The notes below the pieces were generated by a model. It was not told the origin of the DNA and did no database searches. It saw nothing but the letters and a program-made list of their open reading frames with translations. 32,293 bases of DNA from Catenulispora sp. (GTDB taxonomy: Bacteria > Actinomycetota > Actinomycetes > Streptomycetales > Catenulisporaceae): assembly GCA_013362315.1 (NCBI GenBank), contig JABFWL010000268.1, positions 1 through 32,293 of the forward strand. Reading direction: 5' to 3'. Positions 1-32,293 of the stretch are shown here, in pieces (position 1 is the first letter of the stretch; each line of letters starts with the position of its first letter). The translations under genes and the position numbers were made by a program.

Positions 1-368
1 TCGAAGAACCGGCGGCGCAGGGCGATGGTGTCGGGCAGGTCCAGGTCGATCCAGCGCACGCGGCCGTTGTCCACGCGGTCGAACCGGGTGTTCAGCCCGG
101 TGCCGAGCTCCACGACCGTGCCGTCCGGATGCTCGGCCAGGAACGCGCGGACGTACTCGTCGAAGACGGCCGTGCGCAGCACCGTGACCCCGCCGCCCCA
201 GCCCCGGCTGTACCGGCGCACGTCGAAGTCGACGGCGTCGACGATCTCGACGGCCTTCGGATCGCGGACCACCGGGTGCTTCCTGCCGGATTCGCGCGCG
301 CGTCCGGCGAGCGGGATGAACAGAGTCTCCTGGACCGCGCCGAGTTCGACCTTCACTTGTTCCGCCAT
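1..368 (-). CDS. LCM-family SAM-dependent methyltransferase (N-terminal part, runs off the window)
   Basis: The first 122 residues of a class I methyltransferase of the leucine carboxyl methyltransferase (LCM/PPM1) type, common as an O-methyltransferase of unknown substrate in actinomycetes. The family signature VVELGTGLNTRFDR (about residues 85-98) is SAM-binding motif I, and WIDLDLPD (107-113) is the acidic motif II that follows it. The N-terminus carries the typical ETLFIPLAGRARE segment and DPKA. The C-terminal half lies beyond base 1. The ATG at 366-368 has no Shine-Dalgarno sequence. Instead a TATAAC hexamer ends seven bases upstream, so a leaderless mRNA is likely. The gene is divergent from the chaplin gene. 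The family call is confident; the substrate is unknown. Confidence 0.85.
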   Translation of the reverse strand, partial: MAEQVKVELGAVQETLFIPLAGRARESGRKHPVVRDPKAVEIVDAVDFDVRRYSRGWGGGVTVLRTAVFDEYVRAFLAEHPDGTVVELGTGLNTRFDRVDNGRVRWIDLDLPDTIALRRRFF

Positions 369-375
369 GCCCACA

Positions 376-381
376 GTTATA
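376..381 (-). promoter_or_regulatory. -10 element of a leaderless promoter for the LCM methyltransferase
   Basis: On the minus strand TATAAC is followed by seven bases and then the ATG, which would place the transcription start at or next to the A of the start codon. No good -35 hexamer is seen at 17-18 bp. The position relative to the start codon is the main support. Confidence 0.45.
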
Positions 382-504
382 GCGGACCCGGTGTCTCAAT
401 GCCCTGCGATGCTTGGCAGGCCGGCGCCGGCTCGGGTGCGGACCGGGGGAAAGGTCGATCTATACGATGACCCGAACCGATGGGCTAAAGGAGTGAAATA
501 ACGG

Positions 505-524
505 GCGCGCCGCCACCGGCGCGC
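505..524 (+). promoter_or_regulatory. Hairpin in the chaplin 5' leader
   Basis: A perfect 8-bp stem (GCGCGCCG pairing with CGGCGCGC) closes a 4-base loop just upstream of the purine-rich ribosome-binding stretch GAAAGAG at 525-531 and the chaplin ATG at 539. It has no T-run, so it is not a normal terminator. It could affect leader stability or translation; this is inference. Confidence 0.4.
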
Positions 525-538
525 GAAAGAGCTGCGGC

Positions 539-793
539 ATGCTACAGCGCATGATCATTCGCAGGATTCTCGCCACCTTCGCCCTCGTGGCGGCGTCCGT
601 CACGGGCGTCGCCGCCACCGCCTCCGCCGACAACGGCGCGGCCGCCGTCGGCACCGCGGTCGGCTCGCCGGGCATTCTCTCCGGCAACGCCATCCCGATC
701 GCGATCAACATCCCGATCGCCATCTGCGGCAACACCGTCGACATCATCGCGGCGCTCGACCCGGCCATCGGGAACGTCTGCATCGTCGGCTGA
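539..793 (+). CDS. Short chaplin (secreted amyloid-forming surface protein)
   Basis: An 84-residue protein with a signal peptide (RRI plus a hydrophobic core, probable cleavage after ATASA at residue 30), then one chaplin domain (about 40-84). The domain has VGSPGILSGN, an alternating Ile/Pro/Ala stretch, CGNTVDIIAALDPAIGN and a final CIVG. Cys63 and Cys81 fit the two cysteines conserved in chaplins. Short chaplins are exported and assemble into amyloid fibrils on aerial hyphae and spores, lowering surface tension. There is no sorting signal, so it belongs to the short, non-anchored class. ATG at 551 is an alternative start, but the one at 539 is better placed after GAAAGAG. Translation ends ahead of a strong bidirectional hairpin. 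Confidence 0.9.
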   Translation: MLQRMIIRRILATFALVAASVTGVAATASADNGAAAVGTAVGSPGILSGNAIPIAINIPIAICGNTVDIIAALDPAIGNVCIVG

Positions 794-824
794 ATCGAGT
801 GATTCGGCCGCTGTAGCGGAAACG

Positions 825-856
825 TCGGCGCGTCACCGGGGACGGTGGCGCGCCGA
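825..856. terminator. Bidirectional terminator between chaplin and the convergent gene
   Basis: A 13-bp stem (825-837 with 844-856, one G-T wobble at 833/848) and 6-base loop, followed on the plus strand by TCTTCTTCT. It lies between two convergent genes and can serve both. Confidence 0.7.
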
Positions 857-863
857 TCTTCTT

Positions 864-1565
864 CTACTTGTACCAGTACTCCACGCCGCCGTTCCCTGCG
901 CAGGTGCCGCTGGGATGCGGGGAGAACGAAGCGCTGCCATCCTTGCAGGTGGCGGTCTCACCGACCTCGATCGGCGGGACGCCGACCGTCCAGCCGCAGG
1001 AGCCGACGGTGTGGTGCGCACAGGTGCCGCTGAGCTCCGCCGGGGCCGACGACGAACGCGTCGTGGCAGGGGCCGAGGCCGGCGTCTTCGTCGGCGGGGC
1101 CTGCGCAGAGGGCTTAGTCGTCACGGCTGAGGTGTTTGCCGGATGAGTTGGCGCGCTGGACGTCGCGGGCGGTGCCGCCGATGACACAGGCGAGGCCGCG
1201 GACGAAGACCCAACATGCGTTGTCGGGGAGGCCGCGGTGCTGGCCGGCGCCGTTGCGGCGGTCGTGGCGGCTGGTGCATCCGGTGTCGAGGCGGTGACCG
1301 GAGTCGCAGATGCGGTCGTGGTGGCAGACGGTGCCATCGCGGCGGCGTTCTGGGCTGGCGTGGTGGAAGCCGGATGCTTGCTCGGCGCAGCCGCGGCTAT
1401 GGCGAACACGTACACGACCGCGGCGCCCGCCGTCGACCAACGCCGTCGTCTCGACCAGTCCTTGCGCAGCGCTGTGAGCACCCATGCGATGGGAATGGTG
1501 AAAAACGCCAGGGTGAGGACGGCTATCGTCCACCCGCTGCGCCACCAGGGCTGTTTGTAAGGCAT
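864..1565 (-). CDS. Two-helix membrane protein with a DUF3761-like Cys-rich C-terminus
   Basis: A 233-residue protein. Two hydrophobic helices (about 11-33 and 46-62) are separated by a basic loop (RKDWSRRRR). A long Ala/Thr/Ser/Pro-rich linker (about 63-180) leads to a compact tail with CAHH, GSCGW, CKDGSASFSPHPSGTC and GGVEYWYK. The last element resembles the DUF3761 pattern C-x-DG-x-S-x-S-x-H-x-SG-x-C-x-x-x-GGV. The tail probably sits outside the cell on the flexible linker. ATG at 1563-1565 has AAGGG seven bases upstream. Function unknown. The DUF3761 match is from memory of the pattern and moderately sure. Confidence 0.65.
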   Translation of the reverse strand: MPYKQPWWRSGWTIAVLTLAFFTIPIAWVLTALRKDWSRRRRWSTAGAAVVYVFAIAAAAPSKHPASTTPAQNAAAMAPSATTTASATPVTASTPDAPAATTAATAPASTAASPTTHVGSSSAASPVSSAAPPATSSAPTHPANTSAVTTKPSAQAPPTKTPASAPATTRSSSAPAELSGTCAHHTVGSCGWTVGVPPIEVGETATCKDGSASFSPHPSGTCAGNGGVEYWYK

Positions 1566-1642
1566 AAGAGCCCTTATTTTTCGCGCACGCTGTCCGGCCG
1601 TCCATCAGTGCATTCCCCGTAGCGTGCTCCTGGCGTGCCGCC

Positions 1643-2416
1643 TCACCACGTGGGATGCGTGCTCACTCCACCGTCGACGACGAGGTTGTGGCCGGTGATC
1701 CAGGAGGCTAGGGGGGAGGCGAGGAAGACGCAGGCGTTGCCGATGTCGTCGGGGTGTCCGAGGCGGTGGAGTGGGGCGGCGGCGTGCCAGCGGGCGATTC
1801 CGGCGGGCCAGGTCTCGGTGAGGTCGGGGCGGTGGATCAGGCCGGGGGAGACGGTGTTGACGCGGATGCCTCGGGGGCCGTATTCGAGGGCTGCTGAGCG
1901 GGCGAACATGATCAGGGCGGCCTTGGACGCGCTGTAGTGGGCGTGGCCGGTGGCGGGGTGGGTGCCCTCGATCGAGGCGATGTGGATCACTGAGCCGCCG
2001 TCGGGCATCGCGCGGGCCGCGGCCTGGGTGCAGCACACTGCGCTGGTGAGGTTGGCGTCCAGGATCTGACGCCAGTCCGCTGCTGTGGTCTGCTCCAAGG
2101 GGAGCACCGGCTGGATGCCGGCGTTGTTGATCAGGGTGTCCAGGCGGCCGCGCCAGGCGGTGGCGCGGACGATGAGGTCGTGGCAGGCGGCTTCGTCGGT
2201 GAGGTCGGCGCCGAGCAACGTGGCCGAGCCGCCGTCGGCGCTGATCTGGTCGGCCAGGTCCTCGGCGGCGGTGCGGTTGCGGTGGTGGTGCAGCACGACG
2301 GCGGCCCCGGCGGCGGCGAACCGGCCGGCGACGCCCGCGCCGATGCCGCCGCTCGCGCCGGTGACGAGCACGACGGTGCCGGTCAGGTCCGGCAGGGCCG
2401 AGTCGGTGCGGCTCAC
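1643..2416 (-). CDS. SDR-family NAD(P)-dependent oxidoreductase
   Basis: A 257-residue classical short-chain dehydrogenase/reductase of normal length. Cofactor motif TGASGGIGAG lies near residues 19-28, NNAGIQ follows the fourth strand, the catalytic Ser is in HIASIEG, and the YSASK pair supplies Tyr and Lys. The late SPGLIHRP segment and the C-terminal VVDGG are typical. The substrate cannot be read. The GTG start overlaps the stop of the upstream cupin gene as GTGA, so the two are translationally coupled and form an operon. Confidence 0.9.
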   Translation of the reverse strand: MSRTDSALPDLTGTVVLVTGASGGIGAGVAGRFAAAGAAVVLHHHRNRTAAEDLADQISADGGSATLLGADLTDEAACHDLIVRATAWRGRLDTLINNAGIQPVLPLEQTTAADWRQILDANLTSAVCCTQAAARAMPDGGSVIHIASIEGTHPATGHAHYSASKAALIMFARSAALEYGPRGIRVNTVSPGLIHRPDLTETWPAGIARWHAAAPLHRLGHPDDIGNACVFLASPLASWITGHNLVVDGGVSTHPTW

Positions 2417-3033
2417 CGATCGGCCCTCGTCGAGTCGTCCTGGCCGTGCAGGTCGTCCTCACCGTGAAGATCGTTGCCGCCGTGGAGACCGTCGCTGCCA
2501 TGGAGATCGTCAGGCATACGCCGCGGACCGTCGGCACGACACAGAGCTCTGATCAGTACCTCCCGCTCCGGGTACCTCCGCACCAACTCCTCGACATCCC
2601 CGCCCTCATAGTCGGCCGGCACGAAACCGGGCGCCATCGTCGTGCCGAACAACGACCACGCCCCACCCGGTGCGACCCGCGCCCCCATCCACGTCCCGGC
2701 CGGCACAACAAACTGCACCACGGTCTGCACCAGCTCCCCGTCTCCGCCGCCCAGCAACCGCACCTCGTGGCGGCCGTCGGCATGCAGCAGCAACAGCTCC
2801 AACGCGTCCCCGCGATAGAAGTGCCAGACCTCGTCGATCGGCAGTCGGTGCATGGCGGAGAAGTCACCGGGCTCGGCGGTGAGCAGCATCAAGATCGCCG
2901 ACCCCGCCGGACGACCGCTAGCGTCCTCGGGACCGGCCCAGGTCCGCCGGAACCGGCCTCCCTCCGCCGGCAGCGGCTCCAGGCCGAGGCGCACGGCGAG
3001 CTCGTCGGCCGTGCTCACTCCGCGATGCTTCAC
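2413..3033 (-). CDS. Cupin family protein (DUF985 type) with a C-terminal hexapeptide repeat
   Basis: A 206-residue protein. The segment from about residue 13 to 165 (LGLEPLPAEGGRFRRTW, MHRLPIDEVWHFYRGDALELLLL, VVPAGTWMGARV, WSLFGTTMAPGF) matches the DUF985/Cupin_5 family of small single-domain beta-barrel proteins, which are poorly characterised. The tail after about residue 175 is a low-complexity array of four units of the type DDLHGx, which is extra to the family. GTG start with AGGGAGC upstream. First gene of a coupled operon with the SDR, so a small-molecule modification pair is plausible. Confidence 0.85.
   Translation of the reverse strand: MKHRGVSTADELAVRLGLEPLPAEGGRFRRTWAGPEDASGRPAGSAILMLLTAEPGDFSAMHRLPIDEVWHFYRGDALELLLLHADGRHEVRLLGGGDGELVQTVVQFVVPAGTWMGARVAPGGAWSLFGTTMAPGFVPADYEGGDVEELVRRYPEREVLIRALCRADGPRRMPDDLHGSDGLHGGNDLHGEDDLHGQDDSTRADR
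2428..2509. repeat. 18-bp tandem repeat coding DLHG hexapeptides
   Basis: About four imperfect 18-bp units at the 3' end of the cupin gene encode DDLHGS, DGLHGG, NDLHGE and DDLHGQ. The repeats end a few codons before the stop, which suggests local slippage expansion. Confidence 0.7.
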
Positions 3034-3082
3034 CGGCGCTCCCTGCGATCGAAACCGTTCGCACGGGCCTGGAACCGCGCCG

Positions 3083-3130
3083 CGCTGTGCTGTGTTGAGT
3101 AGTGCTGTGCTGCGCTCTGCTCTGCTCTGT
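3083..3130. repeat. Low-complexity pentamer-like repeat after a stop codon
   Basis: A stretch built of GCTCT, GCTGT and TGCTG words (for example three consecutive GCTCT-like units) directly abuts the TAG stop of the minus-strand methyltransferase at 3131. It fills most of the gap to the cupin start. No promoter or hairpin is obvious in it. Confidence 0.6.
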
Positions 3131-3970
3131 CTAGCGTTTCACAGCCACCCCGGCGTACATCGCGATGTCCTGGTCGCGGATCGGCTCGGCGTCGGCGTCC
3201 GGCCGCCAGTGGTGGACCAGGGCGACGCCGGGGTCGAGCAGTTCCAGGCCCTTGAAGAAGGCCTCGGTCTCGGCCTTGTCCCGGACCTGCAGCGGAATGC
3301 CGCGGGCGTTGTACTCCCGGCTCACGCCGCCCACGCCCACCGGGTCGGTGTCGCCGGTGAACACCGTCAGCGCCAGGAAGCTGCCGGGGGCCAGCGCGTC
3401 CATCAGCCGGCGCACGATGCCCTGCGGGTCGTCCTCGTCCAGGACGAAGTGCACGATGGCGATCAGCGACAGCGCCACCGGGCGGGAGAAGTCGATCACA
3501 TCGCGCAGGCGGGAGCTGTTGAGGATGGAGTCCGGGTCGCGGAAGTCCGCGTCGATGTAGCAGGTGCGGCCCTCCGGGGTGCTGGACATCAGCGCCCGGG
3601 CATGGGTCAGCACGATCGGGTCGTTGTCCACGTACCCGACCCGGGACTCCGGCGCTATCGCCTGGGCGATCTCGTGCACGTTCGGCGAGGTGGGGATGCC
3701 GGTGCCGATGTCCAGGAACTGCCGCATGCCGTACTGCTCGCCCAGGATGCGCACCACGCGCTGCATGAAGTTGCGGGTGGTGCGCATCGATATCGGCAGC
3801 GACGGCCAGGCCTCGACGGAGGCGTGGGCGGCGGTCCGGTCGGCCTCGAAGTTGGTCTTCCCGCCGATCAGATAGTCGTAGACCCGCGCGGCGTGCGGTA
3901 CGTCCATCCGCAGGTCGACCGATGGGTAGTCGTCCTGCGACTGCTGCTCGTCCGGGACCTCGCTGGCCAT
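3131..3970 (-). CDS. DUF574 / Methyltransf_19 SAM-dependent methyltransferase
   Basis: A 279-residue protein of the actinomycete-specific S-adenosyl methyltransferase family (PF04672). Visible family signatures are HAARVYDYLIGGKTNFEADR near the N-terminus, FLDIGTGIPTSPNVHE (motif I), YVDNDPIVLTHARAL (motif II) and a C-terminal HHWRPD. These proteins are numerous in Streptomyces-like genomes; their substrates are unknown. The ATG at 3968-3970 is chosen because GGAGG lies seven bases upstream. An upstream in-frame ATG at 4016-4018 would add 16 low-complexity residues and lacks such a site. Confidence 0.9.
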   Translation of the reverse strand: MASEVPDEQQSQDDYPSVDLRMDVPHAARVYDYLIGGKTNFEADRTAAHASVEAWPSLPISMRTTRNFMQRVVRILGEQYGMRQFLDIGTGIPTSPNVHEIAQAIAPESRVGYVDNDPIVLTHARALMSSTPEGRTCYIDADFRDPDSILNSSRLRDVIDFSRPVALSLIAIVHFVLDEDDPQGIVRRLMDALAPGSFLALTVFTGDTDPVGVGGVSREYNARGIPLQVRDKAETEAFFKGLELLDPGVALVHHWRPDADAEPIRDQDIAMYAGVAVKR

Positions 3971-4112
3971 CTTCGCGCCTCCGTTGTCGCTATCGCTGTG
4001 CGTCTTCGCGGCCGCCACCCGGCGATCCTCGTCAGCGCATGGTAACGAGGTTCGGGGCCGAACGCAGAGTCCTCACTCGGGATTCCGCGTGCTGACACAG
4101 CGGTGCCCGGTA

Positions 4113-4148
4113 GACAGAGGTGACAGAGGTGACGAAGGTGACGACAAG
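4113..4148. repeat. 9-bp tandem repeat, four units
   Basis: Units GACAGAGGT, GACAGAGGT, GACGAAGGT and GACGACAAG follow head to tail in the gap downstream of the lipoprotein gene stop (4192, minus strand). The gap 3971-4191 otherwise holds the methyltransferase ribosome-binding site. Confidence 0.7.
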
Positions 4149-4191
4149 GAGGTGTGGATTCCTGCGAACAGTTCTAGAGGCGAGGTATCAC

Positions 4192-4662
4192 TTAGTGCCG
4201 AACCGCGGCCGTCACCTTCACGGTGATCGTTCCCGACAAGTCCCGGTTGCTCTTGGCCGTGGCGTCCTTCGAACCGTTGGCCGGCACCTGCGACACGGTG
4301 AGCACCGCGGCGTCCACGAGAGAGCCGCCGGCATCGTGGAAGCTGACCGCCACGGTGTAGTCGTGGACTTCCGACGTCGGGTTGCTCACCTTCAGCCGGG
4401 TCACGGCCTTGCCGTCCGAGCCGATGGTGACCGCCCCCGCGCTCACGTCCCCGGCGGCGTCGACACCGCCCTTGACCTTGGCGATCGCCGAGGAGGCGGC
4501 TTCGGACGCCTTCGACGCCGCGCTGGACAGCGCGCTCACGCCCGGCGTGGAGGAATTGCTTCCGCAGCCGGCCGCGGTCAGGGCCGCGACGGCGATCAGC
4601 GCGGTACCGGCCAGCCGGCCGCGGCGGCCCGCCGAGGGCTTGGTCACCATGTCCGTTGCCAT
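4192..4662 (-). CDS. Putative lipoprotein, small beta-rich extracellular domain
   Basis: A 156-residue protein. The N-terminus is basic (KPSAGRRGR), then comes a hydrophobic stretch ending in the lipobox LTAAGC, so Cys33 would be lipidated and the protein anchored on the outer face of the membrane. An Ala/Ser-rich helical spacer follows (about 36-66). The rest (TRLKVSNPTSEVHDYTVAVSFHD, TVSQVPANGS, GTITVKVTA) looks like an FxLYD-style beta-sandwich, seen in many actinobacterial lipoproteins. ATG with GGGGG upstream. Function unknown. Confidence 0.75.
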   Translation of the reverse strand: MATDMVTKPSAGRRGRLAGTALIAVAALTAAGCGSNSSTPGVSALSSAASKASEAASSAIAKVKGGVDAAGDVSAGAVTIGSDGKAVTRLKVSNPTSEVHDYTVAVSFHDAGGSLVDAAVLTVSQVPANGSKDATAKSNRDLSGTITVKVTAAVRH

Positions 4663-4753
4663 GCCCCCACATTCCGCTGAACAGCGGCGCCGCCGCCATC
4701 GGCGGAATCCGAACGGGTGAGAAGAAACCCGCGGACCGCCGGTCGCCGGCCGG

Positions 4754-5503
4754 TCAGCCGAAGTAGCGCGTGAAGGGCTCCGGACCGGCTCCCAAACCGT
4801 GGTTGAACGGGTTCTCCAGGTTGTAGATGAGGATCAGCATGAAGCCGATCAGCGCCACCATCCCCATCACCATGCCGATGTGCGTGAAGCGTTGCTCGAT
4901 GCCGTAGGCGAAGGTCAGGCCGATGGTCAGAAAGCCGCCGAGGACCAGGCCGATCCACAGGACCGACGGCATCCGCTTGTCCGCGTCGTCCAGTCGGCCC
5001 CGGCGCGCGTCGGCGAGCGTGGTGAGCTGCGTCGTGGCGTCGGACAGGACGTCCTGGCGCGCGGTGGTGGCCACGTCGCAGGACAGCATGGCGGTACGCA
5101 GGTTCGACAGCAGGTTCCAGCCGGTGTCGTCGATCTCCTTGCCGTTGCGCATCGCCGGCCATTCGGCGCTGACGACGAAGTGCGCGTAGGAGGTCGCGGC
5201 GGCCTGGATCCGCTGTTGGTCGGCCGGAAGCATGGCGCCGCCGAGCAAAGAGACCTCGTGGAGGGAGCTGGCCTCGGTGGCGACGTGGCCCTGCGCGCTG
5301 TCCTTGTCCTCCCACACCGCGACCAGGGCCAGCGCCAGGATCAGCGCGTAGACGACGCCGACGACCATGGTCACGTAGCCGGCGACGTCCTCGCGGTCCT
5401 CCTCTTCCTTGACCGGGAAGAAGCGCACCTTGATCAGTAAGCCGAGGAAACCGACAAGGGCGGCGAAGGCGACCACGATCAGGCCGCTGATTACGTTGGA
5501 CAT
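4754..5503 (-). CDS. DUF4239 (bestrophin-like) integral membrane protein
   Basis: A 249-residue protein with four predicted helices: two near the N-terminus (about 5-27 and 42-66) and two near the C-terminus (about 182-203 and 210-232). A soluble helical region lies between them (HVATEASSLHEV, LPADQQRIQAAATSYAHFVVSAEWPAM). This arrangement and the ExSSLxxv and WP motifs are those of DUF4239. GGGAG precedes the ATG. The role is not established. It is transcribed in the same direction as the lipoprotein, 91 bases away, and could share its mRNA. Confidence 0.85.
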   Translation of the reverse strand: MSNVISGLIVVAFAALVGFLGLLIKVRFFPVKEEEDREDVAGYVTMVVGVVYALILALALVAVWEDKDSAQGHVATEASSLHEVSLLGGAMLPADQQRIQAAATSYAHFVVSAEWPAMRNGKEIDDTGWNLLSNLRTAMLSCDVATTARQDVLSDATTQLTTLADARRGRLDDADKRMPSVLWIGLVLGGFLTIGLTFAYGIEQRFTHIGMVMGMVALIGFMLILIYNLENPFNHGLGAGPEPFTRYFG

Positions 5504-5588
5504 CCACGCTCCCGCGAGAGTCTGGTGCCTTCTGAGAGGCTGTGCTTTCTGGGGTTCCCGAGCTTCCAGGCTTGCCGTGCTTCTGGCC

Positions 5589-5604
5589 GGCCATCCGGCC
5601 TGCT
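5589..5604. terminator. Possible terminator after the DUF11-like gene
   Basis: GGCCGG and CCGGCC around a 4-base loop lie 11 bases downstream of the stop codon (minus strand). It has no clear T-run, so it is a weak call. Confidence 0.3.
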
Positions 5605-5614
5605 TCCGGCCCTG

Positions 5615-6799
5615 CTACTTGCGACGTGCTGCCAGTACTGCCGCGGCGCCCGCGGCCGGCATCATCATGACGAGGAGGAACAGGGGTGTCTTGAGTCCGG
5701 GACGGGACGGGAGCGTCGCCGCTTCCTTTTTCGGCGGCTGGGGCGTGCTGGGAGTGGCTGACGGAGGTGGCGGGGGACTCTTCGGCGGAGGCGCCGAAGA
5801 CGGTGGCGAGGTGACCGGTGGCGGGGTGACCGGTGGCGCTGGCGCGGAACTGGTCGGAGCAGGTGGCGTCGGAGTCGGGCTGGGAGTCGGGTGCGGGCTC
5901 GGCGGCGGCGTGGTCGGCGGGCTCGGTGAAGGCGTCGGCGTCGGTGAAGGAGTCGGCGTCGGTGAAGGAGTCGGAGACGGCGTGCCGGGCGGCGGTGGCA
6001 ACGCGACGATCGTGAAGTCCGCCGCCGCACTGGCCGTGGCCTTCGGCGGCGGCACCGACTGCCCGCCCGCGCCGACGGTCGTCGTCCGGTCGTCGGCCGA
6101 GGCGGCCAGGACGCTGCGATACGTTCCGGGCGCCAAGTGCTCCGTGCCGGTGCAGGTCAGGGATGCACCCGGCGCCAGACCCGAGCCGGGCTGCGGGCAG
6201 GCCACGCCGGAGCTCAGCGCCGTATCGGTCGCCGCGAAGTCGAACAGCGGTGCGTTCCCGGTATTGGTGACGACGTAGGTCAGCGTCGCCGTGCCACCAT
6301 CGGTGTCAGGCTTCACCGATACGTGATCGGTGGCAGCCAGCGAGCTGCCGACGCCGTGGTACCCGACCGCAGCCGACGCGCTGACCTGGTCCTGATCGTC
6401 ATCGTCGTCGTCACCGTCCTCATCGGCGCGCGCGGTCACCGTGACCGTCCCGGAGTGCGTTCCGGGCACCGCGGTGAGCCGCACGACGCAGTCCGCACTC
6501 GCGCCATGCCGCAGCACCACCGAGTTCCCGCCCCCGGCGCAGCTCACCGAGCCGCCGAGCGCGTCCGGTTCGGTGACCTGCACGGCCACCAGCCGCGCCT
6601 CGCCGCCGTTGTGCAGCAAGTAGTCGACGACCACGGGGTCGCCGGCCCGGATCAGTGGGGTGGACGCGCCCGGACGCGAGTTCACCGTGACGGAGATATC
6701 GAGCTGCGGTGCGGGGCAGGGCCGACACAGCAATCCCGATAAGGACAATGGCGCGAGAAGCGCACAAAGGAGCGATATATGGCACGTTGAGGGGGTCAT
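5615..6799 (-). CDS. Secreted, membrane-anchored protein with DUF11-like repeats and a Pro-rich stalk
   Basis: A 394-residue protein. An N-terminal signal sequence (LLCALLAPLSLSGLL) is followed by two beta-sandwich segments of DUF11 type: about 36-135 (ISVTVNSRPGASTPLIRAGDPVVVDYLLHNGG) and about 155-245 (DTDGGTATLTYVVTNTGNAPL). They are separated by an acidic run (EDGDDDDDDQD). A long Pro/Thr/Ser stalk and a C-terminal hydrophobic helix ending in ARRK complete it. That tail resembles a cell-wall sorting signal, but no clear LPxTG is present (LPSRPG precedes the helix). The reading frame stays open far upstream, but the signal sequence marks ATG 6797-6799 as the start. Probably a surface adhesin or structural protein. 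Confidence 0.75.
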   Translation of the reverse strand: MTPSTCHISLLCALLAPLSLSGLLCRPCPAPQLDISVTVNSRPGASTPLIRAGDPVVVDYLLHNGGEARLVAVQVTEPDALGGSVSCAGGGNSVVLRHGASADCVVRLTAVPGTHSGTVTVTARADEDGDDDDDDQDQVSASAAVGYHGVGSSLAATDHVSVKPDTDGGTATLTYVVTNTGNAPLFDFAATDTALSSGVACPQPGSGLAPGASLTCTGTEHLAPGTYRSVLAASADDRTTTVGAGGQSVPPPKATASAAADFTIVALPPPPGTPSPTPSPTPTPSPTPTPSPSPPTTPPPSPHPTPSPTPTPPAPTSSAPAPPVTPPPVTSPPSSAPPPKSPPPPPSATPSTPQPPKKEAATLPSRPGLKTPLFLLVMMMPAAGAAAVLAARRK

Positions 6800-6850
6800 T
6801 GATCCGCACGGTAGCGCCGGTGTAAGGGGCGGTGCCAGGGTTGCTCGGAG

Positions 6851-6954
6851 TGGCGAAGATTGGCGAAAGAAGCCATCACAGAGCTCGGACTCCCCGCGCA
6901 AGCCTGCGATGCAGAGCTCTGAGCGGTCGGAAGCATGCATCCGGGGCATACGAT
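6851..6954 (+). promoter_or_regulatory. Promoter-operator region of the XRE-cupin gene
   Basis: A TACGAT -10 hexamer (6949-6954) ends seven bases before the ATG at 6962, implying a leaderless transcript. Upstream are a perfect 10-bp palindrome CAGAGCTCTG (6912-6921), a matching CAGAGCTC at 6879-6886 centred about 33 bp away, and a direct repeat TGGCGAA at 6851 and 6861. The spacing suggests operator sites on one DNA face, possibly for autoregulation by the adjacent XRE protein. The divergent DUF11-like gene shares this region. Confidence 0.4.
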
Positions 6955-6961
6955 GTTGCCT

Positions 6962-7531
6962 ATGACGCAAGAGCGCGACGAACTGGACAACCTGGTGCGC
7001 AAGCGCCTCCGTGCCTTGCGGGTGGCGCAGGGCTGGTCGCTCGAGGAACTGGCCGTGCGCGCCAACGTCAGCCAGTCCACGCTCTCCCGGATCGAGAACG
7101 GCCAGCGCCGCCTCGCCCTGGACCAGCTCGTCACCCTGGCCCGCGCCCTGGACACGTCGCTGGACCAGCTGGTCGAGAGTGCTTCCGACGATGTGGTGAC
7201 CAGCCCGGTGATCGACGGCGCGCACGGGCTCATGCGCTGGCCGGTCAAGGGCGACCCGGGCATGACGGTGGTGCGTCAGCGGATGACCGAGCCGCCGCCG
7301 GACAATCTGGCCCGGATGCGCGCGCATCCGGGGCGGGAATGGCTGGTCGTGCTGTCCGGGACCGCGATACTCCTGCTGGGGCAGCGGCGCTTCCGCGTTG
7401 AGACGAACCAGGCCGCCGAGTTCCCTACGATGCTGCCGCACGCCATCGGCGCCGAGGGCGGACCGTGCGAGATCCTGGGGATCTTCGACCGCGATGCGCG
7501 CCGGAGCCATCAGCGCGACACGGCTGATTGA
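6962..7531 (+). CDS. XRE-family transcriptional regulator with C-terminal cupin domain
   Basis: A 189-residue two-domain regulator. A helix-turn-helix of the Cro/XRE type occupies residues 12-68 (LRALRVAQGWSLEELAVRANVSQSTLSRIENGQRR). A cupin-like beta-barrel follows (about 85-180: RMRAHPGREWLVVLSGTAILLLGQRRF, then LPHAIGAEGGPCEIL), which in this family binds a small ligand and controls DNA binding. The ATG at 6962 is preferred because MTQERDELDNLVRKRLRALR is the usual family start and a -10 element lies directly upstream. Using the ATG at 6935 would put the -10 inside the gene. Divergent from the DUF11-like gene, which it may control together with itself. Confidence 0.9.
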   Translation: MTQERDELDNLVRKRLRALRVAQGWSLEELAVRANVSQSTLSRIENGQRRLALDQLVTLARALDTSLDQLVESASDDVVTSPVIDGAHGLMRWPVKGDPGMTVVRQRMTEPPPDNLARMRAHPGREWLVVLSGTAILLLGQRRFRVETNQAAEFPTMLPHAIGAEGGPCEILGIFDRDARRSHQRDTAD

Positions 7532-7619
7532 GCTGGCGACTGAGCCGCCTATTGAGCTGACGACTGCCTGGGTCGCTTTGCGCCGCAAGCATCGTCCGCA
7601 TCCACCTTCTTGCGTATTA

Positions 7620-7659
7620 GGCATGAAGCCATGCCCAAATCGCACAATGCACCTACGCT
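7620..7659 (+). promoter_or_regulatory. Operator-like inverted repeat and leaderless -10 of the methyltransferase gene
   Basis: GGCATG (7620-7625) and CATGCC (7630-7635) form an inverted repeat with a 4-base spacer in the -35 region. TACGCT (7654-7659) is a -10 candidate six bases before the ATG at 7666. No ribosome-binding site precedes the ATG. Confidence 0.4.
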
Positions 7660-7665
7660 TAAGGC

Positions 7666-8511
7666 ATGACCCATGTCCAGACGCACCATCACAATCACGA
7701 CACTGACCAGGCAGACTACCTTGCGCTGGAAGCCGCGGTCCTGGCCGAGCAGACCGCCGCGATCGTCGATTGGCTGCCCCTTCGGACGTCACCACGGCAC
7801 ATCGTCGACCTCGGCTCAGGAACCGGCGCGGGCACCCTCGCCATCCTCCGCCGCTTCCCCGAGGCCCAGGTCATCGCTGTCGACGTCTCCGCCGCTCATC
7901 TCCAGCGGCTTCGTGAAGAGGCACAGGTGCGGGGCGTGGACGATCGCATTCGTACCGTGCAGGCAGACCTCGACCATTCTGCCTGGCCCAGCCTCGGTAC
8001 CCCGGACTTGGTGTGGGCGTCGGCATCGCTGCATCACATGGCCCGCCCCGAGGACGCCCTGCGCACCGTTCGCGGAGTCCTCGCACCCGACGGGCTGCTC
8101 GCGCTCGTCGAGCTGGCGGCCTTCCCTCGCTTCCTCCCGGAGGACGGTCCCGAGGACCGGCCCGGCTTGGAAGAACGCTGCCACGAGGTCGGCGACCGCC
8201 TCCGTGCCGAGCGCCTGCCGCACCTCGGTGCCGACTGGGGTTCGACGCTGGCGGCGGCTGGTTTCACCGTGGAAGGCGAACGCACCGTCGCCGTGAAGGT
8301 CGAGGGCTCCCAGAACGAGGCGGTCGGCGCCTTCGCTCTCGCCAGCATGCAGCGGCTACGTCACAGCCTCGAAGGGTCGCTGGACCCCGACGACCTCGCC
8401 GCTGTCGACCGACTGCTCGACGCCGACAGCCCGGGTTACCTCCTGCACCGCGACGACCTCACAGTCCGCGCCGAGCGCACGGTTTGGGCCGCGCGGCCGG
8501 CCGCCGGCTGA
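7666..8511 (+). CDS. Class I SAM-dependent methyltransferase
   Basis: A 281-residue protein. Motif I is HIVDLGSGTGAGTLAI (about 45-60), the second strand ends in VIAVDVSAAHLQRL, and PDLVWASASLHHMARPEDALRTVRGVLAPDGLLALVEL covers motifs III-V of a UbiE/Methyltransf_25-like fold. The N-terminus is His-rich (HHHNH), which is unusual. The C-terminal half (about 175-281) is a family-specific cap. Substrate unknown. The gene lies alone between the XRE-cupin regulator and a convergent oxidoreductase and has its own apparent leaderless promoter. Confidence 0.85.
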   Translation: MTHVQTHHHNHDTDQADYLALEAAVLAEQTAAIVDWLPLRTSPRHIVDLGSGTGAGTLAILRRFPEAQVIAVDVSAAHLQRLREEAQVRGVDDRIRTVQADLDHSAWPSLGTPDLVWASASLHHMARPEDALRTVRGVLAPDGLLALVELAAFPRFLPEDGPEDRPGLEERCHEVGDRLRAERLPHLGADWGSTLAAAGFTVEGERTVAVKVEGSQNEAVGAFALASMQRLRHSLEGSLDPDDLAAVDRLLDADSPGYLLHRDDLTVRAERTVWAARPAAG

Positions 8512-8540
8512 CCCGGTCAGGCCGCCGTGGCCGGACCGGG
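8512..8540. terminator. Terminator between convergent genes
   Basis: A 7-bp stem (CCCGGTC with GACCGGG) continues after one mismatch into a 4-bp stem (GGCC with GGCC) and a 5-base loop. It starts at the last base of the methyltransferase stop codon and lies before the 3' end of the convergent oxidoreductase gene. Confidence 0.55.
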
Positions 8541-8584
8541 CTTGAGCAGTCTTAACCGGGTTCTGGCCTGGGCTTGAGCTCGGC

Positions 8585-9571
8585 TCACGCCGCCGGATAC
8601 GCGACACCGATCTGGGCCCGCACCTCGTCCATCGTGCGCATCACCCCCAGGGTCTCCGCCCAGGGCGCCAGCGGGCTCTCCTGAAGGCCCTCGCGCAGGC
8701 AGCGCTGCGCCTCGATGGCCTCGTGCACCATGCCGCGGGCGAGGAACGGCGCTTCCACGCGCTGCACGAGGTCGTCGTTACGGAAGACGCTGAACCCGGA
8801 CGGCCAGCTGAAGTGCCGTCCGAACTCGATCCGGCCCTCGGTGCCGGCGATGGTCGCGCTCCACGGGCCGTCGGCCGAGATCGAGCAGGTCAGCGTGGCG
8901 ATGCCGCCGCCGGGGTGGACGAGGGTGACGGCGGTCGTGTCGTCGACCCCTTCCGGCGTCAGCGTCGCGGCGGCGTGGACGGTGCGCGGCTCGCCGAATA
9001 CCAGCCGGGACAGCGTGAGCGGGTAGACGCCGAGGTCGAGCAGCGCGCCGCCGCCGAGCGCGGGATCGCGCACGCGGTGCTCGGGGCCGGCCTTGAAGGC
9101 CACGGAGAAGTCGGCGGTGACCAGGCGCGGCTCGCCGATGACGCCGGAGTGGACCGTCTCGACCATCTTCAGTATGGCCGGGACCGTGCGGGTCCACATG
9201 GCCTCCATGAAGAACACCCCGGCCGCCTCGGCGCGGTGCACCAGGTCCAGGGCCTGGACGGCGTCCAGGGTCAGCGGCTTCTCGCAGAGGACTGCCTTAC
9301 CCGCGTCCAGGCACAGCGCGGCAGCCGCGTGGTGCGCCGAGTGCGGCGTGGCGACGTAGACGATGTCGATGTCCGGATCGGCTGCCAGCTCGGCCCACGA
9401 GCCGTGGGCGCGGGGGATGCCGTAGCGGTCGGCGAAGGCCCGCGCGGCCTCGGGGGAGCGCGAGCCGACGGCCGCGACCTCGGCGTCGTCGAGGGTGAGC
9501 AGGTCCTCGGTGAAGGTGGCGGCGATGGCGCCGGTCGCCAGGACGCCCCAGCGGACGGGTGGGTGGGCCAC
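8585..9571 (-). CDS. Gfo/Idh/MocA-family oxidoreductase
   Basis: A 328-residue NAD(P)-dependent dehydrogenase of the dihydrodiol dehydrogenase-like branch. The Rossmann start is RWGVLATGAIAATF (about 7-20). CEKPL (96-100) carries the family Lys, and LLDLGVYPL (178-186) is the second conserved catalytic segment. Length and order are normal for the family; the sugar or diol substrate is unknown. The start is set at GTG 9569-9571 because GAGG lies eight bases upstream and the Rossmann strand begins there. An open in-frame extension up to 9697 is unlike the family. Confidence 0.88.
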   Translation of the reverse strand: MAHPPVRWGVLATGAIAATFTEDLLTLDDAEVAAVGSRSPEAARAFADRYGIPRAHGSWAELAADPDIDIVYVATPHSAHHAAAALCLDAGKAVLCEKPLTLDAVQALDLVHRAEAAGVFFMEAMWTRTVPAILKMVETVHSGVIGEPRLVTADFSVAFKAGPEHRVRDPALGGGALLDLGVYPLTLSRLVFGEPRTVHAAATLTPEGVDDTTAVTLVHPGGGIATLTCSISADGPWSATIAGTEGRIEFGRHFSWPSGFSVFRNDDLVQRVEAPFLARGMVHEAIEAQRCLREGLQESPLAPWAETLGVMRTMDEVRAQIGVAYPAA

Positions 9572-9714
9572 AGGTTCAGCCTCGTTCGGAGAGCAGGGAC
9601 GGGACGATGCCGAACGAGGATAGCGTGCCGAGGTGATCTGAAAAGATCTTCGGGTTGCGGTGGACGAACTGGTCAGCTGCTGGGCAGCTTCCGTCACCTG
9701 TGGGTCAGCCGTCG

Positions 9715-9731
9715 GCCGGTTCCAGACCGGC
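9715..9731 (-). terminator. Possible terminator of the Gly/Ser-rich lipoprotein gene
   Basis: GCCGGT and ACCGGC form a 6-bp stem with a 5-base loop starting seven bases after the stop codon. No T-run. GGTCAG words recur at 9671, 9703 and 9736, about 33 bp apart, the last including the stop codon. Confidence 0.35.
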
Positions 9732-9737
9732 TCTCGG

Positions 9738-10265
9738 TCAGCCGCTGAAGTTGCAGGCCTCGGCGACCGCCCCGGCGTCGCTCATCGCCTGCGAGGTGTC
9801 CGGCGTCTTCCCGCGCTGCACCTCGCTCGCCATGCTCGACAAGTCGTCGGAGACCTTGTTCATCGCGTCCTTGGCGTCCTGGTTCTTGGTCTTGCCGGCC
9901 GCATCGTGCATCTGGCGGCTCGCGGACTTCAGACCGGACAGGGCCGACTGCGGGTTGGTGCTGCCCTGGAGCTTCAGGGCGCTCTGGATCGCGGTCAGGG
10001 CCTCGGCGCAGCCCGCGTCGGCACCTCCCGCCTTGGAACCGCCGGACGAGCCGCCCGACGAGCCGCCGAGCAGACCGCCCGAGGATGAGGAGCCGCCCGA
10101 TGAACCGCCGGAGGAGTCGCCCGAGGAGCCGCCGGAAGAACCGCTGCCGTGGCCTATGGTGCCCGAAGACGAACAACCGGCGGCGAGCAGAGCCGCAGCG
10201 GACAGCGCGACGACGAACGGAAGGCGATCACGCGTGGACATGGTGGAACCCCCGAGGCGGGCCAT
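9738..10265 (-). CDS. Putative lipoprotein with a Gly/Ser-rich spacer
   Basis: A 175-residue protein. A hydrophobic segment ending in LLAAGC (Cys31) is a clear lipobox. A low-complexity SSGGSSGG spacer (about 32-77) follows. A helical domain comes last (about 82-175: CAEALTAIQSALKLQG, LKSASRQMHDAAGKT, AMNKVSDDLSSMASEV, ACNFSG), whose two Cys at its ends may pair. The ATG at 10263-10265 has AGGAA about five bases upstream. ATG 10239-10241, eight codons in, would give a more typical signal peptide. Function unknown. Confidence 0.75.
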   Translation of the reverse strand: MARLGGSTMSTRDRLPFVVALSAAALLAAGCSSSGTIGHGSGSSGGSSGDSSGGSSGGSSSSGGLLGGSSGGSSGGSKAGGADAGCAEALTAIQSALKLQGSTNPQSALSGLKSASRQMHDAAGKTKNQDAKDAMNKVSDDLSSMASEVQRGKTPDTSQAMSDAGAVAEACNFSG

Positions 10266-10443
10266 CGCTTCCTGCGGTGGCCGGTGACTGACAGTGCCCG
10301 AATGGAAAGTGGTTTCGCTGATTCTTGGTCAGAGACCTTAGGGAACCATCTTGTGCAAGGCAAGCTGGGACCGGTCCCCAACGTCGCGGTATAGAAGTTC
10401 AGCAGGGCACGCGCACCAGCAGCAGCTCGCCGGCGACGGTTGA

Positions 10444-10745
10444 CTATGACCGGGCCGCCACGGAGACCCTGTCGTCGAGCGGCAACGGCATCGCTTCGCA
10501 GAGTGCCGACTTCGGTGCGCCGCCACGCAGCAGGTAGTCGTTGACATGCGCCGGCCAGCGGGTAGGCGGCTCCGAGCCGGTCGCCCTCGGCCACCCAGTA
10601 CGCCGGATCGTGCGACCAGGGCGTGTCACCGCACGTCACGGCCCAGTACGCGCCGCTGTTCGGCTTGCCCGTGGGCACCCGCACGATCGGCAGCAACCTC
10701 GAGGCCTGAGTCGGGTCGGCGCGCAGGGCCTTAGCATCGCTCGCG
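10444..10745 (-). pseudogene. Decayed remnant of an S33-type (tripeptidyl aminopeptidase-like) alpha/beta-hydrolase, C-terminal part
   Basis: The 590-base gap 10266-10855 has no intact gene. On its minus strand one frame reads SGAYWAVTCGDTPWSHDPAYW and then VAEGDRLGAAYPLAG, which resembles the TAP-like C-terminal region of secreted S33 peptidases (AI-x-C-x-D-x-x-W-x-x-D-x-x-x-Y). Near 10547 the apparent homology moves to another frame (NDYLLRGGAPKSALCEAMPL) and stops at about 10444. No start codon with an N-terminal hydrolase domain lies upstream. This fits a truncated, frameshifted leftover. The family assignment rests on a short stretch. The rest of the gap holds only the leader of the GMC gene. 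Confidence 0.45.
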
Positions 10746-10855
10746 CGGGGGAGGGGCCAGGGGCGTGGATGCCTATTGAACCCTCACGCTCCCGCCCCTA
10801 CAGTGCAGCGACCTACCGTGATCGCGCGGCCCGGGCCGCGGGAGGGGAACGTGCC

Positions 10856-12484
10856 ATGGCGCAGCGTTCGGTGGCCGGACAGGCCGACTACATCATCGTC
10901 GGGGCAGGCAGCGCCGGCTGTGTGCTGGCCGCTCGCCTGGCCCGCACACACCCCGGAGCCAAGGTCCTGCTTTTGGAGGCCGGCGGCTCGGACCGCACGA
11001 AACTCGTGCGCAAGCCCGGGCTGATCGCCGCCGTGCACAGCGTTCCCCAACTGAAGAAGCGGCTTGACTGGGGCTATTACTCAGTACCGCAGACTGACGC
11101 CTTGAACCGCCGCATCCCCCAGACGCGCGGCAAGGTCCTCGGCGGCTCCGGTTCCATCAACGGCATGCTGTTCGTCCGCGGCAACGCGGCCAACTACGAC
11201 TCCTGGGCCGCAGAGGGCTGCGACGGTTGGTCGTACGCCGATGTGCTGCCGAGCTTCAAGAAGCTGGAGAGCTGGGAAGACGGCGACAACGAGTACCGCG
11301 GTGGCTCCGGACCGATCAAGGTCCGGCGCCAGACCGATGTCACCACCGCCACGCTGGGCTTCATGGAGGCCTTCGCCGACACCGTAGGCGTCAAGATCCT
11401 CGACGACTACAACGCCGAGTCGCAGGAGGGTATTGGCATCGTCCAACAGAGTGCTGACAGCGGCCTGCGCTATAGCTCCTCCGTCGGCTATCTCGACGAG
11501 CACGGCCTGACGAATCTCGACATCGCCGTGGGCGTCACCGTCGCCCGCGTCGTATCGGACAAGGGCCGCGCTGTCGGCGTCGAGATCATCACCGACACCG
11601 GCACGCGGCAGGTGATCCGCGCTGAGCGCGAGGTGGTGCTCGCCGCCGGAGTGTACGGATCGGCGCAGCTGCTCCAGCTGTCGGGCATCGGCCCGGCGGA
11701 GCACCTGCGTTCCCTCGACATCAGCGTGGTCGCGGACCTGCCGGTCGGCGACAACCTGCACGACCACCTCTTCGTGCCGATGTGCTTCCTGATGCCGGAG
11801 GCCCGCAACAAGGGCACGGCGCCGTACTTCGCTCGCGGCTATCTCAGGGAGATGACTCGCGGCGGTACCTGGGTCGGGCGCACGGTGTTCGAGTCGGTGG
11901 GTTTCGTGCGCGGCCCGGACGCCGGGGCGATCCCGGACATCCAGATCCACGTGCTGCCCTGGTCCTACCCCGGCCCGAACCAGGACGCCCCGGTGCGGCA
12001 CAAGGCCGATCCGCGCCGCACCCTGACCGTCATGCCGACCCTGATCTACCCCGAGAGCCGCGGCACCGTGCGGCTGGCCTCGGCCGATCCGACCGCCGCG
12101 CCCCTGATCGACCCCGCCTACCTGCGCGCTCCGGCCGATGCGAAGCTGCTGCTGGACGGAATGGAGTTGGTGCGCGAGGCGATGGCGCACCGCAGCCTGA
12201 CGCGGCGCATGGGCGGCGAGACGGCGCCGGGCACGGCGCACGCCGACCGCGCCGCGCTGGCCGCCGAGCTTCCCCACCGCGCCACCACGGTCTACCACCC
12301 GGTCGGCACCTGCCGGATGGGCGTCGACGAGCGCGCGGTCGTGGACCCGGCCCTGCGGGTGCGCGGCGTGGAGGGGCTGCGGGTCGCCGACGCCTCGATC
12401 ATGCCGACCATCGTCGGCGGGAACACCAACGCCGCCGCGATGATGATCGGGGAGCACGCGGCGGCGTTGATGGCCGAGGGCTGA
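10856..12484 (+). CDS. GMC-family FAD-dependent oxidoreductase
   Basis: A 542-residue glucose-methanol-choline oxidoreductase. YIIVGAGSAGCVLAARL (about 11-27) is the FAD dinucleotide site and LLLEAGG the end of the second strand. GKVLGGSGSINGMLFVRGNAANYD is the first family signature, and GSAQLLQLSGIGPAEHL the second. YHPVGTCRMG (around residue 480) has the active-site His, and GGNTNAAAMMIGEHAA closes the FAD domain. It resembles choline dehydrogenase-like alcohol oxidoreductases, but the substrate is unknown. ATG 10856 is chosen for GGAGGGG upstream and because the FAD motif follows directly; the open frame upstream to 10541 is not conserved-looking. Confidence 0.92.
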   Translation: MAQRSVAGQADYIIVGAGSAGCVLAARLARTHPGAKVLLLEAGGSDRTKLVRKPGLIAAVHSVPQLKKRLDWGYYSVPQTDALNRRIPQTRGKVLGGSGSINGMLFVRGNAANYDSWAAEGCDGWSYADVLPSFKKLESWEDGDNEYRGGSGPIKVRRQTDVTTATLGFMEAFADTVGVKILDDYNAESQEGIGIVQQSADSGLRYSSSVGYLDEHGLTNLDIAVGVTVARVVSDKGRAVGVEIITDTGTRQVIRAEREVVLAAGVYGSAQLLQLSGIGPAEHLRSLDISVVADLPVGDNLHDHLFVPMCFLMPEARNKGTAPYFARGYLREMTRGGTWVGRTVFESVGFVRGPDAGAIPDIQIHVLPWSYPGPNQDAPVRHKADPRRTLTVMPTLIYPESRGTVRLASADPTAAPLIDPAYLRAPADAKLLLDGMELVREAMAHRSLTRRMGGETAPGTAHADRAALAAELPHRATTVYHPVGTCRMGVDERAVVDPALRVRGVEGLRVADASIMPTIVGGNTNAAAMMIGEHAAALMAEG

Positions 12485-12508
12485 GAGACACCGATACCCG
12501 CTGTCGGC

Positions 12509-15121
12509 TCAACGCTTCCAGAACGGTCGTGGCGGCGGCTTGCGGAGCTTCTTCAGCTCTGTCGCCGCCGCCTGGAGCCGGTCAGCCGGATTGGTGCTTT
12601 CCTTGAGGGCTGCGATGAGCGCGGTGGCCGCTGCGAGGAACGGTATCGTGATCCGCAAGACCATCTGATGGATCGCCGCCGACAGTTCGGACAGCACGGC
12701 CTCCTGCTCCTCGGCACCGGCCTCCGCACCGCTCACGGCGTCCAGGCGCGCGAGCCAGGTCGTCGCGAACGCGTCCAGTTCGTCCGCGCTCAAGAACGAA
12801 ACGCGCTTGCGGGCGGCCCCGCGCGGCTGGTCGCCGGTTCCGCCGAAGCCGTAGCCGCCGGGGCCGGCGGCCACCGCGGCGTCGATCTGCTCCCACGGCG
12901 GCGTGGGCGGCTTCGGCGCCGCCGTCCGGACGCTCTTCGTCGATCGCACGTCCAGGGACATCGCGTCGCCGCCGAGGGCGCTCACCGGCGCCGCACCGGC
13001 CGGTGCGGCCGGCGCCGCCGGCATCGCCATCATCGGCATCATCGGCATGCTGACCGGCGATGCGACGTCCCGTTCCGCCTGCCAGCCCGCGGGCAGGTCA
13101 ACAGGCTGCGTGACCCGCTTGAGAGTGTCGCCTTCGGCGACCACGACGGTGTCGACGGCCACGAACGCGGTAAAACGAGACAGCACATTGAATCGCACCG
13201 AGGTGTCGACGATCGTCTTCTCCAGTTCCTCGTGGCCGCCGACGACAGAGGCGTAGCGATCCTCCAGATCCCTGATACGCCCGCGCGCCCAGAAACTCGC
13301 CAGGTCCGCCTCATCAGACACCACGGCCGGAACATCGCGCGTCCAGGGCGAGCCATCCGCAGCGGTGCCGCTGACGGTGACGCCGCCCACGCCCTCGCTC
13401 GACGCATCGCCGCCGGTGAACCGCCCCGCCACCACCAGCGGTGCCCCGACGAACAGATCCGGCAGCCGCGACGGCGTGATCGAGTCCTGATCCAGCTGCA
13501 GCCCGCCGGAGCCGGTGACTCGCAGCCCGGTCACCAGCGGTGTGCCGACGCGACGGTGCACGGCGTCCATCGCCTCGTCCAGGCGGTCCTCGGACTCCAC
13601 CAGCTCGCAGCGGCCACCGCCGGCGGCCGCCAGGCGGTTCAGGAACCCGGCGTTGACGGCGGTGTCGATGCCGATGGTGTGCACCCGAAGGTGCGGCAGG
13701 GACGCCGACAGCGCGGACAGCAGCGCGTCTTCGTTGCCGACCTGACCGTCCGTGACGAGGATGAGCACCCGGTCCCGGTCGCGGTCCTTGCCCTCGCCCT
13801 GATACTCGTCCGCCCCGGCGTCGGGCGTCAGCAACCCCGCGGCGCGCCGCAGCGGTTCGGCCATCTCCGTGCCGCCGCGTGCCTCGATCGTCGCCAGATG
13901 CTGCACGGCGCGGAACCGGTGCCGGTCGGTGGCCGGGACGAGGGCGTCCTCCGGCAAGTCCGGGGGAGTGGTGACCTCATGGTCGAAGGCCAGCACCGCG
14001 AAGTGGTCGGCGGCGGTGAGGGTGTCGACGATGCGGGCCGCCGCGCGGCGGGCCGCCGTCATCTTCCAGCCGCCCATGCTGCCCGAGCGGTCCAGGACCA
14101 GGACCACGTCGCGCGGCCGGACGGCACCGGTCGGTTCCGGGGGCAGGACGGTGAGCAGGAAGGTGCCGACCGGCGGCGCGGACGTCGCAGCCTGCGGAGA
14201 CAGATCAGACTCCGCAGAGACCTCCGAAATCGCGGACCCTGCTTCAGCGGCAGCGGCAGCGGCAGTATCAGCGCCAGTGCCAGCAACCGCGTCCCGCGCC
14301 ACCACCAACGAGGTCGCCGCCGCCTGCCCGCCATACCCGAGCCGCAGCACGAAGTCCCGGTCGCAGCGCGCCCCCGGGTCCAGCCGCACAATGTGCCGCT
14401 CGCCGTCCCGGCTCACCATGACCCCGTGCAGGCTCGACGCCAGCGCGCCCAGCGGCAGCCCCGCCGGATCCACCGCCACCTCGATCGACAGCCGCACCGG
14501 GTTCGGGAAGCCGGGCAGCAGCACCGGCGCGCTGATCCGCGAGGCGTCCGGCACCTGCGCGGTGTCCGCGGCCGTCCCATCGCCCACCGGCTCGCCGGGC
14601 AGCGCGGCGCCGGGGATGTAGCGGGGCGCGACGACCAGCGGGAACCGGAACGTGGCCTGGCCGTCCTCGTAGGGCAGCCGCCCCGACAGCGTCGTGCGCA
14701 CCACCACCTGCTCGCCCGGCACGATGTTGCCGACCCGCAGCGTGAACACCCCCGGCCGCTCCTCCTCGGCGATCGAGGCCCGCCGGCCCTCGGCGATCGC
14801 CTGGTCGTAGTCGGCGCGCGCGGTCTCCCGCTCCTTCACCACGCCCTCCACGATCCGGCCCGCGGCCTGCATGCGCAGCCGCGTCACCGCCGCCCGATCC
14901 GGCAGCGGGAAGATGTACGTGGCCTCCAACGGCACGTCGTACGGGTTCCGGAAGGTCTGCGCGAGCTCGGTGCGGGCGGTCAGCCCGACCACGGTCGTGC
15001 GCACGTCCACCTGCTCCAGCGGCAGGTTGCCGCGCTCGGTGCGCAACGCCCCCAGGCCGCCTTCCGGCGCCAGGCGCGGCATCTCCTCGAAGACCTCGAC
15101 GACACCGGTTCGAACAGTCAT
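12509..15121 (-). CDS. VIT and von Willebrand factor A domain protein
   Basis: An 870-residue protein. A VIT (inter-alpha-trypsin inhibitor) domain occupies about 1-135 (VDVRTTVVGLTARTELAQTF, EATYIFPLPDRAAVTRLRM, PGVFTLRVGNIVPGEQVVVR). A VWA domain follows (about 335-500) with an intact MIDAS, VLVLDRSGSMGGWK and GGTEMAEPL. The C-terminal third holds an Ala/Pro/Met-rich hinge and a helical tail (LDAFATTWLARLDA, then LSELSAAIHQMVLRI). There is no signal peptide or obvious membrane helix. VIT-VWA proteins are thought to bind proteins through the metal site, but the bacterial role is unknown. AAGGGGG precedes the ATG. It follows the MerR-like gene in the same direction, 86 bases away. Confidence 0.9.
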   Translation of the reverse strand: MTVRTGVVEVFEEMPRLAPEGGLGALRTERGNLPLEQVDVRTTVVGLTARTELAQTFRNPYDVPLEATYIFPLPDRAAVTRLRMQAAGRIVEGVVKERETARADYDQAIAEGRRASIAEEERPGVFTLRVGNIVPGEQVVVRTTLSGRLPYEDGQATFRFPLVVAPRYIPGAALPGEPVGDGTAADTAQVPDASRISAPVLLPGFPNPVRLSIEVAVDPAGLPLGALASSLHGVMVSRDGERHIVRLDPGARCDRDFVLRLGYGGQAAATSLVVARDAVAGTGADTAAAAAAEAGSAISEVSAESDLSPQAATSAPPVGTFLLTVLPPEPTGAVRPRDVVLVLDRSGSMGGWKMTAARRAAARIVDTLTAADHFAVLAFDHEVTTPPDLPEDALVPATDRHRFRAVQHLATIEARGGTEMAEPLRRAAGLLTPDAGADEYQGEGKDRDRDRVLILVTDGQVGNEDALLSALSASLPHLRVHTIGIDTAVNAGFLNRLAAAGGGRCELVESEDRLDEAMDAVHRRVGTPLVTGLRVTGSGGLQLDQDSITPSRLPDLFVGAPLVVAGRFTGGDASSEGVGGVTVSGTAADGSPWTRDVPAVVSDEADLASFWARGRIRDLEDRYASVVGGHEELEKTIVDTSVRFNVLSRFTAFVAVDTVVVAEGDTLKRVTQPVDLPAGWQAERDVASPVSMPMMPMMAMPAAPAAPAGAAPVSALGGDAMSLDVRSTKSVRTAAPKPPTPPWEQIDAAVAAGPGGYGFGGTGDQPRGAARKRVSFLSADELDAFATTWLARLDAVSGAEAGAEEQEAVLSELSAAIHQMVLRITIPFLAAATALIAALKESTNPADRLQAAATELKKLRKPPPRPFWKR

Positions 15122-15162
15122 GGTCGGTTTCCCCCTTAAGTAGGACAGCAGGTCAGGCCGGG

Positions 15163-15216
15163 TCAGGCAACTCAGGCAACTCAGGCAACTCAGGCAGCTC
15201 AGGCGAGTCAGGCCTC
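15163..15216. repeat. 9-bp tandem repeat starting at a stop codon
   Basis: Three exact TCAGGCAAC units (15163-15189) are followed by TCAGGCAGC, TCAGGCGAG and TCAGGCCTC. The TCA of the last unit is the MerR-like gene's TGA stop (15208-15210, minus strand), so the repeat seems to have grown outward from the stop codon into the 86-base gap before the VIT-VWA gene. Confidence 0.85.
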
Positions 15217-15885
15217 GGACAGCCCGAGCCGGTGGAGCAGGTCCAGCAGCGGCCGCGCGGCCTCGGCGATCGCGGCTCGCTCAGCGGCATCCGGCACGCG
15301 GCCGGAGTCCGCCGTCAACAGCAGTGTCACGTCGGAAGCCAGACGGACGCCGGACATCAGCGATGCGGTGGGCGCCGGCGCGGGTGCCGCCGCGGCGGTC
15401 GGCGATTCCGGCCGGGCGGACCAGAAGCGCTGACGGGCGACTGGCACGACCGAATCCGGCGTCTCAGGGGCCGAGGACACCGACGGCTCCGAAGCTGTCG
15501 GCGCCTCCCGTGCTTCTAGCGCCTCTCGTGCTTCTAGCGCTTCCAGTTCATCGACATCCCGCGGCAGCATCGCGATCCGCTCCACCGCCGCCACCTCCGC
15601 CCCGAGCAGCCGCTGCTGCACTTCGGTCAGCGTCAGCCCGGCCGCCTGCAGCCGCTTGATCGCGACCAGCTGCGCCAGATGCCGCCGGCCGTACAAAGCG
15701 GTGCGCCCCCGCATCGCGCCGGGCCGGTCGAGCAGCCCGATCGAGGTGTAGTAGCGGATGGTCCGCACGTCGGGCACCTCCCTGATCCGGCCGTTGGGCT
15801 GCGGCGCGAGCGCACCGGCGGCCAGCGCCGCCGCGGCCAGCCGCGCCAGCCGGTCGATGGTCCACTGCGCCGGTTCTCCGCTCAC
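15208..15885 (-). CDS. MerR-like transcriptional regulator
   Basis: A 225-residue regulator. WTIDRLARLAAAAL (about 8-21) and VPDVRTIRYYTSIGLLDRP (about 37-55), then RTALYGRRHLAQLVAIKRLQAAGLTLTEVQQRL, make a MerR-type winged helix. About 15 extra residues (AAGALAPQPNGRIRE) sit between the first helix and the recognition part. Similar proteins are known beside VIT-VWA genes in Streptomyces. The C-terminal half is Ala/Pro/Glu-rich with ALEAREALEARE repeats; it has no recognised sensor. GTG at 15883-15885 is chosen because a promoter with TTGACA lies directly upstream. An upstream open frame to 15969 would run through the operator. It probably regulates itself and the VIT-VWA gene. Confidence 0.8.
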   Translation of the reverse strand: MSGEPAQWTIDRLARLAAAALAAGALAPQPNGRIREVPDVRTIRYYTSIGLLDRPGAMRGRTALYGRRHLAQLVAIKRLQAAGLTLTEVQQRLLGAEVAAVERIAMLPRDVDELEALEAREALEAREAPTASEPSVSSAPETPDSVVPVARQRFWSARPESPTAAAAPAPAPTASLMSGVRLASDVTLLLTADSGRVPDAAERAAIAEAARPLLDLLHRLGLSEA

Positions 15886-15921
15886 AGTGTCGATCGTGAC
15901 ACTGTTATATGACAGTGTCAA
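15884..15921 (-). promoter_or_regulatory. Three-armed operator and leaderless promoter of the MerR-like gene
   Basis: ACAGTGTC (15884-15891), GACACTGT (15898-15905) and ACAGTGTC (15912-15919) are exact 8-mers in alternating orientation with 6-base spacers, giving two overlapping perfect inverted repeats with 14-bp period. On the minus strand TTGACA (15921-15916), a 17-bp spacer and CACGAT (15898-15893) form a promoter whose -10 ends seven bases before the GTG start. A dimer bound here would sit over the promoter. The divergent carboxypeptidase gene is 69 bp away. Confidence 0.65.
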
Positions 15922-15989
15922 CAGAAGCGGTGGAGACCGCTGGTTCTTCCGTGTTGAGCAGCGCTCCAAGGCCCTGATACGGTCCGCTG

Positions 15990-17300
15990 ATGACGGTCAG
16001 ATCGCGCGTCCATGCCTCGGTGTTCTGTGCCATCACCTGCGCCGCCACGGGTCTCGCGGTCCTGATCCTGGGCGCGTCCGGGGCCTCGGGCGCGGCGCAC
16101 GCCGCCGACCCGGTCTCCGCGCCTCCGGACGTGGACGTGGCCTCCTACGTCGTCGCCGACTACGACACCGGCCAGATCCTCGCCGAACGGGACCCGCACC
16201 GCGCCCTCTACCCGGCGAGCACCCTCAAGGTCCTGACGGCCGACACCCTCATCCCACGGCTGTCGGCGTCCCTCGCCGTCACGCCCAAGGCCGCCGACTT
16301 CGCCGCCGAACCCGACGGCAGCGTCGTCGGCATGACCGCCGGCGTCACCTACACCGTGGCCGACCTGTGGCGGGCCACGTTCCTCGACTCGGCCAACGAC
16401 GCGGTCGCCGAACTGGCGCACCTGGCCGGCGGCCTGGACACCACCGTCGCCCTGATGCAGAAGAAGGCGCGGGCGCTCGGCGCCTACGACACCGTGGTCG
16501 AAGACGCCGACGGCTACGACGCCGACGGCCAGGTGACCAGCGCGTACGACCTGGCGCTGCTGGCGCGCGCCGGACTCGGCAACGCGTCCTTCCGCGCCTA
16601 TTGCAGCCTGCGCCAGGCCACGTTCCCCGGCCCCGGCGGCAAGGACATCGTGCTCAAGAGCCACGACCCGATGCTGACCGGCTACCCGGGCATGATCGGG
16701 GTCAAGGGCGGCATCACGACGAAGGCCGGCCACACCTACGTCGGCGCCGCCGTCCGCGGCGGTCACACGGTCATCGAGACCCTGATGCTCGGCGGCACCG
16801 ACATCTTCGACCAGGCCGCGCGGCTGATGGACTGGGGGCTGGCGGCCGACGGGCACGTCGCGGCGGTGGGGAAGCTGGGGTCGGGCTCGTCCTCACCCTC
16901 GGCCTCGTCCTCGACGACGCCAACGAAGTCGGCTGCCACCACAGGATCGTCCGGCTCCACGTCTTCCGGCTCTACCACGCCTACGCCGACGCCTTCGGGC
17001 ACGTCGCAGAGCACGACGACTCCCGCTCCGTCCCCGTCGGGGCCGCTGTCGTCTGACGCACTACCGGTTCCGGTACCGACGATCACGTTGGTCGCCGTCC
17101 GCAGCGCTACCCCGACGCCGGCCGCTCCGTCCTCTCCGCCGACCTCCGGCGAGCCGATCGCCGCTGCGGCAAAGAGTGCGAAGAGCGGACCGGCCTCCGA
17201 TCCCGCAGCTCCGGACGCCCTCTGGTTCGGCCTGCTCGCAGCTGCCGGGGTCTGCGCCCTCCCGCTCGGAAGCCTGCTCGCCGGCCGCCGGTCTCGCTGA
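15990..17300 (+). CDS. D-alanyl-D-alanine carboxypeptidase-like serine hydrolase (S11 / low-molecular-weight PBP)
   Basis: A 436-residue protein. The signal peptide is about 1-39. The S11 domain (about 48-290) has the SxxK motif in PASTLK (Ser77, Lys80) and the SxN motif SAN (134-136). The third motif, normally KTG or KSG, reads KGG (239-241) in GVKGGITTKAGHTYVG. A Ser/Thr/Pro-rich stalk (about 295-400) leads to a C-terminal helix (ALWFGLLAAAGVCALPLGSLLAG) ending RRSR, an outer-face membrane anchor. Such enzymes trim the terminal D-Ala of peptidoglycan stem peptides. The KTG change may lower or alter activity. It ends before a strong terminator. Confidence 0.88.
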   Translation: MTVRSRVHASVFCAITCAATGLAVLILGASGASGAAHAADPVSAPPDVDVASYVVADYDTGQILAERDPHRALYPASTLKVLTADTLIPRLSASLAVTPKAADFAAEPDGSVVGMTAGVTYTVADLWRATFLDSANDAVAELAHLAGGLDTTVALMQKKARALGAYDTVVEDADGYDADGQVTSAYDLALLARAGLGNASFRAYCSLRQATFPGPGGKDIVLKSHDPMLTGYPGMIGVKGGITTKAGHTYVGAAVRGGHTVIETLMLGGTDIFDQAARLMDWGLAADGHVAAVGKLGSGSSSPSASSSTTPTKSAATTGSSGSTSSGSTTPTPTPSGTSQSTTTPAPSPSGPLSSDALPVPVPTITLVAVRSATPTPAAPSSPPTSGEPIAAAAKSAKSGPASDPAAPDALWFGLLAAAGVCALPLGSLLAGRRSR

Positions 17301-17322
17301 CTTCGGCCCCGAAAACGCCCAA

Positions 17323-17355
17323 CGGCGTCCGACCCCCGAGGGGGGCCGGACGCCG
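17323..17355. terminator. Strong hairpin terminator between convergent genes
   Basis: A 9-bp stem (17323-17331 with 17347-17355), one A-C mismatch, then a 5-bp C/G stem and a GAG loop. The minus-strand side is followed by a TTTT run (17312-17315 complement). It lies between the carboxypeptidase and the kinase. Confidence 0.75.
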
Positions 17356-17390
17356 CTTGGCGCGCGCTGAACAAGAACCCTTAGCAGCCG

Positions 17391-19841
17391 CTACTTCCCG
17401 TTGCTGTTGAACGCCATGACCGCGTGCCCGGCGGTGTAGAACACCTTCCCGTTGCCGGCGGTCAGCGTCGTCGGCGACTGGCCGGCGAGCAGCGCGTTGG
17501 AGTAGGCCCACTTGGTGGCGCCGTTGTTGGCGTCGATCGCGTACAGCGTGCCCTTGTAGTCCACGCAGTACACGGTGTCGTCGGCGACGGTGAACGGGTT
17601 GCTGATCGAGAACTGGTTGGGCGCCTTGGCCTGCCACAGCACCTTGCCGTTGGTGGCGTCGACCGCCGCCAGGTACTCGTCGGCGGTGACGAAGACCCGG
17701 CCCTTGCCGTCGACGATCGGGCCGTCGCAGATGCTGGGCGAGCTGTCCGGGTTGCCGATCCGGGCCTGCCAGGCCCGGTTGCCGGTCACCATGTCCAGCG
17801 CGGTGAGCTTCTCGCCGCCCAGGATGACGAACTTGTCGGTGCAGGCGAAGAAGCTTTCGCCGGCCGAGCCGAGCGTGGCGTACTTCTGGTCGAAGTGCCA
17901 GGCCTCCTTGCCCTTCTGGGTGACGTCCAGCGCCGTGATGGTGCCGGAGTTGTCGTCGCCCGGGGTCTTGGCGCCGACGAAGATCAGGTTGCCCTTGGCC
18001 GGCACCGTCAGCGAGCCTATGCGCTGGGTGTTCGCCTTCCACAGGATCGCGTGCGTGTTCTTGTCCACGGCCATCACGCCGTCGCCCTGGACGTTGATGT
18101 TCGCCGTGACGAAGACCTGGTTGCCGAGCACGCCGGCGACGCCCTGCGGAGACCAGTTGTGGTCGTCCGGGAGCACCTGCCAGAGCACGTGGCCGGTCTC
18201 GATGTCGATGGCGAAGACCGGCTCGTCGCCCTTGCCGTTCAGGCCGCTGCAGTAGACGGTGTTGCCGTCGAGCGCGGTCATGATGCCCACGGTGCCCGAC
18301 CCGCAGTCGACGTCCGGCCACTTGGTCTGGCCCTGCATGTTCAGACCGTGCGTCTTCTCCGTGCCGATCAGCAGCAGCACGTCCTTGTTGACCGCGGTGC
18401 CCCAGATCTCGTCGGTGGTCTGCTGGGTCCACGCCGTGACCGGCTGGTTGCCGCCGATGGTGAGCTGCGGCGGGGTGTTGGGGTCGCTGAACGTCGGGGA
18501 CTGCCCGCCGCCGGTGGTCGAGCTGTCCGGGGTGCTCGGCGGCGCCCCGGAGGAGGAGTTGGCGGCGGTGGTCGGGCCGGAGCCGCCGCTGGACGCCGGG
18601 CTCGTCGGTCCGTTGCCGGTGGTCGGCCCCGGGTTGGGCTTCTTGTCGTCGCCGGACATCGCCAGCGCCGCGGCGGTGCCGCCGCCGAGCAGCACCACAC
18701 CGCCGCCGACCAGGCCGATCAGCGCGCGGCGGCTCAGCTTGCCGCCGGTGCCGCCGCCGGGACCGCCCATGCCCGGGCCGCCCATGCCGGCCGGCCCGTT
18801 CGGACCCATCCCGCCCATGCCCATGACGCCGCTCTGCGCGGTCGGGCCGTACTGCGGGTAGCTGCCGTGCGGCGGCGTGGTGTTGGGACCGGGGCCGTAG
18901 CCCTGCGCGTACTCCGGCTGGCCCTGGTTCAGGTGTCCGGCCGGCCCTGGAACGGCGCCCATGTGCGTCATGACGTTGCTGGCCGCGACGATCGCGTCGG
19001 TGTAGGCCGGCGGCAGCCAGCCGCCGGTGGTCGGCGCCGGGGCGTTGTGCGCCAGGTAGTCGCTGATCTGCTGGGTGGTGGGCCGGCGGGCCGGCTCCTT
19101 GCTCAGGCAGGCGCTGATCATGTCGCGCAGCGAGTCCGGTACGCCGGTGATGTCGGGGTCGGTGCTCACCACCCGGTACAGCAGGGCCGGCGTCGGGCCG
19201 TCGCCGAACGGGCTGCGGCCGGTCGCGGCGAACACCAGGGTGGCGCCGAGGGAGAACATGTCGGTCTCCGGACCCACCCGGATCCCGGAGGCCTGCTCCG
19301 GCGACATGAACCCCGGCGAGCCCATGACGGTGCCGGCGGTGGTCAGCGCGGTGCCCTCGGTGGCGCGGGTGATGCCGAAGTCGATGACGTAGGGGCCGTC
19401 CAGGGCCAGCAGCACGTTGGCCGGCTTCAGGTCGCGGTGGATGATCCCGGTGCGGTGGATCGCCGCGATGGCCTCGGTGAGGCCGGCCGACAGGGTGCGC
19501 AGCGCGGTCTCCGGCAGCGGCCCGTACCGGGTCACGGCGTCCCCGAGGGAGATGCCGGCGATGAACGCGGTCGCGAACCACGGCACCGGCGCCTCGGTGT
19601 CGGCGTCGACGACCGCGGCGGTGAACGCCCCCGACACCGACTTGGCGGCCTCGACCTCGTTCCGGAAGCGGACGCGGAAGCCGGCGTCGTCGGCCAGTTC
19701 CGGACGCACGGCCTTCACGGCCACCGTCCGGCCGCCGGTGGAGCGGCCCAGATAGACCTTGCCCATGCCGCCGCTGCCGAGCACGCCGAGTATGGCGTAC
19801 GGCCCGATCCGCGTCGGATCCCCCGCGTCCAGCGGTTGCAT
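17391..19841 (-). CDS. Transmembrane Ser/Thr protein kinase with PQQ-like beta-propeller sensor
   Basis: An 816-residue PASTA-less Hanks-type kinase. The kinase domain (about 13-265) is complete: GSGGMGKV (22-29), catalytic Lys43 in VAVK, HRDLKPAN (135-142), DFG (154-156) and SPEQ in the activation region. A Gly/Pro/Met-rich juxtamembrane region (about 295-368) precedes one helix (about 373-395) and a Ser/Thr/Pro-rich stalk. A C-terminal propeller with PQQ-type blades (for example ALDGNTVYCSGLNG, IDIETGHVLWQVLPDD, DATNGKVLWQAKAPNQ, AIDANNGATKWAY) lies outside the cell. Such kinases sense external cues through the propeller. The first ATG, with GGGGG upstream, starts directly before the kinase fold. 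Confidence 0.93.
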   Translation of the reverse strand: MQPLDAGDPTRIGPYAILGVLGSGGMGKVYLGRSTGGRTVAVKAVRPELADDAGFRVRFRNEVEAAKSVSGAFTAAVVDADTEAPVPWFATAFIAGISLGDAVTRYGPLPETALRTLSAGLTEAIAAIHRTGIIHRDLKPANVLLALDGPYVIDFGITRATEGTALTTAGTVMGSPGFMSPEQASGIRVGPETDMFSLGATLVFAATGRSPFGDGPTPALLYRVVSTDPDITGVPDSLRDMISACLSKEPARRPTTQQISDYLAHNAPAPTTGGWLPPAYTDAIVAASNVMTHMGAVPGPAGHLNQGQPEYAQGYGPGPNTTPPHGSYPQYGPTAQSGVMGMGGMGPNGPAGMGGPGMGGPGGGTGGKLSRRALIGLVGGGVVLLGGGTAAALAMSGDDKKPNPGPTTGNGPTSPASSGGSGPTTAANSSSGAPPSTPDSSTTGGGQSPTFSDPNTPPQLTIGGNQPVTAWTQQTTDEIWGTAVNKDVLLLIGTEKTHGLNMQGQTKWPDVDCGSGTVGIMTALDGNTVYCSGLNGKGDEPVFAIDIETGHVLWQVLPDDHNWSPQGVAGVLGNQVFVTANINVQGDGVMAVDKNTHAILWKANTQRIGSLTVPAKGNLIFVGAKTPGDDNSGTITALDVTQKGKEAWHFDQKYATLGSAGESFFACTDKFVILGGEKLTALDMVTGNRAWQARIGNPDSSPSICDGPIVDGKGRVFVTADEYLAAVDATNGKVLWQAKAPNQFSISNPFTVADDTVYCVDYKGTLYAIDANNGATKWAYSNALLAGQSPTTLTAGNGKVFYTAGHAVMAFNSNGK

Positions 19842-19937
19842 TGCTGACCCCCACAGTTTGAATCGATGTCGAACCGGCGAACCGGGACAGCAGGATAGGG
19901 GTTCCGCCCAGAAGGATTCACCCCAGCCCCCTGCGCA

Positions 19938-19968
19938 AACCTAGCCGGTCCGGTCGACAGCACGTCAA
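19938..19968 (-). promoter_or_regulatory. Candidate promoter of the kinase gene
   Basis: On the minus strand TTGACG (19968-19963) and TAGGTT (19943-19938) are 19 bp apart, about 95 bases upstream of the kinase start. The -35 overlaps the stop codon of the small acidic gene. The spacer is long; CTAGGT read one base earlier gives 18 bp. Confidence 0.35.
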
Positions 19969-20351
19969 GGTATTGCAGAATCGAGACCTGACGGGGTGTG
20001 GCGCGGGACCGCGGGATCGCCGGAGCCTGCGTAATCGGCGGCGGAGGCGGTGTCGGCGAAATCTGTGTCGGCGAAGTCTGTGTCGGCGAAGTCTGTGTCC
20101 GCAAAATCTATGCCGGCGAAGTCTGTGTCGGCGAAGTCCGTGCCGGCGAAGTCAGGGGACTCCGCCTCGTCGTCGAGTGCCGGCCGCAGCAGTTCGGTGT
20201 ACCGGTCCAGAGCCGCGAACAGCACCCGCAGCGGCACGTCCGGGCGCACCGCGCGGTCGATGAGCTGCTCGAGCGCTTCCCGGCCCATGGCGGCGATGTC
20301 GGCTTCCTGGATGTCCACGCCTGGCAAACGCCCTGCCAGCGCCCGGGTCAC
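19965..20351 (-). CDS. Small acidic protein with seven Asp-Phe-Ala pentad repeats
   Basis: A 128-residue protein I do not recognise. Residues 1-66 are probably helical (EADIAAMGREALEQLIDRAV, VLFAALDRYTELLRPAL). Residues 67-101 are seven head-to-tail pentads DFAGT, DFADT, DFAGI and four DFADT. A short tail with SAADYAG and PRHTPSG follows. Read as TDFAD/TDFAG the units resemble the pentapeptide-repeat consensus, but the array is too short for a full coil. The GTG start overlaps, as GTGA, the end of the open tail that follows the ATP-grasp stop codon, suggesting coupling to the upstream gene. No Shine-Dalgarno is seen. It could be a RiPP-like precursor (leader plus Asp/Thr-rich repeats) or a structural protein; both are inference. 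Confidence 0.6.
   Translation of the reverse strand: MTRALAGRLPGVDIQEADIAAMGREALEQLIDRAVRPDVPLRVLFAALDRYTELLRPALDDEAESPDFAGTDFADTDFAGIDFADTDFADTDFADTDFADTASAADYAGSGDPAVPRHTPSGLDSAIP
20049..20153. repeat. 15-bp tandem repeat, seven units
   Basis: Seven head-to-tail 15-bp units encode the DFADT-type pentads. Units differ at silent as well as coding positions (GATTTTGCG versus GACTTCGCC), so the array is not only a recent slippage product and the peptide sequence appears to have been kept. Confidence 0.9.
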
Positions 20352-20470
20352 GCGTGCGCGCCGGGTTTGTTCGGCGCTACAAACCGCGCCCGGTCCAGGT
20401 TGTCGTCAGCACTGGTGTCATCGGCGCCGGTGTCACCGGCGCCAGCCGCACCGTCGGGGAGCTGACCCGC
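20348..20470 (-). other. 40-codon open tail in frame after the ATP-grasp stop codon
   Basis: The frame of the ATP-grasp gene stays open for 40 sense codons after its TGA (20471-20473) and ends in a TGA that overlaps the GTG of the small acidic gene. It contains no ATG, GTG or TTG in that frame. The peptide includes pentads GDTGA, DDTSA and DDNLD, in the style of the neighbouring repeats. Inside the DNA a perfect 9-bp hairpin (20423-20431 with 20435-20443) is present. This may be a readthrough extension, the scar of a recent nonsense mutation, or chance. Confidence 0.45.
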
Positions 20471-21829
20471 TCACGCGGTGTAAGGTCCCTGTTGTTCCCA
20501 CTCGCGGATCGTCAGATAGTCGCGCTCGACCCACGCCGGGTCGGCCGCGCTGAGATAGACGAAGCCCGGGGAGGTCGCCGCGTCCCGGGTGACCGGCAGC
20601 TCCAGCCCGGCGCCGGCGACCGGCGCCACCGCGATCGCGGTCGGCAGCGCCTCCAGCGCCCCAGTCCACTGCGCCGAAGGCCGCACGATTCCCGGCCGCC
20701 GGTTCACCAGCACCACCCGGCGCATCGGCTCCGGCCAGGGCTCCGGCAGCCGGCCGGCGTGCCGCGCCAGGTCCCGCGGCGCCAGGATGCTCTCGGCGAA
20801 CAACCCGGTGTGCGAATATCCGAGGAACTTCTCCGCCACCCACGGCAGCACCCCGTCGGCCAGCCCCGGACCCGGGTCGACCAGCACCGGGCCGCGCGGG
20901 GACAGGACCACGCGGCTGTGCGCGGCGCCGTGCCGGATCCCGAGCGCGTCCAGGGCCCGCAGCACGTAGCCGTGCAGGGCCGCGATCTCGGCGGCGCGGG
21001 GGTCGGCGGGCTCGTCGAAGTCGGCCAGCGGGCCGACTGAGGGCGTGCTGTGCACGGTGTGGCGCCAGGTCTCGGCCACCAGGCGCACGCCTTCGGCCGC
21101 CACGGTGTCGACGGAGAACTCCGGGCCGGTCAGCAGTTCCTGGACGATCGCCGTACGGCGCACGCCGCCGAAGACGGCGGGCGCCTGCGTCGTCGGGTCC
21201 TGCGCTCCGGCGCTTGGGGTACCGAGCACTGCCGCGACCGCCGCGTGCACCTCCGCGGCGCTCCGGCAGAAGTACACCTGCTCGGGTCCGGCGCCGCCGG
21301 CCGGCCGCACCACTGCCCCGACGCTGCCGAGACCGGCGTCGGCGAACCAGGCCGCCCCCGCTTCGGGGGAGGCCGCCTCGGTCCCGAGCGGCGCGTCCAG
21401 GCCGGCTTCGTACAGCCGGCGCGCCATCGTGCGGCGGTCCCAGGGGAGACCGGAAGCGGCGTCGAGACCGGCACCGAGACCAGCCGGCTGAAGCTCCTCA
21501 CCGACAACGGCGCCTTGCTCATCAGGCCCGGTCGGCTCGGTCATCCCCGGCAGCCCGGTCAGGCCGGCCAGGATCTGCGCGGTCGGCACGCCGCAGGCGT
21601 GCCCGGCGGCGATCCGCACCACGCCGAGATTGCGCAGCCGCGTCGCCAGCCGGCCGATATTGTGGTCGTAGCCGAGGTCGAGGGCGTATTCGCCGGGCCG
21701 GAACGAGGCCTCCAGATGCGGCGGCAGCACCGGGCGGCTCTTGACGTGGACGCACTCCGCGCCGCGGCCCGTCAGCTCCCGAGTGAGCCACCGGCCGCTG
21801 CCGACGCCGTCCACCACCGCGATCCGCAT
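20471..21829 (-). CDS. ATP-grasp family protein with degenerate metal-binding signature (A)
   Basis: A 452-residue protein. Residues 1-95 form a Rossmann-like pre-ATP-grasp domain (MRIAVVDGVGSGRWLTREL). About 130-355 follow the order of carboxylate-amine ligases: MARRLYEAGLDAPLG, VGAVVRPAGGAG, the hinge VQELLTGPEFSVDTV, and GAAHSRVVLSPRGPVLVDPGPGLADG. Family members usually have Lys in VVKP, Glu in H-T/S-E and E-x-N/A-x-R at the end. Here these are Arg175, Arg306, and Asp318-Pro-Gly-Pro-Gly. The hinge Glu231 and Glu237 remain. A C-terminal domain (about 355-452) ends EWEQQGPYTA. It may be a pseudoenzyme or an unusual ligase. ATG 21829 follows GGAG-rich sequence; GTG three codons earlier is possible. 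Confidence 0.7.
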   Translation of the reverse strand: MRIAVVDGVGSGRWLTRELTGRGAECVHVKSRPVLPPHLEASFRPGEYALDLGYDHNIGRLATRLRNLGVVRIAAGHACGVPTAQILAGLTGLPGMTEPTGPDEQGAVVGEELQPAGLGAGLDAASGLPWDRRTMARRLYEAGLDAPLGTEAASPEAGAAWFADAGLGSVGAVVRPAGGAGPEQVYFCRSAAEVHAAVAAVLGTPSAGAQDPTTQAPAVFGGVRRTAIVQELLTGPEFSVDTVAAEGVRLVAETWRHTVHSTPSVGPLADFDEPADPRAAEIAALHGYVLRALDALGIRHGAAHSRVVLSPRGPVLVDPGPGLADGVLPWVAEKFLGYSHTGLFAESILAPRDLARHAGRLPEPWPEPMRRVVLVNRRPGIVRPSAQWTGALEALPTAIAVAPVAGAGLELPVTRDAATSPGFVYLSAADPAWVERDYLTIREWEQQGPYTA

Positions 21830-21984
21830 GCTCCGCACCCGCTCCCCAGCACCGCTGACCCACCACCGATGCACCACTGATGTCCCGTGTTCGTCCCGTG
21901 CCGTCGCGCGCGCCCGCGCGCGGCGGGCGACGTTCCGCCTCCCGACTCTAGGCACATTCGCAGAGCCCTGGCACCCACCCGTTC

Positions 21985-22004
21985 GGGTAGGTGATCACCT
22001 GCCC
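21985..22004. promoter_or_regulatory. Near-perfect 20-bp palindrome in the divergent ATP-grasp promoter region
   Basis: GGGTAGGTGATCACCTGCCC is palindromic except for one T/G pair; its core AGGTGATCACCT is perfect. It lies 155 bp from gene A and 90 bp from gene B, so one bound dimer could control both. A partial inverted repeat ACCCG-TT-CGGGT overlaps its left side (21977-21988). Confidence 0.5.
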
Positions 22005-22094
22005 GGCTTCCCGCAGGTCACCGGCCGCCGCCCGCCGCCGCCTACCCCAACGGGCAGTTGTCGCCCCGGCCGCCGCCCGCGGATGCTGGGAACC

Positions 22095-23660
22095 ATGAGT
22101 CGTCTCGTGATCGGCAACCGGCTGCCCGGGCCGCTGGCACACCGTCTGGTGTGGCTGGCCCGGGCGGGTGATGTGGTGGTGTTGCCGTCGCACCCGAGGG
22201 GGGAGTTCCTGGAACGCCTCCGCCGGTTCGCCGCCCTGCCGGCCGGCGAACCGGCGATCGCGGTCCCCCCAGCGGGACGGGCGGGTGCCGGGCGGCTCGA
22301 TGACGACCGGCTCGCCGTCCCGGGCTTCGTGGGGGAGCTCCGAGCTCTGGCGGGTGCCCGCGGCGTGGATCGGATTCTGCCGGTCCGGTCCGACGCGGCG
22401 ATCCGGCGCCTGGCCTGTGCGGCGGGCCTGGACCGATCGCGCGCGGCCGCGGACCCCGCCGGGCGTGACGGCGGGCTGGTCGACACTCTGCTAGCTGATA
22501 CTCCGCTGGTCGACAGTCTGCGGGTGGACACGCTGGCGCGGTTCCGGGCGGTCGCGGCCGGGAACCGCGTCCCGATCCCCGAGGGCCGGGTCTGCACCAG
22601 CCCGCGGGAGGCCGAGGAGTTCGTGTGGCGGCTGCTGTGCGGCGGCCGTTCGGCTCTCGTGCGGCCGGAGCCCGATCCCGACAGCGGCGGCAGCGGGGGC
22701 AAGAGTGGCAGCGCCGGCATCCGAGGCGGCATCGGTGGCGGCGGCGAGCTCAACGAACTGATCGTCCCGGTCGGCGGCCGCCCCGGCGCCGACGCCGAGA
22801 CCACGGTCGCCGTCGGCGACCGCGAGACGCTCGGCGAGTACCTGGCCAAGAACTGGCGCCGCTACTCCGGCGGCACCGGGCGGCCGGTGGTCGTCGAGCA
22901 CTACATCCACGACTGCGGTCGACTGCGTTTGGAGTACCAGGTGAGCGACGACGAGGCGAAGCTGCTCTTCCACGGCTACGCGCGCACCGCGTCGGCGGAC
23001 GCCGCCCTGGTGCTGCCCACGCCGGCCGAGCGGGTCCCGGACGTGGCCGGGCTGCTGGCCGAGGCCGCGCAGGTGATGGAGGCCGTGCGCGGCCTCGGGC
23101 ACCGCGGCCACGCCGCCCTGGACGCGGTCGTCACGCCGTCCGGGCGGGTGTTGTTCACCGGGCTGCGCGAGGGCCTGTCCGCGGCGACGCATCTGGACGC
23201 GGCGGCCCGGCTGGCTGTCGGCGACGGCTACCTGTGCACCAGGGTGCTGATCGCGCGGGACCGGATCGCATGGTCCTCCTATACCGCCGCCGAGGCGCTG
23301 CTGGAGCGGCGCGGCCTGGCCTTCGACCCGGGGACCCGGACCGGGGTGCTGCTGACCGGGGACGACTTCAGCGGCGACGACTTCAGCGGCGACGCGTTCG
23401 GCGGCGCCGACGGTGACGGTCGCGGCGGCGCCTACAGTGCTGACGGCACCGAAAGCACCGCCACTGCCAGTCGCGCCGGCGCCGGCGTGGAGTCCGCCTC
23501 CGCGGGCGTCCCGACCGGACAGTTCCTCGCGATCGGACGGGACCAGGCGCACGCCGCCGAGCTCGAAGCCGCGGCCCTCGCGGCGTTCGAGGCGGCCCTC
23601 GCGTGGGACCTCGAACCGGACGACAGCCCGGCCGCAAGCGTGACGTCCCGCTCCGGCTGA
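22095..23660 (+). CDS. PGM1-like peptide ligase-related ATP-grasp protein with degenerate signature (B)
   Basis: A 521-residue protein. The start MSRLVIGNRLPGPLAHRLVWLARAGDVVVLPSHP (1-34) is the pre-ATP-grasp module seen in proteins related to PGM1, the peptide-peptide ligase of pheganomycin biosynthesis. The ATP-grasp part runs about 150-375: SALVRPEPD, VVVEHYIHDCGRLRLEY, GHAALDAVVTPSG, RVLFTGLREGLSAATHL. In active relatives the last block reads like FTE-x-N-x-R-x-x-x-STHL; here Glu, Asn and Arg are Gly356, Arg358 and Gly360 or neighbours, and the expected Lys is Arg190. Pentad repeats occur at 129-148 and 423-437, and a Gly/Ser insert at 198-217. It is divergent from gene A and ends at a strong terminator. 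Confidence 0.75.
   Translation: MSRLVIGNRLPGPLAHRLVWLARAGDVVVLPSHPRGEFLERLRRFAALPAGEPAIAVPPAGRAGAGRLDDDRLAVPGFVGELRALAGARGVDRILPVRSDAAIRRLACAAGLDRSRAAADPAGRDGGLVDTLLADTPLVDSLRVDTLARFRAVAAGNRVPIPEGRVCTSPREAEEFVWRLLCGGRSALVRPEPDPDSGGSGGKSGSAGIRGGIGGGGELNELIVPVGGRPGADAETTVAVGDRETLGEYLAKNWRRYSGGTGRPVVVEHYIHDCGRLRLEYQVSDDEAKLLFHGYARTASADAALVLPTPAERVPDVAGLLAEAAQVMEAVRGLGHRGHAALDAVVTPSGRVLFTGLREGLSAATHLDAAARLAVGDGYLCTRVLIARDRIAWSSYTAAEALLERRGLAFDPGTRTGVLLTGDDFSGDDFSGDAFGGADGDGRGGAYSADGTESTATASRAGAGVESASAGVPTGQFLAIGRDQAHAAELEAAALAAFEAALAWDLEPDDSPAASVTSRSG
22479..22538. repeat. 15-bp repeat, four units, coding [VA]D[TS] pentads
   Basis: Units encode VDTLL, ADTPL, VDSLR and VDTLA (residues 129-148 of ATP-grasp B). 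Codons vary between units. Confidence 0.75.
23361..23405. repeat. 15-bp repeat, three units, coding DDFSG pentads
   Basis: Two exact GACGACTTCAGCGGC units are followed by GACGCGTTCGGCGGC, encoding DDFSG, DDFSG and DAFGG at residues 423-437 of ATP-grasp B. Confidence 0.85.
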
Positions 23661-23706
23661 CAAGGCGGCCGCCGTGGCAGGTGGCGGGTCGCATGATGGC
23701 GGCCGA

Positions 23707-23746
23707 GCTCGGGCGCCGGTTGGTGGGACCGGCGCCCGAGCATTTT
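23707..23746. terminator. Strong terminator between ATP-grasp B and the LuxR-type regulator
   Basis: A perfect 14-bp stem (23707-23720 with 23728-23741) and a 7-base loop, followed by ATTTT. It lies between two convergent genes. Confidence 0.85.
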
Positions 23747-23831
23747 CGTCGTGCCGGTCAGCAGCTGCCGCGCCGCGCAGTGGCCATCGGCTCCGGGTCC
23801 GTCAGGTCGGGGTCATCAGCCCACCGGGCCG

Positions 23832-25931
23832 TCACGTCGGGCCGCCGGGCACGAGGACGAACCGGGCGATCTCCACCCGCGACCCGATCCCCAGCTTGCG
23901 GAAGATGTTGCGCAGGTGGAACTTCACCGTCTCCGGCGAGCAGCGGATCCGCTTCGCGATCTGCTGGTTGGTCAGGCCCTGGACCACCAGCCGCGCCACC
24001 GCCTGCTCCCGGCGGCTCAGGCTCGACCAGTCCGCGTGCGCGCCCGACGCCTCGACCGCATCGCCGCCGGCGACCGCGTCGACCGCATCCTCCGTAGCGT
24101 CTTCGGCATCTTCGTCAGCCTCGCCGCCTTCATCGACGGCGCACGCCGCCGCGGCGGCCTCGATCGCCCCGGCGCGCAACGTGTCCACGCCACACGCGGC
24201 GCTCATCGTGCGTTTGCCGGGATTCTTCAACGAGTCCTGCAGGCCCAACGCCTCCGTCAGGTCGGCCCACAGCGACATGTACTTCTCCGAGGCCGAGCAG
24301 TCGCCGTGCAGCAGCGCCACCCCGGCCAGGTTCCGGTAGGCGGCGGCCTCGCCTTCGCGCCAGCCCGAGCCCAGGCCCAGCTCCACGGTGCGGTGATAGT
24401 GCTCCCCGGCCGCGTCGAGGCGGCCGCCGGCGTATTCGGCCATGCCCAGGCCCAGGTGCATGGCGGCCTGCGCGCGCAGATCCCCGGCGGCGCAGGCGGC
24501 GGCCAGGCCGATGCCCGCCATCCGGCTCCACTCGCGCAGGTGCCGCCGGGCGTGGAAGTAGCCGCGCAGCGCGTCCGGCACGATCCAGCAGACCGCCGGG
24601 GCGCCGCTGCGGCGATGGTGCCGGACCAGCGCCAGCAGGTTGTGACGCTCGGCGTCCAGCCAGGCGAGGGCGGCCTCGCGGTCGGTCAGGAAACCGGATG
24701 GTGCGTCAGCAGGCTGGTCAGAGGCCGAGTCCAGCAGTGGAACAGCGTGTTGATCGAGCTCAGTTGTCTGATGTCTGTGGTCTGCGGGATCGTCGCCGAA
24801 GCTCGTGCACACCTGCCTGGGCAACCGCACCAGGCAGGGATTCACCAGGTCCGCGGCATCGTGCAGCCGGGCCAGCATCCAGTCCAGGTGCCGTGCCTCG
24901 GCGGCGCGCACCGCGTCCGGTTCCTCGTCGGCGGACAGCCGGTCGGTGGCGAACAGCCGGGCCAGGGAGTGCAGGCTGTAGCGGCCCGGTGGCGACTCGG
25001 CCCGCACCACGCTGCGGTCGGCCAGCCGGTCCAGCGCCTCCCGGGCCTCCTCCCGCGCCATCCCGGCGGCCAGCGCCGCGGCGTCGGCGCCGAAGTCGTA
25101 GCCGCGCAGCAGCGCCAGACGGCGGAACAGCTTCCGGTCGCCGTCCTCCAACGCCTCGTAGGAGGAGGCGAGGACGCCGTGCACGGTGGTGTCGCCGGCT
25201 GTGAGCCGGCGCAGCCGCCGGCCCTCGTCGCGCAGCTGGTCGCAGAGGTCTCCGACGCTCATCTGCGGCCGGGACAGCAGCCGGGCGGCCGCGATCCGGA
25301 TCGCCAGCGGCAGGTGCCCGCACAGCGCCAGCAGGTCCCGGGCGTCCTCCTCGCCGGTCCAGCGCGGGCCCAGCAGCCGGGCCAGCATCGCCGCCGCCTC
25401 GGCGTCCGGCATCGGCCCCAGCCGCAGCGGCACCGCCCCGGCCAGGCCGCCCAGCCAGTTCCGGCTGGTGACCACGGCCAGCGCGGCCGGCCCCGGCGGC
25501 AGCAGCGGCCGCACCTGCGCCTCGTCCGCGGCGTCGTCCAGCACCACCAGCACCCGCTGCCCGGCCAGCACGGTGCGGAACATGCCGACCAGCTCGTCCG
25601 GATCGTCCGGGAGCGGCCCGTCGGCGCCCAGCGCGCGCAGGAACCGGCGCAGCACATCGGCCACCGGCACCGGGGAGCCGGTGTAGCCGCCGAGGTCGGC
25701 GTACAGGTGGGCGTCCGGGAACGAGCCGCCGACCAGCCGGGCCGCCCGCACCGCCAGCGCGGTCTTCCCGGTGCCGCCGGCGCCGGTCACCGCGAAGAGC
25801 GCGGCGCCGTCCGGGGGGTAGGAGCCCGGGTCGGCGAGCACGGCGAGCTCGGCCGGCCGCCCGGTGAAGTCGGTGAGGTCCGGCGGTAGCAGCCGGGCCC
25901 GGGTCGGCGCCCAGCCGAGAGCTCCCCGCAT
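23832..25931 (-). CDS. AfsR-like STAND ATPase regulator with C-terminal LuxR helix-turn-helix
   Basis: A 699-residue regulator. An NB-ARC-type ATPase occupies about 20-300, with P-loop TGAGGTGKTAL (49-59), Walker B RVLVVLDDAAD, sensor VVTSRN and CGHLPLAIRIAAARL. A winged-helix and helical part follows (LARLFATDRLSADEEP), then a TPR-like region (MHLGLGMAEYAGGRLDAAGEHYHRTVELG). After an acidic Glu/Asp/Ala linker (about 595-630) comes a LuxR-type DNA-binding domain (LSRREQAVARLVVQGLTNQQIAKRIRC to the end). AfsR itself has an N-terminal SARP DNA-binding domain; here that is missing and the DNA-binding domain is at the other end. ATG 25929-25931 follows a GGGGGAG stretch and begins next to the DFTGR motif that opens the family. 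Confidence 0.9.
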   Translation of the reverse strand: MRGALGWAPTRARLLPPDLTDFTGRPAELAVLADPGSYPPDGAALFAVTGAGGTGKTALAVRAARLVGGSFPDAHLYADLGGYTGSPVPVADVLRRFLRALGADGPLPDDPDELVGMFRTVLAGQRVLVVLDDAADEAQVRPLLPPGPAALAVVTSRNWLGGLAGAVPLRLGPMPDAEAAAMLARLLGPRWTGEEDARDLLALCGHLPLAIRIAAARLLSRPQMSVGDLCDQLRDEGRRLRRLTAGDTTVHGVLASSYEALEDGDRKLFRRLALLRGYDFGADAAALAAGMAREEAREALDRLADRSVVRAESPPGRYSLHSLARLFATDRLSADEEPDAVRAAEARHLDWMLARLHDAADLVNPCLVRLPRQVCTSFGDDPADHRHQTTELDQHAVPLLDSASDQPADAPSGFLTDREAALAWLDAERHNLLALVRHHRRSGAPAVCWIVPDALRGYFHARRHLREWSRMAGIGLAAACAAGDLRAQAAMHLGLGMAEYAGGRLDAAGEHYHRTVELGLGSGWREGEAAAYRNLAGVALLHGDCSASEKYMSLWADLTEALGLQDSLKNPGKRTMSAACGVDTLRAGAIEAAAAACAVDEGGEADEDAEDATEDAVDAVAGGDAVEASGAHADWSSLSRREQAVARLVVQGLTNQQIAKRIRCSPETVKFHLRNIFRKLGIGSRVEIARFVLVPGGPT

Positions 25932-25971
25932 GCTCCCCCCTGGATCAAAGGCCTGTTTCCCGATGTGACTC

Positions 25972-26107
25972 CAGCGATTCCAGCCCAGGCCAGCGCATTC
26001 CAGCGTGGTCCGGGCAGACCGGTGTCGAGTGAACCGATGTTCAGTTCTTGTGAAGACTATCGCACGGAGGGTCACGACGGCTACACAGGATGACGCTGGA
26101 ATCGCTG
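25972..26107. promoter_or_regulatory. Three copies of a 13-bp motif upstream of the LuxR-type regulator
   Basis: CAGCGATTCCAGC at 25972-25984 has an exact inverted copy, GCTGGAATCGCTG, at 26095-26107. A near copy with one extra base, CAGCGCATTCCAGC, is at 25991-26004. They lie 41 to 176 bases upstream of the regulator's start codon, flanking its expected promoter. Candidate binding sites, possibly for autoregulation. Confidence 0.45.
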
Positions 26108-26118
26108 AGGGTGTTCAA

Positions 26119-26160
26119 TTCTCAGCCGATAGCGATCTGTTCTCAGCCGATAGCGATCTG
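26119..26160. repeat. 21-bp perfect tandem duplication spanning a stop codon
   Basis: Two exact adjacent 21-bp copies (26119-26139 and 26140-26160). The right copy contains the last five codons and the TGA of the GNAT gene (minus strand); the left copy repeats them, including a second in-frame TGA, after the stop. Confidence 0.95.
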
Positions 26161-26685
26161 TGCCGGGATCACGAGCCGGTCCTCGCCTGGTCCGGTGTTG
26201 CGGTCGACGGTCTCGGCGGGCGGCCGCGGTGCCGAGAAGCCGAACCCCAACGCCGCCAAGAACTTCCGCCCCGGCTCCCAGCCCTGCGTCACGTGCGTGT
26301 TCACTTGAGCGAAGTCGGCGTCGGCCGCCGCGGTGAACAAGGCCTCGGCGACGGCCCGGCCGATGCCGAGCCGGCGGAAGTCCGGGTGGATCAGGAACGC
26401 GCCGATCGAGACCGCCGCGATGTGCGGATAGCGGCGGACGGCGTCCACGAACCCGACGATCTCCGCCCCGGCCTCGACGACCAGGAGCACCTTGTCGTCG
26501 AAATCAGCACCCTTGGGCACGGCGTAGAACGAGCTCTGGACGTCGCCGGGCGCCGACGGCTGGCCGGTCTCGGCGACGAACCAGTCCTCGCAGGCCGCGA
26601 ACACCCCGAGGACGCCGTCCTCGTCGGCGGGCTCCAGATTCCGGACGATGACGGGATGGCCGTCGACGGTGAGCTCGATGCGCAT
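26143..26685 (-). CDS. GNAT-family N-acetyltransferase
   Basis: A 180-residue acetyltransferase. MRIELTVDGHPVIVRNLEPADEDGVLGVF opens the fold, VLLVVEAGAEIVGFVDAVR is the central strand pair, and IGAFLIHPDFRRLGIGRAVAEALFTAA (about 113-139) holds the acetyl-CoA pyrophosphate loop (R-x-x-G-I-G). A C-terminal strand (NTHVTQGWEPGRKFLAALGFGFSAPR) is typical. The acceptor is unknown. ATG 26683-26685 fits the domain start; the longer open frame to 26919 is low-complexity. No clear ribosome-binding site. Between this gene and the leader ORF at 26881 (195 bases) I see only a direct repeat GCGATTC. Confidence 0.85.
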   Translation of the reverse strand: MRIELTVDGHPVIVRNLEPADEDGVLGVFAACEDWFVAETGQPSAPGDVQSSFYAVPKGADFDDKVLLVVEAGAEIVGFVDAVRRYPHIAAVSIGAFLIHPDFRRLGIGRAVAEALFTAAADADFAQVNTHVTQGWEPGRKFLAALGFGFSAPRPPAETVDRNTGPGEDRLVIPAQIAIG

Positions 26686-26880
26686 GGCGCCAGTGAACCA
26701 TCCGCGACCCCCGTCGGCACACCGGACTCTGGTGACGGGTCGGGTTGGCCGGCACGAGCGGGGAAACCAGTACCGCCGGCCGGCGCCGTCCGCTACTGTC
26801 GCTGCGAACGCGCAGCCTGGCGATTCACTAGCGATTCGCCATAGCGCTGCAAGAACACGCCTCAAGGACGGGGAGGGATC

Positions 26881-26979
26881 ATGACACGCGGCGGCTCCGC
26901 CATCGTCGCCTCCCGGCACCCCTTCGAGGTGATCCTCGTGTCCTCGCCGGCTCGGCGCCGGCTGCGCGGCCTGCGCTGA
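26881..26979 (+). CDS. 32-residue leader ORF of the EF-G paralogue
   Basis: A short ORF missed by size cut-offs: ATG with GGGAGGG ending three bases upstream, 32 codons, TGA. The peptide starts [16 protein letters not shown] and ends [10 protein letters not shown]. An Arg-rich end with an R-L-R element is a known kind of ribosome stalling context for macrolides (the +x+ motif). The ORF stops eight bases before nested hairpins and 139 bases before the EF-G-like gene. This is the layout of a translation-controlled attenuator; the control signal is not known. Confidence 0.65.
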
Positions 26980-26987
26980 GACCCTTT

Positions 26988-27044
26988 CCCGGAGTCTTCG
27001 GCCCCTGACTGACAGGGGCCTGATCTGCTGTTTCCCACTCCGGG
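26988..27044 (+). promoter_or_regulatory. Nested hairpin, possible attenuator terminator
   Basis: An outer stem CCCGGAGT (26988-26995) with ACTCCGGG (27037-27044) encloses an inner perfect stem GGCCCCTG (27000-27007) with CAGGGGCC (27013-27020), loop ACTGA. The inner hairpin is followed by TGATCTGCTGTTT. A ribosome held at the end of the leader ORF would cover the left outer arm. Confidence 0.6.
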
Positions 27045-27064
27045 CATCGCGCTGTCCTGATCCA

Positions 27065-27084
27065 CCGCGAGGCCCGCCTCGCGG
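27065..27084 (+). promoter_or_regulatory. Second leader hairpin upstream of the EF-G paralogue
   Basis: CCGCGAGG with CCTCGCGG, an 8-bp stem around a 4-base loop, 19 bases before the AAGGA ribosome-binding site of the EF-G-like gene (27104-27108). Confidence 0.5.
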
Positions 27085-27118
27085 ATCTCACAGCGAGTTC
27101 TCGAAGGACCGATCCATC

Positions 27119-29209
27119 ATGCGTTCCTCTGCTACGCGCAAATCCCTGTCCCTCGTCCGCAACCTGGGCATCCTGGCCCACGTCGACGCCGGCAAGACCA
27201 CCGTCACCGAACGCGTGCTGTTCCTGACCGGCGCCGTCCACAAACGCGGCGAGGTGCACGACGGCACCACCGTCACCGACTACGACCCGCAGGAGCGGGC
27301 GCGCGGCATCACCATCTTCGCCGCCGCCGTCAGCTGCGCGTGGGACGGGCACCGGCTGAACCTCATCGACACTCCCGGACACGTCGACTTCTCCGCCGAG
27401 GTGGAGCGCTCGCTGCGGGTCCTCGACGGCGCCGTCGCGGTCTTCGACGCGGTGGCCGGCGTGGAGCCGCAGAGCGAGTCGGTGTGGCGGCTGGCCGACC
27501 GGTACGGCGTGCCGCGCCTCGCGTTCGTCAACAAGATGGACCGGCCCGGCGCCGACCTGGACGCCGCCGTCGACTCCATCCGCGACCGGCTGCACCCGCA
27601 CCCCGCCGCCGTGCAACTGCCGATCGGCAGCGAAGCCGGCTTCACCGGCGTCGTGGACCTGGTCGCTATGCGGGCCCTGACGTGGACCGACGACACCGGC
27701 GCGATGACGGTGTCCGAGATCCCCGCCGAGCTACAAGCGGAGGCCGCACGGCGACGCCGTGCGCTGGAGGAAACGGTGGCCGAGCGGCACGCCACGGCAC
27801 TGGAGGAGTTCGTCGACCAGTCACAGCTCTCTGCGAAGACGCTGAGCACGGCCCTGCGCGACCTGACCGCCTCCGGCGAGATCGTCGTCGTGCTCTGCGG
27901 CGCGGCCTACAAGAACCGGGGCATCGAGCCCCTGCTGGACGCGGTGGTGGCGTACCTGCCCTCGCCGGTGGACCGTCCAGCGGTGGCCGGGCTCACCGGA
28001 AGCGCTGTCGGCGGCGAGGAACAGCGGAGCGCCGACCCGGACCAGCCACTGGCGGCGCTGGCGTTCAAGGTCCAGGCCACCGCCACCGGCCGGCTCACCT
28101 ACGTGCGCCTGTACTCCGGCACCCTGCGCAAGGGCGACGCAGTGCTCGACGTCACCGCCGGCCGCACCGAGCGGGTCGGCCGCATCCTGCGCGTCCAGGC
28201 CGACCGGCACACCGAGGTCGACCAGGCACTGGCCGGCGACATCGTGGCACTGGTGGGACTCAAGGGCGCCGGCACCGGCGCGACCCTGAGCGCCCCGGAC
28301 GCCCCGATCCTGCTGGAGGCCCCGGCCTCCGCCGAACCGGTGGTATCGGTGGCGGTCGAAGCCGAGCGCAACACCGACACCGAACGCCTGGCCCAGGCCC
28401 TAGCCCGCGCCGCCGAGGAGGACCCCTCCCTGGTGGTCCGCACCGACCCAGAAACCGGCCAGACCCTCCTGTCCGGCCTCGGTGAACTGCACCTGGAGGT
28501 AGCAGTGGAGAAGATCCGCCGCGACAAGGGCGTCGCGGTGACGATGGGACGCCCCCAGGTCGCCTACCGCGAGACCGTCCTCCAGGGCGTGACCGGCTTC
28601 GTCTACCGGCACGTCAAGCAGGACGGCGGCTCCGGCCAGTTCGCCCACGTGGTCCTCGAGGTCCACCCCCTGACCGGCACCCCCGGCGACACCGGCTTCG
28701 CCTTCGAATCCAAGGTCCCCGGCGGCCACATCCCCCGCGAGTACATCCGCGCGGTCGAAGCCGGCTGCCACGACGCCCTGGCCACCGGCCCCCTCACCGG
28801 CCACCCGGTCACGGGCCTCCGCGTGGTACTCACCGACGGCGCGACCCACGTAAAGGACTCCTCAGAAATGGCCTTCCGCACCGCCGCCAAACTGGCCCTC
28901 CGCGACGCCCTCCGCGCCAGCACCATGGCACTCCTGGAACCGGTGGTGGAGCTGACCGTCACAACGCCGGACGACACCCTCGGCGCAGTCCTCGGCGACC
29001 TGGCATCCCGCCGCGGCCGCATCACCGGCAACACGGCCCGCGCCACCACGGCCGTGGTCACAGCCACGGTCCCGCTCGCCGAGGTGTTCGGGTACGCGAC
29101 CCGGCTGCGCAGCCGCACCCAGGGGCGTGGAACGTTCACGACGCGAGCGGCAGGCTACGCACTGGCGCCGAACGCGAGCTCCGGCTCGAGCTCGGTATTC
29201 GGCCGCTGA
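27119..29209 (+). CDS. Elongation factor G-like GTPase (EF-G paralogue)
   Basis: A 696-residue translational GTPase of full EF-G length. G1 is [14 protein letters not shown] (about 18-31), G2 RGITI, G3 DTPGHVDF, G4 NKMD and G5-like CGAAYKN. Domain II ([30 protein letters not shown]), domain III ([17 protein letters not shown]), domain IV ([30 protein letters not shown]) and domain V ([29 protein letters not shown]) are all present. No str-operon neighbours are present (rpsL, rpsG, tuf), so this is a second, stand-alone copy as in many actinomycetes. Such paralogues may act in ribosome rescue, recycling or drug protection. The leader ORF and hairpins suggest control by translation state. AAGGA lies ten bases before ATG. 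Confidence 0.92.
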
Positions 29210-29226
29210 CCCGCACCGATGCCACC

Positions 29227-29266
29227 GGCGTGGCCGGTCCGCCGTTCGCGACGGGCCGGCCACGCC
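29227..29266 (+). terminator. Terminator-like hairpin after the EF-G paralogue
   Basis: A perfect 11-bp stem (GGCGTGGCCGG with CCGGCCACGCC) around an 18-base loop that can itself pair (CCGT/ACGG), starting 18 bases after the stop codon. No T-run, as often in G+C-rich actinobacteria. Confidence 0.6.
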
Positions 29267-29332
29267 TTCGCGGCGTGGCTGGTGACCGCGTTCGGGCTGG
29301 TCCGGGCGTGGCAGGCCGCGGTGCGAAGCTGA

Positions 29333-29388
29333 CGTGCAACCCAAGGGTTGCGCGTGGCCACCTCGATGTGCAACTCTGGAGTTGCACA
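29333..29388 (+). promoter_or_regulatory. Two palindromic operators of the SRPBCC-ArsR operon
   Basis: Site 1 (29333-29354) has arms CGTGCAACCC and GGGTTGCGCG around AA, with one T/G mismatch. Site 2 (29367-29388) has perfect 10-bp arms TGTGCAACTC and GAGTTGCACA around TG. The shared core is TGCAAC-Y-C. Centres are 34 bp apart, about three helical turns. They lie 40-95 bases before the first gene, where an autoregulatory ArsR dimer would be expected. Confidence 0.7.
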
Positions 29389-29427
29389 AGAAAGCCCCAC
29401 GCGAATTCACGAGCAAGGAGTACAACC

Positions 29428-29868
29428 ATGAGCATCGACGTCCAGGACCGCATCGAGCGCGAGACCCTGATCGCCGCCTCCCTGGACCGGGTCTGGTCCC
29501 TGGTGACCGACACCGGCTTCTGGGTCGGCCCCACCGGCGTCCCCGCCGTCCCCGGCGAGACCACGGTCAGCCACCACGACGAGTACGGCGACTTCCCGGT
29601 CCGCGTGGAGAAGGTGGACCCCAAGAGCTACGTCTCCTACCGCTGGGCCAGCGCCTTCGCCGGCCGGGAGCTCGACGAGGGACACACGACCCTGATCGAG
29701 TTCACCCTCACGCCGGAGGCCGAGGGTGTGCGGCTCCGGGTCGTCGAGAGCGGCTTCGCAGCCCTCGACGCGCCGGAGGAGCAGCGGCGCGGGGCGCTGA
29801 AGGACAACACCGAGGGCTGGAGCCAGGTGCTGGACGCGCTGACGAAGCGCGCCGAAGAGGCGGCGTGA
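29428..29868 (+). CDS. SRPBCC / AHSA1-like domain protein
   Basis: A 146-residue single-domain START/Bet v1-like protein. The start RIERETLIAASLDRVWSLVTDTGFWVGPTG and the segments RVEKVDPKSYVSYRWA, TTLIEFTLTPEAEGVRLRVVESGF and GWSQVLDALTKRAEE are those of the AHSA1/CalC-like family, which forms a hydrophobic ligand cavity. The ligand is unknown. AAGGAG lies seven bases before the ATG. Its stop overlaps the ArsR gene start as GTGA, a frequent SRPBCC-ArsR pairing in actinobacteria. Confidence 0.9.
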   Translation: MSIDVQDRIERETLIAASLDRVWSLVTDTGFWVGPTGVPAVPGETTVSHHDEYGDFPVRVEKVDPKSYVSYRWASAFAGRELDEGHTTLIEFTLTPEAEGVRLRVVESGFAALDAPEEQRRGALKDNTEGWSQVLDALTKRAEEAA

Positions 29869-30437
29869 CGGAGGCGGGCGGCAAGGCCGGCGGGGTCGGC
29901 GCGATCAGCGCGACCGGCCCGCCGAACCGCTCCAGCCGGGCCGGTAGCGTTGCCGGTATGGCACGTGGGGCGACAGGCGACGGCTCGGCGCGCGCACGGG
30001 GCGCGGCGAGCGAGCCGGGCGGTGGCGGAGTCGGAGTAGCTGCGGCCGGGGATGCCGGGAGCGTCGGAATCGCCGGGAGCGTCGCGGCCGAGCCGGTCGA
30101 CGAGGTCCTGGCCGCGCTCGCCGACCCGACCCGCCGCCGGCTGCTGGACGTCCTCGCCGCGCGCGGCGCCGCCTCCGCCACCGACCTGGCCGCCGAACTG
30201 CCGGTCACCCGGCAGGCGGTGGTGAAGCATCTGGCGGTACTCGACGCCGCCGGGCTCGTCACCGGCCGCCGGGCCGGACGCGAGGTCCGTTATGAGGTCC
30301 GCTCCGCCGCACTCGACGCGACGGCGCGATGGATGGCGACCCTCGCCGCCGACTGGGACCGCCGGCTGGCGCGGATCAAGGCGGTCGCCGAGGCGGCTGA
30401 AGCGGCTGAAGCCGCTGCTCACCAGCGCGACATTTAG
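29865..30437 (+). CDS. ArsR-family winged-helix transcriptional regulator
   Basis: A 190-residue protein from the GTG at 29865, which overlaps the preceding stop. The winged helix is in the second half: VLAALADPTRRRLLDVLAARGAASATDLAAELPVTRQAVVKHLAVLDAAGLVTGRRAGREVRYEVR, then ATARWMATLAADWDRRLARIKAV. No metal-binding Cys cluster is seen, as is normal for the ArsR members paired with SRPBCC genes. The first 80 residues are Gly/Ala/Ser-rich, so the real start may be ATG 29958 (159 residues). The GTGA overlap favours the longer form. Likely represses its own operon through the two upstream palindromes. Confidence 0.87.
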   Translation: MTEAGGKAGGVGAISATGPPNRSSRAGSVAGMARGATGDGSARARGAASEPGGGGVGVAAAGDAGSVGIAGSVAAEPVDEVLAALADPTRRRLLDVLAARGAASATDLAAELPVTRQAVVKHLAVLDAAGLVTGRRAGREVRYEVRSAALDATARWMATLAADWDRRLARIKAVAEAAEAAEAAAHQRDI

Positions 30438-30453
30438 CCACCGCTTATTGATC

Positions 30454-30481
30454 GGGCGGCCGACCTCGTGTGCGGCCGCCC
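30454..30481 (+). terminator. Terminator between ArsR and the MFS gene
   Basis: A perfect 9-bp stem (GGGCGGCCG with CGGCCGCCC) and 10-base loop, followed by CTCACTCTTCCT. It separates the exporter from the ArsR operon or attenuates readthrough. Confidence 0.65.
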
Positions 30482-30525
30482 CTCACTCTTCCTGTGTCTG
30501 AATCCGTATCGAACGGAGCTGCACC

Positions 30526-32010
30526 GTGTCCGCGATACCTCCTGCCCCGATCCACCTCACCACCCGCGAGCGCCTGATCCTCTTCGTGCTGCTGGGCGCC
30601 GGGTTCATGCTCGCCGTCGACTTCTCGATCCTCAACGTCGCCTTCCCGGACATCGGCGCGGGTGTCGGGCTCAGCCGGGGCGCGCTGCCGTGGATCACCA
30701 CCGCCTACATGCTCCCCGCCGCCGGATTCACGCTGGTGTTCGGCCGGCTCGCGGACCTGGCGGGGCGGCGCCGGTTGTTCCTCGGCGGCATCGCGCTGCT
30801 GGTAGCGGCCAGTCTGCTCGGCGGGTTCGCCGGGGGGCCGGGGCTGCTGCTCACGGCCCGAGTGTCGCAGGGCTTCGCTACCGCCATGGCGACGCCGGCC
30901 GCGCTGTCCCTCCTTACCAGCACCTTCCAAGAGGGCGCGGCCCGGGACCGGGCGCTCGGGCTCAACGGCGCGCTGCTGTCCGGCGGGTTCACGGTCGGGG
31001 CGATGGTCGGCGGCAGCTTGGTCAGCCTGCTGAGCTGGCGGGCGGCGTTCTTCATCAACGTTCCGGTGGCGGTGGTGATCCTTGCGGTGGCGCCGATGCT
31101 GCTCCCGGCTGATCGGCGTGAGCACAGCGTGCACGACGGGCACAGCGAGCACCCCGGGCGCTCCCGCCTCGACCTGCCCGGCGCGGTCACGGTCACCACC
31201 GGTCTGCTGGCCGCCACCTACGCCGTCATCGAGAAGAACGGGATCGTCGGCGCCGCGGCCGTGCTCCTGCTGGTGGCCTTCGTCGCCGTCGAACGCCGCG
31301 CGGCCGCGCCGCTGGTGCCGCTCCCGGTGCTGCGCCGCCCGACCGTCGCGTGGGGGAACGCCGGCGGCTTCGTCGCCTTCACCATGGAGCCGGCGATGAT
31401 CTTCCTGATGACCCTCTACCTGCAGGGCACGCTGCACCTGTCGCCGCTGGCCACCGGGTTCGTCTTCGGCGTGCCGGGGCTGGCCTCGATCGGCGCGGGG
31501 GTGGCCGCCGGGCGCTTCATCGGCCGGCACGGCGCGCGCCGCGTGCTGGCCGCGGGCCTGGCGGTGCAGGGGCTCGCGACGCTGCCGCTGCTGCTGACCG
31601 GCTCCGGGCGGTGGGCGCTCGCGGTGCTGATCCCGGCGTTGTTCGTGGGCTTCTTCGGCCACGTCACCGCGATCGTCGCCTACACCGTCACCGGCACGTC
31701 CGGCCTGCCGGACGCCGAACAGGGCCTGGCCACCGGCCTGACGCTGATGACCCAGCAGGTCGCGATCACCTCCGGCATCCCGATCCTGAGCGCCGTGGCC
31801 GCCACGCGCGGCGGCGACCTGGCGGGCACGCACCTGGCGCTGGCGGTCGACGTCGCCGTCACGCTGGCCGGTGCCGCGCTGGTCTGGGTGGGTCTCAGGC
31901 CCCGGACACCGGCTGCGCCGGGACGGGAATCCGGCCGGGCGGTAGAGCAGGCCCCGGCCTCGGCGGCCGTCTTCACGAACGCTTCAGGTCAGCCCGCGAC
32001 TCTGTCCTGA
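30526..32010 (+). CDS. MFS exporter, DHA2 (14-helix) drug:proton antiporter type
   Basis: A 494-residue membrane transporter. The first helix with FSILNVAFPDIG (D-x-x-I-x-N-x-A-x-P) is the DHA2/EmrB-QacA signature, and GRLADLAGRRRLF is MFS motif A. The length and hydrophobic pattern fit 14 helices, with a His-rich cytoplasmic loop (REHSVHDGHSEHPGR) near residue 205. The family pumps toxic compounds out using the proton gradient. GTG start with CGGAG about eight bases upstream. The preceding ArsR regulator may influence it, although a terminator-like hairpin lies between. Confidence 0.92.
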   Translation: MSAIPPAPIHLTTRERLILFVLLGAGFMLAVDFSILNVAFPDIGAGVGLSRGALPWITTAYMLPAAGFTLVFGRLADLAGRRRLFLGGIALLVAASLLGGFAGGPGLLLTARVSQGFATAMATPAALSLLTSTFQEGAARDRALGLNGALLSGGFTVGAMVGGSLVSLLSWRAAFFINVPVAVVILAVAPMLLPADRREHSVHDGHSEHPGRSRLDLPGAVTVTTGLLAATYAVIEKNGIVGAAAVLLLVAFVAVERRAAAPLVPLPVLRRPTVAWGNAGGFVAFTMEPAMIFLMTLYLQGTLHLSPLATGFVFGVPGLASIGAGVAAGRFIGRHGARRVLAAGLAVQGLATLPLLLTGSGRWALAVLIPALFVGFFGHVTAIVAYTVTGTSGLPDAEQGLATGLTLMTQQVAITSGIPILSAVAATRGGDLAGTHLALAVDVAVTLAGAALVWVGLRPRTPAAPGRESGRAVEQAPASAAVFTNASGQPATLS

Positions 32011-32053
32011 TTCCGGTGGATCGCGCTGCTGTCGACGGTGCGATCCACCGGAG
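32011..32053 (+). terminator. Terminator after the MFS gene
   Basis: A perfect 12-bp stem (CCGGTGGATCGC with GCGATCCACCGG), extended by a T-A pair, around a 15-base loop, immediately after the stop codon. Confidence 0.75.
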
Positions 32054-32078
32054 CCCCGGGGCCGCTACTCCGCAAAGC

Positions 32079-32163
32079 CAGTCGGCGCGGAGCAGCAAAG
32101 CGTGTCAGCGCGGAGTAGCAAAGCCAGTCATCTCGGAGCAGGAAACCGCGTCAGCTCAGAGCC
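32079..32163. repeat. 23-bp imperfect tandem repeat reaching a stop codon
   Basis: Units 32079-32101, 32102-32124 and 32125-32147 share GTCnnCnCGGAGnAG and an A-rich end. A partial fourth (32148-32163) contains the stop codon of the minus-strand gene (32151-32153). Confidence 0.7.
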
Positions 32164-32293
32164 CGCGAGCGCCCCCGCCCCCACCGCCCCGCCGCGTACC
32201 GGACCGCGCCCACCGCCGGCGGCTCGGTCACCACGGTGACCGGCCCCGGCGCCCGCTCGCGCACCCGGGTCAGCAGCCTGCCGTGCCCGTCCG
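32151..32293 (-). CDS. C-terminal fragment, possibly a BadF/BadG-type (N-acetylglucosamine kinase-like) ATPase
   Basis: The last 46 codons of a gene entering from the right edge. The readable end is DGHGRLLTRVRERAPGPVTV, then VTEPPAVGAVRYAAGRW and a basic tail ending SRALS. The PPAVGAV-x-x-A block resembles the final helix region of BadF/BadG/BcrA-type sugar kinases, where a small-ligand domain ends with P-x-x-GA-x-x-x-A. The evidence is one short motif, so the family call is weak. That it is a coding end is likelier, given the high G/C third positions. Confidence 0.4.
   Translation of the reverse strand, partial: DGHGRLLTRVRERAPGPVTVVTEPPAVGAVRYAAGRWGRGRSRALS

Follow-up and report, generated by a model that had tools for sequence, protein, structure and literature searches.

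A divergent pair of ATP-grasp proteins with altered active sites, the probable remainder of an eroding gene cluster in Catenulispora

Two neighboring genes of a Catenulispora species encode ATP-grasp proteins, A and B, that both lack key residues of this superfamily. This raises the question of whether they are decayed ligases, ligases with an unusual active site, or proteins kept for something other than catalysis. The window, that is, the whole stretch of DNA analyzed here, is 32,293 nucleotides long, and the two genes lie in it as a divergent pair. The answer that we favor, and consider probable, is that A and B are the last ligases of an eroding small-molecule cluster, with A kept as a pseudoenzyme, while B may have become a pseudogene recently or may, like A, have been kept as a shell.

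Active-site residues of the two proteins

Protein A (452 aa; 20471..21829, minus strand) resembles the L-amino acid ligase family in sequence and fold along most of its length. The NCBIfam model PRK07206 matches it at 184 bits, under its cut-off of 302 bits, and a structure model predicts that the fold is intact. Protein B (521 aa; 22095..23660, plus strand) is PGM1-like, with matches to Pfam PreAtp-grasp (PF18604, 74.5 bits) and PGM1_C (PF18105, 25.3 bits), both over cut-off, and to the PGM1 structure 3wvq (E 1.5e-35); its fold model, built from 4 sequences, has a pLDDT of 54.5 and a pTM of 0.42. Each protein is the single match in the window's own genome, with no second copy in an assembly that is 81.6% complete.

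The excerpted text of PMC4431377 describes four ATP-grasp features: two positively charged residues, most often Lys, one of them in the linker that precedes the core and the other in the core itself; an acidic residue on the fourth strand within the kinase-like half; and an ExN motif in the last strand. At these positions, A was aligned with 28 of 29 relative loci (L032 was left out as misaligned) and B with 9 of 11 (L050 and L052 were left out as distant or remnant). In A, the linker and core lysines, found in 26/28 and 27/28 relatives, are replaced by R132 and by R175 in VVRP, which retains the positive charge at both positions. The acidic residue of the fourth strand, assigned by the alignment and by our own reading, is absent: R306, in AAHSR, stands where 26 of the 28 relatives have Glu. 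The Arg at position 322 (27/28) is Gly in A, at the end of the stretch D318-P-G-P-G322. In B, the linker change K147L leaves no positive charge, K190R in LVRP preserves it, and the ExN motif is absent, with E356G, N358R, and R360G all falling in FTGLREG (354-360). Relatives of B have Lys147, Lys190, Glu356, and Asn358 in 9/9 cases each and Arg360 in 7/9. B does keep the acidic D343 (9/9), which by alignment fits the fourth-strand residue. The hinge Glu is present in both proteins, as E231 in A (20/28 relatives) and E268 in B (9/9).

The divergent pair had been noticed in a sequence-only reading, whose residue numbers proved exact and which rightly saw that both proteins lack key residues and keep the hinge Glu. 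It also proposed that the two had lost the same set of Lys, Glu, Asn, and Arg. This holds for B (E, N, and R) and for the Lys, Glu306, and Arg322 of A, and fails for Asn: position 320 is Gly in 22/28 relatives of A and Asn in 2/28, and an Asn was therefore most likely never present in A. The last-strand position of A reads D-P-G where relatives mostly have E-x-G (Glu at 318 in 24/28), and the Asp is shared with the congeners G006 and G007, which keep the remaining catalytic residues. The linker changes K132R and K147L had not been listed. Both ligases have lost residues that hold the ATP phosphates and Mg2+ across the superfamily. Judged by these residues, carboxylate activation through the usual ATP-grasp mechanism is not expected of either protein.

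The locus in congeners

The genome of G007 contains both genes as a divergent pair with catalytic residues (Lys, Glu, and Arg in A; Lys, Glu, Asn, and Arg in B). There, the pair sits among transporter, chorismate/amidotransferase, SDR, carbamoyltransferase, and methyltransferase genes, between conserved flanks. None of these neighbors is at the window site, and for the carbamoyltransferase the window's genome has only distant relatives, at 38-39% identity, on other contigs. Six congeners (G001, G002, G003, G005, G006, and G008) hold only pieces of B at the site, and neither the transporter nor the carbamoyltransferase has a match at the site in these six. In G006, the B piece is N-terminal and A retains its Lys, Glu306, and Arg322; pieces of the SDR gene are found in G001, G002, G005, and G008, and G003 has a whole SDR gene with one piece of the chorismate enzyme. 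The cluster is thus whole in one genome only, and from the B and SDR pieces and the remains in G003 we infer that the other genomes lost it, not that G007 gained it. The A-B pair is probably the remainder of an eroding cluster. A and B would be the remaining amide- or peptide-forming ligases of a small-molecule cluster that the genus once carried here and that seems to erode species by species.

The altered form of A was seen in one further species only, G004. Its gene is seen only in part: the contig end cuts off the first ~175 residues, with unalignable sequence just before the part that can be compared, and the position of R175 is not covered. B was not found in G004, whose assembly breaks at the site. 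The derived residues R306, P321, and G322 are common to the window and G004, with codons CGC/CGG versus GAA/GAG at position 306, Pro at 321, and GGG/GGA versus CGG at 322. Since they are common to both, E306R, A321P, and R322G were probably inherited from the common ancestor of the two species, which would already have carried both E306R and R322G. The sequence-only reading had regarded homologs with canonical residues as a sign that the changes are private mutations. Such homologs exist for B and for the pair, in G007, and the changes in A, common to the sister species G004, are not private to the window.

The A-B intergenic region (21974..22061) is conserved in the genus and contains two inverted copies of an operator-like motif, CTACCCSAACGGGY (21977-21990 on the minus strand and 22042-22055 on the plus strand). 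Downstream of B, a terminator scan and comparison with G004 and G006 point to a terminator-like hairpin (23707..23741, plus strand), the one found where 0.6 were expected; its 28-nt core is identical in the window, G004, and G006, and the T-rich tail is present in the window alone. A gene for a LuxR-family regulator lies at 23832-26075. The small ORF downstream of A (19965..20351, minus strand) is conserved in the genus even where A is absent, and it probably stands outside the A-B pair. A promoter scan of positions 20300-23900 found none, and Rfam at gathering thresholds gave no match in the window.

Selection on A and the fate of B

A has been under purifying selection since the split between the window species and G004, its one sister species, with an omega of about 0.15-0.2. 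The pairwise estimate is 0.153, with an omega of 1 rejected (LR 78.3), and setting both tips to 1 is likewise rejected (LR 72.0). With equal tip times, omega is 0.197 for the window (LR 52.2) and 0.158 for G004 (LR 63.1); without equal tip times, placing the window tip alone at 1 costs just 2.3 lnL units relative to the one-ratio fit. The segment that holds R306 and G322 (residues 261-330) is 81% identical between the two and has an omega of 0.104. Other A pairs have a dS of 1.65-1.95, with synonymous sites near saturation. As a negative control, the B remnants of G001 and G005 (160 codons) gave an omega of 0.871 (LR 0.12), which fits neutral drift; this yardstick is one pair, whose members are closer to each other than the window is to G004. 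Positive controls from the same two genomes were 0.137 for LuxR, 0.071 for the kinase, and 0.051 for MT. For B, three-taxon fits gave 0.143 and 0.181 on the window branch, which includes time before the loss and has saturated synonymous sites.

These values bear on the explanation that A and B are simply pseudogenes at an early stage of decay, their frames open only through G+C-rich DNA, which we consider unlikely. Several observations fit it: the window has changed more than G007 (changes in only the window versus only G007 number 56 versus 17 in B and 39 versus 15 in A), positions at which the chosen relatives do not vary are altered (10/35 in B, 13/40 in A), B carries low-complexity insertions relative to its G007 counterpart, and B survives only as pieces in the six congeners. 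A 15-bp tandem expansion (23357..23411, plus strand) lies in frame within B, in a stretch without counterpart in the G007 protein, and several of the altered sites in A are beyond the listed catalytic set, consistent with relaxed constraint. However, A shows its low omega after the shared losses, against 0.87 for the B remnants at this same site, and B runs for 521 codons without a stop and aligns to the G007 protein with 8 gap runs and no frameshift. At a looser cut-off (8 of 9 rows), the excess in the window B is modest, as it is altered at 16/64 sites and the G007 B itself at 13/74. A is therefore not simple debris and is best read, from its sequence, as a retained pseudoenzyme.

The reading that we prefer, a pseudoenzyme kept from an eroding cluster, agrees with the probable order of events in A, where catalytic residues were lost before a split and purifying selection followed, as judged against one sister species. 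Because selection acted after E306R and R322G, the most likely task of A is one for which its fold suffices, such as holding a ligand or a partner, and not catalysis. It is conceivable, if rather doubtful, that after the pathway collapsed A took on a new role as a regulator that binds nucleotides or other ligands, with Arg at 306 in A and at 358 in B replacing Mg2+-binding residues to allow binding without catalysis. Metal-free pseudokinases are the comparison case for ATP-grasp proteins that would bind in this way.

The sequence-only reading had suggested a conserved, paired, possibly non-catalytic ATP-grasp system. The residues support the non-catalytic part well, and the loss of the same residue classes in both proteins and the conserved intergenic region common to them would suit a paired system. 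Nevertheless, 99 relatives searched with A and with B, and 14 family genomes searched again with B, yielded no further genome in which both proteins are altered; no B was found at the broken G004 site; and in G006 A adjoins a piece of B. A distinct family of paired dead ligases was ruled out as the main reading because the G007 pair has its catalytic residues and these searches turned up no other dead pair, and we regard such a system as very improbable. A wider dead-ligase family was also considered from a distant homolog with Arg at position 306 (L023/L063, genome G038), and this was left as a lone case; a search of 295 genus genomes at E <= 1e-40 gave 6 matches, namely itself and five at 34-40% identity. 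Least probable of all is that A and B are still active ligases with Arg for Lys and another metal site, for although K-to-R changes preserve charge at A132, A175, and B190, the acidic D318 of A and D343 of B are retained, and an ATP-grasp clade with rearranged lysines is described in the excerpt of PMC4431377, E306R puts a positive charge and R322G removes an Arg where nearly all relatives agree, B is without both the E and the N of ExN, the site carries none of the genes of the partner pathway, and nothing was found in support of the new metal site that had been proposed.

Comparison with known systems

The ten genomes can be arranged as a series of one biosynthetic cluster coming apart within one genus, from the whole cluster (G007) through A with a piece of B (G006) and a catalytically altered A (window and G004) to pieces only. 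In this series, A was kept by selection after the loss of its active site, and a B remnant elsewhere in the genus provides the neutral yardstick. A literature search on catalytically inactive ATP-grasp pseudogenes gave nothing evidently on the decay of this fold, and a search on Catenulispora biosynthetic gene clusters with ATP-grasp found no paper; neither is proof of absence in print. As the searches on ATP-grasp pseudoenzymes gave little, A could serve well as a test case for whether the fold is put to non-catalytic use. TTLL12, a human TTL-family protein from another branch, was the one literature match for ATP-grasp and pseudoenzyme (PMC3520985).

The nearest known system for A is the L-amino acid ligases (BacD/YwfE, BL00235 3vot, RizA 4wd3, and 30vh), from which A differs in that the Lys132, Lys175, Glu306, and Arg322 of its relatives are replaced. 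For B, it is PGM1 (3wvq), the peptide ligase of pheganomycin biosynthesis, which has PreAtp-grasp and PGM1_C in common with B; unlike PGM1, B has other residues in place of the two lysines and of E, N, and R in the last block, and carries low-complexity insertions. Truncated, catalytically inactive ATP-grasp proteins are also described at graspetide loci (branch 8), in an excerpt of PMC8939145. As A and B would be, they are inactive proteins at biosynthetic loci, but they are without a domain, whereas A and B keep their full length and have lost individual residues.

The gene pair and its catalytic positions

Two ATP-grasp genes, A (20471-21829, minus strand) and B (22095-23660, plus strand), are divergently transcribed from a 265-bp intergenic stretch on contig C423, which belongs to a 7.97-Mb draft genome in 770 contigs (completeness 81.6%). 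In the PDB, A matches an L-amino acid ligase (30vh, E 1e-32); it lies slightly below the Pfam ATP-grasp_4 cut-off (25.7 vs 27 bits), which its homolog in congener G007 passes (34.4). B harbors PreAtp-grasp and PGM1_C domains, both above the Pfam cut-off, and matches PGM1 (3wvq, E 1.5e-35).

A sequence-only reading had described the pair as devoid of the usual catalytic signature, and the residue positions it gave for both proteins were verified in the window sequence. We compared A with 28 relatives (29 loci from the best matches of the A search were aligned; L032, misaligned, was left out) and B with nine (11 aligned; L050 and L052 were left out as distant or remnant). The positions replaced in the window are strongly conserved among relatives: in A, Lys at 175 (27/28), Glu at 306 (26/28), and Arg at 322 (27/28); in B, Lys at 190, Glu at 356, and Asn at 358 (9/9 each), and Arg at 360 (7/9). 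Both linker lysines are also lost, A132 (Lys in 26/28 relatives) being Arg and B147 (Lys in 9/9) being Leu. Since A320 is Gly in 22 of the 28 relatives, A probably had no Asn to lose. Asp318 of A is common to congeners G006 and G007, and Asp343 is retained in B. Superfamily features were taken from PMC4431377 as the standard of comparison, and their matching to window residues is our reading of the alignments. The original observation is correct, and both proteins have likely lost normal catalysis.

Within the genus, G007 has catalytic motifs in A (VVKP, HSE, IDPGAR) and B (VKQ, NEVNGR), as does G006 in A (VVKP, HSE, IDLGTR). In the sister species G004, where A is cut by a contig end, HSR and VDPGPG are found as in the window, so the changes at 306, 321, and 322 are common to two species; an Arg also aligns at 175, but inside unalignable low-complexity sequence. 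The B changes were seen only in the window. A distant A homolog in genome G038 (L063, 8935-10104, minus strand) has Arg at the Glu306 position and Ala at the Glu318 position; no close relative of it was found among 295 genomes.

The surrounding cluster in the genus

In ten genus genomes compared for flanks, the kinase-PQQ flank was present in nine, as was a close LuxR-family flank, its best piece 71-100% identical; neither was found in close form in G009. Kinase and LuxR share a contig in G000 (the window's genome), G002, G003, G005, G006, and G007, and are split over different contigs in G001, G004, and G008. Gene calling gave no regulator between kinase and small ORF in the window, G004, or G006. 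The G007 site encodes A, a transporter, a chorismate-binding/glutamine amidotransferase fusion, B, an SDR, a carbamoyltransferase, and a methyltransferase, adjoined by a BTAD-domain (SARP-type) regulator. This cluster is apparently intact, spanning L056 9979-19810 and L057 2-598.

The G007 proteins were searched by tblastn against 13 loci of the nine genomes with flanks. A was found in the window, G004, G006, and G007. B is full-length in the window and G007 alone and present as pieces in G001, G002, G003, G005, G006, and G008. G003 has the complete SDR, of which pieces occur in G001, G002, G005, and G008; the chorismate enzyme left a single piece, in G003, and the transporter and carbamoyltransferase are at the site only in G007. 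The methyltransferase is there in all nine genomes except the window's, whose best match is weak (31% identity over 84 residues). A and B are best read as what is left of a biosynthetic cluster undergoing erosion.

Seven other congeners keep the methyltransferase (L058, L064, L065, L066, L067, L096, and L097; 71-90% identity to that of G007), with the other cluster genes mostly lost or fragmented.

Upstream of B, two blocks barely vary among the six genomes compared. Within them, the motif CTACCCSAACGGGY occurs as an inverted pair (21974-22061), and these blocks are near-unchanged in the genus even where B survives only as pieces. Each genome has 0 to 4 exact matches to the motif; the site has an exact pair in G000, G002, G003, G005, and G007 and a single exact copy in G001, G006, and G008. 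The pair looks like an operator, putatively for A/B or the downstream methyltransferase. A 15-pair hairpin lies 3′ of B (23707-23741); its 28-nt core, within a longer conserved stretch, is identical among the window, G004, and G006 and was not found in the other ten loci scanned (3 mismatches allowed). Seven other genus loci share the first ~60 residues of a small ORF (19965-20351, minus strand) at 79-93% identity; in the window, the conserved start is followed by a 15-bp tandem repeat encoding pentapeptide-like DFADT repeats.

Sequence change and tests of selection in A and B

Against G006, G007, and 12 chosen outgroups, 13 of 40 invariant A sites are changed in the window; at an 85% cut-off, the figures are 23/88 for the window, 8/71 for G006, and 3/70 for G007. 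Against eight chosen outgroup rows, 56 B sites are changed in the window alone and 17 in G007 alone. The window changed 10/35 invariant B sites and 16/64 at a looser cut-off, where G007, tested against the same eight outgroups, changed 13/74. Three-taxon fits gave omega values of 0.143 and 0.181 for the window branch of B, a branch that spans time before the losses, with outgroup branches at the upper bound. The changes in B fit recent decay and a retained shell alike.

For A, custom codon-model fits to the window-G004 pair gave an omega of 0.153 (LR 78.3 vs 1); over 269 codons, the two sequences differ at 41 first, 37 second, and 74 third codon positions. Segments ranged from 0.067 to 0.212, and residues 261-330, which include R306 and G322, gave 0.104. 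In a four-species fit (264 codons), the free model assigned 0.234 to the window, 0.126 to G004, and 0.412 to the internal branch, and an omega of 1 on both tips was rejected (LR 72.0). Fixing the window tip alone at 1 cost just 2.3 lnL units relative to the one-ratio fit, as this lets synonymous changes fall on G004. When tip times were set equal, omega was 0.197 for the window tip, with 1 rejected (LR 52.2), and 0.158 for the G004 tip (LR 63.1).

As a neutral yardstick, the B remnants of G001 and G005 (160 codons) gave an omega of 0.871 (LR 0.12; differences 12/21/9 at the codon positions), although this is one pair, less diverged than window-G004. In the same two genomes, omega was 0.137 for LuxR, 0.071 for the kinase, and 0.051 for the methyltransferase. 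The B remnant pair drifts like debris, unlike A in the lineage of the window and G004, and A is best read as a pseudoenzyme kept by selection.
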